A stretch of DNA of 64,000 nucleotides from Marinilabiliaceae bacterium (GTDB lineage Bacteria; Bacteroidota; Bacteroidia; Bacteroidales; Marinilabiliaceae). The position numbers and the translations under genes were made by a program. Below the pieces are notes generated by a model. That model was not told the origin of the DNA, ran no database searches, and worked only from the letters and a program-made list of their open reading frames with translations. Positions 1 to 64,000 of this stretch are shown piece after piece. The stretch lies in assembly GCA_016342595.1 (NCBI GenBank), contig JAEINY010000006.1, positions 1 through 64,000 of the forward strand, written 5' to 3'. Numbering within the stretch: position 1 is the first letter of the stretch; each line of letters starts with the position of its first letter.

Positions 1-76
1 AAAACAGACGTCCTGACTTTCTCACTAGGCTTTAAACTTTTTGGCATTTAATAACATTACCCATATCTATGAATGG

Positions 77-110
77 AAAGCCGGTACTCTTAGGAGGCCG
101 GCTTTTTTTA
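77..110 (+). terminator. Rho-independent terminator of a gene left of the window
   Basis: An 8-bp stem (AAAGCCGG at 77-84, CCGGCTTT at 98-105) is followed by a T run on the + strand. It would end a plus-strand transcript entering from outside the window. The GDH gene that follows lies on the other strand. Confidence 0.7.
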
Positions 111-173
111 TCCCTAAAATCAATAGAAATCATAGCAGGTACCTTAAACGATTAAAACTAAAGTAAATACTTT

Positions 174-1514
174 TCAACCAACGGTACCCTGATCAATCAT
201 AGCCTCGGCAACCCGCTGAAAAGCTGCCAAATTGGCCCCGCGTTGATAATTGACACCACCACCTTCAACCTTACCATATTGACCACATAATTGGTAGGTG
301 CGTTGCATAATGGTTTGTAGTCGCTGATCAACCTCTTCATTGGTCCAGACCATTTTCATGGCATTCTGAGCCAACTCCAAAGTGGACACCACCACTCCCC
401 CACCATTCACTGCTTTTCCGGGAATAAAAGTGAATGGTGCACTTTCTATTACATCCAGTGCGGCGGATGTACACGGCCGATTGGCCCCTTCCACCACCAA
501 CTGGCAGCCATTGGCTATCAACAGTTTTGCATCCCCGTGATCCAGCTCGTTTTGAATGGCACATGGAATGGCTATATCGCACGGTATCTTCCAGGGTTTC
601 TCCCCTTCAAAATAGGCTGTCCCAGGGAATTCCATGGAATAGGAACGTACCTTATCCTCATTGGAAGCACGCATCTCTACCAGGTAATCCAATTTATCAC
701 CGGCGATGCCTTCCGGATCATGAATGCATCCATCGGGACCGGAAATGGTTACCACTTTAGCACCCAAGGCAGTGGCTTTGGCAATCACGCCATGTGCGAC
801 ATTTCCAAATCCTGACACAGCGATGGTTTTACCTTTTAATGAATCACCCCGTTGATCAAGCAGGGATTTCACAAAATAGATGATGCCATACCCTGGCGCT
901 TCCTGTCGCAAGCCAATGCCTCCCCAGTCAGGTCCTTTCCCGGTAAAGGTACCATTGTGACGCCTGCTGAGTTTTTTTAACATCCCAAAGAGATACCCAA
1001 TTTCCCGTCCACCAACCCCGATATCGCCACCGGGGATATCTATATCCGGCCCCAATACATTCCATAATTCCAGCATGAAACTTTGACAAAAGCGCATCAG
1101 CTCACCATCTGATTTGCCATAGGGATCAAAATCAGCACCACCCATGGCTCCACCCAGCGACAAAGCGGTTAAGCTATTTTTGAATACCTGTTCGAAAGCC
1201 AGCATCTTAACGGTCCCGAGCGTCAATTGCGGATGAAAGCGCAAACCTCCTTTATAGGGTCCAAGGGCATTGTTATACTGCACCCGGTAAGCTCTGTTCA
1301 CAATCACTTTTCCCTGATCATTGGTCCAGGGCACTTTGAAAATAAAAATCCGATCGGGCTCTGCCAGCCTTTCTATAATACCTGCATGCTCCAAACGAAA
1401 ATCGTCTCTGATGCGATCTTCAACAGATGTTAACAAATCACGCACACTCTGCTGAAATTCCGGTTCACCGGGATGACGTTGCTCCAATTGTAATAAAAAT
1501 CGCTCTAGGTTCAT
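174..1514 (-). CDS. Glutamate dehydrogenase paralogue lacking the catalytic lysine
   Basis: The 446-residue protein aligns end to end with hexameric bacterial glutamate dehydrogenases (2-oxoglutarate + ammonia + NAD(P)H to glutamate). By the Clostridium symbiosum scheme, two substrate-site lysines are present (K88 in PYKGG, K112 in FKNSL), as is the catalytic aspartate (D164 in PGGDIGVGG). The catalytic lysine of the usual [13 protein letters not shown] motif is Met124 (SLGGAMGGADFDP); the codon reads ATG in the DNA. Other usually invariant stretches have drifted: RQEAPGYG for RPEATGYG, and GANRPCT for GANMPST. The coenzyme loop ISGPDG is of the NAD type. The frame is open over full length, so this is a divergent paralogue and not a decayed gene. 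It lies on the same strand and downstream of the two PPDK_N/receiver genes, separated by a RAYT element. A palindrome lies about 20 nt before its ATG. Normal GDH activity is doubtful; a regulatory or changed role is inference. Confidence 0.9.
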   Translation of the reverse strand: MNLERFLLQLEQRHPGEPEFQQSVRDLLTSVEDRIRDDFRLEHAGIIERLAEPDRIFIFKVPWTNDQGKVIVNRAYRVQYNNALGPYKGGLRFHPQLTLGTVKMLAFEQVFKNSLTALSLGGAMGGADFDPYGKSDGELMRFCQSFMLELWNVLGPDIDIPGGDIGVGGREIGYLFGMLKKLSRRHNGTFTGKGPDWGGIGLRQEAPGYGIIYFVKSLLDQRGDSLKGKTIAVSGFGNVAHGVIAKATALGAKVVTISGPDGCIHDPEGIAGDKLDYLVEMRASNEDKVRSYSMEFPGTAYFEGEKPWKIPCDIAIPCAIQNELDHGDAKLLIANGCQLVVEGANRPCTSAALDVIESAPFTFIPGKAVNGGGVVVSTLELAQNAMKMVWTNEEVDQRLQTIMQRTYQLCGQYGKVEGGGVNYQRGANLAAFQRVAEAMIDQGTVG

Positions 1515-1532
1515 AATGGTGGTATTTGTTGA

Positions 1533-1748
1533 GGGACTTTAGTCCCGGTTTGTCTCATACTCCAGACTGATCATGCCCCCAGACTGATCATGCTCCAGAC
1601 TGATCATGCCCCCAGACTGATCATGCCCCCAGACTGAAGTCTGGGGTTGGGTGCCGGGGTCTCCGCAGAGTCCTGCCACAGATCTATCCCCCTGCTTTAG
1701 CTTGGGGCATGCAGACAGAACCCGGAGCCATACAGGGACTTTAGTCCC
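1533..1748. repeat. Left REP-like palindrome block of the RAYT element (order A-B-C-A)
   Basis: Four palindromes occur in order. A is GGGACTTTAGTCCC at 1533-1546. B is CCCCAGACTGAAGTCTGGGG at 1627-1646. C is a CCCC/GGGG hairpin with core GCTTTAGC at 1688-1707. A recurs at 1735-1748 and overlaps the transposase stop codon. The same order occurs on the other side of the transposase gene. Confidence 0.85.
1561..1626. repeat. Tandem array of half-palindromes, 4 units of 16-17 bp
   Basis: Four units (1561-1576, 1577-1593, 1594-1609, 1610-1626) each consist of the left arm of palindrome B (CCAGACTGA with leading C or T) joined to TCATGC. The series ends in a complete B palindrome. It looks like local amplification of a half-site. 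Confidence 0.85.
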
Positions 1749-2187
1749 AGTCATCGGAAGCCACTACAAAACCATGCTTCGCCATGAATGCTTCATACTC
1801 TTGTTGCCAGGTCTGCTGTTTATGGTGTTGCACCTGATTCATAATATATCTTTCAACTCTACTTCTGTGCGATTCACTCACCGAAGCCGCGTAGTACCGG
1901 TGTGACCATTTGAATTTGTCCTTCAACAATTGTTGTTGATTCATCCAATGAGCCGACTCTCCTTTCACGTGCTGCATAATCTTATCCAAAGTCTGTGTGG
2001 ATTTAAGCCGAATCAAGGCATGCAGATGATCACTGACACCATTTAGCACTTGCACTTGAAAGCCTTTATTAAGGGACGTCTCAATGATATGCCTTATCAA
2101 TAAATCTTTCACGCACTCGGATTGCATCATTGGTTGACGTCGCTTTGTTCCCCAGACAGCATGTATCCATATTTTCACATATGACAT
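1741..2187 (-). CDS. REP-associated tyrosine transposase (RAYT, IS200/IS605 TnpA-like)
   Basis: This 148-residue protein has the Y1 HUH transposase fold signatures. They are an N-terminal IHAVWGTKRR strand, the metal-binding HUH motif as HLH (H54, H56 in VSDHLHALI), and a catalytic-tyrosine helix with Y114 in ERYIMNQVQHH. Family members cut and join single-stranded DNA at hairpin ends. RAYTs are domesticated relatives linked to REP palindromes. Here the gene is bracketed by two ordered sets of palindromes, and its stop codon lies inside one of them. The frame is intact and all catalytic residues are present, so it may be active. It sits between the 991-residue PPDK_N protein and the altered GDH, all on the minus strand, and probably split an older gene pair. 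Confidence 0.85.
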   Translation of the reverse strand: MSYVKIWIHAVWGTKRRQPMMQSECVKDLLIRHIIETSLNKGFQVQVLNGVSDHLHALIRLKSTQTLDKIMQHVKGESAHWMNQQQLLKDKFKWSHRYYAASVSESHRSRVERYIMNQVQHHKQQTWQQEYEAFMAKHGFVVASDDWD

Positions 2188-2202
2188 GATCGTATATTTG
2201 GA

Positions 2203-2319
2203 GGGACTTTAGTCCCGATTTGTCTAGTGCCCCAGACTGAAGTCTGGGGTTGATGTATCCCCATGCTTTAGCTTGGGGGCTAAGGTAGGCCACTCTGACG
2301 TCCCGGACTAAAGTCCGGG
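2203..2319. repeat. Right REP-like palindrome block of the RAYT element (order A-B-C-A')
   Basis: A is at 2203-2216, B at 2230-2249 (identical to the left copy), and C at 2259-2278. A' (CCCGGACTAAAGTCCGGG) is at 2302-2319 and carries the core of A in the opposite orientation. A' overlaps the last codons and stop of the 991-residue gene. Confidence 0.85.
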
Positions 2320-5283
2320 GTCAGGCAGCATCACCACACCCAGGCCTTTTTGTCCATCTATTTTAATCACACACGCTTGTTCAAAGCGTACATGCCGGAT
2401 ATTTTGATCCTCAAAAACCGCTGGCTGCCGATCCAAAAAATCAATATCCAGATGACCATCACCAATAGAGGGTATGACAGTGAAATAACCTACTCGTAAA
2501 CTGGTAAGATTTTGGAAGAAATGAGTGCCCTGACTGGGGTCGATCCGATAATTCTCCAGTCCCATTTCTACTATCACCCGAGCCGAGGAGATCTGTGTCC
2601 ATTTGACCGGTACGCCTAACCAGGGATCTTGAGATCCCCAGCGTCCGGGACCTATGAGTATGTAATATTTATTCTCATCATGAAACTTTTTATTTAACTC
2701 ATCAAAAACAGAAACCAGCGAGGTGTTATTCGCCGGATTAAATGATTGAGGCTTGATATACACCACATCATATACATCATTCACAATACCATTTCCCAAA
2801 GCAGATTTCGAATATATTAATGTCTCTTCCTGAGATAACTCTTCCAGTTTCTCCGAAATGGTTTCTTTAGTGTCCACAATGGGGCGTATCTGCAATAAGT
2901 AAAAGATCGGAGGCAATCCTGGTTTGGGTTGTAAATCAACTGCGAATTCCACCTCTACAGGTTGATTCATCTCCTTCTGTCCAATTTCCAGAACATGACC
3001 AATAATCTCAGCCAGAGGAAAGGCATCATATTTTAATACGTTGGCAAAAGTGACCAATCGCATCCCATCGGCCATCAGACCATCTTTGATCATGTGGTAT
3101 TGAAAATCATAGACCGATCCCAGCCATCTTAAGGTGCCATGTTTTTCAGATGCCTTCAGGTCCAGTTTTTTTAAATTAACCGCATCATTGACGGAAGGAG
3201 TGAAACTGGCGGAATTCAGATCGAGGGCAAAAAATGATTTCTGCGTTTCTTTAATGGCCATATCCGTTGTAGATAATTGCAATATCTTACGCGGGTATTT
3301 GGGGGAGAACCGTAACGAAACACCTCCTTCCACAATGTGTTTACCCAACCCCATGGCAACATTCACGATGCCATCTTCTGTCTTTTCGGGGGCAATGGGA
3401 TAAAAATTTACCGATCGGCCAACACCTGAAAATGTGGGATAAAACACATCCTCATGCTGTTGACCCACCACTTCCTGTAAAACGATTCCCATCCGCTCCT
3501 CATCAATCACATTCATAGTGGCCTCCATGTATTGTTTGCTGGATTTAAAAAAGGCAGACGCATAAACACATTTAATCGCATCACACAATTGTGAGAGCAC
3601 AATACCTTCATTGGGATCATGTGCAATCATATAAGTGGAGTAAATCCCTGCGAAGGGCTGATAATGACTATCCTCCAATACACTGCTCGATCGAATGGCA
3701 ATGGGCCCTCGTAAAATGGAAATGAATTTAAACAAATCGCCATGGATCCGTTCGGGTAAATGCCCGCTCACAAAGGCCTGCAATATTTCTTCATCCGCTG
3801 CCTCCGACAAGGCTAATGGATACAATTGATTCACCTCCATGAACTCTTCAAAGATATCTGTACTAATCACCACCGTGCGGGGAATGGTCACCACTACTTC
3901 ACCAAACTGACTAAATACCTCATGTTTTTTTATGAGCATATTTAAAAACGCCAAACCACGAGCTTTGCCCCCGATGGTACCATCGCCAATACGCGTAAAG
4001 GTGAGATACTCATCAAATTTCTCCCGGTAAAACTTGGCAATGATACCGCGCCCTTTATTGAAACGAAAGTTGGCAATCGTATCAAACAAAAAGCGTTTGG
4101 CCTCATCCAGACTACTAAAATCTTCCACCCGGATGTATTTTAACACTTCCGCAATGGCAAAAAGAGCACGCGCATTTAACCATTTGGATACATGATCGCG
4201 CTGAAAATGATACATCAATGATTCATCGGGTATTTGACATATGCGTTCTTGCAAGGTTTTCAAGTTGCTGGCCCGTCCTACTTCTTCACCGGTGCCCGGA
4301 TTAACAAAAACAAAATCGCCAAAAGCCAAATATTTATTCAGTAACTCTTTTAAGCGACGCAATAATGATTTGGAATGTTTGTAGATGAAACTCACCTTTA
4401 ATTCCTTGGCAGTAACTTCCTGATTCCGGTTTGAAGACTGTAATATAAATGGCATATACGGATTTCGCTCTTTCACCAATTTGGCGAATTTAATCCCGGC
4501 TTCCGCATCCATCTGCCCTTCTTTATCATAGGCCACATCCGAAATAATACCTAATAAATTGGACTCGTATTTTTCATACATCTCCAATGCTTCCTCGTAA
4601 GTGCGGGCCAGCAAAATCTTAGGACGTCCTCTCATGCGCATCATTTTTTGATGCTCATTTAATCCTTCATCCATGAATTTTTTTGATTGCGTGAGCACAA
4701 TGCGATAGATCAATGGCAGGTAACTGGAATAAAACCGGACAGAATCCTCGATCAATAAAATGCTTTGAACGCCGACCTCCTGCACATCATGATCCACATT
4801 CATCTCGTCTTCAATCAGCTTGATGATAGCCAACATGATATCCGCATTCCCCAACCAACAAAATATATAATCAATAGCGCTGGTATCTTCGCGTGCCATC
4901 CGCACCGATACTTCCCGCGAAAAATGAGTCAACACCACGATGGGAATGGTTGCATATTTCTCCTTCACTTTCTTCGCCATGGAAAAAGGATCCATCCCGC
5001 CAATACTCAACATGGTTATCACCAAATCAATATTGAGTTCTTCCAGTATCTCAAATGCTTCATCGGCTGTCTCCACATGAATAAACTGGGGTGGATAGCG
5101 TAAGTTAAGCGACACGTACTCATTAAAAATCTGTTCATCAATCCGGCCATCCTCTTCCAACATAAAAGCATCATAGGCACTACAAATCAATAAGACTTTA
5201 TGAATTCGCTTTTGCATCAATCGATTGAAAGCTGTTTCAGCAAAGAAATTGGAATAGCGTAAGTTGACAGGTACTTTATCCAT
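2308..5283 (-). CDS. Receiver-like and PEP synthase-type ATP-binding fusion protein (991 aa)
   Basis: Domains seen in order: a receiver-like fold (about 28-160) with methionine or leucine where the phospho-acceptor aspartate is expected (ITMLSIGGMDP); a second receiver (about 173-320) that keeps the acidic pair E179/D180, acceptor D249, S283 and K302; a linker; and the PPDK_N nucleotide-binding domain (about 433-801) with GGKARGLAFL (438-447), AIRSSSVLEDS (529-539), FAG (544-546) and the closing VEVEFAVDL and FYLLQIRP segments. A 190-residue C-terminal domain carries ILIGPGRWGSQDPW and GTHFF. The phosphohistidine swivel domain and PEP/pyruvate barrel of PEP synthase are absent, so the usual pyruvate to PEP reaction cannot be complete in this chain. 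It lies 20 bp after its 1412-residue paralogue, likely as one operon. Kinase or phosphotransfer signalling is inference. The stop codon lies inside a REP-like palindrome. Confidence 0.88.
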   Translation of the reverse strand: MDKVPVNLRYSNFFAETAFNRLMQKRIHKVLLICSAYDAFMLEEDGRIDEQIFNEYVSLNLRYPPQFIHVETADEAFEILEELNIDLVITMLSIGGMDPFSMAKKVKEKYATIPIVVLTHFSREVSVRMAREDTSAIDYIFCWLGNADIMLAIIKLIEDEMNVDHDVQEVGVQSILLIEDSVRFYSSYLPLIYRIVLTQSKKFMDEGLNEHQKMMRMRGRPKILLARTYEEALEMYEKYESNLLGIISDVAYDKEGQMDAEAGIKFAKLVKERNPYMPFILQSSNRNQEVTAKELKVSFIYKHSKSLLRRLKELLNKYLAFGDFVFVNPGTGEEVGRASNLKTLQERICQIPDESLMYHFQRDHVSKWLNARALFAIAEVLKYIRVEDFSSLDEAKRFLFDTIANFRFNKGRGIIAKFYREKFDEYLTFTRIGDGTIGGKARGLAFLNMLIKKHEVFSQFGEVVVTIPRTVVISTDIFEEFMEVNQLYPLALSEAADEEILQAFVSGHLPERIHGDLFKFISILRGPIAIRSSSVLEDSHYQPFAGIYSTYMIAHDPNEGIVLSQLCDAIKCVYASAFFKSSKQYMEATMNVIDEERMGIVLQEVVGQQHEDVFYPTFSGVGRSVNFYPIAPEKTEDGIVNVAMGLGKHIVEGGVSLRFSPKYPRKILQLSTTDMAIKETQKSFFALDLNSASFTPSVNDAVNLKKLDLKASEKHGTLRWLGSVYDFQYHMIKDGLMADGMRLVTFANVLKYDAFPLAEIIGHVLEIGQKEMNQPVEVEFAVDLQPKPGLPPIFYLLQIRPIVDTKETISEKLEELSQEETLIYSKSALGNGIVNDVYDVVYIKPQSFNPANNTSLVSVFDELNKKFHDENKYYILIGPGRWGSQDPWLGVPVKWTQISSARVIVEMGLENYRIDPSQGTHFFQNLTSLRVGYFTVIPSIGDGHLDIDFLDRQPAVFEDQNIRHVRFEQACVIKIDGQKGLGVVMLPDPGL

Positions 5284-5303
5284 CTGTTTAATTTATATTT
5301 TTA

Positions 5304-8300
5304 CTATTCGTTATAAGTAATAATTGCCATTCTTTTTCGTCCGTCCATGCGAATGGTTAATGAATTATTAAACTGTATGTGTTTAAAATAACGCATTTGG
5401 TCTACTATTGGTTGTTGATTTAATAAATCCCAATTGACATATGCTTCTTTTTCGTGATGTTGTATAGAGAGATAACCCACATTCATGGACGTTACATTAT
5501 GAAAAAAATGAGATCCCCCGGAAGCTTCCAAAGGATAGTCCTCCAAATCGGTTTCAATAATCACTTTAGCATGAGAAATCTGAGTCCAGGCGACGGGTAT
5601 GCCTATCCAGGGATCACGCGTGCCCCATCGCCCTGGTCCGATTAACACATAGGATCGCCCCTGTAATTTAAGTCTATTATTAATTTGCTCAATCTCTGCC
5701 GCCATTTCACGGGTTTTTGATTTATCGAAGGCATTCACATCCAAATAGACGACATCATTGATATCTGTAATCTTACCATTACCCATTCCATGATTGGTTT
5801 TTACAACAATCTTGTCCGCATCAATTTTGGCCGTATTAATGGAATAATCATGAGCACTGCCGATTAAGGGTTTTATTTGAAGCAGATAAAAATAAGCGCG
5901 CCCTTTGCTGTCCTTATTAAGATCCACTGCAAATTCAATTTCAACCGGTGAGCCCAATGCCTCTTTCACTACATCCAATACCACTTCAATGGTTTTAGAC
6001 AAGGGCATGTAATTGTATTTCAGGATATCAGTATAATTCAAGATGCGCGGCCCGGATTGTTCTAATCCGGGCGAAATGGTATTATTATCCGGATTATAAA
6101 CCGATGCTAAATGCCGGATGGTTCCATGTACCTCTGCATGATAAGCATCTGCCCGAATTAAACCGGCCGTTTCACCCTCCAACAGATCGAGATGTTGCTT
6201 ACCCAAATCCACCGCATAGAACTCTGTTTGGGAATTTTTAAACTGATCTTTGGGTGAATTAATCTCCAGATCAGGATACACCGGACAAAATCGCCAGGCC
6301 TTTTCACCATCTACCACATACTTCCCCAACCCTAAAGCGATAACTGCAAACCCATCCTCCGGATTCATATGACCAAAGGAGTAATAATTGTACGATTGGG
6401 CCACACCACTGATGTGCGGATAAAAAAACTGATCGTAAGAATGCCCGACAACTTCCTGAATGATGACCGCCATCCGCTCTTCTTCAATTTTAAAATCAAC
6501 CGCTTCGGTAAAAGCCCGGGCCGTTTCACTAAAGATGGAGGCATACACCAGCTTAATGGCTGCACAAAGTTGATTGAATCGTTCATTCGGATGTTCATGG
6601 TTATTGGGTAATAAGTAAGTATCAAAAACTCCGGCAAACGGCTGTTTTAAACTATCTTCCAATATACCTGACGAGCGCACCGCTAATGGTTTTGTAAAAA
6701 TAGTGAGTAAGCGCTTCAGGCGGCGTTCCAATGTTTTTGAAAGTTCTCCCTCCAGAAAGATCATTTTTATCTGTTGAAAAGATAACTCCCGAAAGTAAAG
6801 GTCCTGTAGTTCATTGCGCTCTATAAACAACTCAAACTCATCCGTTCCTATCACGGTTGTGCGGGGCATTTTAATCACTACTCCCGGAATATGTGCACCA
6901 AAATCAAAATTAAAAAGCAAGGTGTTGATAAAAGCCAAACCACGTCCCTTGCCACCCAATGATCCACCTGATAAACTATATACATTATTCTCATCGATGT
7001 TATCCACATCATTAAAATCGATTACTTTCCCCTGATTCTGCTCTTCCCGATGCCGTCGCAGTACTTTAATTAAATATTCCCGAAGCAGTTCCTCCGATTC
7101 AAAATCACTGATCCGATACGGCGCTATTATCCGGGCAATCTTAATTTCCCCCCTGGCCATCAACCACATGGAAAAATGATTTTTACGCGCATGGTAGACA
7201 ATACTATCAATGGGTACATTCCTCAAATTCTGCTCAAACTCTTTCAGGTTGCGTGCAATCGCTATGGATCGTCCGTGTGCATCTTTGTACACAAAATTCC
7301 CAAAACCCAGGTAATGACTGATAAACGTTTTAATATCCTGAAGCAGACTTTCTGAGTATTTGTTGATAAATACCGTCTTCAATTCATAGGCATCCTGGGA
7401 ATATTCAATTTTCGATGATTGCATAATAACTGGCAGATCCTTCAATTTGGACTTCACATGATTCACTAAATCAAATCCCGCATTCGGATCCAAACGGCCA
7501 TTACGCAAAAATTCCACATCGGAGATGAGACAAAGCAAATAGTCCTTATACTTATCAAAAATCTCCAGTGCACTTTCATAACTACTTACGACCAATACTT
7601 TGGGACGGGCTCGCAAACGCAACACAGCGTATAACTCATCGGCACTCACATCTTCGATCAATCGGTTGGTTTGCTCTAACACACTGGAATATAAAAAAGG
7701 TAAATACTTTGAGTAATATTTTACGGAATCTTCAACCAACAAAATAACACGTGCCAATCCCACTTGTGTATCATTTTCAACATTCACTTTATCCTCCAAA
7801 TGAAAAACCATGGAAGAGAAAATTTTTGGATCACCATTCCAAACAAACAGCTCATCCAAAACGCCCATCTCCTTTTTTCGAGCTTCAAAAAAAGGAATAT
7901 CGGCATCGTTATTCAGAAGAATAAAAATGGGGACATAGGGAAAAGCCTTTTTAACCAGCTGACTCAATTCAAGTGGCGAACGTTTATCCACCCCGACCAT
8001 CACGATGATCAAATCGAAGTGCTTTTCATTTAACTTATCAATGGCCTCTTCGTAGGTCGTAACACCTGTAACCCTGGGTAAGGTTAACAAATGCAACTGG
8101 TGGAAACCACCCAATATCTGCTCCGTAAACCGGCCTTCACTTTCAATGGCGTAAGCATCGAATAAATTGGCCACCAAGAGTATTTCTTTAACCCTGAAGG
8201 GCATCAAATCATAATAAATATCGCGGGCTGCATTATTTTTGTGCATAAAATTTTGAAGCAGATGTTTACTTTTCCGAGATGGTCCTTTTGTGACATCTTT

Positions 8301-9542
8301 CTTTTGCTTCAAATATTCACCAGCATAAAGTCGTCTTGATTTTTCCATCAAGTCACGTGCATGAATGCTATTTAAATAGCCTACAATGAGATTCCCCAGA
8401 TTACGAATCAAATCCGTTTCCTCATTAAGAAAAAGTTCCTGACGCGTTTTGGCAAACTCCTTCAAATAATATACTTCAATAGCCCCCGTCTGCCGATCAA
8501 TGGTCTCATATTTATACCGTAATACCCACGGTGTTTCAATAAAACCCGGGCTAGTAAATTCATGTTGTTCCAATCGGATACGAGCCACAGAATACTCCGG
8601 GAATTGCATTCCTCCCGGCAAAAGCTCCGCAATACGATTCAATGTAAAAGAAACCGGCATGTGTTGATTAATGATCCGTGTCGTTTCATTAATTGTTCTT
8701 AGCTCCTTTACCCGCTCCTGACGCTCTTGTTTTTCACTCTGCGCCAGTGTTTGATTTAAAAAATCTGTGATCAAGCGGGTTAAATTAGTGAGCAAATCAC
8801 GCTCTTCTTTTAAAAACGGGTCACCAGACAGATAGGAGAAGTCTCGGGTATAAAACACATCCATGGAGCCTGAACCGCCGTCCATTGTTTGAAAACGCCG
8901 GGTTTGTACCCACTCGGTTTCGATAAACCGCTCACTGGTATAATCATGTCCTGCATAGGAAATACGTGCCACAGTAAATTCAGGATATTGCCAACCCGAT
9001 GGCATCAAAAAAGCGACTTGCTGTAACACATCATCCACCGATTGCCCTTCATTGATAATGCGGGTAGTTCGATTAATCACAGATAATTCTTTTAAGCGCT
9101 CAACTGATTCAGAATGTTTACGCTCGGAGATAATGTGATTAATAAAACCGGAAAGAAGTCGTGCCGTTTGATTTATGAGTAAACGCTCATCGTATAAAAA
9201 AGGCCCTTCATCGCGATCGGGTTGTTCAGTGAGATAGTAGGCATCGATGGCACCTTTACCACCATCTACAGTGGAAAAGCGTTCGGTAATACCCAATCCT
9301 GTTTCCATAAAACCTGACGATGCAAACTCCCACTCCTTAAATCGTATCCGAACCCCAATTTGATCGGATCGCATCCAGGCCTGCGGTAAAACGCTGATTA
9401 ATTCCTCCAGCGTTTCATCAATTGGATTATCCTGCTTTATAATCTGAACCACCTGATTCAGTATATTTAAAATACGAGCAGAAGCGACCCCATTTGCAGG
9501 CCCCTCATTGATTGAATCCCATTTATCCCAACCCCTTTGCAT
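5304..9542 (-). CDS. Triple GAF-like, dual receiver, PEP synthase-type ATP-binding fusion protein (1412 aa)
   Basis: The N-terminal 400 residues hold three similar modules (about 30-140, 160-265, 290-392). Each has a LPxxW/M start, a short strand pair, a TxDGGxG or TIDRQTG turn and an FLxEExxL helix; they resemble GAF-type sensor domains. Then follow a receiver-like domain without acceptor aspartate (about 452-590, IIVMVGVDKRSP) and a receiver with E604/D605, D675, S709 and K728. The PPDK_N domain (about 855-1225) has GGKGRGLAFI, AVRSSGILEDS, FAG, and EIEFAVDL with FYLLQIKP. The C-terminal domain matches the 991-residue paralogue (ILIGPGRWGTRDPW, GSHFFHN). No signal peptide or membrane segment is seen, so it is probably cytoplasmic. 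No phosphohistidine or PEP-barrel domain is present. It is the first gene of the minus-strand series and probably co-transcribed with the paralogue. The ligand of the sensor modules and the phosphate target are unknown. Confidence 0.88.
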   Translation of the reverse strand: MQRGWDKWDSINEGPANGVASARILNILNQVVQIIKQDNPIDETLEELISVLPQAWMRSDQIGVRIRFKEWEFASSGFMETGLGITERFSTVDGGKGAIDAYYLTEQPDRDEGPFLYDERLLINQTARLLSGFINHIISERKHSESVERLKELSVINRTTRIINEGQSVDDVLQQVAFLMPSGWQYPEFTVARISYAGHDYTSERFIETEWVQTRRFQTMDGGSGSMDVFYTRDFSYLSGDPFLKEERDLLTNLTRLITDFLNQTLAQSEKQERQERVKELRTINETTRIINQHMPVSFTLNRIAELLPGGMQFPEYSVARIRLEQHEFTSPGFIETPWVLRYKYETIDRQTGAIEVYYLKEFAKTRQELFLNEETDLIRNLGNLIVGYLNSIHARDLMEKSRRLYAGEYLKQKKDVTKGPSRKSKHLLQNFMHKNNAARDIYYDLMPFRVKEILLVANLFDAYAIESEGRFTEQILGGFHQLHLLTLPRVTGVTTYEEAIDKLNEKHFDLIIVMVGVDKRSPLELSQLVKKAFPYVPIFILLNNDADIPFFEARKKEMGVLDELFVWNGDPKIFSSMVFHLEDKVNVENDTQVGLARVILLVEDSVKYYSKYLPFLYSSVLEQTNRLIEDVSADELYAVLRLRARPKVLVVSSYESALEIFDKYKDYLLCLISDVEFLRNGRLDPNAGFDLVNHVKSKLKDLPVIMQSSKIEYSQDAYELKTVFINKYSESLLQDIKTFISHYLGFGNFVYKDAHGRSIAIARNLKEFEQNLRNVPIDSIVYHARKNHFSMWLMARGEIKIARIIAPYRISDFESEELLREYLIKVLRRHREEQNQGKVIDFNDVDNIDENNVYSLSGGSLGGKGRGLAFINTLLFNFDFGAHIPGVVIKMPRTTVIGTDEFELFIERNELQDLYFRELSFQQIKMIFLEGELSKTLERRLKRLLTIFTKPLAVRSSGILEDSLKQPFAGVFDTYLLPNNHEHPNERFNQLCAAIKLVYASIFSETARAFTEAVDFKIEEERMAVIIQEVVGHSYDQFFYPHISGVAQSYNYYSFGHMNPEDGFAVIALGLGKYVVDGEKAWRFCPVYPDLEINSPKDQFKNSQTEFYAVDLGKQHLDLLEGETAGLIRADAYHAEVHGTIRHLASVYNPDNNTISPGLEQSGPRILNYTDILKYNYMPLSKTIEVVLDVVKEALGSPVEIEFAVDLNKDSKGRAYFYLLQIKPLIGSAHDYSINTAKIDADKIVVKTNHGMGNGKITDINDVVYLDVNAFDKSKTREMAAEIEQINNRLKLQGRSYVLIGPGRWGTRDPWIGIPVAWTQISHAKVIIETDLEDYPLEASGGSHFFHNVTSMNVGYLSIQHHEKEAYVNWDLLNQQPIVDQMRYFKHIQFNNSLTIRMDGRKRMAIITYNE

Positions 9543-11833
<2,291 letters not shown>

Positions 11834-11845
11834 TTGGTGGCGAGG

Positions 11846-11903
11846 GTGTCGCTTAAACATGAGAGATATGAAGGTGATTGATAGTAAGCGACACTCTTTT
11901 TTA
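11846..11903 (+). terminator. Terminator of the NADP-type GDH gene
   Basis: A perfect 10-bp stem (GTGTCGCTTA at 11846-11855 with TAAGCGACAC at 11885-11894) encloses a 29-nt loop and is followed by TCTTTTTTAA. Confidence 0.7.
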
Positions 11904-12045
11904 ATTCGTTTCACATGAAATTCTACTTCTACTAATCTCCTCAATGAATCTGTCAAGCTAAATCAACGGATACGAATCAATCCCTTGGTCAATTTAGCTT
12001 AAAAACACCTATTAGCTCAAGAATAATTCAGCAACAATGAACCAT

Positions 12046-12082
12046 AAAAAAAGGGGCTTCCCAAACCGGAGCCCCTTTTTTT
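12046..12082. terminator. Bidirectional terminator between GDH and the exb operon
   Basis: A GC-rich AGGGGCT/AGCCCCT-type stem is flanked by A and T runs on both sides. It can stop transcripts from either strand and lies 15 bp past the last exbD stop. Confidence 0.85.
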
Positions 12083-12097
12083 AAGACGTATATAGAA

Positions 12098-12571
12098 TTA
12101 TCTTACTTCCGCTTTCATGTTAGCTGAATAGTTAAGCTTCAATGCAGCAGCCTTACGTAAAGCCTGCTTAATGTCAGTAATTACTCCCATCGGACATTCT
12201 CTGTCAGCCTTGATTGAAACAATCATTTTGGCTTGTACACTCTCTTTCATCGCATCACGCGATTGAGCAATGTAACTCTGAATATCTTGAACTGTTGCAA
12301 ACTGATCGTTCAATTGTATACGTGGCTCACTACCATAAAGTGATTGGAATTGTTTGGACGGCACCCCCACATAAATAAAAGTCACCAGCTCCTTATTTTC
12401 CAATTTCTCTATTTCAGTGGCCTGCGCAGGTCGAACATTCACTTTTAGATCCACCTCTTTCATAGTTGTACTTACCATGAAAAAGAATAACAACATAAAA
12501 ACGATATCAGGAAGAGAGGCTGTATTAATGGCTGGTTGCCCGCCACTTTTCTTTTTTCTAAACTTTGCCAT
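12098..12571 (-). CDS. exbD: ExbD/TolR-type energy transducer, second copy
   Basis: The 157-residue protein has a short basic cytoplasmic tail, one membrane helix (about 20-38) with the ion-pathway aspartate in LPDIVFMLLFFFMV, and a periplasmic domain. This is the ExbD/TolR plan. Such proteins work with ExbB/TolQ rings to pass the proton gradient to TonB-dependent receptors or the Tol system. It is the last gene of a four-gene minus-strand operon and begins 1 bp after the first exbD. The sequence does not tell whether TonB or Tol is served. Confidence 0.92.
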   Translation of the reverse strand: MAKFRKKKSGGQPAINTASLPDIVFMLLFFFMVSTTMKEVDLKVNVRPAQATEIEKLENKELVTFIYVGVPSKQFQSLYGSEPRIQLNDQFATVQDIQSYIAQSRDAMKESVQAKMIVSIKADRECPMGVITDIKQALRKAAALKLNYSANMKAEVR

Positions 12572-12572
12572 T

Positions 12573-13142
12573 TTAGTTTCCTCCTACGTTTTTAGGTTCA
12601 GCTTCCGAAATTCTTTTAGGATAGATTTTTCGGATGGCATTTTTCTCTTCATCCTCTAAATCTTTGTAATCCTTACCAAATTTACGTCTGGCTAATCCTT
12701 GTCGTAATTCATTATAGGCTCTGGTCAGCTCATTCTGAACCATCAGATAAGCTTGATATTCGGTTCCACGGTCGTTACGCAGTGAGATCACCCCTTTGGA
12801 AACTTCGTATGTTTCAAAAAAGTCTACTTCAATAGTTTTCTTTCCTGATAAAGTTTCCACTTCATTAGGATTGTCAATAAACTCTTTAGTAGCCTCCGTT
12901 AAATCTTCCATCCTCATTGGTTTACCTTCTACCAATAACTGATTCTGAGAGTTCAGCAACACTGCAAATACGTTCCTTTCATTGATGGGAGGAGTATCCT
13001 CTTGCTCCACATCAGGCGGAAGTAAAGTTGCTAAACCGGTATCAGAGTCCATGGTAGTAGTAACCAGGAAGAAGATCAATAATAAGAAGGCAATATCTGC
13101 CATTGACCCTGCATTAACTTCCTGTACTTCTTTTCTTGCCAT
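12573..13142 (-). CDS. exbD: ExbD/TolR-type energy transducer, first copy
   Basis: This is a 189-residue ExbD/TolR homologue. The membrane helix (about 16-34) carries the expected aspartate (SMADIAFLLLIFFLVTTTM). The periplasmic part is longer than in the second copy and has a charged C-terminal tail (YKDLEDEEKNAIRK). The start chosen is the ATG at 13142; the frame extends two codons further only to a TTG. Two unequal ExbD proteins next to one ExbB are common in Bacteroidetes, and a hetero-oligomer in one ion channel is a plausible reading. Confidence 0.92.
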   Translation of the reverse strand: MARKEVQEVNAGSMADIAFLLLIFFLVTTTMDSDTGLATLLPPDVEQEDTPPINERNVFAVLLNSQNQLLVEGKPMRMEDLTEATKEFIDNPNEVETLSGKKTIEVDFFETYEVSKGVISLRNDRGTEYQAYLMVQNELTRAYNELRQGLARRKFGKDYKDLEDEEKNAIRKIYPKRISEAEPKNVGGN

Positions 13143-13209
13143 AAACAAAAAATAAATTAGTTAGTAGTCCTGTTTATAAAATATTTCATTTAAGAACAGA
13201 ACCGGGCCA

Positions 13210-13656
13210 TTACTTAAACATTCGCGATAACTCTGTATAAAGAATAGCAGTTACAACTATTCCTAACAAAATGTACGATCCATAAAGCATTGTACCAGCC
13301 ATGCTTAACATGCTAGGTACATTATCAGGTCCATTGTAACCGATAATTTCCATTGGAGTACTATCTGATATTCCATATGCAATTAAAGCAATCACCAACA
13401 ATACTCCGATAGAGATGAAGGTACGCACTGCATTTCTGGCATTGAAAATCAAACTTAATACTTCAAAAATTACTGTTACACCAGCTGTCACGACTACCAG
13501 CAATTTACCCCAATTCACAAATGAATCTGTATAAATAGGAGTAGGTAATGCTGCTCCAACCTCTTCACCACCGAAATAAAACATTCCGGCAAAGACTAGA
13601 GTTATCGCTAACAGCACGTATAATACGATATTTAAAATCTTCGTTAGCTTAGTCAT
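13210..13656 (-). CDS. Four-helix membrane protein of the exb operon
   Basis: This 148-residue protein has about four hydrophobic segments (roughly 8-28, 48-68, 74-95 and 117-143) and no cofactor motif that I recognise. It lies between exbB (8-bp gap) and the exbD pair on the same strand, so it is probably made with them. It may be an accessory subunit or assembly partner of the ExbB/ExbD channel. That is inferred from position only. Confidence 0.75.
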   Translation of the reverse strand: MTKLTKILNIVLYVLLAITLVFAGMFYFGGEEVGAALPTPIYTDSFVNWGKLLVVVTAGVTVIFEVLSLIFNARNAVRTFISIGVLLVIALIAYGISDSTPMEIIGYNGPDNVPSMLSMAGTMLYGSYILLGIVVTAILYTELSRMFK

Positions 13657-13664
13657 ATTGACAA

Positions 13665-14483
13665 CTATTTTTTCATGTTAAATTTCACCAAAATATCTAA
13701 TAGAGAGATAGACGCATCTTCCATGTTGTTTACAATACCATCGATTTTAGAAACGATGTAGTTGTAAAATACCTGAAGGATGATCGCTACGATCAAACCA
13801 GATACAGTGGTAATCAAGGCTAATTTAATACCACCCGCTACAGCAGTAGCCGAAATAGTACCCATGGCCTGGATGCTATCAAAGGCATCGATCATACCGA
13901 TTACAGTACCCATAAACCCAAGCATAGGAGCCAAAGCGATGAATAATGAAATCCAGGTTAAACCTTTTTCCAAAAGACCCATTTGAACAGAACCGTAAGA
14001 AATAACTGATTTCTCAACTACTTCAATACCTTCATCGAAACGATCAAGTCCCTGGTAGAAAATAGATGCTATAGGACCTCTGGTATTACGACATACTTCT
14101 TTAGCTGCCTCTACACCACCGTCATTCAACGCATTTTCGATGTTTTGAAGCAACTTCTTAGTATTAGTAGAAGCCAGGTTCAAATAAATGATACGCTCAA
14201 TACAAAGCGCTAAACCAAAAATCAAGGCCATCAATACGAAACTCATAAAGATCGCACCACCTTCAATAAATTTGGCTTTAATTTGTTTGTGAATACCTTT
14301 TGGAGCTTCAGCTGCTGGTTCTTCTACAGCTGCAGCAGTGGTTTCAACTGCTGGTGTTTCTTCAACAACCTGCTCTGTTTGAGTAGCCTCTTCTGCTACA
14401 TTCTCATTTTCCTGAGCAAAAACGGTATTTGAACCGATACTCAGCATTCCAATTACTGCTAAAAACGCAAATAGCTTTTTCAT
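13665..14483 (-). CDS. exbB: ExbB/TolQ/MotA-type proton channel
   Basis: The 272-residue protein starts with a probable signal peptide (about 1-23, ending NTVFA). A Glu/Ala/Thr-rich, likely periplasmic stretch (24-63) follows, then three membrane helices (about 75-97, 173-195, 206-233). The last pair carries the family pattern LGFMGTVIGMIDAF and AVAGGIKLALITTVSGL. It forms the proton-conducting ring that energises TonB- or Tol-type partners and heads the operon with the two exbD genes. The cleaved signal and acidic spacer are typical of Bacteroidetes ExbB and differ from the short E. coli form. Confidence 0.92.
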   Translation of the reverse strand: MKKLFAFLAVIGMLSIGSNTVFAQENENVAEEATQTEQVVEETPAVETTAAAVEEPAAEAPKGIHKQIKAKFIEGGAIFMSFVLMALIFGLALCIERIIYLNLASTNTKKLLQNIENALNDGGVEAAKEVCRNTRGPIASIFYQGLDRFDEGIEVVEKSVISYGSVQMGLLEKGLTWISLFIALAPMLGFMGTVIGMIDAFDSIQAMGTISATAVAGGIKLALITTVSGLIVAIILQVFYNYIVSKIDGIVNNMEDASISLLDILVKFNMKK

Positions 14484-14629
14484 AGTCTGCTAAAAATTTT
14501 GATTTTGTATTAGTTTGTTAATACTCAAAATAATTTACTGTTTTTCCTTTTTCCCTTAACGAAAAAAGACAAAAATCCTTTAATTTTTCAGGGTTGCAAA
14601 TTACAAAAAAAAAATCAAACACAAACTTT

Positions 14630-15658
14630 CTAATTATATATTTCCCCTCGAAGAGACTTATTTAAGTTTGTTCTAATTTCTTCTTCAGAACCTGCATTAG
14701 CCAGTAAAAACATGAGTTTAGTGACTGCTGCCTCCGTGGTTAAATCGTGTCCGCTGATAACCCCTAAATCCAACATGTGCACCCCTGTTTCGTAGCGCCA
14801 CATCTCTACATTACCCGCTAAACACTGCGTTACATTCAATATGATGATGCCTTTTTCAATGGCTTCTTCTATGCAATCCAGAAACCACTTTGAAGTGGGT
14901 GCATTACCCGAGCCATACGTTTCGAGCACAACAGCTTTAATATTGGGCGCTCCCAAAACTGCCCGCACCACATCCCGATTGATGCCCGGAAATATTTTTA
15001 ACAACGCGATACCGGTATCCATCTTTTTGGTCACTTTAAAAGTACCATTTAAGGTGGTGTATCTGATATAGGGATAATTGTATTTTATGTGTATGCCCGC
15101 TTCTGCCAGGGGCTGATAATTATCGGAACGGAAGGCGTGGAAGTGTTCCGCGTTATATTTAGTAGTGCGGTTTCCACGAAATAATTTATCCTTAAAATAG
15201 ATACACACTTCAGGCACCAAAGCTTGTCTGTTTTTTTGCGCAGCTGCAATCTCAAGCGCTGTGATCAGGTTTTCTTTTCCATCGGTACGGATGGTGCCCA
15301 ATGGTAACTGGCTACCGGTAAGGATCACCGGCTTCTGCAAGTTGTGCAACATAAAACTCAGTGCACTGGCTGTGTAAGCCATGGTGTCTGTACCATGCAA
15401 CACCACAAAACCGTCAAATTCTGAATAGTTTTCTTCGATCATCGTCACCAACTGAATCCAAATATCAGGATTCATATCTGAAGAATCGACTAATGGTTCA
15501 AAAGAGATACTCTTTATTTGAAAATCAAATTTCCGTAACTCGGGTACATGATTAGATACATTCTCAAAATCGAATGGTACCAATGAGTTTGTTTCCGGAT
15601 CGATAACCATACCAATGGTACCCCCGGTATATATTATTAATATCTTTCTTTCTTCCAT
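14630..15658 (-). CDS. ansA: Type I (cytoplasmic) L-asparaginase
   Basis: The protein of 342 residues hydrolyses asparagine to aspartate and ammonia. The first active-site threonine lies in IYTGGTIGM (T14), and the second threonine/aspartate pair in LHGTDTMAYTASAL. No signal peptide is seen, which fits a type I cytoplasmic enzyme. It follows tatD by 14 bp on the same strand, so the two are probably one transcript. Aspartase (60.5-61.9 kb) and the GDH genes in the same window would deaminate the products further. Confidence 0.93.
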   Translation of the reverse strand: MEERKILIIYTGGTIGMVIDPETNSLVPFDFENVSNHVPELRKFDFQIKSISFEPLVDSSDMNPDIWIQLVTMIEENYSEFDGFVVLHGTDTMAYTASALSFMLHNLQKPVILTGSQLPLGTIRTDGKENLITALEIAAAQKNRQALVPEVCIYFKDKLFRGNRTTKYNAEHFHAFRSDNYQPLAEAGIHIKYNYPYIRYTTLNGTFKVTKKMDTGIALLKIFPGINRDVVRAVLGAPNIKAVVLETYGSGNAPTSKWFLDCIEEAIEKGIIILNVTQCLAGNVEMWRYETGVHMLDLGVISGHDLTTEAAVTKLMFLLANAGSEEEIRTNLNKSLRGEIYN

Positions 15659-15672
15659 AGCTCATTCCTAAC

Positions 15673-16437
15673 TTACAAATCAAACATCTTCTTTGCATTG
15701 GCTGAAGTTCTGTGACGAACTTCCTCCTCCGATACTTTATACACTTCAGCTAATTGTGCAGCAATTCCAGCGAGGTAAGCCGGTTCATTTCGTTTTCCGC
15801 GATAAGGAACCGGAGCCAGATATGGGGCGTCTGTCTCTAAAACGACATCATCCAATGTGGTATGTGTTAATACCTCCCGAAGCGTGGTGTTTTTAAAAGT
15901 CACCACTCCATTTATCCCCAATAAAAAAGAGCCATATCCCATAATGGTTTCCACTTCATTGACGCTTCCTGTAAAACTGTGAAATACGCCACGCAGATTT
16001 TCATCCAATTGTGCTTCGACGACTTCAAACACTTCCGGGAAAGCATCACGACAATGAATCACCACCGGTAAATTCATTTCTTTAGCCCACTGAAGATGTT
16101 TTGAAAACACGTCCATTTGCTGGGTGCGAAAAGTTTTATCCCAATACAAATCAATTCCCACTTCACCGATACCGATGTATTTTTTTTCGCCCAACTGATT
16201 TTTAATCCTGCTCATTTGCTCCTGGTAATCGGCCTTTACCGAAGTCGGGTGCAATCCCATCATGGCATGACATAAGTCCGGATACTGTTGTTCCACCTTC
16301 AGCATGCGTTCAATGGTTTCACCATCCACATTGGGTAACAATATCTTTTCTACACCAACAGATCTGGCATTGTTAATAACTGTATCCAGATCGTTATCAA
16401 ATTCCGGGAGGTATATATGAGAGTGTGTATCAATCAC
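15673..16437 (-). CDS. tatD: TatD family metal-dependent hydrolase
   Basis: The 254-residue TIM-barrel hydrolase has the metal ligands of the TatD family: DTHSH at residues 3-7, GEVGID, a VVIHCRDA histidine, FHSFTG, and LETDAPYLAP near the end. Family members are 3'-5' DNases and broader phosphoesterases. The start is a GTG directly before IDTHSH, where homologues begin; no better ATG lies upstream in frame. It is the first gene of a pair with ansA. Confidence 0.92.
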   Translation of the reverse strand: MIDTHSHIYLPEFDNDLDTVINNARSVGVEKILLPNVDGETIERMLKVEQQYPDLCHAMMGLHPTSVKADYQEQMSRIKNQLGEKKYIGIGEVGIDLYWDKTFRTQQMDVFSKHLQWAKEMNLPVVIHCRDAFPEVFEVVEAQLDENLRGVFHSFTGSVNEVETIMGYGSFLLGINGVVTFKNTTLREVLTHTTLDDVVLETDAPYLAPVPYRGKRNEPAYLAGIAAQLAEVYKVSEEEVRHRTSANAKKMFDL

Positions 16438-16461
16438 GATTCAAAAAAATTAATTCGGCTG

Positions 16462-16469
16462 CAAACATA
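16462..16469 (-). promoter_or_regulatory. Bacteroidetes -7 element before tatD
   Basis: On the minus strand the sequence reads TATGTTTG, a full match to TAnnTTTG, about 25 nt before the tatD start. No clear TTTG -33 element is present, so the call rests on one element. Confidence 0.4.
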
Positions 16470-16550
16470 CTAATTGTAACTGGGTAATGATTAATGGCTA
16501 ATTATTAATTCATCATTTATAATGATTCATTAACCAGATACTGCAACAAA

Positions 16551-16572
16551 GCCGTCTCGGGGAGGAGACGGC
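16551..16572 (-). terminator. Terminator of the NAD-type GDH gene
   Basis: A perfect 8-bp stem (GCCGTCTC/GAGACGGC) lies 26 bp past the GDH stop. The T run on the minus strand is short, so efficiency is uncertain. Confidence 0.6.
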
Positions 16573-16597
16573 CTGTTATTATTGCATCAAGAAAAAT

Positions 16598-17935
16598 TTA
16601 AACAACACCTTGAGCCATCATTGCATCGGCCACTTTTACGAAACCGCCAATGTTTGCTCCTTTGATGTAATTTATCTTACCATTAGGTTCTTTACCATAT
16701 TTCACACAAGCTGCGTGAATTTCTGTCATGATTTGATCTAAACGATCATCCACTTCTTTTTCAGACCAGTTCAAACGCATGCTATTTTGAGTCATTTCCA
16801 AACCAGAAACAGCAACACCACCAGCGTTAACAGCTTTACCAGGCGCAAACATGATTTTATCCGTTGCCAGGTAAGCAGCTTCAGCAGTACATCCCATATT
16901 AGAAGCTTCAGCAATCATTTGACAACCATTGGCGATCAACATTTTTGCATCTTCTTCGTTCAATTCGTTTTGAATTGCACAAGGAATAGCGATGTCTACT
17001 TTTTGTTCCCAAGGCTTTTTACCAGCGATGAATTGAGCACCATACTTTTCAGCATAAGGCGCAACGATATCCTGGTTAGAAGCACGTAACTCTAATAAGT
17101 AGTCAATTTTCTCACCTGTGATACCGTCAGCATCATAAACATATCCATCAGGACCAGAGATAGTCACCACTTTAGCACCATATTCAACAGCTTTTAAAGC
17201 AGCACCCCAGGCGACATTACCAAAACCTGAAACAGAAACAGTTTTACCCTTCATTGTTTCACCTTTCGTAGCCAACATTTCACGTACGAAATAAATAGCA
17301 CCAAAACCAGTTGCTTCAGGGCGGATCAAACTACCACCGAACTCACGTCCTTTACCAGTTAATACACCAGTAAATTCGTTTCGCAATTTTTTGTACTGAC
17401 CATACAAGTATCCGATTTCGCGACCACCCACACCGATATCACCAGCAGGCACATCCGTGTTAGGACCAATGTGACGGAATAACTCACTCATAAAGGCCTG
17501 ACAGAAACGCATAATTTCAATGTCAGATTTTCCTTTAGGATTGAAATCAGACCCACCTTTACCACCACCCATAGGCAATGTTGTCAAGCTGTTTTTGAAT
17601 GTTTGTTCGAAACCTAAAAATTTCAAACCACTCAACGTTACACTTGGGTGGAAACGTAAACCACCTTTATAAGGTCCGATAGCCGAGTTGAACTCTACAC
17701 GGAAACCACGGTTCACATGAACCTCACCGCTATCATCAATCCAAGGTATACGGAAAATGATGGTCCTTTCAGGCTCCGTCATACGCTCCAATATCTTGGC
17801 TTTTTTATAATGCGGGTTTTCCTGGTAGAAATCCCATACAGTTTCAACTACTTCTTGCACTGCCTGCAAGAACTCATCTTCGCCAGGATTTTTCATCCTA
17901 ACGCCGTCCATGAACTCATTCATCTTTACGTCCAT
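16598..17935 (-). CDS. Glutamate dehydrogenase, probably NAD(H)-type
   Basis: This 445-residue paralogue is complete. K90, K114, K126 ([15 protein letters not shown]) and D166 ([13 protein letters not shown]) are all present, as is the [12 protein letters not shown] substrate segment. The coenzyme loop is ISGPDGYVYD, like the NAD-dependent Clostridium symbiosum enzyme, in contrast with LSDSSG of the plus-strand copy at 10.5 kb. Bacteroides species are known to carry separate NADP- and NAD-linked enzymes, and these two copies fit that pattern. Codon choice is of the preferred, highly expressed kind compared with the 174-1514 copy (inference from inspection). It has its own promoter element and terminator, and follows the D-2-hydroxyacid dehydrogenase gene on the same strand after 336 bp. 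Confidence 0.95.
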   Translation of the reverse strand: MDVKMNEFMDGVRMKNPGEDEFLQAVQEVVETVWDFYQENPHYKKAKILERMTEPERTIIFRIPWIDDSGEVHVNRGFRVEFNSAIGPYKGGLRFHPSVTLSGLKFLGFEQTFKNSLTTLPMGGGKGGSDFNPKGKSDIEIMRFCQAFMSELFRHIGPNTDVPAGDIGVGGREIGYLYGQYKKLRNEFTGVLTGKGREFGGSLIRPEATGFGAIYFVREMLATKGETMKGKTVSVSGFGNVAWGAALKAVEYGAKVVTISGPDGYVYDADGITGEKIDYLLELRASNQDIVAPYAEKYGAQFIAGKKPWEQKVDIAIPCAIQNELNEEDAKMLIANGCQMIAEASNMGCTAEAAYLATDKIMFAPGKAVNAGGVAVSGLEMTQNSMRLNWSEKEVDDRLDQIMTEIHAACVKYGKEPNGKINYIKGANIGGFVKVADAMMAQGVV

Positions 17936-18271
17936 ATTGAAAAGGTATTTAATTTGGATCTGTTTAAATTGGATTCGTTTATGGAATCAAAAATAGAGAA
18001 TTTTGAAATAGGGTGTAACAATTTATAAGGAAATTTTACTCTTTTCTCATATTTTTCTGAACCTTGCTATTCAACTACATACGTCGAGACAAAACATGTT
18101 CTGCAACACTTTATGACAATAATCATCTAATTCAGTCCGGCACAACCATCAAAAACTGTAAGCAATCCACAATCATGACAATCATCACCCCTCATATCTG
18201 CCAACCATTTAAAACCTTCCAGCCCCTTACTATTTCTCAAAAAGACCCACTTTACAGCCTCACACCCGCCT
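17936..18271. other. Intergenic region between GDH and the FAD/Fe-S dehydrogenase
   Basis: It contains the GDH promoter element at 17988-17995. The rest is AT-rich. A plus-strand frame (18064-18612) runs through it into the neighbour but has no protein character. I see no RNA gene or repeat. Confidence 0.6.
17988..17995 (-). promoter_or_regulatory. Bacteroidetes -7 element of the NAD-type GDH gene
   Basis: On the minus strand this reads TATTTTTG, a perfect TAnnTTTG match about 53 nt before the ATG. A weak ATTG lies about 23 nt upstream in place of the -33 TTTG. Confidence 0.5.
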
Positions 18272-21196
18272 TTACAAAAGGGCCTTATATAAAATATGTG
18301 CCGGATGAAAAGCATCTACATCCGTTCCATCCTTTATTTGATGACGACAAGAGGTGCCGGCCGCTGCTATTAATACATCATCCTTGTGCTTTCTCACATC
18401 CGGAAACAAGACCAACTCACCAATTTTCATGGAGACATCATAGTGTTCCTTCTCATACCCGAAAGCTCCTGCCATACCGCAACAGCCCGATGGAATTTCT
18501 TCGGCCGAGTAATTCACGGGGATTTCCAGTACTTTTTTCGTCAGCGAAGTATCGGATAAAGCCTTTTGATAACAATGGGCATGGAATCGAATGCGCTGCT
18601 CCTCTTTTGTAAAAGCATCTGAAGAGATGTTCCCTTTTTCAAATTCTTCTGAGAGGAACTCCTCAAATGTTTTGGTACGAGCAGCCAATTTCAAAGCCGG
18701 TTCTTTTAATGCAGGCGCCACCAGATCGGGATACTCATCGCGAAAAGTAAGGATGGCGGATGGCTCTATACCTACCAATTGAATTTCTTCCTGAAGATAA
18801 GCCATTAATGCTTTTATATTCTTACCGGCAATTTTCTGTGCCTGCTTCAACAATCCTTTAGATAGATAGGTACGTCCACTTTCAAAATGATCCGGGATCA
18901 CCACTTGATACCCCAACTTCTCTAAGAGTAATATGGCTTTGATGCCAACCTCTGCATCGTTGTAATTGGTAAATTCATCAGCTAATAGCAATACCTTAGG
19001 TCCCTCTCCACTCCTTTTATTCTTACGATACCAATGACGCAGGGAATGTCGGCTCAGCTTAGGTAAATTCCGCTTCTTTGTGATACCGAACCAGCGATCG
19101 TTCAATCGCCGCACCAATGAAAAATGGATACCTATATTATATAGGTATAAAAATGGCATAAAGAATTTATTAATCGAGGGCAAAAATGCAATCATCCGGG
19201 ATCGGAAAGGAACTCCAAATTGTTGATGGTAGTTATTCAAAAACTCTGCCTTCAGCTTGGTCATATCCACATTACTTGGACACTCCGTTTTACAGGCCTT
19301 GCACGAGAGACACAAATCAAGTACAGACTTAACTTCATCGTATCCCAATTTATCAGGGGCAATGGTGCCTGCAAAAAACTCTCTCAACATATTGGCGCGT
19401 CCACGAGTGGAATGCTTTTCATCCCTCGTACCCATATAACTAGGACACATCGTACCACCAATCACGTGTGTTTTCCGGCAATCGCCTGAACCGCTACACT
19501 TTTCAGCTGCCCGGATTATTCCCATGGTAGAGTCCCAATTAAACAATGGCGAACCGATAATTTCTTTTGGCCCCTTTTTATAGCGTAAGGACGTATTCAT
19601 CACCGGTGTTTCAGTAATCTTACCGGGATTGAAAATGCCTTTAGGGTCAAATATATGTTTAACTTGCCTGAACAAATCATAGTTGTGATCACCCACCATC
19701 AAAGGGATAAACTGACCACGCAAGCGCCCGTCACCATGTTCACCACTCAGTGACCCTCTATATTTTTTAACAATGCGTGCGGTATCCTCTGCTATTTTAT
19801 AAAAAAGATCCACATCTTCAGCCTTTTTCATATTCAACACCGGACGCAGATGCAACTCACCACTTCCGATGTGAGCATAATACACACAATCCTTACCATA
19901 CTTCGCCAACATGGCATCAATATCCTGAATAAATGCAGGAACATCCTCCGGTAGTACGGCTGTATCTTCAATAACGGGTACCGGCCGGCCATCTCCCGGC
20001 ATATTAGCCAACACACCCAACCCGGCCTTACGCAACGCCCATACCTTATTTATATCCTTACCATATAAGACGGGATAAGAATAGCCATAGCCCTGCTCTT
20101 TCAGGGCAGTAATCATGCCATTAGCCAGATCTTCAAGCTCCTGTTTAGTATGACGCGCAAACTCCACCAATAAGAGTGCACCCGGATCACCTTCCACAAA
20201 GAACCTGTTTTTCAACTGCAAGGGGTTATCTTTGGTCAGATCCATAATGGTTTTATCCATCAATTCCACTGCACCAGGCTTAAATTGCAAAGCCACCAGG
20301 TTAGCCGCTAAAGCATCTTTAATAGAATGAAGATGCACACAAACCAAACCTTTCTCCTTAGGTGGCAGATCCACAAGATTTAGTTTAATCTCCGTTGTAA
20401 ACATCAAAGTCCCTTCAGACCCCGCCAATAATTTACACATATTAAAATCATCTCCCTCTTCCTTAAAAGGAATAGCATCCAACAGCAAATCCAAGGCATA
20501 ACCTGTGTTACGTCGATGAATATCGGGATGTGGAAACTCTTTTCGAATGGCTTTCCGATTTTCTTTATTGGTGAGTATATCCCGAACCGAACGATATACT
20601 GATCCTTCCAGGGATTCTTTGCGGCATTTCTTTTCAAATTCCCATTTCTGAAGCGGCCTGAAAGTCACTGCGTGCCCGTCACTCAAAAAACCTTGCAGCT
20701 CCAACGTATGATCACGTGTACTGCCATATAAGATAGAATGGGCACCACATGAATTATTCCCCACCATGCCACCCATCATACAACGATTGGAAGTGGAAGT
20801 CTCCGGTCCGAAAAACAGACCATGCGGCTCCAGGTATTGATTCAATTCATCTAAAACAACACCCGGTTCCACCTGCACCCATTTCTCATCCACATTAAGC
20901 TCCAGGATTTTGTGCATATGGCGCCCCACATCCACCACTAATCCCGGGCCAACTACCTGACCAGCTAAAGAAGTACCGGCCGTGCGTGGGATGAGCGCCA
21001 AATGGTGGCGGTGGGCGAACCGCACAATACTTTCCACATCACGCGCATCGCGTGGGCGGGCAACGCCTAAAGGTTTCTCAAAATAAGCAGATGCATCGGT
21101 GGAATAAAGGGTTCTGGTAGTATCATCTAAAAAAAGGTCCCCTTTAATGTGTTTCTTTAATTCGTTGAAGGGATAATCGGGTAACGGATCTTCCAT
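18272..21196 (-). CDS. FAD-linked and Fe-S D-2-hydroxyacid dehydrogenase (YdiJ/D-2-hydroxyglutarate type)
   Basis: The single 974-residue chain joins a PCMH-type FAD-binding domain (about 45-235, with PRTAGTSLAGQVVG and NNSCGAHS), an FAD-oxidase C domain (about 265-545, with SGEHGDGRLRG), a ferredoxin-like region with cysteine sets including CLSCKACKTECP, and a C-terminal CCG domain (IPSGCCGMAGAFG). This is the layout of E. coli YdiJ, an electron-transfer-linked D-2-hydroxyglutarate dehydrogenase; D-lactate or glycolate are alternative substrates. No membrane helix is evident, so electrons probably pass to a partner. It stands alone upstream of the NAD-type GDH on the same strand. If the substrate is D-2-hydroxyglutarate, its product is the GDH substrate 2-oxoglutarate; this link is inference. 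Confidence 0.88.
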   Translation of the reverse strand: MEDPLPDYPFNELKKHIKGDLFLDDTTRTLYSTDASAYFEKPLGVARPRDARDVESIVRFAHRHHLALIPRTAGTSLAGQVVGPGLVVDVGRHMHKILELNVDEKWVQVEPGVVLDELNQYLEPHGLFFGPETSTSNRCMMGGMVGNNSCGAHSILYGSTRDHTLELQGFLSDGHAVTFRPLQKWEFEKKCRKESLEGSVYRSVRDILTNKENRKAIRKEFPHPDIHRRNTGYALDLLLDAIPFKEEGDDFNMCKLLAGSEGTLMFTTEIKLNLVDLPPKEKGLVCVHLHSIKDALAANLVALQFKPGAVELMDKTIMDLTKDNPLQLKNRFFVEGDPGALLLVEFARHTKQELEDLANGMITALKEQGYGYSYPVLYGKDINKVWALRKAGLGVLANMPGDGRPVPVIEDTAVLPEDVPAFIQDIDAMLAKYGKDCVYYAHIGSGELHLRPVLNMKKAEDVDLFYKIAEDTARIVKKYRGSLSGEHGDGRLRGQFIPLMVGDHNYDLFRQVKHIFDPKGIFNPGKITETPVMNTSLRYKKGPKEIIGSPLFNWDSTMGIIRAAEKCSGSGDCRKTHVIGGTMCPSYMGTRDEKHSTRGRANMLREFFAGTIAPDKLGYDEVKSVLDLCLSCKACKTECPSNVDMTKLKAEFLNNYHQQFGVPFRSRMIAFLPSINKFFMPFLYLYNIGIHFSLVRRLNDRWFGITKKRNLPKLSRHSLRHWYRKNKRSGEGPKVLLLADEFTNYNDAEVGIKAILLLEKLGYQVVIPDHFESGRTYLSKGLLKQAQKIAGKNIKALMAYLQEEIQLVGIEPSAILTFRDEYPDLVAPALKEPALKLAARTKTFEEFLSEEFEKGNISSDAFTKEEQRIRFHAHCYQKALSDTSLTKKVLEIPVNYSAEEIPSGCCGMAGAFGYEKEHYDVSMKIGELVLFPDVRKHKDDVLIAAAGTSCRHQIKDGTDVDAFHPAHILYKALL

Positions 21197-21350
21197 TTTT
21201 CGTTTTCTATATTTGAAAACGAATTTATAAATTATTTATTAACAACAATTCGATCCATTAAAAGAATTATTCAAAGTCAGGCGTAAACAATTGGTATCAG
21301 TTAAACCTCAAAAAAAAATAGTGAGTAACACTCATTTATTGTATCAAACT

Positions 21351-21548
21351 CTATTCTTCCAGGATCTCTTTCACCCGGCCAACCTGACCATCTTCCAATC
21401 GCACCTTGATGCCATGCGGATGGTTCGAAGAATTAGTAAGAATATCTTTAACAATGCCTTCGGTTAATTTACCGCTACGCTGATCTTGTTTTAATACAAT
21501 GGCAACCTCAATACCCGGTTTAATATTAGCACGCTTTCTTCCGTCCAT
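21351..21548 (-). CDS. YwbE family small protein
   Basis: The 65-residue protein matches the YwbE (DUF2196) pattern: DGRKRANIKPGIEVAIV, LKQDQRSGKLTEGIVKDIL, and HPHGIKVRLEDGQVGRVKEI. The family is a small beta-rich fold without known function, widespread in bacteria. The gene is monocistronic between the FAD/Fe-S dehydrogenase and the RNA-binding protein, all on the minus strand. Confidence 0.88.
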   Translation of the reverse strand: MDGRKRANIKPGIEVAIVLKQDQRSGKLTEGIVKDILTNSSNHPHGIKVRLEDGQVGRVKEILEE

Positions 21549-21612
21549 ATCTTTCAGTTTTTTTGCAAAGATGTCAATAATTGAGAGAGTTCACTCTTGA
21601 AACAAAACGAAA

Positions 21613-21636
21613 AAGGCCGCTTAAAAAAGCAGCCTT
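21613..21636 (-). terminator. Hairpin terminator of the RRM protein gene
   Basis: An imperfect stem (AAGGC-GCT with AGC-GCCTT around a TAAAAA loop) lies just past the stop codon. On the minus strand it is followed by TTTTTCG. Confidence 0.55.
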
Positions 21637-21659
21637 CGTAATATCGTTATATGGATCGA

Positions 21660-21962
21660 TTAGAAACGACGACGGTTACCACCACCATTGAATCCACCTC
21701 CACTTTTGCGTGGCGCATCACCTTTCGGACGAGCTTCAGCTACTTTAATCACCTTGCCATCATACTCAGCTCCATCTAACTCAGCAATTGCTTTCTTCGC
21801 AGCTGCATCATCAGACATCTCAACGAATCCAAAACCTCGTGATTGACGCGTTTCGCGATCTTTGATCACCTTAGCTGAAGAAATCTCTCCATACTCGGCA
21901 AATAAATCATTCAAATCACCATCAGTAATGGCATACGTTAAGTTTGAAATAAAAATGTTCAT
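21660..21962 (-). CDS. RRM-type RNA-binding protein
   Basis: The 100-residue protein holds one RNA recognition motif (about 2-75), with RNP2 as IFISNL and RNP1 as RGFGFVEM. A glycine/arginine-rich tail follows (KSGGGFNGGGNRRRF). Bacteroidetes use such single-RRM proteins as RNA chaperones in place of the missing cold-shock or Hfq-like systems; for this copy that role is inferred. The leader is long (about 160 nt from the predicted promoter), which would allow regulation at RNA level. Confidence 0.92.
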   Translation of the reverse strand: MNIFISNLTYAITDGDLNDLFAEYGEISSAKVIKDRETRQSRGFGFVEMSDDAAAKKAIAELDGAEYDGKVIKVAEARPKGDAPRKSGGGFNGGGNRRRF

Positions 21963-22331
21963 CTTCTAAATTCTAATAAATAATACACTGACACCTTCAA
22001 GTGCCTTTAACTATCGATTTAAACTGAGGTTGTTTGATATGCGGAATGAAATGCGATGCCTTGAAGTATGCTTAGCGGCGAAAGCGAAATACCAGCTGTG
22101 TCAAAAATCCTAATTCTAAATACAGCGCAAAGATAAGGTAATTAGTTGATTTATCAGAATGAGGAAGCATAAAGAGTGTTAAATGTTTGAAGATTAATTT
22201 TTTCACTGCGACTCATAGCTGCAATAATGGTTCATTTAAAAGGCGACCAATTTTCTCACAAACAGTTTGACAATTCAATTTTTCGCCGTAACTTTTTTTT
22301 TAGAAAAAATAAATTTCAAAAACACTCCAAC
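21963..22331. other. Leader region of the RRM gene and divergent spacer
   Basis: The left two thirds are the predicted 5' leader of the RRM gene. Complementary CACCTTCAAG and CCTTGAAG segments about 50 nt apart could pair there. The rest is spacer upstream of the plus-strand DUF6261-type gene. A frame starting at 22227 adds 35 residues of low-complexity character and is not used. Confidence 0.45.
22128..22135 (-). promoter_or_regulatory. Bacteroidetes -7 element of the RRM gene
   Basis: On the minus strand this reads TATCTTTG, a full TAnnTTTG match followed by a GC-rich start region. It predicts an untranslated leader of about 160 nt. No good -33 TTTG is seen. Confidence 0.45.
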
Positions 22332-22988
22332 ATGGAATTAATAAACCTACCCCGCCTACGCCACAAAGAGTTGCAATCAATTGCCGAAAGCTCCCTGCGC
22401 ATTGCTGCCAACATTACCGAAGTGCAACCAGCTCTCGCCAATGTCAACACCCAACTGGAAGCCTTTAAACAAGGCATGTTGAAAGAGCAGGCTTCAGCGG
22501 CCGACAAAAGTGAACTGGATAAACAGCGCGACCGGTTGCTATCGGGTTTTATGCAAAACCTGAAGGCGGAGAAGTTCTTTCCGCATCAGGACCAGGATGT
22601 CGTCGAAGTGCTGGACCAGGTAGACCAGGTAACCCGCAAGCATGGGCCACGCATGACGAAATTATCCTATTCGGAAGAAACATCAGCCATTGACAACTTA
22701 TTATCCGAGCTTGGTAAAATTGATACCGAGGTACTCAACACCAGTATCACCCGCTGGATCCCATTAATTCAATCGACCAATAATGACTTTAAGGCAGCCA
22801 ACAGCTCTTTTATCAGCGATCGGGCCAAAGCTACCAATAAGGACTCGGCCAGTGACCTGGCTCCGCTCCTGCATGAATCCATTGAGGGTCTTATAACCCT
22901 TTTGTTTGCCCACACAAAAATTACGGCCACTGAACCCATCCTGACAGCTTACCGCGAACTGGAAATACTCATTAAATCACATAGCTAG
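22332..22988 (+). CDS. DUF6261-type protein of unknown function
   Basis: With the ATG at 22332 the product has 218 residues, is mostly helical and has no signal peptide or membrane helix. The layout resembles the Bacteroidetes family DUF6261: an ELDKQRDRLLSGFM segment, then KLSYSEETSAIDNLLSEL and RWIPLIQSTNNDF, then a C-terminal helix. The family's function is not known. The gene stands alone, with a terminator directly after it. Confidence 0.65.
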   Translation: MELINLPRLRHKELQSIAESSLRIAANITEVQPALANVNTQLEAFKQGMLKEQASAADKSELDKQRDRLLSGFMQNLKAEKFFPHQDQDVVEVLDQVDQVTRKHGPRMTKLSYSEETSAIDNLLSELGKIDTEVLNTSITRWIPLIQSTNNDFKAANSSFISDRAKATNKDSASDLAPLLHESIEGLITLLFAHTKITATEPILTAYRELEILIKSHS

Positions 22989-23026
22989 CCATCCCTGGTG
23001 ATGGCGATTTTAGGTGAATACGGTAG

Positions 23027-23060
23027 AGACCTCTCCCTTTTTTAAGGTGAGGGGTCTTTT
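23027..23060 (+). terminator. Terminator of the DUF6261-type gene
   Basis: A 9-bp stem with one G-T pair (AGACCTCTC with GAGGGGTCT) is followed by TTTT on the plus strand. Confidence 0.6.
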
Positions 23061-23274
23061 CGCTGGATGCATCCTGACTAACTTCAAACTGCGGGGCTGA
23101 AGGCTTTTCACTCTTGAAATTCCCCTAATCTATGGCGGCGAAGTCATTGCAAGCCTGCAAAAGCATCAATCTTGCGTGCTGATGCTATTTCAAAGATGCA
23201 GAAGCCCCAAACCGGCGGGCGCAAGCTTTTGCATTAGTGAAACAGGTTCAAACCGAGGGGCTCCAGATTACAAA

Positions 23275-23306
23275 AAACCCGAAAGCTCTTTGCGAACTTT
23301 CGGGTT
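23275..23306 (-). terminator. Terminator of the tRNA-Arg gene
   Basis: A 10-bp perfect stem (AACCCGAAAG/CTTTCGGGTT) with an 11-nt loop lies 8 bp past the tRNA 3' end, with a T run on the minus strand. Confidence 0.8.
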
Positions 23307-23313
23307 TTTTTTG

Positions 23314-23385
23314 TGATCTCGGCGGGAATCGAACCCACATCATAGGAACCGGAATCCTACATTCTATCCATTGAACTACGAGACC
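23314..23385 (-). tRNA. tRNA-Arg (anticodon CCG)
   Basis: The 72-nt sequence folds as a cloverleaf: acceptor stem GGTCTCG/CGAGATC with one G-T pair, discriminator A, anticodon stem TAGGA/TCCTA around loop TTCCGGT, and T arm GTGGG-TTCGATT-CCCGC. The anticodon CCG reads CGG. The 3' CCA is not encoded; the next bases are CAA. The gene stands alone with its own terminator. Confidence 0.95.
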
Positions 23386-23425
23386 AATATTTTTCATATC
23401 TCTCATGTTTCTCTCTTCAAAGAAA

Positions 23426-23467
23426 ACATTCTATCCTCACGATAGCTATCGTGAGAACTACGAGATC
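23426..23467 (-). pseudogene. Fragment of the tRNA-Arg 5' half with a palindrome in the D-loop
   Basis: About 40 bp upstream of the tRNA gene, its first 13 nt (GATCTCGTAGTTC, one mismatch) and nt 17-27 (GGATAGAATGT) recur in the same orientation. The D-loop triplet AAT between them is replaced by the 18-nt palindrome TCACGATAGCTATCGTGA. No anticodon arm or 3' half follows. Confidence 0.75.
23436..23455. repeat. Perfect 20-bp palindrome inside the tRNA fragment
   Basis: CTCACGATAGCTATCGTGAG is fully self-complementary and could form a cruciform or a hairpin in RNA. It resembles REP-type palindromes. No second copy is seen in this window. Confidence 0.85.
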
Positions 23468-23535
23468 ATTCAGGGTCGCAAATTTAGAAATTATTTTCAT
23501 AAAACAACGGCCTGATCCGCTTTTTTCAATCAGCC

Positions 23536-23566
23536 AGACCTTAAGGTTTTGGAAACCTTAAGGTCT
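23536..23566. repeat. 14-bp inverted repeat upstream of leuS
   Basis: Perfect arms AGACCTTAAGGTTT and AAACCTTAAGGTCT enclose TGG. A leader hairpin or a REP-like element are both possible; it lies about 190 bp before the leuS start. Confidence 0.8.
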
Positions 23567-23758
23567 AATAGAATACAAAACCAATTAATTCCGGCAGAAA
23601 TTCTGAAAATGCAGTAGCTCGCCCTAAAGGACAACAATCGTTTATATGCATTAATACTTAATCACTAACCACCCCCACCCCACTGCTTTTTCTTAAACTT
23701 TTATTATTTTCGCAGACTAAAGCAGATTAAGTAAAAATACTACCATTCAATAAGTACC

Positions 23759-26545
23759 ATGGAATATAATTTTAAGGAATTAGAGCAGAAGTGGCAAAAG
23801 TACTGGAACGATCAGCAAATCTACAAAGTAGATGTGGATCAGAACCGTCCTAAATTTTACGTATTAGACATGTTCCCTTACCCCTCGGGAGCCGGTTTGC
23901 ACGTTGGTCACCCGCTCGGTTACATTGCCTCTGATATATACAGTCGCTATAAACGCTTGAACGGTTTCAATGTATTACACCCAATGGGTTATGATGCTTA
24001 CGGATTACCGGCTGAGCAGTATGCGATCCAAACCGGACAACATCCGGCTATCACAACAGAAAAAAACCTGACGCGTTATCGCGAGCAATTGGATAAAATT
24101 GGTTTCTGTTACGATTGGGACCGGGAAGTGAAAACCTGTGACCCCAATTATTACCAGTGGACGCAGTGGGCATTTATCCAGATGTTCGAACACTACTATT
24201 GCAACCAAGCCAAACAAGCCCGCCCCATCAGCGAGCTGGCAGAAGCTTTTGCATCGGTTGGAACGAAAGGATTGGACCTGGCCTGCAGCGAGGAGCTGAC
24301 TTTCACTGCTGACGAATGGAAGAACAAAACCGATAAAGAACAACAAGAGATATTACTGAATTACCGCCTGGCTTACCTGGCGGATACCATGGTGAACTGG
24401 TGTCCGGCACTGGGAACCGTGTTGGCCAACGACGAAGTAAAAGAAGGCCTTTCGGTACGCGGTGGTCATCCGGTTGAGCAAAAAGTAATGCGCCAATGGT
24501 CGTTGCGGGTGTCGGCGTATGCTGAACGCCTGTTGAACGGATTGGATAATGTGGACTGGAGCGATTCACTGAAAGAGATTCAGCGTAACTGGATTGGTCG
24601 TTCCGAAGGGGCTGAGATGACTTTCAAAGCCAAAGACTCGGATGTGGAAATGGAAATATTCACCACTCGTGCCGACACCGTATTTGGAGTGACTTTTATG
24701 GTACTGGCCCCTGAGAGTGAATTGGTCGATCAATTGACTACTCCCGAACAACGCGCCGCTGTCGATGCTTACATTGTAGAAACCAATAAGCGCACCGAAC
24801 GCGAGCGTTTGACTGAAGTAAAAAAAGTAAGTGGCGTATTCTCTGGTGCCTATGCCATTAACCCGTTGACCAAGGAAGAAATTCCGGTGTGGATCAGTGA
24901 TTACGTATTGGCAGGTTATGGAACAGGTGCCATCATGGCAGTTCCGGCTCACGACACACGCGATTTTGCGTTTGCCCGCCATTTTAACTTACCCATCCGC
25001 CAGGTGGTGATCCCATCAGGGGAAACAGAAACAGATCCGCAAACCTGGGAAGACTCCATCGACTCAAAAGAAGGAACGATGGTTAATTCAGGTCTGTTAA
25101 ACGGAATGGATGTCAAAGCAGCCATCGCTAAAACAAAAGAATATATTAAGGAAGAAGGTATTGGTCAGGTGAAAACCAATTACCGATTGCGCGATGCCAT
25201 CTTTAGCCGTCAGCGCTATTGGGGCGAGCCTTTCCCGGTGTATTACAAGGATGACATGCCCTACATGTTGGATGAATCCAGGTTGCCATTAACACTTCCT
25301 GAAATTGATAAATACCTGCCCACCGAACAAGGCGAACCGCCATTGGGTCGTGCCAAGGACTGGAAAACAGAAGAAGGCTATCCTTTGGAATTAAATACCA
25401 TGCCAGGCTTTGCCGGATCATCGGCCTATTACCTGAGGTACATGGATCCGAAAAACGATCAGGCACTGGTTGGTAAAGAAGCCAATGAATACTGGCAGGA
25501 TGTGGATCTTTACATTGGCGGTACCGAGCACGCCACCGGTCACTTGATCTACTCGCGTTTCTGGAACAAGTTCTTGTATGACCTGGGTAAAGTTGTAAAA
25601 GATGAGCCTTATAAAAAGTTGATCAACCAGGGCATGATCCAGGGACGATCTAACTTTGTATATCGCGTGAAAGGTTCCAACACCTTTGTATCTTATAATT
25701 TACGAAAAGATTACGATGTAACAGACATTCATGTAGATGTTAACATTGTGCACAACGATGTATTAGATCTGGAAGCCTTCAAAAAATGGAGCCCGGATTA
25801 CACCAATGCGGAATTTATTCTGGAAGATGGTAAATACGTATGTGGATGGGCCGTGGAGAAAATGTCCAAGTCCATGTATAACGTGGTTAACCCGGATGTA
25901 ATCATTGAACAATACGGCGCCGACACCCTGCGTTTGTACGAAATGTTCCTGGGCCCACTGGAGCAATCCAAACCATGGGATACCAATGGCATCGACGGGG
26001 TACACAAATTCCTGCGCAAAACCTGGCGTCTGTTTTACAACGACAATGGCCTGAACATTAGCGATGATAAAGCAACGCCGGATGAATTGAAAGTATTGCA
26101 TCGTACCATCAAGAAGATTTCTGAAGATGTAGAGCGCTTCTCATTTAATACCTGTGTGAGTGCCTTCATGATCTGTGTAAACGACTTGAGTAACTTGAAG
26201 TGTAACAAACGTGAAATTTTGGAATCCTATGTGGCCTTGCTGGCTCCTTTTGCCCCTCATCTGGCGGAAGAGCTGTGGCAAAAAGCATTGGGACACACAT
26301 CAACCGTATGTGACACGCAATGGCCGGAGTTAAACGAAAGCTTCCTGGTGGAATCGACAGTCACCTATCCGGTATCATTCAATGGCAAAATGCGTTTCAA
26401 ACTGGATTTACCAGCCGACATGAGTAAAGAAGAAGTTGAAAAGACGGTATTAGCTCATGAGTCAGCCGCCAAATGGATAGAAGGTAAGCAAGTGCGAAAA
26501 ATCATTGTGGTCCCTAAAAAAATCATCAACATTGTAGTCGGATAA
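23759..26545 (+). CDS. leuS: Leucyl-tRNA synthetase
   Basis: The 928-residue class I synthetase charges tRNA-Leu. The HIGH signature is present as [16 protein letters not shown] (about 38-53). The CP1 editing domain has [18 protein letters not shown] and the conserved [24 protein letters not shown] is exact ([10 protein letters not shown]). The C-terminal anticodon-binding domain is complete. Length is normal for Bacteroidetes. The gene is preceded by the tRNA-Arg region and followed by a terminator-like hairpin. Confidence 0.97.
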
Positions 26546-26653
26546 ATGGTAACTCCAATGATTAAGGATTAATGAACAATGATTAAGAATTTTCCGTTCA
26601 CCATTTATTGATCGAAACTTATTCTTCTGCAAAGAAGAATAAATATTATACAT

Positions 26654-26700
26654 TCCCCATCTGTCCTCTATAATATATAAAGGTATGATGGGGATTTTTT
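26654..26700 (+). terminator. Hairpin with T run after leuS
   Basis: TCCCCATC (26654-26661) pairs with GATGGGGA (26687-26694) and is followed by six T. The loop is long (25 nt). It lies just before the YitT gene. Confidence 0.5.
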
Positions 26701-26714
26701 AGAATCTAAAACAG

Positions 26715-27578
26715 ATGAAACACAAAACAGCCATTTTAAAAGAAATAAGAAGCTACCTCTTCCTAACCATTGGTTTGGGGATTGGCACCCTTGGTTGGAC
26801 TGGCTTTTTAATTCCGGCTAAAATTGTAGGGGGAGGCTTGACGGGTATTGCCACCATTCTTTATTTTATTACCGGATGGGATATTGGTTTAACCTCACTT
26901 ATCATTAATGTCTTTTTAATATTACTGGCCATTCGCGTCCTGGGTGCTTCTTTTGGCGTTAAAACCATCTATTGCGTGTTGGTCCTGGCCGGCTTTTTAT
27001 CCTTTTTGCGCCCGCTCTTTGAAGAGCCCATCGTCTCTGAATTAATGATGAATGCCATCATTGGCGGTATTCTGGGCGGACTTGGAGGGGGTATTGTATT
27101 TGTCAACGGCGGCAGCACCGGTGGTGTGGATATTATTGCCATGATCATTAACAAATACAAAAACATCAGCCTGGGCCGGTTGTTATTGGCAATGGATGTA
27201 TTGATTATATCCTCATCCTATTTCCTGTTTCAATCCATCGAAACCATGGTGTATGGATACATGACCATGGCCATTCTCGCCTATACGGTAGACATGGTAA
27301 TTTCGGGTAACAAACAAACTGTTCAGTTTTTCATCATCTCTAATAAACATGAAAAAATACGTAAGTCGGTCATCTTTGATGCCAACCGGGGCTTAACGGT
27401 GATGCACGCTACAGGAGGATATTCAGGCGAAGATGTAAAAGTTCTTATGGTTATTGGCCGCAAAAGTGAATCGCAGGTTATTTTCAGGATCGTGAAAGAA
27501 ATTGATCCGGAAGCCTTCATCACCATGGGCAACGTCATGGGTGTATATGGAAAAGGATTTGATAAAATAAAAATATAG
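26715..27578 (+). CDS. YitT family membrane protein
   Basis: This protein of 287 residues has about five hydrophobic segments in the first 200 residues, including glycine-rich stretches such as IIGGILGGLGGGIVFVNG and STGGVDIIAMI. A C-terminal soluble DUF2179 domain (about 205-285) ends with ALITMGNVMGVYGKGF-like sequence. This is the YitT/DUF161 plan. The transported substrate is unknown. A terminator follows directly. Confidence 0.88.
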   Translation: MKHKTAILKEIRSYLFLTIGLGIGTLGWTGFLIPAKIVGGGLTGIATILYFITGWDIGLTSLIINVFLILLAIRVLGASFGVKTIYCVLVLAGFLSFLRPLFEEPIVSELMMNAIIGGILGGLGGGIVFVNGGSTGGVDIIAMIINKYKNISLGRLLLAMDVLIISSSYFLFQSIETMVYGYMTMAILAYTVDMVISGNKQTVQFFIISNKHEKIRKSVIFDANRGLTVMHATGGYSGEDVKVLMVIGRKSESQVIFRIVKEIDPEAFITMGNVMGVYGKGFDKIKI

Positions 27579-27582
27579 AGAC

Positions 27583-27607
27583 AGCCCGGTTTTCCGGGCT
27601 TCTTTTT
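27583..27607 (+). terminator. Terminator of the YitT gene
   Basis: AGCCCGG-TTTT-CCGGGCT forms a tight 7-bp stem followed by TCTTTTT. Confidence 0.85.
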
Positions 27608-27643
27608 ATATATTAGACGGTGTCTAAAAATTTTCAAGCTGTA

Positions 27644-28912
27644 ATGAAGAAAAAAGTTTTATATTTTATTTTGCCGGCATTGGCAATTACTATTCCACTA
27701 GTATTATTTCTGATCAATCGATATCAGCACCCCATTTCGCCGGTTACCAGCGAAACACTGGATTCGATGAAGATCGTAAAAATACCTGAACCTGAATTAT
27801 TATATGGATTACCGAAGGACTCTTTTCTGATTGAAGGCAGTCGCATCAAACGCAATCAAAACCTGGCAGATATTTTTCTAAAAGCTGGCATTGATTACCC
27901 GACGATTCACAAAATCGTTCAAAAAACAAAACCGGTCTTTGATGTGCGTAAAATAAAAGTGGGCAATCGCTACTCCATTTTTTTAACGGACGATACCACC
28001 AAACAACTCAATCACTTTGTATATGAAATAGACAATACCGATTACATGGTCGTTTCCCTTTCCGATTCCATTAATGTATATCGTGATGCGAAAGAAATTG
28101 TGACCGTTCCCAAAACAGCCACCGGCGTAATCACTTCATCACTTTGGAATGCCATGACCGATAATGGTGTACATCCGGTTTTAGCCATTGAGCTATCGGA
28201 AATATATGCCTGGACCGTTGACTTCTTTGGTATTGAAAAAGGTGACTATTTCAAGGTGATGTATGACGAAAATTACGTGGACAGCACTTCAATCGGCGTT
28301 GGTCAAGTACATGCTGCACTGTTTCATCATCGGGGTCGCGATTATTATGCCTTTAATTTTAAAGAGGATAGCATCTGGAATTTCTTTGACGAAGAAGGTC
28401 AAAGCCTGCGTAAAGCTTTTTTGAAAGCGCCTTTAAAATTCTCGCGTATCAGCAGTAAGTTTTCGAACAACCGTTTACACCCGGTATTAAAGATTCGCCG
28501 TCCGCACCATGGTGTTGACTACGCAGCTCCATCAGGCACGCCCGTATATGCCTTAGGAGACGGCCGTGTGATTGCCAAAGCCTACCAAAAAAGAGGTGGC
28601 GGAAATTATGTGAAGATCAAACACAATAGCGTCTATACCACTGTTTACATGCACCTGAAAGGATATGCCAAAGGCCTGAATAAAGGTGATCATGTTCAAC
28701 AAGGACAACTTATTGGTTATGTGGGCACCACCGGACTATCTACAGGACCGCACTTGGATTTTCGTGTCTTTAAAAATGGCAGACCTGTAGATCCCTTAAA
28801 AATAGATGCCCCCCCGGTTGAACCGGTCAAGAAAGAACACCGTGCACACTATGACACATTTATTAAACCGCTCCGGCTAAATCTGAACAACCTTGCTCTA
28901 AAGCTAGATTAA
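27644..28912 (+). CDS. M23 family metallopeptidase, membrane-anchored
   Basis: With the ATG at 27644 the protein has 422 residues; a GTG at 27620 would add eight residues before the hydrophobic anchor. A membrane segment (about 3-22) precedes a LysM-like/OapA-type region and a C-terminal LytM domain. The zinc motif is HHGVDYAAPSGTPVYA, and the second part has TVYMHLKGY and GLSTGPHLDFRV. Such enzymes cut peptidoglycan cross-bridges or activate amidases in the periplasm. The DF in place of the more usual HYE/HYD is common in this subgroup, but activity is not proven. It follows the YitT terminator and ends at a strong terminator. Confidence 0.9.
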   Translation: MKKKVLYFILPALAITIPLVLFLINRYQHPISPVTSETLDSMKIVKIPEPELLYGLPKDSFLIEGSRIKRNQNLADIFLKAGIDYPTIHKIVQKTKPVFDVRKIKVGNRYSIFLTDDTTKQLNHFVYEIDNTDYMVVSLSDSINVYRDAKEIVTVPKTATGVITSSLWNAMTDNGVHPVLAIELSEIYAWTVDFFGIEKGDYFKVMYDENYVDSTSIGVGQVHAALFHHRGRDYYAFNFKEDSIWNFFDEEGQSLRKAFLKAPLKFSRISSKFSNNRLHPVLKIRRPHHGVDYAAPSGTPVYALGDGRVIAKAYQKRGGGNYVKIKHNSVYTTVYMHLKGYAKGLNKGDHVQQGQLIGYVGTTGLSTGPHLDFRVFKNGRPVDPLKIDAPPVEPVKKEHRAHYDTFIKPLRLNLNNLALKLD

Positions 28913-28930
28913 GTGACAAACCAAATAATT

Positions 28931-28973
28931 AAAAAGAGAAGGCCTCGAACTAATTCGAGGCCTTCTCTTTTTT
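28931..28973. terminator. Bidirectional terminator between the M23 gene and purN
   Basis: A long perfect stem (AAAGAGAAGGCCTCGAA with its complement) has a CTAA loop and A/T runs on both flanks. Confidence 0.9.
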
Positions 28974-29005
28974 CAATACCCAATAATTATCGATTCAATT
29001 TCACT

Positions 29006-29569
29006 TCAAAGTAATAATGATTCCACCACTTTTGGGAAGTGCTCATATTCCAGCTGATGAATTTTTCTTGCTACATCATCAGCGGAATCCTCCGGCTCAA
29101 CTTTACATGTTGTTTGCAAAATAACGTCACCCTCGTCGTAATTCTCATCCACATAATGAATCGTAATACCTGTTTCAGTTTCCTGATTATCTACTACAGC
29201 CTGATGAACATGTAGACCATACATCCCTTTTCCACCATATTTTGGCAATAAGGCCGGATGAATATTAATAATTCGCCGCGGAAATGCCTTTACAATCTCT
29301 CTTGGAACTAACCATAAGAAGCCGGCGAGCACAATTAAATCGGGTGCAATCCCTTGTAATTGCTCTAAAACCGAGCCTGTTTCCCGGAATTCCTTTCGAC
29401 CAAAGACTTGACACACCACCCCTAATTGGCGACATCTCTCTATAACATAGGCTTTTGGGTTATTTGTCAACACCAAACTTATTTCGACTTCATCCTTTTC
29501 GGCAAAGAAATTGACAATATTTTCTACGTTGGAACCCGAACCCGATGCAAACAGTACTATCTTTTTCAT
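29006..29569 (-). CDS. purN: Phosphoribosylglycinamide formyltransferase
   Basis: GART transfers formyl from 10-formyl-tetrahydrofolate to GAR in purine synthesis. The product has 187 residues from the ATG at 29569; seven more are possible from 29590 but homologues start at KKIVLFASGSGSN. The catalytic set is present: the substrate loop SGSGSN, the asparagine and histidine in IINIHPALLPKYGG, and the aspartate in HYVDENYDEGDVI. The gene is divergent from acpP. Confidence 0.93.
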   Translation of the reverse strand: MKKIVLFASGSGSNVENIVNFFAEKDEVEISLVLTNNPKAYVIERCRQLGVVCQVFGRKEFRETGSVLEQLQGIAPDLIVLAGFLWLVPREIVKAFPRRIINIHPALLPKYGGKGMYGLHVHQAVVDNQETETGITIHYVDENYDEGDVILQTTCKVEPEDSADDVARKIHQLEYEHFPKVVESLLL

Positions 29570-29659
29570 TTTCTTAAACTTACAGCCCATTTTTTAATCC
29601 AAAAAACAGTACTAAATTAGCAAAAAAGTGCCTCTCTTTTACAATTTCTTTACATGATA

Positions 29660-29691
29660 TTTGAATTATTATCGGCAAATGTATTTCTTTG
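29660..29691 (+). promoter_or_regulatory. Promoter of the acpP-fabF-rnc operon
   Basis: TTTG at 29660-29663 lies 20 bp before TTTCTTTG at 29684-29691. This is one mismatch from the Bacteroidetes pair TTTG-N19-TAnnTTTG. The leader to the acpP ATG would be about 45 nt. Confidence 0.45.
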
Positions 29692-29740
29692 CAAAGTTGT
29701 TTAAAAACATTTTATTAGTATTAATTTAAATCTTAGAGCT

Positions 29741-29977
29741 ATGTCAGACATTGCATCAAGAGTAAAAGCAATCATCGTAGACAAGTTGGGAGTTGATGAA
29801 ACCGAAGTTACACCAGAAGCTAGCTTCACTAATGACTTAGGTGCTGACTCTCTTGACACTGTAGAACTGATTATGGAATTCGAAAAAGAATTCAACATTG
29901 CCATTCCTGATGATCAAGCAGAAAACATCGGAACTGTTGGTGATGCGATTTCATACATCGAAGAGAACGCAAAGTAA
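29741..29977 (+). CDS. acpP: Acyl carrier protein
   Basis: The 78-residue acidic four-helix protein carries growing fatty acyl chains on phosphopantetheine attached to the serine of [15 protein letters not shown] (about residue 37). It is followed after 28 bp by fabF, the usual Bacteroidetes order. Confidence 0.97.
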
Positions 29978-30005
29978 GAACGAGTAGGATACGTTAAAAG
30001 CAGTT

Positions 30006-31253
30006 ATGGAGTTAAAAAGAGTAGTTGTTACGGGGCTTGGTGCCATCACCCCATTAGGTAAAACAGTAGACGAATTCTGGAAAAACCTTGTCAATGGCGT
30101 GAGTGGTGCTGCACCTATTACTCAATTTGACGCCACAAAGTTTAAAACACGATTTGCTTGTGAAGTAAAGGAGTACAATGCTAACGATTACTTTGATCGT
30201 AAAGAAGCCCGTAAACTGGATCTTTACGCTCAGTTTGCTATGATTGCTGCCGACCAGGCTATTGCTGATGCAAAGCTTGATCCTGAAAAACTGGATGTAG
30301 ATATGGTTGGTGTGATCTGGGGAGCCGGTATCGGTGGTATTTTGACCTTTCTTCAAGAAGTAACAGGATTTGCTAAAGGCGATGGAACTCCACGTTTCAG
30401 CCCCTTTTTCATTCCGAAAATGATTGCTGATATTGCTCCTGGCCATATTTCTATGAAACATGGATTCAGAGGACCTAATTTCGGTACCGTTTCGGCTTGT
30501 GCTTCATCAACAAATGCTATTGCCGATGCGTATAATTTAATTCGTTTAGGCAAAGCAAATGTGTTTGTAACTGGTGGGTCAGAAGCTGCTATTAATGAAG
30601 CCGGTGTTGGTGGATTTAGTAGTATGCAAGCAATTTCAACCCGTAATGACGATCCCCAAACGGCATCCCGACCTTTTGATAAAGGACGTGATGGTTTTGT
30701 GATGGGCGAAGGTGGTGCTTCATTAATTCTTGAAGAATATGAGCACGCTGTAGCTCGTGGTGCTACTATTTACTGTGAAGTAGTGGGTACTGGCATGACA
30801 GCTGACGCACATCACTTAACGGCACCACATCCGGAAGGACTGGGAGCCAAAAAAGTAATGGAGAATGCGTTGAAGGATGGAGGTATTGATCCAACTGAAG
30901 TAGACTATATCAATGTTCATGGTACAGCTACTCCTCGTGGTGATATCGCAGAAACAAAGGCAATTAAACATGTCTTTGGCGATCATGCTTTTAAACTGAA
31001 CATTAGTTCAACCAAATCCATGACCGGGCACTTACTGGGAGCTGCAGGAGCTATTGAATCAATTGCATGTATCCTGGCCATTAAAAATGGTATTGTGCCT
31101 CCAACCATTAACCACTTTGAAGACGATCCTGAAATTGACAATGCGTTGAATTTCACCTTTGGAAAAGCGCAGGAACGTGAAGTTAAAGTGGCTTTATCCA
31201 ATACATTTGGATTTGGTGGTCACAACGCATCTGTGGTATTTAAAGCTTTGTAA
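30006..31253 (+). CDS. fabF: Beta-ketoacyl-ACP synthase II
   Basis: The condensing enzyme of 415 residues elongates fatty acids. The catalytic triad is present: cysteine in VSACASSTNAIADA, histidine in NVHGTATPRGD, histidine in KSMTGHLLGAAGA. The C-terminal FGFGGHNASV is conserved. It sits between acpP and rnc in one operon. Confidence 0.97.
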   Translation: MELKRVVVTGLGAITPLGKTVDEFWKNLVNGVSGAAPITQFDATKFKTRFACEVKEYNANDYFDRKEARKLDLYAQFAMIAADQAIADAKLDPEKLDVDMVGVIWGAGIGGILTFLQEVTGFAKGDGTPRFSPFFIPKMIADIAPGHISMKHGFRGPNFGTVSACASSTNAIADAYNLIRLGKANVFVTGGSEAAINEAGVGGFSSMQAISTRNDDPQTASRPFDKGRDGFVMGEGGASLILEEYEHAVARGATIYCEVVGTGMTADAHHLTAPHPEGLGAKKVMENALKDGGIDPTEVDYINVHGTATPRGDIAETKAIKHVFGDHAFKLNISSTKSMTGHLLGAAGAIESIACILAIKNGIVPPTINHFEDDPEIDNALNFTFGKAQEREVKVALSNTFGFGGHNASVVFKAL

Positions 31254-31275
31254 TTAAGTTGTGTTTAAACCGCTT

Positions 31276-31998
31276 ATGCACATTATAAAACTTTTTTCCC
31301 TACGGGGAAAAAAGTTTTATAATTCTATGAAGTCTGTCACAGGCTTTCGGCCATTGAACCTGGATCTATACAAACAGGCTTTCATGCACAAATCGGCCAT
31401 GATCAAAGGTCCTAATGGAAAATTCATCAATAACGAACGACTGGAGTTTCTGGGTGATGCCATATTGGGTTCTATTGTGGCTGAAGAACTCTATAAGCGT
31501 TTTCCACGTCGTGATGAAGGATTCCTTACTAAAACGCGATCCCGCATTGTTAATCGCTCGCTCTTGAATGAAATTGCCCTAAAAATGGGCCTTGGGCAAT
31601 GGATCAAATCACAATCTCAAATTGACATTGCACAAACCAGTATTCCTGGTGATGCACTGGAAGCAATTGTTGGTGCCGTATATCTGGATAAAGGCTATAC
31701 TACCTGTCAACAATTCGTCCTTGATAAAATCATTACGCCACACGTCAACCTCAATAAAATAGCTAAAAAAGACACCAACTACAAGTCGATTCTTATTGAA
31801 TGGGGTCAGAAGCATAGAAAGAGCATCAACTTTATTACTGAGGAACAACATGTTTCCAACGGCTCTGCTCCAATATTTACGGCAAAAGCTGCCATTGATA
31901 ATGACCCTGTAAGCGAAGGGAAAGGATTCTCAAAAAAAGAGGCGCAACAAAATGCTGCTCGTCAAGCTCTAAAAATCATCCATAAAAAACCGGACTAA
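31276..31998 (+). CDS. rnc: Ribonuclease III
   Basis: RNase III cuts double-stranded RNA in rRNA and mRNA processing. The signature NNERLEFLGDAILG and the second acidic motif PGDALEAIVGAVYLD are present, followed by a C-terminal dsRNA-binding domain (about 170-238). The ATG at 31276 gives 240 residues and the usual N-terminus; a GTG at 31261 would add five residues. It lies just after fabF in the same operon. Confidence 0.95.
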   Translation: MHIIKLFSLRGKKFYNSMKSVTGFRPLNLDLYKQAFMHKSAMIKGPNGKFINNERLEFLGDAILGSIVAEELYKRFPRRDEGFLTKTRSRIVNRSLLNEIALKMGLGQWIKSQSQIDIAQTSIPGDALEAIVGAVYLDKGYTTCQQFVLDKIITPHVNLNKIAKKDTNYKSILIEWGQKHRKSINFITEEQHVSNGSAPIFTAKAAIDNDPVSEGKGFSKKEAQQNAARQALKIIHKKPD

Positions 31999-32043
31999 TC
32001 ATCTTTTTCGTATATTGGACTCTATCAATCAGATTCTTCCTAT

Positions 32044-32481
32044 ATGAAAACGATTCTCCAAACACCCCAATACTGTCTGGGCCTGATGTGTCAAAGTAGT
32101 ATTTATGCTTTTATCACACAATTTTCAGTACTTCACAACTGCACCATACAAGAGACCTCTCCCATCTCATTCTCAACCAACAAACATGCCACGCTGCAAA
32201 GTCAAAGATTTACAGGTAATATTGGCTGTGAGAATACCGAGATTTCGATTATACCAGTTAATCTAATGATATGTCAATGTTTTTCATTACCCCCTGGCAT
32301 TGACATTCTAATTATCCTCAGTAGCGATGGTCAGGAATCTGTCGATTCTCTGAAACATATTCTTAAAAATATTGATCCGGTCAAAGGTGTATTCCAATTA
32401 CCAATTTCTATCAGGAAGAAAATTGCATATCTTTATTCATGCTCATCACCCATGAAAATGAGGAAAATCGCTGTTAATTAA
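32044..32481 (+). CDS. Small protein after rnc, possibly a divergent IPExxxVDY-family member
   Basis: This is a 145-residue frame with an ATG 45 bp after rnc. Its first two thirds are rich in Ser, Thr, Cys and Gln. The last third (ILIILSSDGQESVDSL, ILKNIDPVKGVFQLP) has the strand-helix-strand pattern of the IPExxxVDY family. That family usually stands at this place after rnc in Bacteroidetes, but its name-giving motif is not visible here. The gene is likely real by position and length; its function is unknown. Confidence 0.6.
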   Translation: MKTILQTPQYCLGLMCQSSIYAFITQFSVLHNCTIQETSPISFSTNKHATLQSQRFTGNIGCENTEISIIPVNLMICQCFSLPPGIDILIILSSDGQESVDSLKHILKNIDPVKGVFQLPISIRKKIAYLYSCSSPMKMRKIAVN

Positions 32482-32514
32482 TGTTAATCATCACTATTAA
32501 TCCATTCAGGCTAC

Positions 32515-32522
32515 TATTTTTG
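32515..32522 (+). promoter_or_regulatory. Possible -7 element before rprX
   Basis: TATTTTTG matches TAnnTTTG exactly but ends only 4 nt before the ATG. It would give a leaderless or near-leaderless mRNA. No -33 TTTG is seen. Confidence 0.3.
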
Positions 32523-32526
32523 CTTC

Positions 32527-34116
32527 ATGAGTAAAAAATTCATTCTTGGGTTGACGATTGCCATGGCCATTGCACTGGTAGGCTTAACATATATTCAAAC
32601 GATTTGGATTTTAAATGCCACGAAACTAAAGCAAGATCAATTTGATAAATTAGTGCGTCAGGCAATGGATGACGTCATTCAAAGACTTGAGAAAGAGGAA
32701 GAAAAAGACCTGGTCAATCGGGTTAATTTTGGAGATTTCAACCGAACCTTTCCGCCTCATCTTCGCCCCAATAACAAATATCTCAACAGTAGATCCAGCA
32801 ATAACTTGCTTATCGAAGAACAAGCCTTCGACAACTTTTCCATTAACTTTAATTTATCCGGTGCATATAGATTACAAACCTATAAACACGATTCTCTGGT
32901 GCTTGATATGAAAGGAAGCACTTCCTTACGGCTGACCGAACATACTGATCCTTTTTCTGGTGCCTTCAGTGCCCTACAGAGAGAATGGCAAACCCAAATG
33001 CAAGATGAACAGAAAGCATTTCTGAAATCATTGGCAGAAGATATCCCAATCGAAAATAGGCTCAACAAAATTCTGGTGAGTAACTTCCTTTTTACCGCAC
33101 TTGAAGACGAAGGGATTCAGCTCTCGCATGAATTTGCCATCATCAACTCCAAAAGTAATGTCGTCTATCAAACGGAGAATTACAATCCGGATAAAGCAGC
33201 TGATATCTATCAAAAAATGCTCTTTCCCAAAGACAAACATGCCAAAGCAAATTTCATCCGTCTTCAATTTCAGGATAAACCAAATTACCTGATGGAATCA
33301 ATGGAATTGGTTATTCCTTCGGCGGCATTTACCTTGATAATGATCCTGCTGTCAATCGTAACCTTAATCACCATTATACGCCAAAAACGATTGGATCAAA
33401 TCAAAAATGATTTTATTAACAACATGACCCATGAGTTTAAAACACCAATCTCCACCATCTCATTAGCTTCCCAAATGCTAAAGGATGGCAGTGTTACCAA
33501 AACACCTCGCACGCTCCAGCACATATCCGGTGTTATTCAGGATGAAAGTAAGCGCTTGAGCTTTCAAGTTGAAAAAATCCTACAAATGGCTATCTTTGAG
33601 AAGGGCAAATCAGGATTAAAGCTCAAAAAAGTGGATGCGAACGAAATCATTCATAACGTAACCAATAATTTCCGAATTAAAGTTGAAAACAAACAAGGAA
33701 AAATTATTGAACGTTTAGAAGCAAAAAACAGTAATATTATTGTAGATGAAGTGCATTTTACCAATGTTATTTATAACTTGCTCGACAACGCTGTTAAATA
33801 CCGTATGGGCGCTCCGGTTCTATACGTAAAGACCTGGAACAAAAACAATGGTATTGTTATATCTGTTAAGGATAATGGCATGGGTATATCAAAGGATAAC
33901 CTTAAACGAATTTTTGAAAAGTTTTACCGCGTTCCAACTGGGAATGTTCACAATGTAAAAGGATTTGGACTGGGCCTGGCATACGTCAAAAAAATAATTG
34001 AAGACCATGGTGGTCAAATTTCTGTTGAGAGTGAAGCAAATGTTGGCACAAAGTTTGACATCTTCTTACCGCTAAAACAAACTAAAGAATGGAAAAAGAA
34101 TATAAAATTCTCCTAA
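32527..34116 (+). CDS. rprX: RprX-type sensor histidine kinase
   Basis: The 529-residue membrane kinase has a first helix (about 7-28), a periplasmic sensor region (about 29-260), a second helix (about 262-284), a HisKA domain with phospho-accepting H302 in MTHEFKTPIST, and an HATPase domain with NLLDNAVKYR, VKDNGMGI and GFGLGLAYVKKII. The partner regulator overlaps its 3' end. The pair resembles RprX/RprY of Bacteroides. The signal sensed is not known. Confidence 0.9.
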   Translation: MSKKFILGLTIAMAIALVGLTYIQTIWILNATKLKQDQFDKLVRQAMDDVIQRLEKEEEKDLVNRVNFGDFNRTFPPHLRPNNKYLNSRSSNNLLIEEQAFDNFSINFNLSGAYRLQTYKHDSLVLDMKGSTSLRLTEHTDPFSGAFSALQREWQTQMQDEQKAFLKSLAEDIPIENRLNKILVSNFLFTALEDEGIQLSHEFAIINSKSNVVYQTENYNPDKAADIYQKMLFPKDKHAKANFIRLQFQDKPNYLMESMELVIPSAAFTLIMILLSIVTLITIIRQKRLDQIKNDFINNMTHEFKTPISTISLASQMLKDGSVTKTPRTLQHISGVIQDESKRLSFQVEKILQMAIFEKGKSGLKLKKVDANEIIHNVTNNFRIKVENKQGKIIERLEAKNSNIIVDEVHFTNVIYNLLDNAVKYRMGAPVLYVKTWNKNNGIVISVKDNGMGISKDNLKRIFEKFYRVPTGNVHNVKGFGLGLAYVKKIIEDHGGQISVESEANVGTKFDIFLPLKQTKEWKKNIKFS

Positions 34117-34772
34117 CCGAAGACGACGAAAACTTAGGAATGCTTTTAAGAGAATACCTTCAGGCGAAGGGATTTGAAACAGATTTATTACCTGATGGCG
34201 AAGAAGGCTATAAAGCGTTCATGTCCAAAAAATATGACCTTTGTATTTTAGACGTCATGATGCCTAAGAAAGACGGATTTTCTTTGGCTAAGGACATTCG
34301 TATGGTAAATGCTGATGTACCCATTATATTTCTTACTGCTAAATCTTTAAAAGAAGATATTTTCCAGGGCTTTAAAATTGGTGCAGATGATTATTTGACA
34401 AAACCTTTCAGCATGGAAGAGCTCCTTTTCCGTCTGGAAGCCATTTTGAGACGTACCAAAGGCGGCAATGCTGTACAGGAATTCTACCAGTTAGGTAAAT
34501 ATAAATTTGATACCCAAAAGCAACAATTAATTGAAGGTGATACCTCAATCAAGCTGACTACGAAAGAGTCTGAGCTTTTGAAATTGCTTTGTACCAACGC
34601 CAATAAAGTATTGGAGCGTAATTTTGCTTTAAAAACCATTTGGGTTGATGACAACTATTTTAATGCGCGAAGCATGGATGTTTACATCACTAAGTTGAGA
34701 AAACACTTAAAAGATGAACCAAATGTTGAAATCATTAATGTACACGGAAAAGGATACAAGCTGGTTATGTAA
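34089..34772 (+). CDS. rprY: RprY-type OmpR-family response regulator
   Basis: A receiver (1-120) with acidic pair E11/D12, acceptor D55 (LCILDVMMPKKDGF), threonine in IFLTAKS and lysine in YLTKPFS is joined to a winged-helix DNA-binding domain (about 130-227, KLTTKESELLKLL, RSMDVYITKLRKHL). The sequence is close to the Bacteroides RprY type. The start overlaps the kinase gene by 28 nt, which suggests translational coupling. Confidence 0.94.
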   Translation: MEKEYKILLTEDDENLGMLLREYLQAKGFETDLLPDGEEGYKAFMSKKYDLCILDVMMPKKDGFSLAKDIRMVNADVPIIFLTAKSLKEDIFQGFKIGADDYLTKPFSMEELLFRLEAILRRTKGGNAVQEFYQLGKYKFDTQKQQLIEGDTSIKLTTKESELLKLLCTNANKVLERNFALKTIWVDDNYFNARSMDVYITKLRKHLKDEPNVEIINVHGKGYKLVM

Positions 34773-34792
34773 TTGGGCTTAAGATATACTAC

Positions 34793-34833
34793 TATAAAGC
34801 CGCTGTGCGATTTGCAAAGCGGCTTTATTTTTA
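34793..34833. terminator. Terminator between rprY and lepA
   Basis: ATAAAGCCGCT pairs with AGCGGCTTTAT and is followed by TTTTTAT on the plus strand. The minus side is also moderately T-rich. Confidence 0.8.
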
Positions 34834-34855
34834 TGTCTTTATTCTTTATGAATAA

Positions 34856-36643
34856 TTAATCAAGTTTCAATACAGCAAGGAATGCTTTTTGGGGTACTTC
34901 TACGTTACCCACTTGCTTCATGCGTTTCTTTCCTTTTTTCTGTTTTTCGAGCAACTTACGCTTACGCGAAATATCACCACCATAACATTTCGCAGTTACA
35001 TCTTTACGAACAGCTTTTACTGTTTCGCGCGCAATAATTTTTGCACCAACTGCTGCCTGAATAGCGATATCAAATTGTTGACGGGGAATCAGCTCTTTCA
35101 ACTTCTCACACATGCGACGCCCAAATGTCTGGGCATTATCAAAGTGAATAAGGGAAGATAAGGCATCCACACTCTCGCCATTGAGCAAGATATCAAGCCG
35201 CACTAATTTAGCAGCCCTAAAACCAATGGGATAATAATCGAATGACGCATATCCTTTAGAGATACTCTTTAGTTTATCGTAAAAATCAAATACAATTTCA
35301 GCCAGGGGTATGTCAAATTCCAAATCCACCCGATCGGAAGTAAGATAGTGCTGCTTTATCAACTCACCCCGCTTACCCAAACAGAGTGACATGATACTGC
35401 CTATGTAATCAGATTTAGTGATAACAGAAGCCCGGATATAAGGCTCTTCGACTTTTTCCAATATTGTTGGTTCAGGCAGCTCAGATGGCGTATGCACATC
35501 CAGTACTTCACCCTTTTTAGTATGGGCGATATAAGGAACGTTTGGAACAGTGGTAATAACCGCCATATTGAACTCACGATCTAAGCGTTCCTGAATAATC
35601 TCCATATGTAATAAACCCAAAAATCCACATCGGAAGCCAAAACCAAGGGCAGCTGATGATTCGGGTTCATAAGTTAGGGAGGCATCGTTCAATTGAAGTT
35701 TCTCCATGGCTGCACGGAGATCCTCATAATCTTCAGCATCTATTGGATAGACGCCCGCAAAAACCATTGGCTTGACTTCTTCAAATCCACCAATCGCCGT
35801 TTCACAGGAATTTTTCACATGTGTGATAGTATCGCCCACTTTTACCTCTTTACTGGTCTTAATACCTGAGATAATATAACCAACATCACCAGTTTTTAAC
35901 ACCTTGCGAGGCTCCATGGTTAATCGTAACACGCCTACTTCATCAGCATCATATTGCTTTCCTGTAGCAGCAAACTTAACCAAATCCCCTTTATTAATTT
36001 CGCCATTCACCACTTTGAAATAAGCAATGATACCACGGAAAGAATTAAATACAGAATCGAAAATCAAGCATTGTAACGGTGCTTCCGGATCACCTTCCGG
36101 GTTAGGAATACGATCAATGATTCCGGCTAAAATATCCTCAACACCCTCACCCGTTTTTCCACTTGCCCGAATAATCTCATCCCGCTCACATCCAATCAAA
36201 TCAATGATCTGATCTTCTACCTCTTCGGGCATAGCATTGGGTAAATCCATTTTATTCAAAATCGGAATGATCGTCAAATCATTTTCAATGGCCTGATACA
36301 AATTGGAAATGGTTTGTGCCTGAATACCTTGTGTCGCATCAACAATCAACAAGGCCCCTTCACAAGCAGCAATGGAACGTGATACTTCATAAGAGAAATC
36401 CACGTGTCCTGGTGTATCAATGAGGTTTAAGACATACTTTTCCCCATTCAACTCATAATCCATCTGAATCGCATGGCTCTTAATGGTTATCCCACGTTCC
36501 CGTTCCAGATCCATATCATCCAGTACTTGTGCCTTTGCATCCTTTGCAGATACTGTTTTAGTATACTCTAACAATCTATCAGCCAATGTACTCTTCCCAT
36601 GATCAATATGGGCGATGATACAAAAATTCCGTATATTTTTCAT
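34856..36643 (-). CDS. lepA: Translation elongation factor 4 (LepA)
   Basis: The ribosomal GTPase of 595 residues has G1 [15 protein letters not shown]2 [10 protein letters not shown]3 DTPGHVDF, G4 NKMDLP, the elongation-factor beta-barrel, and the LepA-specific C-terminus ([19 protein letters not shown]). The start is the ATG at 36643; the codon two places upstream is a TTG. Monocistronic. Confidence 0.97.
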
Positions 36644-36706
36644 GTACAATCTTTTTCTTTTCTAACGATCTGAACGCACTTATTAACCCATGCACTTTCA
36701 GATTTA

Positions 36707-36714
36707 CAAAGATA
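36707..36714 (-). promoter_or_regulatory. Bacteroidetes -7 element of lepA
   Basis: The minus strand reads TATCTTTG, a full TAnnTTTG match about 65 nt before the lepA ATG. No clear -33 element. Confidence 0.45.
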
Positions 36715-36893
36715 CTCATTTCCATCAATTTTATTAATACGATAGGCCGACAGAAAGATTTTTTAAGTTTTGATATTCACAGGATAATCCTAACTAGTTA
36801 TAACAAGAAAAAATTTATCAATCATTTTACAGATGCATTTAACCACAGTACCCGCCATTATTCCTACCTTTATACTTAGAAACATCGTTTATC

Positions 36894-37865
36894 ATGCAAA
36901 ACATTGTAGTTACCGGCTGCGCAGGATTTATCGGATCGCATTTATGTGAAGAGTTACTGAAACTTAAGTATCATATTATTGGCATCGATAACTTTGATCC
37001 TTTTTATCCCAAAGAGATAAAAGAATCTAACCTGCATCAACTTCTCGGGAATTCTAACTTTACATTTATTGAGGCTGATTTGGCAGACATTCAAAATTGT
37101 ATAAATCACATCAATCAGGCTGAAGTAGTCATTCATTTAGCTGGTAAAGCAGGTGTTCGACCTTCCATTGAACATCCTGACTTATACATTGACAATAATA
37201 TAACTGCCACAAAAAATGTACTGGAGGCCATGCGAAAAAACAGCATCTCCAAAATGCTATTTGCCAGTTCATCTTCTGTTTATGGAAATAATCCCAAAAC
37301 ACCCTGGAGTGAGTCATTAAACGTGGATAATCCTATATCCCCTTATGCATTTAGTAAAAAATCGTGTGAACTATTGAATCACACCTACCATCACCTCTAT
37401 AATCTGGATATTCTAAACTTAAGATTCTTCACTGTTTTCGGACCAAGACAACGTCCTGATCTGGCCATCCACAAATTTGTGAAGCTGATTGAAAATAATC
37501 AAGAGATCACCATGTATGGAGATGGCAACACTTCTCGTGACTACACCTATGTAAAAGATACATGTAGTGGCATCATAAAAGCGTTGGAGTATATAACAGA
37601 TAATGAGAATGTATTTGATACGCTCAATTTGGGACACCACCATCCGGTTAAGCTTAAAGATTTAATTAACATGATTGGCGATGCAACTGGTATTACTCCA
37701 AAAATAAAACGACTACCTATGCAACCGGGAGATGTTGATATTACTTATGCTGACATTTCTAAAGCGCAAAACCTTTTTGGTTATTGCCCGAAGACTGAGA
37801 TGAAAGATGGGTTAAGCGAATTTGTAAAGTGGTACCGGCAAACACATGTCACCCAAAATATATAG
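36894..37865 (+). CDS. NAD-dependent sugar-nucleotide epimerase (extended SDR)
   Basis: The 323-residue Rossmann protein has GCAGFIG (8-14, NAD binding), DNFDPFYP, HLAGKAGVRPS, the serine triad region FASSSSVYG, and Y151/K155 in SPYAFSKKSCE. The DNFDPFYP and AGVRPSIEHP segments resemble UDP-glucuronate 4-epimerases more than GalE. The substrate is inferred only at the level of a UDP- or GDP-sugar. It stands alone between lepA (divergent) and groEL (convergent). Confidence 0.88.
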   Translation: MQNIVVTGCAGFIGSHLCEELLKLKYHIIGIDNFDPFYPKEIKESNLHQLLGNSNFTFIEADLADIQNCINHINQAEVVIHLAGKAGVRPSIEHPDLYIDNNITATKNVLEAMRKNSISKMLFASSSSVYGNNPKTPWSESLNVDNPISPYAFSKKSCELLNHTYHHLYNLDILNLRFFTVFGPRQRPDLAIHKFVKLIENNQEITMYGDGNTSRDYTYVKDTCSGIIKALEYITDNENVFDTLNLGHHHPVKLKDLINMIGDATGITPKIKRLPMQPGDVDITYADISKAQNLFGYCPKTEMKDGLSEFVKWYRQTHVTQNI

Positions 37866-37911
37866 TGGTATAAAAAAAGGGAACCTGAACGGCTCCCTTT
37901 TATACTATTAT
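37866..37911. terminator. Bidirectional terminator between the epimerase and groEL
   Basis: An AAAAGGGAACC/GGCTCCCTTTT-type stem with extended TATA arms has A/T runs on both sides. Confidence 0.75.
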
Positions 37912-37924
37912 AATGAGTGAATGA

Positions 37925-39577
<1,653 letters not shown>

Positions 39578-39600
39578 TTAATCTATTTCGGGAATTACAA

Positions 39601-39879
39601 TTAAAGAATATACAATACATCAGTTTGAGAAATCAACAAATAGTCTACACCATCAATTGACAACTCAGTACCGGAATATTTACCATACAAAACCACATCA
39701 CCAACTTTTACTTCCATTGGCTCATCAGCTTTAGCTTCACCAGCTAAAACAACCTGACCTTGCAATGGCTTTTCTTTGGCTGAATCAGGAATAATAATTC
39801 CGCTTACTGTTTTTTCTTCAGCAGCTTGAGGCTTTACCAAAATCTTTCCGGCTAGAACTCTTCCTTTTAATTCTGACAT
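39601..39879 (-). CDS. groES: Co-chaperonin GroES
   Basis: The 92-residue lid subunit of GroEL has the mobile-loop region (EKTVSGIIIPDSAKEKP) and the terminal VDYLLISQTDVLYIL strand. It is first in the groESL operon. No CIRCE-type inverted repeat is visible upstream. Confidence 0.97.
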   Translation of the reverse strand: MSELKGRVLAGKILVKPQAAEEKTVSGIIIPDSAKEKPLQGQVVLAGEAKADEPMEVKVGDVVLYGKYSGTELSIDGVDYLLISQTDVLYIL

Positions 39880-40046
39880 ATCTATTTAAATTTAAATGAT
39901 TAAACAATTACAATTATTTGAATGGGGTTTGAACAGAAAGTATGCCAAACCAATTTACAACTTTTTTTCAGGTAAAACACAGTCATTTTTTCAGTTGTCT
40001 GCCAAAACAACACGTATTGATATCAGGTTAGGTCGTTGATTACAAA

Positions 40047-40094
40047 CAAAAAAAAGAGTGTCAGACTGCACCTGACAGTCTGACACTCTCTATC
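40047..40094 (-). terminator. Terminator of the lptE-TPR-secG operon
   Basis: A perfect 13-bp stem (GAGTGTCAGACTG with its complement at 40055-40089) is followed on the minus strand by a long T run. It lies directly past the secG stop. Confidence 0.9.
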
Positions 40095-40110
40095 TTTTAA
40101 GAATATTGTA

Positions 40111-40467
40111 CTATTTTTTATCCTCTGAAGTCTCAGTATTGTTTTCATCTCCTTGTGCTGGTGGAGCGAATACACCCGGTTGCTCCGTTTGTGCAGGCTG
40201 CATGCTGTCCAATTTTTCATCAATCATAGCGCCTCTTTTCTCATCTTTCGGCAAAAACATAACTGTTACAAATGCCAAAACCATCAGAGAACCTGCTAAG
40301 GTCCAAGTTGCCTTTTCAAGAAAATCAGTGGTTTTACGAACACCCATCATTTGGTTTGAAGCAGAGAAATTAGACGCCAAACCGCCTCCCTTTGAATTCT
40401 GAACCAAAACGATAAGAACAAGTAGTATGCTGACAATAATGGTCAGTATCGAGATAAACGAATACAT
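40111..40467 (-). CDS. secG: Preprotein translocase subunit SecG
   Basis: The protein has 118 residues, two membrane helices (about 3-22 and 55-76) and the SecG core VLVQNSKGGGLASNF with GVRKTTDFLEKATW between them. The hydrophilic tail is rich in Gln, Pro and Glu. It is the last gene of the minus-strand operon that begins with the sigma-54 activator. Confidence 0.93.
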   Translation of the reverse strand: MYSFISILTIIVSILLVLIVLVQNSKGGGLASNFSASNQMMGVRKTTDFLEKATWTLAGSLMVLAFVTVMFLPKDEKRGAMIDEKLDSMQPAQTEQPGVFAPPAQGDENNTETSEDKK

Positions 40468-40471
40468 ATTG

Positions 40472-41485
40472 CTATTTTTTATTGTTGATAATTAATTTTT
40501 CTAATTCACTAATTTGATCTGCAAAGTAAGTATTTTTTTCGGGATATTTCAAACGTAACTTATCGAATATACTGATGGCTTTACGGTAATACTTTTGCTT
40601 AATATAAATACTTGCCAATGTTTCAGACATCAGATCGTCGCTATCGTTGCCTGCTGAAGCCACCTGATCACTGATTGCAGAAGGTTCCTGCTCTGTCTTT
40701 TCAACCGGAATTAATCGCGGCCGTTCCATCGTCAAAAAGTTATCAATAATCTGCTGACTACGTTTTTGAACTGGCTTTTCTTTCAATATCGCCTCCTGCT
40801 GAATGGGCACATGCTGTAACATATTTAACCAATCTGAAAAAGATCTGTTCTCTTCAGTTACTTCATGATAAGCCACTCCTTCGGATAATTGATAAGCAGT
40901 TGTCTCCGGGGTATCATAACCCGGCAAATCAGCACCCTCTATTTTCAGATCATCAGGTGTATCAGTGATCTCCGGCACCTTACCTTTAACAACTGGTATC
41001 GTAAAATCAACATTCATTCCTTCTCCTGTTTGATACACATCACTGGATTGAAAATAATCAGTAAGCGATTTAACTTTTGTAGAAATCCCAACTGAAGATG
41101 TCGAAGGAAAAGATGGTTTTTTCTCGTTTGAGCCCCCATCCACTTTCACATCCACCTCATCCACAGTATCACTTTCAAGGGGTAAAATGTCCTTACCTTT
41201 CGATTCAGCCTGATCAATACAAGTTTCTTCTATTGTTTCTTCAGCTTTTTCAACTGGTTTATGAATTAAATCAAATAATCGGGCACGATCGGAAATATGT
41301 GCTGCAGCCACCTTTAACTCACTATTATACCTGACATGATCAAGCATATGCAGATTTTTGACCAACAACATTCGCCCTACCTGAAACCAAGGATACTCTG
41401 TCACGATTTCAGTCAATGACTGAAGTGTTTCCTTATTCAGCTCTTCAGGGTGATTCACCAAGTCAAAAAAATGTGATTTATTCAT
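40472..41485 (-). CDS. Acidic protein with a C-terminal TPR unit
   Basis: A 337-residue soluble protein. A helical N-terminal part (1-90) precedes a long low-complexity acidic middle region. One tetratricopeptide-like helix pair stands near the C-terminus (SETLASIYIKQKYYRKAIS, FDKLRLKYPEK). No signal peptide. It begins 4 bp upstream of secG and follows lptE on the same strand, a conserved neighbourhood in Bacteroidales. A part in envelope assembly is inferred from context only. Confidence 0.8.
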   Translation of the reverse strand: MNKSHFFDLVNHPEELNKETLQSLTEIVTEYPWFQVGRMLLVKNLHMLDHVRYNSELKVAAAHISDRARLFDLIHKPVEKAEETIEETCIDQAESKGKDILPLESDTVDEVDVKVDGGSNEKKPSFPSTSSVGISTKVKSLTDYFQSSDVYQTGEGMNVDFTIPVVKGKVPEITDTPDDLKIEGADLPGYDTPETTAYQLSEGVAYHEVTEENRSFSDWLNMLQHVPIQQEAILKEKPVQKRSQQIIDNFLTMERPRLIPVEKTEQEPSAISDQVASAGNDSDDLMSETLASIYIKQKYYRKAISIFDKLRLKYPEKNTYFADQISELEKLIINNKK

Positions 41486-41591
41486 CTATTCAAGTAATGT
41501 GCTACTATTCTATGTATTGAGGTCAATTAATCAATTACCCTCCTGCAAAAATGCAGTGGCGGGATAATTCTATAAATTCATAATCCGGTTA

Positions 41592-42098
41592 TTACCAGTC
41601 TGAAAATGTCTTATTGAAAATATTCTCTGTTATTTCTTCGATTATTTCCCCCACATATTCTTCCTCCACATCATTGATGTTCAGAGATGAGTCAAACTCA
41701 CGAAAGGCTGAAAAGGAAGATTCCCAATTGACCTTCGGATCTTTATAGTTTTTATACCGCACTTTAACCGTCAGCGTCAAACGCGTCATTGCCGATAGGG
41801 CATCCGCCTGAATCGCCATTGGCCGTATATTATACCCTGTAATCTCACCAGAAAAATCTACATCTCCCGTTCCATTTTTCAAAATCAAACGGGACTCCTG
41901 AGTGATCCTATCTTTTAATCCTTCCGTAAAATTCTGGCTTAAGGTTGGATTAATCAGAGGGGCTCGGTTCTCGAAATATTGCACCGAGAAATTATTGATG
42001 TTATCCGGGATAGAAGCACCACTCATCGTTACATTTATGGAACATCCCCACATCCCTGTGGCCAAAATTACAATTGCTATTAGCTTTAAATATTTCAT
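41592..42098 (-). CDS. lptE: LptE-like LPS-assembly lipoprotein
   Basis: The 168-residue protein has a lipoprotein signal with the modified cysteine at 19 (ATGMWGC). The mature part shows the Bacteroidetes LptE pattern (NNFSVQYFENRAP, LKDRITQESRLIL, DVDFSGEITGYNIRP). LptE plugs the LptD barrel for LPS export to the outer leaflet. It starts 1 bp after the sigma-54 activator gene, so the two are translationally linked. Confidence 0.88.
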   Translation of the reverse strand: MKYLKLIAIVILATGMWGCSINVTMSGASIPDNINNFSVQYFENRAPLINPTLSQNFTEGLKDRITQESRLILKNGTGDVDFSGEITGYNIRPMAIQADALSAMTRLTLTVKVRYKNYKDPKVNWESSFSAFREFDSSLNINDVEEEYVGEIIEEITENIFNKTFSDW

Positions 42099-42099
42099 C

Positions 42100-43335
42100 T
42101 TATCCTTCTATCTGATATTCTTTAATTTTGCGATACAATGTACGTTCCGAGATACCCAATTCCTGAGCTGCTTGCTTTCGTTTTCCATTGTACTTCTCCA
42201 ATGCTTTGCGAATCATTTCAATTTCCTTATCCGCTAACGACAACGATTCTTCCACAAATTCTTCCGTATCCTGAATACCCTCTTCTACGTCAGGTGCCGA
42301 ATATTTAACGGGTGCTGTTTTTTTGGACGACACAAATTCACCTTCTTCAGTCTGATAGAGCTTTTGAATAATATTGGCATGTTCCTCCTGCATACTGGCA
42401 CTACCTCCTTCCATGATTTCCAACACCAGTTTTTTTAGGTCGTTCATATCCTTTTTCATATCAAACAACACCTTGTACAAGATCTCTCGTTCGGTACTAA
42501 AACCGGCATCCTCACCAGATTTATTCCCGACCACTGCCGGCAGGTTTTCGCCTATTTGAGACGGCAAATAGCCTCTCAAATTATCTGCATCAATTTCACG
42601 GCGTTGTTCAATGACAGAAATTTGTTCTGTAATGTTTTTCAGCTGCCGGATATTTCCCGGCCAGCGATAACGCATCAACATCTCCTTGCCTTCCTCATTC
42701 AAGCGGATAGCCGGCATGCGATATCGGTCTGCAAAATCATTGGAAAATTTACGAAACAACAAATAAATATCTTCTGAACGATTCCGCAATGGTGGTATTT
42801 TAATTGGCACACTACTTAAACGGTAATAAAGATCTTCCCGAAATTTACCCTCCTTAATGGCATTTTCCATTTGCACATTGGTAGCTGCTATCACTCGCAC
42901 ATTCGTTTTTATTACTTTGGATGATCCCACTTTGATAAATTCTCCGGTCTCCAACACCCTCAACAGACGTACTTGAGTGGACAAAGGCAATTCCCCTACT
43001 TCATCTAAAAAAATAGTCCCGCCATTGGCTTCTTCAAAATAGCCCTTACGGTCGGAAAGAGCTCCGGTAAAAGCTCCTTTTTCATGACCAAATAATTCAG
43101 AATCAATGGTTCCTTCCGGGATGGCCCCACAGTTAACAGCAATATATGGCCCATGTTTACGTGCACTATATGTATGTATAATCTTAGGAAATGACTCTTT
43201 ACCCGTTCCACTTTCACCAGTAATCAAGACCGAAAGATCAGTAGGTGCCACTTGAACAGCCACATCAATAGCCCGATTCAACCCATCAGCATTACCTATA
43301 ATTCCAAATCGCTGTTTGATTTGTTGTATATCCAT
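42100..43335 (-). CDS. Sigma-54-dependent transcriptional activator without input domain
   Basis: This is an AAA+ enhancer-binding protein with Walker A GESGTGKE, the sigma-54 contact loop GAFTGA (EKGAFTGALSDRKGYFE), Walker B GGTIFLDEVGELP, and a Fis-type helix-turn-helix at the C-terminus (RKQAAQELGISERTLYRKIK). The AAA+ domain begins about 25 residues from the N-terminus, so no receiver or other sensor domain is present. An ATG at 43383 would add 16 residues; the start at 43335 (MDIQQIKQRFGIIG) agrees with relatives. The gene heads the lptE-TPR-secG series. Confidence 0.92.
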   Translation of the reverse strand: MDIQQIKQRFGIIGNADGLNRAIDVAVQVAPTDLSVLITGESGTGKESFPKIIHTYSARKHGPYIAVNCGAIPEGTIDSELFGHEKGAFTGALSDRKGYFEEANGGTIFLDEVGELPLSTQVRLLRVLETGEFIKVGSSKVIKTNVRVIAATNVQMENAIKEGKFREDLYYRLSSVPIKIPPLRNRSEDIYLLFRKFSNDFADRYRMPAIRLNEEGKEMLMRYRWPGNIRQLKNITEQISVIEQRREIDADNLRGYLPSQIGENLPAVVGNKSGEDAGFSTEREILYKVLFDMKKDMNDLKKLVLEIMEGGSASMQEEHANIIQKLYQTEEGEFVSSKKTAPVKYSAPDVEEGIQDTEEFVEESLSLADKEIEMIRKALEKYNGKRKQAAQELGISERTLYRKIKEYQIEG

Positions 43336-43480
43336 GTGAACTGCTATTTTTTCAGGTTTACCTGACAAAGTTACAATTCTCATGCTTTTTTTTTAGAAAA
43401 TCGATAAAAGTATTTTCCTGAGGCTGCCCTGCTAAGAAATATCTTTTAAATTTACAGGTACTATAAACGAGATACTAACA

Positions 43481-44239
43481 ATGAACACACAATTGATATT
43501 AGGATTGATCCCGGCCCGATACGGTTCCACACGTTTTCCAGGTAAACCGCTTGCCAATATTGGTGGCAAACCAATGATTCAGCGGGTGTACGAACAGACA
43601 AAAAAACAATTACACCATGTATACGTCGCTACCGATGACCCTCGAATAGAAGAGGCGGTGAAGAAATTTGGCGGTCGTGTAGTTATGACTTCTGAAAAAC
43701 ATCAAAGTGGTACCGATCGATGTGCCGAAGCACTCACAAAAATTGAAAAACAAGAAAATATTACCTTTCACGCTGTTATAAATATCCAGGGAGATGAACC
43801 GTTTATTAATCCGGCTCAAATAGAAGCGGTCACTGATTGTTTCAATGATCCGGAAACACAATTGGCCACACTGGTTAAACCCATTGATAACAAAGAAGAC
43901 CTCTTTAATCCCAATAAACCTAAAGTGGTGGTTGACTGCAGTCAGCAAGCCCTCTACTTTAGTCGTTCACCAATCCCCTATTTCAGAGGCATACCTGAAT
44001 CGGACTGGATTCAGAAACACAAATATTACAATCACATAGGCCTGTATGGGTACCGCACGGATGTTTTAAGGGAAATTACAAAACTGGAACAATCTCCCCT
44101 TGAATTAACAGAATCACTTGAACAGTTGCGTTGGTTAGAAAACGGTTATCGCATTCAAGTAAAAGAAACACTTAGCGAAAGCATCTCTATTGATACGCCT
44201 GAGGATCTTGAAAACCTGATTCAATCAGGTCTAATATAA
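43481..44239 (+). CDS. kdsB: 3-deoxy-manno-octulosonate cytidylyltransferase
   Basis: The 252-residue enzyme activates Kdo with CTP for lipid A-Kdo synthesis. Motifs: IPARYGSTRFPGKPLANI at the N-terminus (nucleotide site), TDRCAEAL, NIQGDEPFI (metal and CTP binding) and the C-terminal SLEQLRWLENGYRI. It is followed by glgB after 5 bp. Confidence 0.96.
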   Translation: MNTQLILGLIPARYGSTRFPGKPLANIGGKPMIQRVYEQTKKQLHHVYVATDDPRIEEAVKKFGGRVVMTSEKHQSGTDRCAEALTKIEKQENITFHAVINIQGDEPFINPAQIEAVTDCFNDPETQLATLVKPIDNKEDLFNPNKPKVVVDCSQQALYFSRSPIPYFRGIPESDWIQKHKYYNHIGLYGYRTDVLREITKLEQSPLELTESLEQLRWLENGYRIQVKETLSESISIDTPEDLENLIQSGLI

Positions 44240-44244
44240 AAACC

Positions 44245-46257
44245 ATGAACAAACCTACCCTTATTGAAAAAGACATCTGGCTCAAACCATTTGAATCAGA
44301 TATTATTTCACAACATGAGCGCTTCAAGGACAAACTGGATGAAATAGAACAGTTCTCCGGAAGTCTGAAAGCCTTCGCCAGTATGCACCACCAGTATGGT
44401 TTACACCAATCAAGCGATGGGTGGATTTTTAGAGAGTGGGCTCCCAATGCCACCTCTGTTTTTTTAACCGGTGATTTCACCAATTGGCAATTGCTCGATT
44501 CGTTTAAACTGAATCGATTGGAAGAGGGCATTTGGGAGATACATTTACCCCCAAAAGCCATCAAACATGGCGATAAATTCAAACTGCATATTTTTTGGGA
44601 AGGCGGCGATGGCTATCGACTTCCCGCTTATGCCAACAGAGTCATTCAAGATGACACAACGCTGGTATATGACGCCCAGGTATGGGCTCCTTCTGCTCAC
44701 CATGTATGGACGGATCAGTCTTTTCAACCAACAAGCGATATGCCCATCATTTATGAAGCGCACATCGGTATGTCTTCGGAGGAAGAAAAGGTAACCAGCT
44801 TCAAAGCGTTTACTGAAAATACACTTCCCAGAATAAAAGAACTCGGCTACAACACCATCCAGTTGATGGCCATCCAGGAACATCCTTATTATGGTAGTTT
44901 TGGATATCACGTATCGAACTTCTTCGCTGTCTCATCCCGCTTTGGTACTCCTGAAGAATTAAAACAACTCATTGACACAGCTCATCAAATGGGTTTAACC
45001 GTTATCATGGATATTGTCCATTCTCATTCCGTTAAAAATGAGCTGGAAGGGCTCAGCTTATTCGATGGGAAAGACGATCTGTATTTCTACGGTGGCGAAA
45101 AAGGGCAACATCCAGCCTGGGATAGTCGTTGTTTCAATTACGAGAAAAGGGAAGTTTTGCAGTTCCTGTTATCAAACTGCATGTATTGGCTGGAGGAATA
45201 TCACTTTGACGGTTATCGATTTGATGGAGTAACCAGCATGCTATACCACGACCATGGCCTCGGCAAGAACTTTGTGGAATACGCTGATTATTTTTCCGGT
45301 GCAACAGATCCCCATGCCCTTACCTATTTGACACTGGCCAACCACTTAATACACCATCTTAAACCTTCGGCATTAACCATTGCAGAGGAAATGAGCGGTT
45401 ATCCAGGCATTGCCGGAGAAATAGAAGCGGGTGGCATTGGCTTTGATTATCGATTATCAATGGGGATACCCGATTTCTGGATAAAACTCATCAAGGAGCA
45501 GGCAGATGAAAACTGGAATGTGGCACAAATCTACCATGAATTATCGCAACATCGGGTCGAAGAAAAAACCATCTCCTATGCCGAGTCACATGATCAGGCA
45601 CTTGTAGGCGATAAAACCATTATTTTCCGATTGGCCGATAAGGATATGTATGAAAAAATGTCCATCCATACCCCAAGTATAATCATTGACCGCGCCATAG
45701 CCTTACACAAGATGATCCGGCTCATTACGCTGGGCACCAGCCCGGGTGGTTACCTCAATTTCATGGGAAATGAATTTGGTCATCCTGAATGGATTGATTT
45801 TCCGCGCGAAGGCAATAATAATTCCTACCATTACGCCCGTCGGCAGTGGTCGTTGGCCGATCATCCGGATTTAAAGTATCAATACCTACAGGCCTTTGAT
45901 AAAAAAATGATTCAGTTGGTTCGTGCAACAAACTTTATGGCTTCGCCCAATTATAAACACCTCGACCGGGAAGAAGATCAGGTTTTGGCATTTTCAAGGG
46001 GAGAATATTTGTTCGTTTTTAATTTTAGTCCCGATCGCTCCTATACCGATTATGGCATACCCGCATCTGCCGGAAAATATGAACTGGTACTGTGTACTGA
46101 CGAACCAGCATTTGGCGGATTTGATCGCGTAGACAAGAGCTATATGTATTATTCTCAGCAGTTGCCTTTAGATGCCAAACAACATCAATTGTTACTCTAT
46201 TTGCCAGCACGAACGGGTTCCGTTTTCGAAAAGAAACACATACGCAGTGTACACTAA
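44245..46257 (+). CDS. glgB: 1,4-alpha-glucan branching enzyme (GH13)
   Basis: The 670-residue protein introduces alpha-1,6 branches into glycogen. An N-terminal CBM48 (about 50-150, REWAPNATSVFLTGDFTNW) precedes the GH13 barrel: MDIVHSHS, nucleophile aspartate in DGYRFDGVTSM, acid/base glutamate in TIAEEMSGYPG, third acid in SYAESHDQAL, and a C-terminal beta domain. It lies 5 bp after kdsB, probably one transcript. The rest of the glycogen genes lie 3.4 kb further on the other strand. Confidence 0.95.
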   Translation: MNKPTLIEKDIWLKPFESDIISQHERFKDKLDEIEQFSGSLKAFASMHHQYGLHQSSDGWIFREWAPNATSVFLTGDFTNWQLLDSFKLNRLEEGIWEIHLPPKAIKHGDKFKLHIFWEGGDGYRLPAYANRVIQDDTTLVYDAQVWAPSAHHVWTDQSFQPTSDMPIIYEAHIGMSSEEEKVTSFKAFTENTLPRIKELGYNTIQLMAIQEHPYYGSFGYHVSNFFAVSSRFGTPEELKQLIDTAHQMGLTVIMDIVHSHSVKNELEGLSLFDGKDDLYFYGGEKGQHPAWDSRCFNYEKREVLQFLLSNCMYWLEEYHFDGYRFDGVTSMLYHDHGLGKNFVEYADYFSGATDPHALTYLTLANHLIHHLKPSALTIAEEMSGYPGIAGEIEAGGIGFDYRLSMGIPDFWIKLIKEQADENWNVAQIYHELSQHRVEEKTISYAESHDQALVGDKTIIFRLADKDMYEKMSIHTPSIIIDRAIALHKMIRLITLGTSPGGYLNFMGNEFGHPEWIDFPREGNNNSYHYARRQWSLADHPDLKYQYLQAFDKKMIQLVRATNFMASPNYKHLDREEDQVLAFSRGEYLFVFNFSPDRSYTDYGIPASAGKYELVLCTDEPAFGGFDRVDKSYMYYSQQLPLDAKQHQLLLYLPARTGSVFEKKHIRSVH

Positions 46258-46292
46258 AATAAAAGGAGGGTCTCCAAAAATGAAAAAGTTGC

Positions 46293-46316
46293 CACCAAGT
46301 CACTAAATCACAAAGA
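46293..46316. repeat. Three 8-bp direct repeats (CACCAAGT, CACTAAAT, CACAAAGA)
   Basis: Three consecutive octamers share CAC at their start and AA at positions 5-6. Similar CACNAAG series are often seen in intergenic DNA of Bacteroidetes; no function is known to me. Confidence 0.6.
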
Positions 46317-46341
46317 ATACTCGAAGGTTATTTTTCAAAGT

Positions 46342-46539
46342 GTGATCCGGAGCCGAAGCACGTGTGATGTGGATATAAACCACAGGTGATCTTGGAGCAA
46401 ATCACGTGTGATGTGGAGTCAAAGAAGGCGTGGTTTAGCTCAAAGGGAAGCGTGATTCCAAGGCATATCACACGTGGTTTTAGGCAAAATGACGTGTGAT
46501 ATCAGGTGCGATGACACGTGGTTTTGTAGCCTGCAGAAC
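46342..46539. repeat. Nine-unit array with exact 22-bp period and GTGAT/GTGGT anchors
   Basis: GTGAT or GTGGT begins at 46342, 46364, 46386, 46408, 46430, 46452, 46474, 46496 and 46518, each step exactly 22 bp. The pentamer is GTGAT in units 1-4, 6 and 8, and GTGGT in units 5, 7 and 9. The 17 bases between anchors differ from unit to unit. Exceptions are a tendency to A around the middle and to CACGT or GACAC before the next anchor. It is not a CRISPR array: no long identical repeat is present. Confidence 0.85.
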
Positions 46540-46662
46540 TTTTTAAGTTCACTGGTAATAATATCAAGGTATCGGAGTAGCTATAAACAAAAGGCCCTGT
46601 CAGAGTTAAAGGTTGGATGATTCAACCCATTCCGGCTTGTGGTGCTTTTGTTGATTACACCA

Positions 46663-46731
46663 CGGGTTTCACCCGCGGCTATTAACAATCAATCCCTTCA
46701 GTATTATTCTTTTACAACCACGAAGTGGTTG
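46663..46731. repeat. Two REP-type hairpins
   Basis: CGGGT-TTC-ACCCG (46663-46675) and CAACCAC-GAA-GTGGTTG (46715-46731) are short perfect hairpins with a 3-nt loop. Both resemble REP units found with IS200-like transposases in Bacteroidetes. Confidence 0.6.
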
Positions 46732-46801
46732 AATGTTAATGTTTTGAATTATCACCAACCACTAATTGAGATAGAACCAAACAAAAAGAGACAATCATCA
46801 T

Positions 46802-46879
46802 CTACTAAGGTTTAAAACCTGGAAATAAGGTTTAAATGATAATCAATAAACCTTATTTCTTAAATACAAACCTTAGTAG
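46802..46879. repeat. Nested inverted repeat (78 bp)
   Basis: Outer arms CTACTAAGGTTT (46802-46813) and AAACCTTAGTAG (46868-46879) are perfect. Inner arms GAAATAAGGTTTA (46822-46834) and TAAACCTTATTTC (46847-46859) are also perfect. All arms share AAGGTTT. It lies 67 bp past the stop of the minus-strand receptor gene and could stop or protect its mRNA. Confidence 0.85.
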
Positions 46880-46945
46880 TGTATGATAACCGACTGCCAA
46901 ATACCTTATTTTAAAATAAATCGATCGGCAATTAGAATACAACTA

Positions 46946-49387
46946 CTATTTTTGATTATCAAATGTGTAAACCACCTTAAAGGAAAGATAAGGCTCACTG
47001 GCGTAATGACCATTCTCGTAAAAATCGACATCATGCCCTCGAAAATCATACTTATAAGAATTAAAAATATTTGACCAGCTTAAGGTCACTCGCCAGGTCC
47101 GATCATTAAAAGCTTTATTAAAAGCCAGATTCGAATAGGCATAACCATCTTTTTTGATCTGGGCTTTCACGGTTGGGCTGTTATAACGTACATCCCATTT
47201 TACCATCATGGAATGCGGCAATCTGAAAGTATTGTTAAAACGAGAATCCGCCTTAAATTGATTTTCTGTTTTTTGATTCTGTTCCACATCAACGTCTAAC
47301 TGATATGTGAATAAACTGGTCGAAAGATTGGCATTCCACCAGGGGAAAATATCCACTCCCGTCATCAGCTCCACTCCATAACTCCATGAAGTTCCTACAT
47401 TCTCAGGTGTTGCTTCCATGATATTCTCACTGGCTGGCCGATAATAATCCTGAATGACATTCCCGGTTCGGCGCATGAATCCCTCAACAGCTACAAAATC
47501 TTTATCCCAGGAACGTTTATAATTCAATTCAAAAGCATCTGAAGTGGCCGGCATCAGACTCCCATTACCAGTATAAAATGAAAAAGGGGTGGCATAAACG
47601 CGCATGGGTATTAAATTCCAATAGCCCGGCCGGTTTATCCGACGCGAATAACTGGCGGACAACTGGGTAACATCAGATAGTTTATACATGGCGTGAAAAC
47701 TTGGGAAGAAATCTGTAAATGTTTCCCGATCCGGGAATTCAGCCCTCCCATTTACCTCTGCATAACTGTAATCAGATTTGCGTTCTGTATGCTCCACCCG
47801 CATACTCAATTGATACTTCAATTTATTCCACCTACTTTTAAAGATGGCATATCCGGCATAAATATCCTGTTTAAAATCAACCTCCTGATCAAGCGGTTCG
47901 GAAGAAAATGGATGGAAATCACCTTGTTCATCATAAGTACCACTTGCCGAAGCAACCACCGGTATTTTCTCAGAATCAAAATTCAACCCTGTTTCCAGGT
48001 TACTATTATCGCCCAAGGGCCGTTTATAATCGATCTTTGCAAGAATATCAAACTCATCGCTCTCGCTATTTTTAAAACCCTGATAAGTGATGGGATCATC
48101 ATACCTGGTATCCTTTTGATCCTTTTCCATGTCGACCAAATAACCCGTCAACTTAAGAAAAGAAGAAAATTGATGACTTCTTTTCTTATCAAAGGCGTGT
48201 TTATAAGTTAATGAACTCCCCCAATAACTGTAGGTCATATCCAGAATAGAGTTCATCCGGTAACCTTTTTCGGGATCCACCTGAATCCCATCAACCAGTT
48301 TTCGCTCCTCAATATCCCACTCCTCTTCATGATCGTTTTTACAGGTTAATGGTTGAAGAAAAAAGGATACATCTACAAAATCTTTATCCGATAGATCATG
48401 ATTCAGACCAAATACCAAAAAACTTGATAAAGCCCCCACTTTTTTTGTTTTATCAGAATGGGTGATGTAAGTCTGATTATCCTGATAGACCTCGCGATAC
48501 TTTTCATAGTCATACTTACTTCGAACATCATATCCATATTTCCAGAGCAAATGCCATCCCCCCCGATCGCCTTTCTTATCAACTGACAGGTTCCATTCAT
48601 AGCCTTCACGTGTATTCACCATGGCACCCGTACTGATGTTGAACCCTTCCAAACGATTTTTTTTAAGGATCACCTGGATGATTCCCGCTGTACCCTCCGC
48701 ATCATATTTGGCAGATGGATTGGTGATCACTTCAATCTGGTCAATACGATCAGCCGGTATCTGCCTTAGTTTCTCTTCTCCCTGGAAGGTGGGATTACCA
48801 TTAATAAACACTTTAAAGGTTCCGTCACCACGATAAGTTAATTTCCCTTCAAAATCTACTTGCAAGGAGGGAATGTTCTCCAGCAAGTCCATCCCCACAT
48901 TAGCACCGGGGAAACTACCGGCATCAATCACCTTCCGATCAACTTTATAATTAATCGCAGATTTGGCCGATCGTACGGTTATATCCTCCAGGTTTTCCGC
49001 CAGCATTTGCATGCGGATCTCTCCAACATCACGAACACCTCGTTGCAATAATATATCATCTACAACAACAGACTGATACCCCACAAAACTAAGTTTTAAC
49101 TGATAGTTACCTTGCCTGGCATGTTTGATAACAAACTGACCACTATCATCGGTAACGGCTCCTAATAGTATAGTGGTATCCTTAGGAGAGCTTAGGATGG
49201 CACTGGCATAAGCCATGGGTTCACCGGATAAATCGTGGATAAGTTTACCCACCAACTCACATTTTTGGGCAAAAATAATTCCTCCAACGCTATTCAAAAG
49301 AATAATAAGAAATGGAATTCTAAAAAGTACTTGTCGATTACAATGTCTTTTTAAAAAAGAACTTTGATTGATTTCATTAGATTTCAT
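46946..49387 (-). CDS. Outer-membrane beta-barrel receptor with N-terminal carboxypeptidase-regulatory-like domain
   Basis: With the ATG at 49387 the product has 813 residues. A signal peptide (about 20-42 of the mature start, IPFLIILLNSVGGIIFA) precedes a carboxypeptidase-regulatory-like domain (about 43-130), a TonB-receptor plug (about 140-235) and a long beta-barrel of OMP_b-brl_3 type. No SusD-like lipoprotein lies next to it, so it is not a classical SusCD pair. The ligand cannot be read from the sequence. It lies between glgB and the alpha-glucan operon, which could hint at oligosaccharide uptake, but such solitary barrels also take up metals or peptides. Confidence 0.87.
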   Translation of the reverse strand: MKSNEINQSSFLKRHCNRQVLFRIPFLIILLNSVGGIIFAQKCELVGKLIHDLSGEPMAYASAILSSPKDTTILLGAVTDDSGQFVIKHARQGNYQLKLSFVGYQSVVVDDILLQRGVRDVGEIRMQMLAENLEDITVRSAKSAINYKVDRKVIDAGSFPGANVGMDLLENIPSLQVDFEGKLTYRGDGTFKVFINGNPTFQGEEKLRQIPADRIDQIEVITNPSAKYDAEGTAGIIQVILKKNRLEGFNISTGAMVNTREGYEWNLSVDKKGDRGGWHLLWKYGYDVRSKYDYEKYREVYQDNQTYITHSDKTKKVGALSSFLVFGLNHDLSDKDFVDVSFFLQPLTCKNDHEEEWDIEERKLVDGIQVDPEKGYRMNSILDMTYSYWGSSLTYKHAFDKKRSHQFSSFLKLTGYLVDMEKDQKDTRYDDPITYQGFKNSESDEFDILAKIDYKRPLGDNSNLETGLNFDSEKIPVVASASGTYDEQGDFHPFSSEPLDQEVDFKQDIYAGYAIFKSRWNKLKYQLSMRVEHTERKSDYSYAEVNGRAEFPDRETFTDFFPSFHAMYKLSDVTQLSASYSRRINRPGYWNLIPMRVYATPFSFYTGNGSLMPATSDAFELNYKRSWDKDFVAVEGFMRRTGNVIQDYYRPASENIMEATPENVGTSWSYGVELMTGVDIFPWWNANLSTSLFTYQLDVDVEQNQKTENQFKADSRFNNTFRLPHSMMVKWDVRYNSPTVKAQIKKDGYAYSNLAFNKAFNDRTWRVTLSWSNIFNSYKYDFRGHDVDFYENGHYASEPYLSFKVVYTFDNQK

Positions 49388-49641
49388 AGAGATTCGGCAT
49401 ACAAACACATCCGTGCATGTTAATACATACCGGATATATCCATTCGGTTTGAATACTAAGGTTTAATTGGTATAAAAAACCCGTTTATTAATTTTCCCGA
49501 CAATAAATGCCTTTTAGTAAAGCTTGTATAAATTAAAAGTATAAAAAAAAATAATACTACAATAAAATAGATGAATTATTTTAAATAAAATCCTCTTAGT
49601 ATATTTATTGATAAGGTCTGTAATTTGCCCTCACAAATAAA

Positions 49642-49671
49642 GGCCAGCGTAATTAAACACTGACCTCATCT
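49642..49671 (-). terminator. Terminator of the alpha-glucan operon
   Basis: GGCCAGCG and CACTGACC pair with one G-T. On the minus strand a T-rich tail (CCTTTATTTG) follows. It lies just past the stop of the GT3-GT35 fusion. Confidence 0.5.
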
Positions 49672-49691
49672 AAGTTTATTCCTAACCTGAT

Positions 49692-52600
49692 TTATAACCA
49701 ACGCATCACACCAAAGTCCTGCTTATGTGCTAATTCATTGTGATACGGATACATTCTGACACCAAACTTAAAAATACCGGGTAGGTTTAAGGTGTGATTC
49801 AAAAGGAAATACAATTTTGTCCCTTCTTTCTTTTCTACCACAAAAGGTTCCGTGTGTACCATTGTATACTCCCCGTCTTCACTTCCTTCAGCGATAACCA
49901 TTTCCATACCTAAATCAACACCGGATAAACGTTTCAGATCAACTGCTATCTTAATACTATATTTATCCCCAATACCTAACTCCTGCTTGCCGATATCAGG
50001 CATATCCATGTCAATAATTTCTACCTCATCCCATGCAGCCAGCACTTTGCGTTTCCAGGCCGCCAGCTCACGTGCCAGTTGATAATCATCTGCTTTTAAC
50101 TTTGCTGATCGCTTATGCTGAGGACGGTAAAATTTATTCTTATAATCATCCAACATACGTTTCGTTGTAAACTCAGGTGCTATCTGGGCAATGGAATTCT
50201 TCACATACTCCATCCAACCACGTGGTACTCCTTGATCATCCTGATCGTAATACAGAGGGATTAATTCATTCTCAAGGATACTATACAAAACAGCAGCATC
50301 CAACTCATCCTGGTAACTTTGATTTTCATAAGTCCGTTGTTCCGTTAACGACCACCCGGCATTCTCGCGATAACCTTCAAACCACCAACCGTCCAATACA
50401 CTCAAATTCAACACACCATTCATTTCAGCCTTCTGACCGGAGGTACCGGATGCTTCCAATGGTCGAGTGGGTGTATTCATCCAAACATCAACGCCACTGA
50501 CTAAGCGCTTGGCCAGCTCCATGTCGTAATTTTCCAGGAAAACAATTTTTCCCACAAACTCCGGACGACGCGATATTTCAACGATGTGCTTAATCAACGA
50601 TTGCCCGCCGCCATCTGCCGGGTGTGCTTTCCCTGCAAAGATAAATTGCACCGGACGATCCTTATTGTTAACAATCTTATCCAATCGTTCGGTATCCGTA
50701 AATAACAGATGAGCCCGCTTGTAAGTAGCGAAACGCCTTGCAAAGCCGATGGTCAAGGTTTTATCATTCATCCTTTCCAGCACTTCAAATACCAGGGAAG
50801 GATCCTCATGAAGCGTGGCCATATTTTTCTTGATCCGGTCCTTTATAAACACCATCAGTTTTTTCCGAAGCTGATTTCGGATATCCCAGATCTTATCATC
50901 AGCAATACTCTGTATGTGTTCCCAATAGCGCTTATTGGCTAAATCGGACATGAAGTCATCATCGAACTGCGTTTCATAAAACTTACGCATTTCTTTACCG
51001 GTCCAGGTGCTATAATGAACGCCATTGGTTACATATCCAATGTGTAATTCCTCGGCAAAAAATCCTTTCCACAGATTTTTGAACATCTTCTTGGAAACCT
51101 CACCGTGCAACCAACTCACCCCATTCATTTCCTGCGATGTTTTAGCGGCCAGGTTACTCATGTTAAACTTCTCATGGACATCGCCTGGATTTTCACGTCC
51201 CAGGTTCATAAACTCATCCCATGAAATGGTTAATTTCTCAGGGATATGCCGTAAGTAGATCCTGAACATATCTTCATCAAACTTATCATGACCTGCCGGC
51301 ACTGGTGTATGTGTAGTAAACAGGGATGTAGACCGCACAATTTCCATGGCTTCATGATAGGTAAACTTTTGCTCGATCAGATTGATCAATCGTTGAATAT
51401 TAATAAGTGCAGCATGTCCTTCATTACAATGGTATAAATCACTTTTAATATTCATGGAATCCAATATACGAATACCACCCATTCCCAAAAGTATCTCTTG
51501 TTTCAGGCGGTTCTCCCAATCACCTCCATACAAACTATGGGTGATATGGCGATCAGCCGGTAAATTCAGCTGCATATCTGTATCCAATAAATACAGTGGA
51601 ATGCGTCCAACCATGGCCCGCCACACTTTTGCATAAACGGTCCGTCCGGGCATATTAATGGTGACCTGACAAGGTGTTCCATCTTCTTGTCTGACCTCTT
51701 CCAACGGAAGGCTTGAGAACTCCTGCGCATCATAATTAGCCAGCTGTTCACCATTTAAGGAGAGAGACTGTCGGAAATAACCATGTCGATAAAGCAATCC
51801 GACGGCTACCATATTAACGGCACAGTCACTGGCTTCTTTGAGATAATCACCAGCCAGTACTCCTAAACCGCCCGAATAAATCTTCAATACATCACTAATC
51901 CCATACTCCATGCTGAAATAGGTGATAGCAGGCCCCTCTTCGAATGGTCGCTCCATGTAATTATGAAACATCGAATAGACCTGATCTACTTTATTTACAA
52001 AATCTTCATTATTGGAAAGTTCTGATAAGCGTTCAAAAGAAACCTGATCTAATAACAGGATTGGATTTCGTTTAACCTCTTTCCATAGTATGGGATCGAT
52101 AAATCCGAACAATTCCATGGCCTGGTAATTCCATGACCACCAAAGATTACGAGACAATTCATGCAGAACCTTCAGGCGTTTGGGCAACCGCGATTTAACT
52201 ACGATTTTTTTCCAAACGGGTAGCGCCGAAACCTGCGGTTTGACTCGAACACGTGCTTCCTTCTTAATAGGACTAAAACTATCACGCCGGCCATTCACAG
52301 CTTTTAATGCGAGATCATATGCTTTATAATAATTCTTAATAAGGGTCTCCCATTGCACTGATTGTGCAATCTGACGAGATTTAGCACTGACAATCTTCAC
52401 CTCATCAACAGATAAACCGGCATATTGAGCGATTACTCCTGATATGGCAAGTGATACATTTTTATGATTCTCATCATCCCGATGAAGGACTTCAACACCA
52501 TCCGTAATACTCTTGGAGAATTGACGCGCCCATAGTCCAAAACCTGCCAAATCCGTGGTGATCGTAGGAATGTTGAAAGCCAGACTCTCCACAGGTGTAT

Positions 52601-53927
52601 ATCCCCAAGGCTCGTAATACGATGGGAAGACCGTTAGATCCATCCCTATAAGCACATCATAATAATGAAGGTTCAAGATACCGTCGTCACCATGTAAATA
52701 GGAAGGCACAAAGATCAACTTCACTTTATCATCAGCATCGTTGCTCAAATGAATATCCTGCAGTTTATTAATGATCGGATCGTATCCTAAATCATTGAGC
52801 CCATGTGTCAAAAATGGATTATCCAAAAGCGTCGTATCGGATGGGTTTTCCAGTTTTGATATCAAATCTTTCCGAGGTCCGTAAGTATTTGCCGGTATTA
52901 ATACAAAGGCCACCACTTCGCGCTTTAAGTGACCTGACTCATTCAATTCCTTCAAGGCATCCATAAACACATCGATGCCTTTATTTTTATATTCGTACCG
53001 GCCACTATTGGCAATGAATAATGCGTCATCACTAAGCTCATAACCTAACAGAGCCTGAGATACCTGTTTCAGTTTTTCACGGGCAGCCTTGCGTTTCTTT
53101 TCATACTCCTCACTTTGAGGCACGAAATCTTCTTCGAATCCGTTGGGGGTCACCACATCGATTTCACGTCCGTGAAACTGATAACATTCACGAGCTGTGA
53201 TATCAGATACGGTAGTAAAACAATCCACATTAAGAGCGGTCTTTTTCTCCATGGAGTGTTTGGACACCACAAATAATTCCTGAGCTTTGGCATCCCCGTC
53301 ATAATTACTCAAGTGATCGTAAAAGGTATATCCATTACCAGCCAGGGAACGACCTACCACCGTTGCATGGGTAGTGAAGATAGTGCCCACCTGAGGTAAT
53401 ACCTTATTCAAATACAAAGCCCCTGAACCAGTCATCCACTCATTGTAATGAGCCACTACTTTATCATTCATGGTTAAATGAAAACGATAGAAACTCTCAA
53501 TCACTTTACCAGATGCATATCCAAATAAAACAGACTCTATGTAATCCCACTCACCGCTTAAACTATCTACTTTAAACCAATCCCAATACTTTGCCAGTAT
53601 TTCGTTCTTTGTTTGTACAAATCCGGAGAAATCAACTAATATAACAATGGGTTTTCCAACAATGTTCCACCTTCCAATTCGAATATTTATGCCCTCCTGC
53701 TCTGTCTCCTCCTTCCACTCCTGAAAAAGAAAGTCATCCTGAATAAATTCAGGATTACTAGTAGAACCACGCCAGACATCAGGGCCAATAAAAATTAAAT
53801 TATCCTGAAATTGTTGCACCAACGTTTGAGCTTTGGTGGCCAACACCGTGTGAATCCCACCCATTTTATTACAAACCTCCCAACTTGCTTCAAACACATA
53901 GTCGGGCATCAAATAACTATTAATCAT
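49692..53927 (-). CDS. Glycogen synthase (GT3)-alpha-glucan phosphorylase (GT35) fusion
   Basis: The 1411-residue chain joins two enzymes. Residues 1-545 form a eukaryote-type glycogen synthase: NKMGGIHTVL (20-29), THATVVGRSLAG, VVTPNGF, and SGRYEYKNKG (308-317). The catalytic glutamates are E439 and E447 in PSYYEPWGYTPVE. Residues 575-650 match DUF3417, the usual N-terminus of Thermotoga/Thermus-type phosphorylases. Residues 660-1250 are the phosphorylase, with SMEYGI, the CNEGHAAL and HTPVPAGHDKFD segments, GFARRFATYKR, and the PLP-binding lysine K1166 in GTSGQKAEMNG. A beta domain closes the chain. One protein thus carries opposite activities, chain extension from a sugar nucleotide and phosphorolysis. 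It is the last gene of the five-gene glucan operon. A start at the seventh codon (MPDYVFEASWEV) is also possible. Confidence 0.93.
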   Translation of the reverse strand: MINSYLMPDYVFEASWEVCNKMGGIHTVLATKAQTLVQQFQDNLIFIGPDVWRGSTSNPEFIQDDFLFQEWKEETEQEGINIRIGRWNIVGKPIVILVDFSGFVQTKNEILAKYWDWFKVDSLSGEWDYIESVLFGYASGKVIESFYRFHLTMNDKVVAHYNEWMTGSGALYLNKVLPQVGTIFTTHATVVGRSLAGNGYTFYDHLSNYDGDAKAQELFVVSKHSMEKKTALNVDCFTTVSDITARECYQFHGREIDVVTPNGFEEDFVPQSEEYEKKRKAAREKLKQVSQALLGYELSDDALFIANSGRYEYKNKGIDVFMDALKELNESGHLKREVVAFVLIPANTYGPRKDLISKLENPSDTTLLDNPFLTHGLNDLGYDPIINKLQDIHLSNDADDKVKLIFVPSYLHGDDGILNLHYYDVLIGMDLTVFPSYYEPWGYTPVESLAFNIPTITTDLAGFGLWARQFSKSITDGVEVLHRDDENHKNVSLAISGVIAQYAGLSVDEVKIVSAKSRQIAQSVQWETLIKNYYKAYDLALKAVNGRRDSFSPIKKEARVRVKPQVSALPVWKKIVVKSRLPKRLKVLHELSRNLWWSWNYQAMELFGFIDPILWKEVKRNPILLLDQVSFERLSELSNNEDFVNKVDQVYSMFHNYMERPFEEGPAITYFSMEYGISDVLKIYSGGLGVLAGDYLKEASDCAVNMVAVGLLYRHGYFRQSLSLNGEQLANYDAQEFSSLPLEEVRQEDGTPCQVTINMPGRTVYAKVWRAMVGRIPLYLLDTDMQLNLPADRHITHSLYGGDWENRLKQEILLGMGGIRILDSMNIKSDLYHCNEGHAALINIQRLINLIEQKFTYHEAMEIVRSTSLFTTHTPVPAGHDKFDEDMFRIYLRHIPEKLTISWDEFMNLGRENPGDVHEKFNMSNLAAKTSQEMNGVSWLHGEVSKKMFKNLWKGFFAEELHIGYVTNGVHYSTWTGKEMRKFYETQFDDDFMSDLANKRYWEHIQSIADDKIWDIRNQLRKKLMVFIKDRIKKNMATLHEDPSLVFEVLERMNDKTLTIGFARRFATYKRAHLLFTDTERLDKIVNNKDRPVQFIFAGKAHPADGGGQSLIKHIVEISRRPEFVGKIVFLENYDMELAKRLVSGVDVWMNTPTRPLEASGTSGQKAEMNGVLNLSVLDGWWFEGYRENAGWSLTEQRTYENQSYQDELDAAVLYSILENELIPLYYDQDDQGVPRGWMEYVKNSIAQIAPEFTTKRMLDDYKNKFYRPQHKRSAKLKADDYQLARELAAWKRKVLAAWDEVEIIDMDMPDIGKQELGIGDKYSIKIAVDLKRLSGVDLGMEMVIAEGSEDGEYTMVHTEPFVVEKKEGTKLYFLLNHTLNLPGIFKFGVRMYPYHNELAHKQDFGVMRWL

Positions 53928-53985
53928 TCCACCAATTTTTTCGTTTCAAACCAATAACCACTCTCAACATTACTTCCGTAAGCGA

Positions 53986-54297
53986 TCACAACACCAATAC
54001 ACTATTCAGCTCATTGTTACCAATTCCTGTGTCAGCAAATTCATCGGCCTCCTCATCTGTTAACCAAATGTCGTTGTTAACCAAATAGCGAAACTGCACT
54101 CTTCGACCAGTTTCAAGCTTTAAAACTTGCGTATAACTACCATTTTTCAATTGATCCATCGGCTCACACTCGATGTTCCATTTGTTAAAATCACCAACAA
54201 CCTTCACTGTTTCTACTGATTCAATTCCTGGTATTTCTTTCACTTTAAACGTCACTTTACATTCGGGACGACTTTTTAAGAATTGCTTTTTGATCAT
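53986..54297 (-). CDS. Stand-alone CBM48-type glycogen-binding protein
   Basis: This 103-residue protein is a single early-set/CBM48 domain. It shows VKVVGDFNKWNIECEPM and the downstream VQFRYLVNNDIWLTDEEAD, which matches the isoamylase N-terminal fold. No catalytic domain and no signal peptide. It lies between the GH57 gene and the GT3-GT35 fusion in the operon. A targeting or scaffold role for enzymes on glycogen, as for the AMPK beta subunit, is inference. Confidence 0.88.
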   Translation of the reverse strand: MIKKQFLKSRPECKVTFKVKEIPGIESVETVKVVGDFNKWNIECEPMDQLKNGSYTQVLKLETGRRVQFRYLVNNDIWLTDEEADEFADTGIGNNELNSVLVL

Positions 54298-54348
54298 GGT
54301 TACTTGTTTTTGTGATTAATGATTCTTCTATCCAAATTATAAAACGAG

Positions 54349-55698
54349 TTAGACAAAAACCTTACTTTGAGGTTTTCTGGGTTTTGCCCCACCACCTTTC
54401 TTGGTTGTTTTATTTTTCGCTTTTAATTTTTCTTCCAACAAGCGGATACGTTCTTCTTTCTCTTCAACAAGGCGAGACAAATTGGCCAGTTCCTGGTCTG
54501 AAGAGGTTTCAGGAACAGCTGAATTTAAACGCAAGGCAAAATCACTCAAAATATTCATATAATTAATAAACGCCTCATATGGGGTGTCATACGGATTAAA
54601 ATAAGCATGCACCTCGCCATCTGAAAAGAACTTTGTACACATGTAATAAAAGTGATCACTGGCTTGCAGATATCGCCAATCCTTTAATAAACGCTCATCC
54701 GTACACTGATTGATTTTAGGCAATAAAGAATAAAGTTTATCAAATGCCTCATGTTGCATTTCGTTACCCAGCCAAGCTGTGATATCCCTTTCTTCATCCG
54801 CCCAGCTAATGGGGGTTGGGACCTGGATAGCAGAAATAGGTTGTAGTTTATCCGCCAGTTCTGATGGTGTAGCAAATCGTAATCTACTATCGGCCAATAC
54901 TTGTTTTGGCAGATCCTCCAGAAACTCAAAAATACCAGTTTCTTTCAATTGATGCTCACCAAACGTTTCATAATCCAGAAAAAGATTAACCACCTCCTCT
55001 TTGGCATCTAATTCTTTCATCCAGCTTACGTATTTCTTGGTAGATAATGGCCATTCATTCCACTCTTTATTCCCGAACCGGAAAGCTATATCGTCACTCA
55101 AAACATAATTTTTAAGCAATACCTTCAGCCGTGGGTTAATGGAATTACAATACATGAAATTCGGACTTTTCCACCCCAATATATGCTTGGCCCCTTCGGT
55201 TAACATCGCTTTAAATCCCATGTCGGCCACCATCTCACCTATCTGATCAGAGTAGATCAACTCCGTATTTCGGAAAACAATTGGTGTATAGTCAAATAAA
55301 TCTTTCAACGCCTCACGGTGCTGATTCACCTGTTTTTCAAACTCCTGTCTGTCTTTGAGAGCAACCAAAGAATGCGAATACGTTTCACTTAACAGTTCAA
55401 CATGTCCGGTATCTACTAACTCCCGGAAACTATCGATCACTTCAGGGGCATACAATTGAAACTGATCCAAAGCAATCCCAGAAATTGAAAAAGCGATTTT
55501 AAATTGTCCTTTATGTTTATTTATAAGTTTTAATAATAGTTTATTCGCAGGCAAATAGCATTTCGTCATTACCTTATGAAGGACCAGTTCATTTGTGTAG
55601 TCGTCGTAATAATAATGATCATCGCCAATATCAAAAAAACGGTATTTTCTGTAGCGGAAAGGCTGATGAACCTGGAAGTAGAAGCAAATATTCTTCAT
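54349..55698 (-). CDS. GH57 family alpha-amylase-type glycoside hydrolase
   Basis: The 449-residue cytoplasmic protein has the GH57 regions: FQVHQPFRYR at the start, the nucleophile region FRNTELIYSDQIG, and the acid/base aspartate in LFLDYETFGEHQ. The C-terminal tail is lysine-rich with a short coiled coil (RLVEEKEERIRLLEEKL). It is third in the glucan operon, 16 bp after the GT4 gene. It probably trims or transfers alpha-1,4-glucan chains. Confidence 0.9.
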   Translation of the reverse strand: MKNICFYFQVHQPFRYRKYRFFDIGDDHYYYDDYTNELVLHKVMTKCYLPANKLLLKLINKHKGQFKIAFSISGIALDQFQLYAPEVIDSFRELVDTGHVELLSETYSHSLVALKDRQEFEKQVNQHREALKDLFDYTPIVFRNTELIYSDQIGEMVADMGFKAMLTEGAKHILGWKSPNFMYCNSINPRLKVLLKNYVLSDDIAFRFGNKEWNEWPLSTKKYVSWMKELDAKEEVVNLFLDYETFGEHQLKETGIFEFLEDLPKQVLADSRLRFATPSELADKLQPISAIQVPTPISWADEERDITAWLGNEMQHEAFDKLYSLLPKINQCTDERLLKDWRYLQASDHFYYMCTKFFSDGEVHAYFNPYDTPYEAFINYMNILSDFALRLNSAVPETSSDQELANLSRLVEEKEERIRLLEEKLKAKNKTTKKGGGAKPRKPQSKVFV

Positions 55699-55714
55699 AG
55701 TTAAAAGTTTTCAA

Positions 55715-57001
55715 TCAGTTTATCATACTATTATAGACTTCTTTGGCATGCCGGGCTGAATTTTCCCATTTGAGTGAATCCACTTCGGTTTTTCCATGCT
55801 TAATGAACATTTTGGATAAACCAGGATAACTTAACACACCATAAATGGCATCGGACATGGCGTCAATGTCCCAGAAGTTGGTTTTAATGGCATAGGTTAA
55901 AATCTCGGCAACACCGGATTGATGCGATATTAAAACGGGAACAGAACTCTGCATGGCTTCAAGCGGAGAAATTCCAAAGGGCTCAGAAACAGATGGCATC
56001 ACATACAAATCACTCATGCGCAACATGGTAAACACATCATCCCCTTTCAAAAAACCAGTGAAGTGAAATTTATCCATAATCTTCAAACTCGCGGCCCGAC
56101 GAATCATTTTTTCCATCATATCGCCACTACCAGCCATTACAAAACGGACATTATCCATTTTTTGCAGCACCTGGTTGGCCACTTCAATGAAATATTCGGG
56201 TCCCTTTTGCATGGTGATTCGTCCCAGAAAAGTGACTATTTTTTCATCCATATTCTTACGGATTACTTGTCCGTTTATTTCATTGGTTGGTTCCACCGCA
56301 TTATATACCGTCACCACTTTTTCGGGAGCGATACCATACTTTTCAATAACCGTGCGCCGGGTGAGATTACTGACTGCTATTATTTTATCTGCAGCATTCA
56401 TCCCTCGCTTTTCAATATCAAAAACAGCCGGATTAACACTGCCACCACTACGATCAAAATCGGTCGCATGAACATGCACCACTAACGGTTTACCACTGGC
56501 TTCCTTGGCTGCAATACCCGCAGGATAACAGAGCCAATCATGGGCATGAATGAGATCAAAGTCCGTATCCTGAGCGATTACATTGGCTACCACAGCATAA
56601 TTAGCAATTTCCTGCATTAAATCCGCACCATATTTACCTGAAAACTCAATACGTCCCTCTTCATTGGTTTGAATGAGCTTACGCGAACCGGCCACTTCTA
56701 ATTCGTTGAGTGTCCAAAAATCTTCGGGATCCACATAGGGCACTAATTTGGATTCAACTTCAATATAATCCAGTTTCTTGGTAAAATACTGTACATCCAG
56801 CTTTCGTTGTCGAATAGAAATATTATTGGCTCCTACTAATTTCATAGCCGACTGGTCTTCGTCACCAAAAGCCTTTGGCACCACAAACGTGACATCTAAA
56901 TCTTTGATATGCGACAAGCCCCTTGTTAAACCATAACAAGCAGTTCCTAATCCTCCGGAGATGTGGGGTGGGAATTCCCATCCAAACATGAGTACCCTCA
57001 T
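55715..57001 (-). CDS. GT4-type glycosyltransferase, glycogen synthase-like
   Basis: The 428-residue GT-B enzyme starts with LMFGWEFPPHISGGLG, the loop typical of glycogen synthase-like GT4/GT5 proteins. It has IHAHDWLCYPAG, VTVYNAVEPTN, GRITMQKGPEYFI and the donor-site glutamates in PSVSEPFGISPLEAM. It belongs to the glucan operon, 12 bp after the debranching gene. It provides a second chain-building activity besides the GT3 domain of the fusion; its donor sugar is not readable from sequence. Confidence 0.9.
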   Translation of the reverse strand: MRVLMFGWEFPPHISGGLGTACYGLTRGLSHIKDLDVTFVVPKAFGDEDQSAMKLVGANNISIRQRKLDVQYFTKKLDYIEVESKLVPYVDPEDFWTLNELEVAGSRKLIQTNEEGRIEFSGKYGADLMQEIANYAVVANVIAQDTDFDLIHAHDWLCYPAGIAAKEASGKPLVVHVHATDFDRSGGSVNPAVFDIEKRGMNAADKIIAVSNLTRRTVIEKYGIAPEKVVTVYNAVEPTNEINGQVIRKNMDEKIVTFLGRITMQKGPEYFIEVANQVLQKMDNVRFVMAGSGDMMEKMIRRAASLKIMDKFHFTGFLKGDDVFTMLRMSDLYVMPSVSEPFGISPLEAMQSSVPVLISHQSGVAEILTYAIKTNFWDIDAMSDAIYGVLSYPGLSKMFIKHGKTEVDSLKWENSARHAKEVYNSMIN

Positions 57002-57013
57002 AAATAATAAGTC

Positions 57014-58945
57014 TTATTCGTATGATTCAATTAGTTTGATTACTCGCAAAACACCGGCCACATTCCAGGCCATTGAGACAGCTCCTTTTCCGGAGTGGGG
57101 TGGGTTTCCATTATAACACTCAGAAATAGATCCAAGGCAGTTTTCACTCATCTCTTTTTCAAAACCTTCCAGCAGACGTTTGATAAAATTTACGCCACTT
57201 TGTTTGTGCAGTTCTAAATACGCATCGGCAAAAAAAGCGATGAGCCATGGGTAGGCTGTACCCTGGTGCAATGCTAAGCCTTGCTGGGCAATCGATCCTT
57301 CCACCACTCCGCGATATTTCACATCTTGTGGGGAGAGACTGCGTAGTCCGAGAGGTGTGAGCAACTCTTTTTTAACAACCTCAACCACTGCATTTTTCTG
57401 CTCGATGGTAAGCGGTGAGAAATCCAATGCAACGGTAATAATCTGATTCGGTCGGATGGCAACATCTGGTTGATCCTTATCAACTACATCCGCCAAATAC
57501 CCCTCTTTCTCCATCCAAAACGCCTTAACAAATGCGCCCCCAATTCTATCAATCATGGGCAACCACTCTTTGACGAACAGATCATCCTTAGCTTCACGAG
57601 CCAGGTATACTGCATAACAAATGGCGTTATACCATAACGCATTCACTTCTACCGGCATTCCATACCGAGGCGTGACCGGCTCGTCTTCCACCATGGCATT
57701 CATCCAGGTTAAGGGCACATCTTTTTGCCGGGCATAAATCAATCCTTCAGGTGTCAAACACATCTGATCCGAATGATTATCCTTATAAAAACGCAATATT
57801 TTTTTTAAGACGGTTCCATAATTTTCCCAAATATTGTTATTACCACAATATTCGAAACATTTAGACAGTGTCCAAAATAACCATAGTGGTGCATCCAGTG
57901 AATGAATAAAGCCAAGCTCTACCTGATTTTCTTTGAGGTACTCCTTTTCAATTTGTTTAACAGCTGAATTCAGAATCTTAATAAACACCTCCTTCTGGTC
58001 CTGATAAACTGTTAATCCCGGCAAGGCCACCAGGGTATCCCGTAAGCGCGGACCATACCAATGATAGCCGGCCATGAGCAACAATGTATTTCCATCCTGA
58101 ATAATAAATTGCTGCGCTGCATTGAGCAAATTATTCTGCAAACTATTTCGTGGAATACGTTTCTTCGCCTCACGTGTAAACCTTGCTTTTAATCCATTAG
58201 GCTTGGCAGGAAGGGTGCCCGCTGCAAAGACAATACTTTCACCTTTTTCAATGGGCACTTCAAAATAGCCGGGAATGTATAAATCTTCCACAAAATCATA
58301 TCCCCGCTTTTGTTCTTTAATGTATTCTATTCCACAATTCCAATCAGGCACACCAATAAAATCTGATTCTTTATTTGTCTGCATATGCAGATATGGCAGA
58401 TCATCATATAGTTTAATCCGAATACCATTGGGCTGATTATCATACTTTGTGTTGGCCTCAAGGTTTTGATAGGTCAATGCATGTACATTACGAAATGCCA
58501 AATAAGGTTTTAACCGCAATACAGTAGGAGAATGTGCTTCCTGCAAGGTGTATCGCAAGAGGACCTGACTCTCCTTTTCAACCAATACGATTTCCTGCTT
58601 TAACACCACGCCTCCTACCCGATAGATCAATTGAGGAATGGGATCGAAATCACGAATGTATTTATGGCCTTTGGGTTCATAGTGGTTCCCTGCAAATTTA
58701 CGAATGCCTAAATTAAACTCCTTATCGTGCTGAATAACTGATACATCCAACGACGACAAAAGAACATGCCGCTGATGCTCAAACTTTTTAAGAGGGGTAA
58801 CTAATAAACCATGGTACTTACGGGTATTACAACCCACAATAGAACTACTTGAATAAGAACCGGCACGGTTGGTTCTTAAAACTTCTTTAAATAGTGAATA
58901 CTCTAAATTAATCAGACGTGTTTTGTCCAGGTGTTCAAAGCTCAT
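57014..58945 (-). CDS. Glycogen debranching enzyme (amylo-alpha-1,6-glucosidase, GH133-type)
   Basis: The 643-residue protein has the bacterial GDE N-terminal domain (about 15-240, NRAGSYSSSSIVGCNTRKYH) and the (alpha/alpha)6 catalytic domain. The latter shows AGYHWYGPRLRDTLVALPG, DAPLWLFWTLSKCFEY, EVNALWYNAICYA and the closing GTAYPWLIAFFADAY. It hydrolyses the alpha-1,6 branch stubs left by phosphorylase. It is the first gene of the operon; an unusual hairpin-rich leader lies upstream. Confidence 0.92.
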   Translation of the reverse strand: MSFEHLDKTRLINLEYSLFKEVLRTNRAGSYSSSSIVGCNTRKYHGLLVTPLKKFEHQRHVLLSSLDVSVIQHDKEFNLGIRKFAGNHYEPKGHKYIRDFDPIPQLIYRVGGVVLKQEIVLVEKESQVLLRYTLQEAHSPTVLRLKPYLAFRNVHALTYQNLEANTKYDNQPNGIRIKLYDDLPYLHMQTNKESDFIGVPDWNCGIEYIKEQKRGYDFVEDLYIPGYFEVPIEKGESIVFAAGTLPAKPNGLKARFTREAKKRIPRNSLQNNLLNAAQQFIIQDGNTLLLMAGYHWYGPRLRDTLVALPGLTVYQDQKEVFIKILNSAVKQIEKEYLKENQVELGFIHSLDAPLWLFWTLSKCFEYCGNNNIWENYGTVLKKILRFYKDNHSDQMCLTPEGLIYARQKDVPLTWMNAMVEDEPVTPRYGMPVEVNALWYNAICYAVYLAREAKDDLFVKEWLPMIDRIGGAFVKAFWMEKEGYLADVVDKDQPDVAIRPNQIITVALDFSPLTIEQKNAVVEVVKKELLTPLGLRSLSPQDVKYRGVVEGSIAQQGLALHQGTAYPWLIAFFADAYLELHKQSGVNFIKRLLEGFEKEMSENCLGSISECYNGNPPHSGKGAVSMAWNVAGVLRVIKLIESYE

Positions 58946-58981
58946 AAACTAAAGAATTAGGTACAATAAGTTATTACCCTA

Positions 58982-59064
58982 TTGGGGTAAACCGGTTAAA
59001 ATACTTGTTGATTTGGGGTAACATCTGTCCGGGTAGGATGGCCCGGAACTACTTTTAATGTTAC
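58982..59064 (-). promoter_or_regulatory. Hairpin- and repeat-rich leader of the alpha-glucan operon
   Basis: TTGGGGTAA occurs twice in the same direction (58982-58990 and 59013-59021, 31 bp apart). TTACCC just before the first copy makes a hairpin with it. A nested hairpin follows, with outer arms GTAACAT/ATGTTAC (59018-59024, 59058-59064) and inner arms CCGGG/CCCGG (59029-59033, 59042-59046). The spacing near three helical turns would suit a repressor or activator; the factor is unknown. Confidence 0.45.
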
Positions 59065-59145
59065 ATCTAAGATATAAAAATTTTTAATATAAAAAAGCTT
59101 TTTAACTCTATTTTAATAGATTAAAACGTTTTTTTGATATTAGAT

Positions 59146-60132
59146 TCACACGAGCAATGCTTCCAAATCCGCTTTATCTTCGTTAAGATTTATGGCTGGA
59201 TATTTTTTCATCAACTGCTCAATTTTGTCGAGGTTCTTCAATAAGAATTTTTGATGGGCCAAAGAAGCAGGATTAAAGGGCCGATGATTTTTGGCTTTGA
59301 TGATGGCATCAAAATCTTTCAAATAACGACGGGCCTCATCATTCATCCAGGCTGCGATGAATTTCTCACGGATATACTCAATCGCCAAACTCCCCGGATG
59401 TAACATATCTACATCATAAAAGCGGTAATCGCGTAAATCATCCAATAATAATTCATATGCCGGAAAATAGTCTACGCCATCAAAAAGCTCTGATATCTTT
59501 TCGGTGGCCAGGAGCAATACAGCTTTACTAATCTGATTCCCATGTGCACCATCTTTCCAATGGCGTACAGGGCTGATGGTAAAGATCACCTGCAGGCCAG
59601 GGTTAAACACCCGCAGTTTGACCAAAAGGTCTTTATAGCGCTCTATGAGTTCTTCGGGATTCGTCAGGAAACGATTAAAATGACGGCTTGGATATTTATG
59701 ACAATTGGCTACAATCTGCTGATTTTCGATCCATTCATAAACCCAGGCAGTACCCAATGTGATAAACAAGTAATCCGTCTGTTCCAGAAATTCGCGTCCC
59801 TTTTTCAAATCCGCATTCATCTTTAACAAACACTCGTCAGCGTTCACATGACTAAACCGACTGTGGTGATAAAAACTGTGCCACAAATCATTATGAAAAT
59901 GCAGATCTGCTTTAGTAAACTCCCGATTATCCATCATCAATTCCAAGGCTTGACCTAGAGACAATGGATTGTATAACACTCCGAACGGATTAATCAGACA
60001 ATTGAAACGAGAAGCTTTAAAGAAGGAGCCGAGATTTTCGGCAAAACAGCTTCCTATAAACAAGAGCTTTGAATCATAGCCAATGGGTTTAGCAGCTTCA
60101 GCTATTTCTATCTCAGTTCGGAATGGACTCAT
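59146..60132 (-). CDS. GSCFA domain protein
   Basis: The 328-residue protein carries the family name motif in FIGSCFAENLG (about 26-36), INPFGVLYNP and, further on, TISPVRHWKDG. The fold is SGNH-hydrolase-like, with serine in GSCFAEN and histidine in the late DMLHPGSLA block. The substrate is unknown; an esterase acting on a glycan is a fair guess. It lies 200 bp upstream of the glucan operon on the same strand. Confidence 0.87.
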   Translation of the reverse strand: MSPFRTEIEIAEAAKPIGYDSKLLFIGSCFAENLGSFFKASRFNCLINPFGVLYNPLSLGQALELMMDNREFTKADLHFHNDLWHSFYHHSRFSHVNADECLLKMNADLKKGREFLEQTDYLFITLGTAWVYEWIENQQIVANCHKYPSRHFNRFLTNPEELIERYKDLLVKLRVFNPGLQVIFTISPVRHWKDGAHGNQISKAVLLLATEKISELFDGVDYFPAYELLLDDLRDYRFYDVDMLHPGSLAIEYIREKFIAAWMNDEARRYLKDFDAIIKAKNHRPFNPASLAHQKFLLKNLDKIEQLMKKYPAINLNEDKADLEALLV

Positions 60133-60484
60133 TTAGTGGTTAGTTAATCGTGTTTGGCACAATACTATTTGACTGTTTTTTATTTAGTCTTATAATTTCC
60201 CTATTCTTATTGGGAAACTGAAGTTATGAAAAAAGCAGCAAACAATTCATATAAAAACACACAAACCTGATGAATAATTTATTCGAACCATGAAGCTTTA
60301 AAGAATATAAAGCTGATAAAATACATTCAAGCCTTGTTAATACATAGATGTATGAGGCATCGACAGGAATCAGGAACCAGGTAATTAAGCCAGTTCAACT
60401 ACAACCTGAAAATCACCTATTAAAAAAACCGGATCTCCATAGTGAAGATCCGGCTTATCAATTAATGAAAGTTATTTTAGCAAT
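60133..60484. other. Intergenic region upstream of the GSCFA gene
   Basis: AT-rich spacer of 352 bp with the aspA terminator at its right end. I see no RNA gene, repeat or convincing promoter element. Confidence 0.6.
60422..60453 (-). terminator. Terminator of aspA
   Basis: A perfect 8-bp stem (CCGGATCT/AGATCCGG, 9-nt loop) is followed on the minus strand by seven T. Confidence 0.9.
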
Positions 60485-61885
60485 TTAGCTTCTCTTAGCT
60501 GGCCCAATCATATTTTCAGGCTTCAAGATCTCATCCAATTGCTCTTTGGATAAAATACCTTCTTCCAAAACAATTTCGTAGACTCCTTTACCGGTTTTAA
60601 GCGCTTCCTTGGCAATACGCGTACTGTTCTTATACCCAATGTGAGGATTTAATGCCGTTACAATACCAATGCTCTTTAATACCATATTTTCGCACTCCTC
60701 ACGATTGGCAGTAATCCCATCCACACATTTGAGACGTAATGTATCCATTCCGCGCATCAGGAACAAAATAGACTCCATGATACTATAAGCCAATACCGGC
60801 TCCATCACGTTTAACTGTAACTGTCCTGCTTCAGCAGCGAAAGTCACCGTTAAATCATTCCCAATCACCTTGTAACTGATCTGATTCATCACTTCCGGAA
60901 TCACTGGATTTACCTTCCCGGGCATAATGGAGGAACCGGGTTGCACTGGAGGTAAGTTAATCTCATTTAATCCGGCACGTGGACCTGAGGATAACAAACG
61001 CAAGTCATTACAGATTTTTGAAATCTTAACCGCCATACGTTTCAAGGCAGATGAATAGATTACATACGAACCTGTATCAGGTGTTGCTTCTACCAAATCA
61101 GTGGCCAATATAATCGGATAACTGGTCACATCACATAAATGCTTCACACAAGACTCCGAGTAACCAGCTACAGAATTGATCCCGGTACCAATGGCCGTCG
61201 CTCCCATATTTACTTCGTTGAACAGATTGGCATTTTGTGTCAAACGATCAATCTCTTCAGCCAGGTTACTGGCAAAAGCAGAAAATTCCTGGCCTAATGT
61301 CATCGGTACTGCATCCTGAAGCTGAGTGCGTCCCATTTTGATAACATCATGGAATTCATCACCTTTCTTACGAAATGATTCCACAAGCAACTTCACATGA
61401 TCTTTCAAAATATAATTCATGCGCATTAAAGCTAACTTAATAGCCGTGGGATACGCATCATTAGTAGACTGAGATAAGTTGATGTGATCATTGGGCGAAC
61501 AATATTCATATTGCCCCTTTTCGTAACCCAGAATCTCCAGTGCACGATTGGCAATCACCTCATTGGCATTCATATTTGTGGAGGTCCCTGCTCCCCCCTG
61601 AATCATATCAATGGGGAACTGATCATCAAATTTTCCATCCATCACTTCCTGACTAGCCTGCACAATCACTTTCATCATTTCATTGGATAATAAACCCATT
61701 TCATGATTTGCTTTTGCAGCCGCCAATTTTACGGCACCTAATCCCCAGATAAAATGACGATAAGTACTTAGTCGCGCCGTAGATATATTGAAATTTTCAA
61801 TCGCACGTTGTGTTTGAACACCATAATAGGCATCAGCTGGAATTTGCAATTCCCCAATTAAGTCGCTTTCAATACGTGTTGCCAT
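60485..61885 (-). CDS. aspA: Aspartate ammonia-lyase
   Basis: The 466-residue enzyme of the fumarase/aspartase superfamily releases ammonia from aspartate to give fumarate. GSSIMPGKVNPVIPEVMNQ has VIPE after the shared signature, as in aspartases; fumarases usually have TQCE. GGAGTSTNMNANEVIANRA and NDHINLSQSTNDAYPT are also conserved. The ATG at 61885 is used; the frame extends upstream only to a TTG. With ansA and the GDH genes in this window, a full route from asparagine to ammonia and C4/C5 acids is encoded. Confidence 0.92.
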   Translation of the reverse strand: MATRIESDLIGELQIPADAYYGVQTQRAIENFNISTARLSTYRHFIWGLGAVKLAAAKANHEMGLLSNEMMKVIVQASQEVMDGKFDDQFPIDMIQGGAGTSTNMNANEVIANRALEILGYEKGQYEYCSPNDHINLSQSTNDAYPTAIKLALMRMNYILKDHVKLLVESFRKKGDEFHDVIKMGRTQLQDAVPMTLGQEFSAFASNLAEEIDRLTQNANLFNEVNMGATAIGTGINSVAGYSESCVKHLCDVTSYPIILATDLVEATPDTGSYVIYSSALKRMAVKISKICNDLRLLSSGPRAGLNEINLPPVQPGSSIMPGKVNPVIPEVMNQISYKVIGNDLTVTFAAEAGQLQLNVMEPVLAYSIMESILFLMRGMDTLRLKCVDGITANREECENMVLKSIGIVTALNPHIGYKNSTRIAKEALKTGKGVYEIVLEEGILSKEQLDEILKPENMIGPAKRS

Positions 61886-62156
61886 TTGTGACAATTTTTA
61901 AGTGATACAAGCCGCAAAGTTGTTTACTTTTTTTAAAATACAAACATGTTCTGCAGCAGGTGAGCAAAGGGCTACACGTTAAATCCCAAGTACCCAAAGC
62001 CATTTAAGAAGAAACTCACTTTTGTGCTGATCGTTTCCTTTCAAAAAACACTTAAATGCATACAAAAGGGTTACAAATTATAAATTGAAAGTTAATTTGA
62101 AATAATTTCAGACTAGCATTCGTAATCCGTTGTAAAAGGGTTGATAAAAGCGATTA

Positions 62157-63116
62157 CTATTCGTTATTACCCTCCTTTTTTCCTGTGGTTGTCAAGAAAT
62201 CCAAATTTCGTTTTAAACCAGTATATTTAGCACGCTTCACAGCTGATTTACGAAATATTTCACGAAAGGCATCTTCATCCAATTGAAACCATTGATCAGG
62301 CAACAACTTCAACAAATCACCGTGAGGTTGAAAAGCTTCTTCCTGTGTTGGCCGGGCTTTTCGATTCCAGGGACATACTTCCTGACAGATATCACAGCCA
62401 AACACCCAATTATCCAATTTCCCCCTGAAAACCTCCGGAATATCTCCTTTGTGCTCAATGGTCAGATAAGATGTGCATTTATTGGCATCCAGTTGATAAG
62501 GCGCCATGAGTGCACCTGTCGGACACGCATCCAAACAAAGTCTACATCTGCCACAGGCTTCTTTCACCGGTTCACCGCCCGGTAATTCCAGATTAATGAT
62601 CAGCTCGCCGATGAATACGAAGGATCCCAGCTTTTTATGAATCAGGTTCGTATTTTTTCCAATCCAGCCCAATCCACTTTTTCGCGCCCAGGCGCGATCC
62701 AATACCGGTGCTGAATCGGTGAAAAACCTACCTCCCAATTCCGGACAGATCTCCTTCTTAATAAAATCGAATAATTTCTGAAGCTTCTCTTTAATAACAA
62801 AATGGTAATCTTTCCCGTAGGCATAGCGCGCTATTTTGGGTGCAGCAGAATCAGCTTGTCCAGATTCCGGATAATAATTCATCAATACCGACACGACTGT
62901 CTTGGCACCTTCGACCAATAGAGCAGGGTTAACCCTTTTATCGAAATGATTAGCCATATAGCCCATTCCAGCATGAAAACCCTGGTTTAACCAACTTTTC
63001 AGATACTCCTCATCGTCTTTAAGATGTTCTACAGAAGCAAAACCGATATCGGAAAAACCTAATCGAAGGGCCTCTTCGCGAATGCGACGTGCATATGTTT
63101 GTTTAATTAGATCCAT
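62157..63116 (-). CDS. queG: Epoxyqueuosine reductase
   Basis: The 319-residue cobalamin/Fe-S enzyme does the last step of queuosine synthesis in tRNA. It shows the conserved aspartate in FTDSAPVLDRAWARKSGLG (134), GKNTNLIH, and two 4Fe-4S cysteine sets, CGRCRLCLDACP (188-199) and CDICQEVCPWN (241-251). Length is normal without the HEAT-repeat tail of longer forms. Monocistronic. Confidence 0.94.
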   Translation of the reverse strand: MDLIKQTYARRIREEALRLGFSDIGFASVEHLKDDEEYLKSWLNQGFHAGMGYMANHFDKRVNPALLVEGAKTVVSVLMNYYPESGQADSAAPKIARYAYGKDYHFVIKEKLQKLFDFIKKEICPELGGRFFTDSAPVLDRAWARKSGLGWIGKNTNLIHKKLGSFVFIGELIINLELPGGEPVKEACGRCRLCLDACPTGALMAPYQLDANKCTSYLTIEHKGDIPEVFRGKLDNWVFGCDICQEVCPWNRKARPTQEEAFQPHGDLLKLLPDQWFQLDEDAFREIFRKSAVKRAKYTGLKRNLDFLTTTGKKEGNNE

Positions 63117-63231
63117 TTAATTCATCCCATGAATAGCCAGGAATTCTTTTATTCATAGGCTGAATAAAAGATGCTAAGTTTATTCATCCGTTGATCCGGG
63201 AAAATTGTTGTTAATCATCGGATGATAAAAA

Positions 63232-63256
63232 AAGGGCGACAATCAAATCGCCACCC
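63232..63256 (-). terminator. Terminator of the MIP18-type gene
   Basis: GGCGA and TCGCC (with flanking pairs) enclose an 8-nt loop and are followed on the minus strand by seven T. Confidence 0.7.
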
Positions 63257-63284
63257 CTGCACTATATAAAGATTCCCCGTTTCC

Positions 63285-63602
63285 TTAAAGTAATCCTAAT
63301 TCTAATAATGCTTCTTCCGAAAGCATATCTTTCGACCAGGGCGGATCGAAAGTCAGATTCAAATCCACACTTTTCACTCCTTCTAAAGCAGCTACTTTCT
63401 CACGTACCTCTTCAGGTAGCGCTTCAGCAACCGGGCAATTGGGCGATGTCAGTGTCATCACGATGCGGACTTTATTATCCTCTTCCACATTAATTTCATA
63501 GATCAATCCCAGATCATATACATTGACAGGTATCTCAGGGTCAAAAACTGTTTTAATGGCCTTGATGATCTCGCTCTCCAACTGTAAAAATTCGTTTCCC
63601 AT
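63285..63602 (-). CDS. MIP18/SufT-type Fe-S cluster assembly protein
   Basis: The 105-residue DUF59 protein has the family pattern TVFDPEIPVNVYDLGLIYEI, TLTSPNCPVAEALPEEV and LTFDPPWSKDM. The conserved cysteine lies in SPNCPVA. Such proteins help mature Fe-S clusters together with the Suf machinery. It is followed upstream by sufE on the same strand after 43 bp. Confidence 0.92.
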   Translation of the reverse strand: MGNEFLQLESEIIKAIKTVFDPEIPVNVYDLGLIYEINVEEDNKVRIVMTLTSPNCPVAEALPEEVREKVAALEGVKSVDLNLTFDPPWSKDMLSEEALLELGLL

Positions 63603-63645
63603 TCGTTAATGCTTTATCTATAAAACAAGATGACTGATACAAAGT

Positions 63646-64000
63646 TTATGCTTGCTTCGCTTTAAAAGCGAGGGCATACAACCGCATTTGTTTAATCATG
63701 GCCACCAAACCATTTGACCGTGTTGGTGACAAGTGTTCTTTCAATCCAATTTTTTCCACAAAATGGAGGTCATTATTCAAAATATCATCGGGTGTTTGAC
63801 CTGACATTGCTCTTAACAACAATCCTACAATCCCTTTCACAATAATGGCATCACTATCTGCTGCATATATAATTTTACCATCTTTCATCTCGGCATGAAA
63901 CCATACTTTTGATTGACAGCCTTCAATCAGGTTTTGATCCAGACGCCAATCATCCTTAAAAGGTTCCAGGTCATTTCCTATCTCAATCAAATAAGAGTAC
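63646..64000 (-). CDS. sufE: SufE sulfur-acceptor protein, N-terminus outside the window
   Basis: The visible 117 codons cover most of SufE, which takes sulfur from the cysteine desulfurase SufS. The persulfide cysteine is in LIEGCQSKVWFHAE. The codon at 63990 is TTG and the frame stays open to the window edge, reading Tyr-Ser-Tyr before LIEIGND; SufE proteins have such residues there. The gene therefore begins to the right of the window. Confidence 0.9.
   Translation of the reverse strand, partial: YSYLIEIGNDLEPFKDDWRLDQNLIEGCQSKVWFHAEMKDGKIIYAADSDAIIVKGIVGLLLRAMSGQTPDDILNNDLHFVEKIGLKEHLSPTRSNGLVAMIKQMRLYALAFKAKQA

Follow-up and report, generated by a model that had tools for sequence, protein, structure and literature searches.

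Two tandem receiver/PPDK_N genes among GDH genes

The window, i.e. the whole stretch of 64,000 nucleotides that was analysed, contains two neighbouring genes on the same strand with a spacing of 20 bp. The sequence-only reading had described them as genes for proteins of 991 and 1412 residues, and both were recovered as ORFs (2308-5283 and 5304-9542, minus strand). The encoded proteins, here called P1 and P2, share 35% identity over 983 positions. The locus comprises the following features:

174..1514 (-), GDH type I, downstream of P1 on the same strand (Pfam/NCBIfam)
1741..2187 (-), IS200/REP-associated transposase between P1 and the downstream GDH, outside the system (Pfam/NCBIfam)
2308..5283 (-), P1, 991 aa: pseudo-receiver, receiver, PPDK_N ATP-grasp and C-terminal swivel-like domain (ORF, Pfam, model)
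4780..5205 (-), P1 receiver 1 (residues 27-168), degenerate, with M91 at the phospho-Asp position (Pfam Response_reg; alignment of 62 homologues)
4324..4770 (-), P1 receiver 2 (residues 172-320; VIA-align Z 13-14 to receiver domains; invariant columns)
2863..4005 (-), P1 PPDK_N ATP-grasp (residues 427-807) with K440, R531, E777, E779, Q798 and R800 (Pfam E 4.4e-39; conservation)
2311..2847 (-), P1 C-terminal domain (residues 813-991) with GPGRWG loop and SxG[TS]HFF motif, predicted swivelling phosphohistidine-type fold (models, VIA-align, conservation)
2521..2523 (-), codon of P1 His921, the proposed phosphohistidine (invariant in 199/199; opens helix 921-928 in the model)
5304..9542 (-), P2, 1412 aa: three N-terminal repeats, receiver pair, PPDK_N and C-terminal domain
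8298..9488 (-), P2 N-terminal sensor-like repeat, three copies of about 125 aa each
7305..8192 (-), P2 receiver pair (alignment with P1; Pfam Response_reg E 2.7e-4)
5850..6989 (-), P2 PPDK_N ATP-grasp (Pfam E 5.5e-35)
5307..5834 (-), P2 C-terminal swivel-like domain, His at about 5508-5510
10481..11833 (+), GDH of the NADP type (NCBIfam NF006929), divergent from P2 across a gap of 938 bp
16598..17935 (-), third GDH of the genome

The cluster comprises all GDH genes that we detected in the genome, which bears out the earlier statement that P1 and P2 are positioned among three of them. These copies have diverged from each other, the other two being 50% and 65% identical to the GDH at 10481-11833. 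The repeat of about 125 residues in P2 is covered by no Pfam family and recurs at the N-terminus of nucleotidyltransferase-type homologues. No RNA elements were detected near P1 and P2 at Rfam gathering scores within the first 20 kb of the window. A role in antiphage defence was rejected, as there was no PADLOC match. Further along the window (49692-53927, minus strand) lies a gene for a 1411-aa fusion of glycogen synthase, carbohydrate phosphorylase and DUF3417.

Domain composition of P1 and P2

The structure model of P1 contains two receiver folds, and to this extent the receiver-like pair proposed from the sequence stands. A full phosphorylation site is, however, present only in the second one. 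As in response regulators, receiver 2 retains the complete set of residues (E179/D180, D249, S283/S284 and K302, conserved in an alignment of 62 homologues), and judging from these residues it can probably be phosphorylated, whereas receiver 1 is degenerate and carries a methionine (M91) instead of the phospho-Asp. A further difference concerns the output, which is a putative ATP-using phosphotransfer module in P1 and P2 but a DNA-binding or cyclic-nucleotide domain in response regulators.

The claim of a full PEP synthase-type nucleotide-binding domain was confirmed. PPDK_N lies above the Pfam cut-off in both proteins, and the catalytic residues of the ATP site (K440, R531, E537, D538, E779 and Q798) do not vary among the homologues (199/199). 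In structural comparisons with VIA-align, the ATP-grasp domain of P1 matched the rifampin phosphotransferase RPH-Lm with a Z of 25.2 and HpeI with a Z of 18.3. The invariant ATP-site residues and the one intact receiver also agree with the idea of a signal-controlled, ATP-using phosphotransfer protein; the ligase-like reaction that had been suggested alongside found no support.

Both proteins end right after the C-terminal domain, and a PEP barrel was without Pfam match in them, as the sequence-only reading had stated. Among the parts of PPDK and PEP synthase, the PEP barrel is the only one that is surely absent from P1 and P2. Because the barrel is absent, P1 and P2 cannot make PEP alone, and the assertion that they are unable to carry out the known reaction is correct in this respect; it probably does not extend to the histidine half-reaction, given the predicted swivel-like domain. 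One could assume that they represent one half of a split PEP synthase or PPDK, whose partner (a PEP barrel or a His domain) is encoded elsewhere, since PPDK_N is common to both and split dikinases do exist. However, no lone barrel is found beside the P1 and P2 genes, and two relatives (G003 and G005) possess the P family without any PEP-utilizers match, so that we regard this as highly improbable. The split PEP synthase was rejected, since the single PEP-utilizers domain of the genome sits inside its own complete PPDK.

The C-terminal domain had been described as unique, with GPGRWG and G[TS]HFF motifs. The motifs are indeed present and no Pfam family covers the domain in P1 or P2, but its structure model resembles swivel domains. 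Modelled alone, the approximately 175 residues of the P1 domain gave a pLDDT of 92.5 and a pTM of 0.90. The top VIA-align match of this model is the swivel domain of RPH-Lm (residues 756-867, Z 6.9), and further matches are several PPDKs (residues 384-512, Z 5.4-6.7), the C-terminal domain of a pyruvate kinase (Z 6.5) and domains of PTS enzyme I (Z 5.5-5.6). Over all phosphohistidine swivel domains matched, the Z values range from 5.2 to 6.9, which is a moderate score. Most of the other VIA-align rows (chaperonin apical domains, aconitase, LD-carboxypeptidase and RraA) likewise belong to the swivelling beta/beta/alpha fold of SCOP.

Alignments of the full P1 model cover both the ATP-grasp and the C-terminal domain, with a Z of 24.6 for PEP synthase (417-988 to 4-467) and of 17.9 for PPDK (412-987 to 7-510). 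The C-terminal domain directly follows PPDK_N, in the same place as the swivel domain of PPDK, and the order of its strands and helices is that of the genome's own PPDK. H921 opens a helix after the strand 'VIVE', and the catalytic histidine of PPDK likewise opens a helix after 'ILTARGGMTS'. Together with F922, F923 and the GRWG..D loop, H921 is invariant in 199/199 homologues. The surrounding motif is a different one: SxG[TS]HFF replaces the canonical GGxTSH (GGxTSHAA in PEP synthase and PPDK), and the motif T/SxxGGxxxH of small-molecule dikinase swivel domains (PMC12167813) is not found either.

Comparisons by sequence gave no corresponding signal. With hhalign, the C-terminal profile had no significant match to the phosphohistidine domains of 19 PPDK sequences or to a broader set of 47 PPDK/PEP-utilizers domain sequences, and a PDB sequence search with the profile returned nothing meaningful. 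Foldseek with the C-terminal model gave no significant match, so that it is by VIA-align only that swivel domains rank first. It is possible that the domain has an unrelated beta/alpha fold, in which the histidine binds a metal or has a structural role, and these missing matches as well as the moderate Z values would fit such a view. Nevertheless, we consider it unlikely, since the top structural matches are nearly all phosphohistidine swivel domains, the full-length alignment puts the domain at the position of the swivel domains of PPDK and PEP synthase, and both the strand/helix order and the histidine at the helix start agree with swivel domains. As predicted from the models, the C-terminal domain is probably a divergent swivelling phosphohistidine-type domain. 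The earlier claim that a phosphohistidine domain is missing is probably wrong in view of the invariant histidine and the best matches of the model, although the sequence profiles do not confirm the predicted fold.

With PEP synthase and PPDK, P1 and P2 have in common a PPDK_N domain of identical catalytic residues and, directly behind it, a predicted swivel-like domain whose histidine stands at a helix start; they differ by the absence of the PEP/pyruvate barrel, the additional receivers and the linkage to GDH. Rifampin phosphotransferase (RPH) and the two-component small-molecule dikinases HpeHI, PpsAB and CreHI, among which the best structural matches are found, combine an ATP-grasp domain and a swivel histidine without a PEP barrel, which is the arrangement predicted for P1 and P2. 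In contrast to the RPH/HpeHI type, P1 and P2 possess no drug- or phenol-binding helical domain, the swivel-like domain comes straight after the ATP-grasp domain, receivers are fused to it and GDH genes are linked.

Distribution of the family and its linkage to GDH

The domain layout is not peculiar to the window. Matches to the family were found in 39/41 near relatives and in 49/296 genomes of a phylum-wide sample; among GTDB genomes, the number of matching stretches is at least 593. Five types can be distinguished: P1; P2, which has the N-terminal repeats and occurs in tandem with P1; the orphan P3; a minimal type of about 580 aa that consists of PPDK_N and the C-terminal domain and nothing else; and a type of about 1060 aa, in which the N-terminal repeat, PPDK_N and the C-terminal domain are fused to a nucleotidyltransferase domain. 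P3, the third paralogue (1006 aa), is encoded on another contig of the genome (G000 contig C61, L003/L151 6181-9198) without a GDH gene. In relatives, P3 orthologues are often located near fabD-like genes and genes for ribosomal proteins or elongation factors. Each of the 20 Bacteroides genomes tested (20/20) possesses exactly one P1 orthologue. A literature search retrieved no relevant paper on the receiver/PPDK_N/C-terminal architecture or on BT_1972 (see below), and the family is apparently undescribed.

Some observations concern the types with fewer or additional domains. A branch adjoining GDH carries a C-terminal NTP_transf_2 domain with an E of 5e-8 (L116 6646-9837, L119 3846-7025, L122 3840-6581), which recalls the nucleotidyltransferases that regulate glutamine synthetase. 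Minimal members (L116 4913-6652 and similar loci) are situated between a GDH-II gene and a gene of the nucleotidyltransferase type.

The linkage to GDH holds far beyond the window, as a count of GDH neighbours over Bacteroidota shows. Considering homologues with at least 3.5 kb of flank on both sides (n=129, rows that are not independent of each other), a GDH gene is located within 3.5 kb of 82, compared with an expectation of about 0.9%. This applies to 25/50 members of the P1 clade, 31/37 of the receiver type from other classes (with a median gap of 99 bp), 10/10 of the minimal type and 15/17 of the nucleotidyltransferase-fused type. Two groups served as negative controls: the orphan P3 subclade is GDH-linked in 0/11 cases, and canonical PPDK adjoins GDH in 0/20. 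The link recurs across several classes, with two GDH types and in different gene orders. Several genomes have alternating GDH-P-GDH-P-GDH arrays. Clusters with an alternation of GDH and receiver/PPDK_N genes and with two GDH types per cluster were seen at L127, L128, L129, L173, L183 and L209.

There is also a correlation by presence, which is nearly perfect outside the window's class. There, GDH-I (11/11 genomes with the receiver type versus 1/50) and one GDH-II subtype (8/8 with the nucleotidyltransferase type versus 0/53) accompany the respective type. Within the window's class, many genomes have GDH-I without the P family, so GDH-I does not generally require the P family. In about half of the P1-clade loci and in all P3 loci, GDH is not adjacent, and neighbouring genes may share regulation without any contact between their products. 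The association of the family with GDH is real and broad.

A possible role in the control of GDH

We propose, with a probability of about one half, that P1 and P2 act as histidine dikinases which are gated by their receivers and whose dedicated task is the control of GDH; the phosphotransfer chemistry, the gating by the receiver and GDH as the regulated target are inferred from the domains and the linkage described above. In characterized dikinases, the phosphate passes from the ATP-grasp domain to the swivel histidine and from there to an acceptor at a second site, and HpeH loses its activity when its histidine is replaced by Gln (PMC12167813). The PPDK_N ATP-grasp domain would charge His921 in the swivel-like domain with phosphate taken from ATP, by analogy with rifampin phosphotransferase, PPDK and PEP synthase. 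The charged swivel domain would then hand the phosphate to an acceptor outside its own chain, as neither a PEP barrel nor a drug-binding domain is present. Phosphorylation of receiver 2 at D249 would set whether the transfer happens, with the N-terminal sensor-like repeats as a possible further gate in P2. As an outcome, the activity of the neighbouring GDH would be altered, either by direct modification of GDH or via a small messenger.

GDH is a plausible direct target. The more specific assumption that the GDH protein itself is the acceptor, which would make P1 and P2 two-component-gated protein dikinases that use a swivelling phosphohistidine for nitrogen control across Bacteroidota, is made tentatively and has clearly less than an even chance. 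To our knowledge, phosphorylation of a metabolic enzyme via a swivelling phosphohistidine has not been described for the PPDK superfamily. It is also conceivable that the charged histidine phosphorylates a metabolite of carbon or nitrogen metabolism (for instance a 2-oxo acid or an amino acid) and that GDH is a mere pathway neighbour. The nearest domain matches are RPH and HpeI, and the known characterized enzymes with PPDK_N and swivel domain (PEP synthase, PPDK, RPH, HpeHI and PpsAB) all act on small molecules (PMC12167813). However, an acceptor-binding domain is absent, the minimal type consisting of PPDK_N and the C-terminal domain only, and the linkage is to two types of GDH and not to pathway genes, which points to GDH itself. 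A small-molecule dikinase is therefore rather unlikely in our opinion.

P1 and P2 could also be non-covalent, ATP-driven partners of GDH, i.e. allosteric subunits or assembly factors that bind nucleotide and GDH. The tight adjacency of GDH would suit such a partner, as would the receivers and N-terminal repeats with their resemblance to sensory input. Still, the catalytic ATP residues and one histidine are invariant in 199 very diverse members, which suggests chemistry and not binding alone, and a purely binding role is in our view quite unlikely.

Old genetic observations in Bacteroides offer a possible link. According to the title of a paper by Baggio and Morrison from 1996, the GDH activity of B. 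thetaiotaomicron depends on trans-acting gene(s) (PMID 8955404). In a congener of this species (L197), gdhA and the P1 orthologue are adjacent and convergent. L219, the congener with the best match to B. thetaiotaomicron, has a catalase gene next to gdhA, followed by the convergent P1 orthologue and a second GDH gene. In the experiments of Baggio and Morrison in 1996, GdhA made in E. coli reportedly needed a 3-kb segment located downstream of gdhA in order to be active, and insertions in this segment are said not to have been recoverable. The P1 orthologue is likewise located downstream of gdhA, in convergent orientation, in both congeners. In B. fragilis, a reversible inactivation of GDH in vivo was reportedly observed in 1987. 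We know of no protein to which either the trans-acting gene of 1996 or this inactivation has been tied so far.

The P1 orthologue is the leading candidate for the trans-acting gene. Two papers name BT_1971 as a catalase, and this suggests for B. thetaiotaomicron the gene order of L219, with BT_1972 as the P1 orthologue. Since gdhA and the P1 orthologue are separated by a catalase gene in L219, and probably also in B. thetaiotaomicron, the identity with the gene of 1996 is open to some doubt, and the effect may be owed to a gene other than P1.

If the proposed function is true, the dikinase superfamily would reach from metabolism and drug inactivation into signalling. In gut Bacteroides, GDH is one of the main routes of ammonia assimilation. 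The genes of the family adjoin GDH genes in many Bacteroidota, among them gut Bacteroides, and this makes the family a strong candidate for a missing switch in the control of ammonia assimilation. With the P family, there is now a named and mutable candidate for the control of GDH, with K440, H921 and D249 as defined residues.

Follow-up and report, generated by a model that had tools for sequence, protein, structure and literature searches.

An intergenic array in a Marinilabiliaceae bacterium, in which the pentamer GTGRT recurs nine times in exact 22-bp phase, belongs to a family of dispersed copies that descend from one ancestral element and in which part of each unit is strongly constrained. 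We tentatively read this array as a row of candidate protein-binding sites on one face of the DNA, a reading that has a close rival in a minisatellite-like origin.

Phase and anatomy of the array

In the window, i.e. the whole 64-kb stretch of DNA analysed, GTGRT is found at 46342, 46364, 46386, 46408, 46430, 46452, 46474, 46496 and 46518, which equals 46342 + 22k for k = 0-8 with all steps of 22 bp and zero deviation, and confirms the nine exactly phased anchors described in the initial annotation. The pentamer reads GTGAT in six of the nine cases and GTGGT in three. A comparison with randomized sequence had been set beforehand as a check on this phasing, and the triple pattern GTGRT-N17-GTGRT-N17-GTGRT was found seven times in the window and never in 100 dinucleotide-preserving shuffles. 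A standard tandem-repeat finder detected part of the array only (46340-46423, 67% matches).

Conservation extends beyond the pentamer and takes the form GTGRTTT-N6-AAAYCAC-NN. Column counts were based on 83 units, taken in phase from nine arrays of the genome, the consensus of which is GTGRYTYKRANNMAARYSAM-RY; about 14 of the 22 columns are conserved, in a degenerate manner, and mean unit identity is 54%. The right half is looser, with CAC in 44, GAC in 12 and GAA in 8 of the 83 units. Across unit borders the sequence AAAYCAC-NN-GTGRTTT forms an imperfect asymmetric inverted repeat with centers every 22 bp, and about six free bases per unit are left between the inverted repeats. The dinucleotide at the center is AC, GT or GC in 66 of 83 units, and AT was never seen at this position, against about 12 occurrences expected from the column frequencies of the same 83 units. 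In the window array the last conserved base is 46525, within GTGGTTTT, and 46526-46539 is flank. Because 22 is not a multiple of three and no long reading frame runs across the array, the latter is non-coding, and a coding repeat is ruled out.

Table 1. Features of the array, its neighbors and a second array in the window
Feature	Position	Strand	Remarks
GTGRT/CAC phased array	46342..46525	+	8 full 22-bp units and terminal GTGGTTTT; exact phase, unit alignment with other arrays
Unit -9, GTGATCCGGAGCCGAAGCACGT	46342..46363	+	Similar to unit GTGATCCGGAGACGGGTCACGT of the C32 array
Unit -4, GTGATTCCAAGGCATATCACAC	46452..46473	+	Position common to arrays on C405, C63 and C257
Unit -3, GTGGTTTTAGGCAAAATGACGT	46474..46495	+	Position common to arrays on C405, C32, C63 and C257
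Right array end, GTGGTTTT	46518..46525	+	Invariant across seven aligned arrays; flank beyond without conservation
GCGAA array	9980..10201	.	20-21 bp steps; another theme of the two-turn class
glgB, glycogen branching enzyme (670 aa)	44245..46257	+	Upstream neighbor, outside the element; open reading frame and relatives
Outer-membrane beta-barrel / TonB-dependent receptor-like gene	46946..49408	-	Convergent neighbor, outside the element; Pfam PF14905

Copies in the same genome

Throughout the genome (6.76 Mb, 461 contigs) the triple pattern has 28 matches, compared with 0 for a reversed control pattern. The related arrays are dispersed and number at least 12; a sequence-only model adds three loci, on C392, on C12 and a second one on C32, and C296, which matches the pattern but has a different unit, was left out of the count. 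Seven arrays, when oriented with GTGGTTTT last, align unit by unit with zero internal gaps, and no similarity past the array ends was found among these seven copies. Unit -3 (GTGGTTTTNNGCAAAATGACGT) and unit -4 (GTGATTCCNNGGCATATCACAC) are found again at the same place in several of the aligned arrays. In-register divergence between the seven homologous arrays amounts to 1.9% of comparisons in the GTG columns, 29% in CAC and 54% in the spacers, with no phase break across runs of 8-11 units, and spacer identity between arrays is 43% in register versus 30-35% out of register. The in-register alignment and the column-specific divergence lead us to conclude that a single ancestral element was copied to give these arrays and that part of each unit is strongly constrained. 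The proposal that spacing is held while the sequence between anchors changes is supported by the same figures, which disagree with the even divergence across columns of a plain decaying minisatellite.

Even within the window array alone the unevenness between columns exceeded that of neutral simulations (p=0.004 star, 0.014 coalescent), in a test that is biased upward because the arrays were recognized through their conserved columns. Compensatory changes, either for a hairpin within the unit or for a palindrome across the border, showed no convincing excess over shuffled partners (one of nine within-unit pairs gave p=0.016), and covariation was likewise not found in the arrays of relatives; the base preference therefore acts on each column separately.

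Genomic context

The array lies just behind glgB, as first described, starting 84 bp after the stop codon (46257) between convergent genes. All loci examined are intergenic, with few overlaps, which involve short predicted reading frames. Of 25 arrays of the genome, carrying GTGRT and other themes, 9 lie between convergent, 11 between codirectional and 5 between divergent genes, compared with 36, 132 and 50, respectively, for other gaps of at least 250 bp, which reveals no promoter bias. The arrays lie closest to the 3' end of a gene in more cases than to a gene start, array strand is inconsistent relative to neighboring genes, and no functional theme was found in the flanking proteins scanned at 26 loci; such 3'-end positions and themeless neighbors argue against a promoter operator.

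To the right of the window array, REP-like palindromes (ACCACGGGTTTCACCCGCGG, CAACCACGAAGTGGTTG) at 46655-46735 resemble those flanking Y1_Tnp genes on contig C446. A long imperfect inverted repeat, with 41-nt arms that are 76% complementary and 12 nt apart, is located at 46794-46887, in the gap that separates the array from the convergent receptor gene.

Relatives in other genomes

The same frame, filled with other half-site words, was found in 19 of 71 genomes and 6 of the 21 genera of the family. The words are ACATG+ACCAC in G008, ACCTA/ACCTG+ACCAC in G011, ACCAA/ACCTA in G019 and AACAC/ATGTA in G061, G071 and G077. Weaker matches of the form AAAAC-N8-GTTTT-N4 were found elsewhere in Bacteroidia, and several of the weakest look like chance. 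In the genus of G061, G071 and G077 some steps are of 21 bp, mixed with 22 bp, which qualifies, for this other genus, the strict unit length noted initially.

In G011 the MTHFR-LamB gap carries six units, whereas the related species G035 and G082 keep the same gene pair with zero units, and thus the arrays are dispensable there. Orthologous arrays follow an HU-HIG gene in G061, G071 and G084, representing two genera. In two species the arrays (L200:7584-8060 and L205:5610-6128) are located directly 3' of the gene for the HU-HIG DNA-binding protein and 5' of a PAAR gene, and the G084 array is found at the same HU-HIG position. Homogeneous 21-bp minisatellites also occur, of the same form in a distant genome (L243) and of other themes in the family relative G018. 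In the latter, near-identical 21-bp minisatellites (ACCGGAAATCGTCGTCCCGAT, ACCGGCACTCGTTAGCGAGCT) are present at many loci (contigs C98, C178, C75 and C277) and may represent an early stage of the degenerate arrays of the present genome.

A wider class of arrays with two-turn units

A period-blind scan, which disregards sequence and covers periods of 9-71 bp, returned 26 non-coding degenerate arrays in 1.39 Mb of this genome and none in shuffles. By autocorrelation about 24 of the 26 have units of 20.5-22 or 41-42 bp, the exceptions being 23 bp and 7/14 bp, a result that strongly supports the initial suggestion of a class of such elements, with units of two or four helical turns. The GTGRT family accounts for about 8 of the 26 arrays, and the themes are unrelated: GTGRT/CAC; GCGAA; ACCGGAAG; GTAGCGATA; ATCCGT-ACTT; TTCCTAA; TGACTT-TTCCTTC; and others. 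Arrays overlapping long reading frames have varied periods, often multiples of three. The same kind of scan found no two-turn peak in the relative G008 (4 non-coding arrays in 400 kb), in other Bacteroidota (7 in 596 kb) or in E. coli (1 in 300 kb). The GCGAA theme is abundant in G019 (30 matches versus 0 for the control) and the ACCGG theme in this genome (39 versus 0), where the arrays in total are estimated, by extrapolation and not by a count, to be of the order of 100.

The GCGAA array noticed earlier near 10 kb is real (Table 1); it contains one extra GCGAA within a unit and flips to TTCGC near 10118, and the same flip was observed in GCGAA arrays on C62 and C134. At 23037-23282 a weak, non-coding degenerate array with a 41-bp unit may also belong to the class with units of two or four turns. 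Within the wider class, some arrays resemble plainly decaying minisatellites (L322, L342, L332).

A putative row of phased protein sites

For the GTGRT family a row of phased sites fits best, since the window array combines a constant helical phase with base-specific constraint. The binding of a protein along two helical turns had been suggested for the array, and we may hypothesize that each site would be the 16-18 bp imperfect asymmetric inverted repeat described above, that site centers would stand 22 bp, about two helical turns, apart, and that a dimeric or oligomerizing DNA-binding protein might sit side by side on neighboring sites. Such side-by-side binding would keep the spacing and the half-site bases and leave the spacer free. 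Several observations are in accordance with this proposal, namely a phase far above chance both in the genome and in the window, the contrast between GTG columns and spacers in runs that never lose phase, the maintenance of the frame with genome-specific half-site words in several genera, and the orthologous arrays kept after the HU-HIG gene. The absence of compensatory changes, of promoter bias and of an AT center, as well as a window array that folds no better than its own shuffled units, point in the same direction. The rows occupy scattered intergenic sites, in most cases close to a 3' end, which suggests that they serve an architectural or nucleoid function rather than that of a promoter operator.

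Against binding it may be argued that a single sequence-specific protein leaves the period common to unrelated themes unexplained, that the three arrays of the wider class named above resemble decaying minisatellites, that 21-bp steps are tolerated in one genus, and that the G011 locus is missing in G035 and G082. The sharing of one period by many themes favors either several proteins, a protein that reads helical phase, or duplication with a two-turn step.

Minisatellite, RNA and spacer-storage alternatives

The last of these leads to the close rival of protein binding, a self-spreading or neutral minisatellite-like element, which we consider possible, if somewhat doubtful. Here duplication or copying would yield units of about two turns whatever their sequence, copies would reach intergenic sites and decay, and the period would reflect the manufacture of the units and not a bound protein. 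The many unrelated themes at 20.5-22 or 41-42 bp agree with such an origin, as do the dispersal of the copies and their varying presence or absence. The initial annotation had also mentioned a plain minisatellite, and on this point the evidence is divided: the homogeneous 21-bp minisatellites of L243 and G018 speak for it, but in this genome the constraint is sharply unequal between columns of homologous units, and long runs remain in phase despite the divergence of their spacers. Moreover, the arrays were found to be accompanied by neither a flanking element body nor terminal repeats nor a transposase.

An element acting at the RNA level is unlikely, also at the window locus. Transcribed hairpins would in this case end transcription, be bound by an RNA-binding protein or stabilize the preceding message at its 3' end, and convergent and 3'-end positions are indeed common. 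Dinucleotide shuffles fold less well than the arrays themselves (mean z -3.8 for the arrays), as is expected for any array with alternating inverted half-sites, but the window array folds the same as its own unit-order shuffles (z 0.1), no terminator-like site, i.e. stem plus T run, was found in 46200-47000, array strand varies relative to neighboring genes, and covariation is absent both within units and across borders. Rfam gave no match near a gathering score. Folding does depend on unit order in G061, G071 and G077, whose arrays gave z of about -2 to -3. Behind the HU-HIG gene of G061, G071 and G084, cores one and two are almost exactly reverse-complementary and T runs follow them, so that a long terminator-like hairpin is formed; a local RNA role is therefore possible in those relatives.

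The storage of spacers, by fixed-length units added one by one, is highly improbable: a short conserved core and a variable filler of fixed total length recall such arrays, but the filler is common to separate arrays in register, and the phage and plasmid sequences searched, a check proposed with the idea, gave no match to the array, which together speak against a spacer store, while the core is itself degenerate and some six freely varying bases are too few for target addressing. Likewise, the near-identical repeats of about 20-50 bp and the unique spacers matching mobile DNA that define CRISPR arrays were not found, and adjacent cas genes were absent from 26 loci but for one G008 array. Of the three arrays found in that relative, one has a Cas1 gene at a distance of about 0.8 kb (L195:8854-9834).

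Comparison with known systems and significance

Iteron and partition-site arrays likewise consist of protein sites about two helical turns apart that are bound side by side, but they form a single origin or centromere adjoining the gene of their own protein, whereas the present arrays exist in many chromosomal copies with no common neighbor gene. The nearest described element is BrickBuilt, a minisatellite MITE of Porphyromonas gingivalis with about 19 copies per genome, in which dispersed, strictly intergenic tandem arrays without spacers are built of one 23-nt consensus unit and accompanied by leader and tail segments with terminal inverted repeats (PMC4596501). Our arrays, at 12 or more loci of the genome, share with it the dispersed intergenic tandem arrangement in Bacteroidales and a unit near two helical turns (PMC4596501). 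In contrast, no terminal inverted repeats, leader or tail, nor any other flanking body, were found with the seven aligned copies, the units are very unlike one another, the half-sites stand in inverted orientation, and one period is common to many unrelated themes.

REP/BIME palindromes associated with RAYT (Y1) transposases are also dispersed extragenic palindromic DNA of bacteria (PMC3733652), but the window array keeps an exact tandem phase and lacks a constant GTAG/CGTC tag. None of the five Y1_Tnp genes of this genome is flanked by GTGRT arrays, their flanks bearing other palindromes (GGGACTTTAGTCCC, CCACGGGTGAAACCCGTGG). One RAYT-like Y1_Tnp gene in the window (1834-2178, minus strand) has its own flanking palindromes (GGGACTTTAGTCCC, CCCCAGACTGAAGTCTGGGG), and a 17-bp tandem repeat is located at 1555-1637. 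Intergenic heptamer direct repeats such as TAACTGA have a near-perfect 7-nt unit (PMC4679880), and heptamer repeats were also reported with SPADE (PMC6344855). They resemble our arrays in being intergenic tandem repeats that are widespread, have no known role and in part occur in Bacteroidetes, and 21 is a multiple of 7, but neither 22 nor 20.5 bp can be composed of whole heptamers. A literature search that reached few subscription journals returned no report of genome-wide two-turn degenerate arrays.

A single array is thus a further form of dispersed intergenic tandem repeats, whereas the period common to unrelated themes may be new in kind. More speculatively, this lineage may carry of the order of 100 intergenic arrays per genome, of unrelated sequences and one two-turn unit length, owing either to a chromosome-organizing system that senses helical phase or to an as yet undescribed process that generates tandem DNA two turns at a time. 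Intergenic repeats of bacteria are commonly classified by their sequence, and a physical spacing common to arrays becomes visible only in a period-based scan. Selection on the spacing would make the arrays the mark of a further level at which DNA and protein are organized in Bacteroidales, and a mutational cause would instead suggest a novel way of duplicating DNA in steps of two turns.
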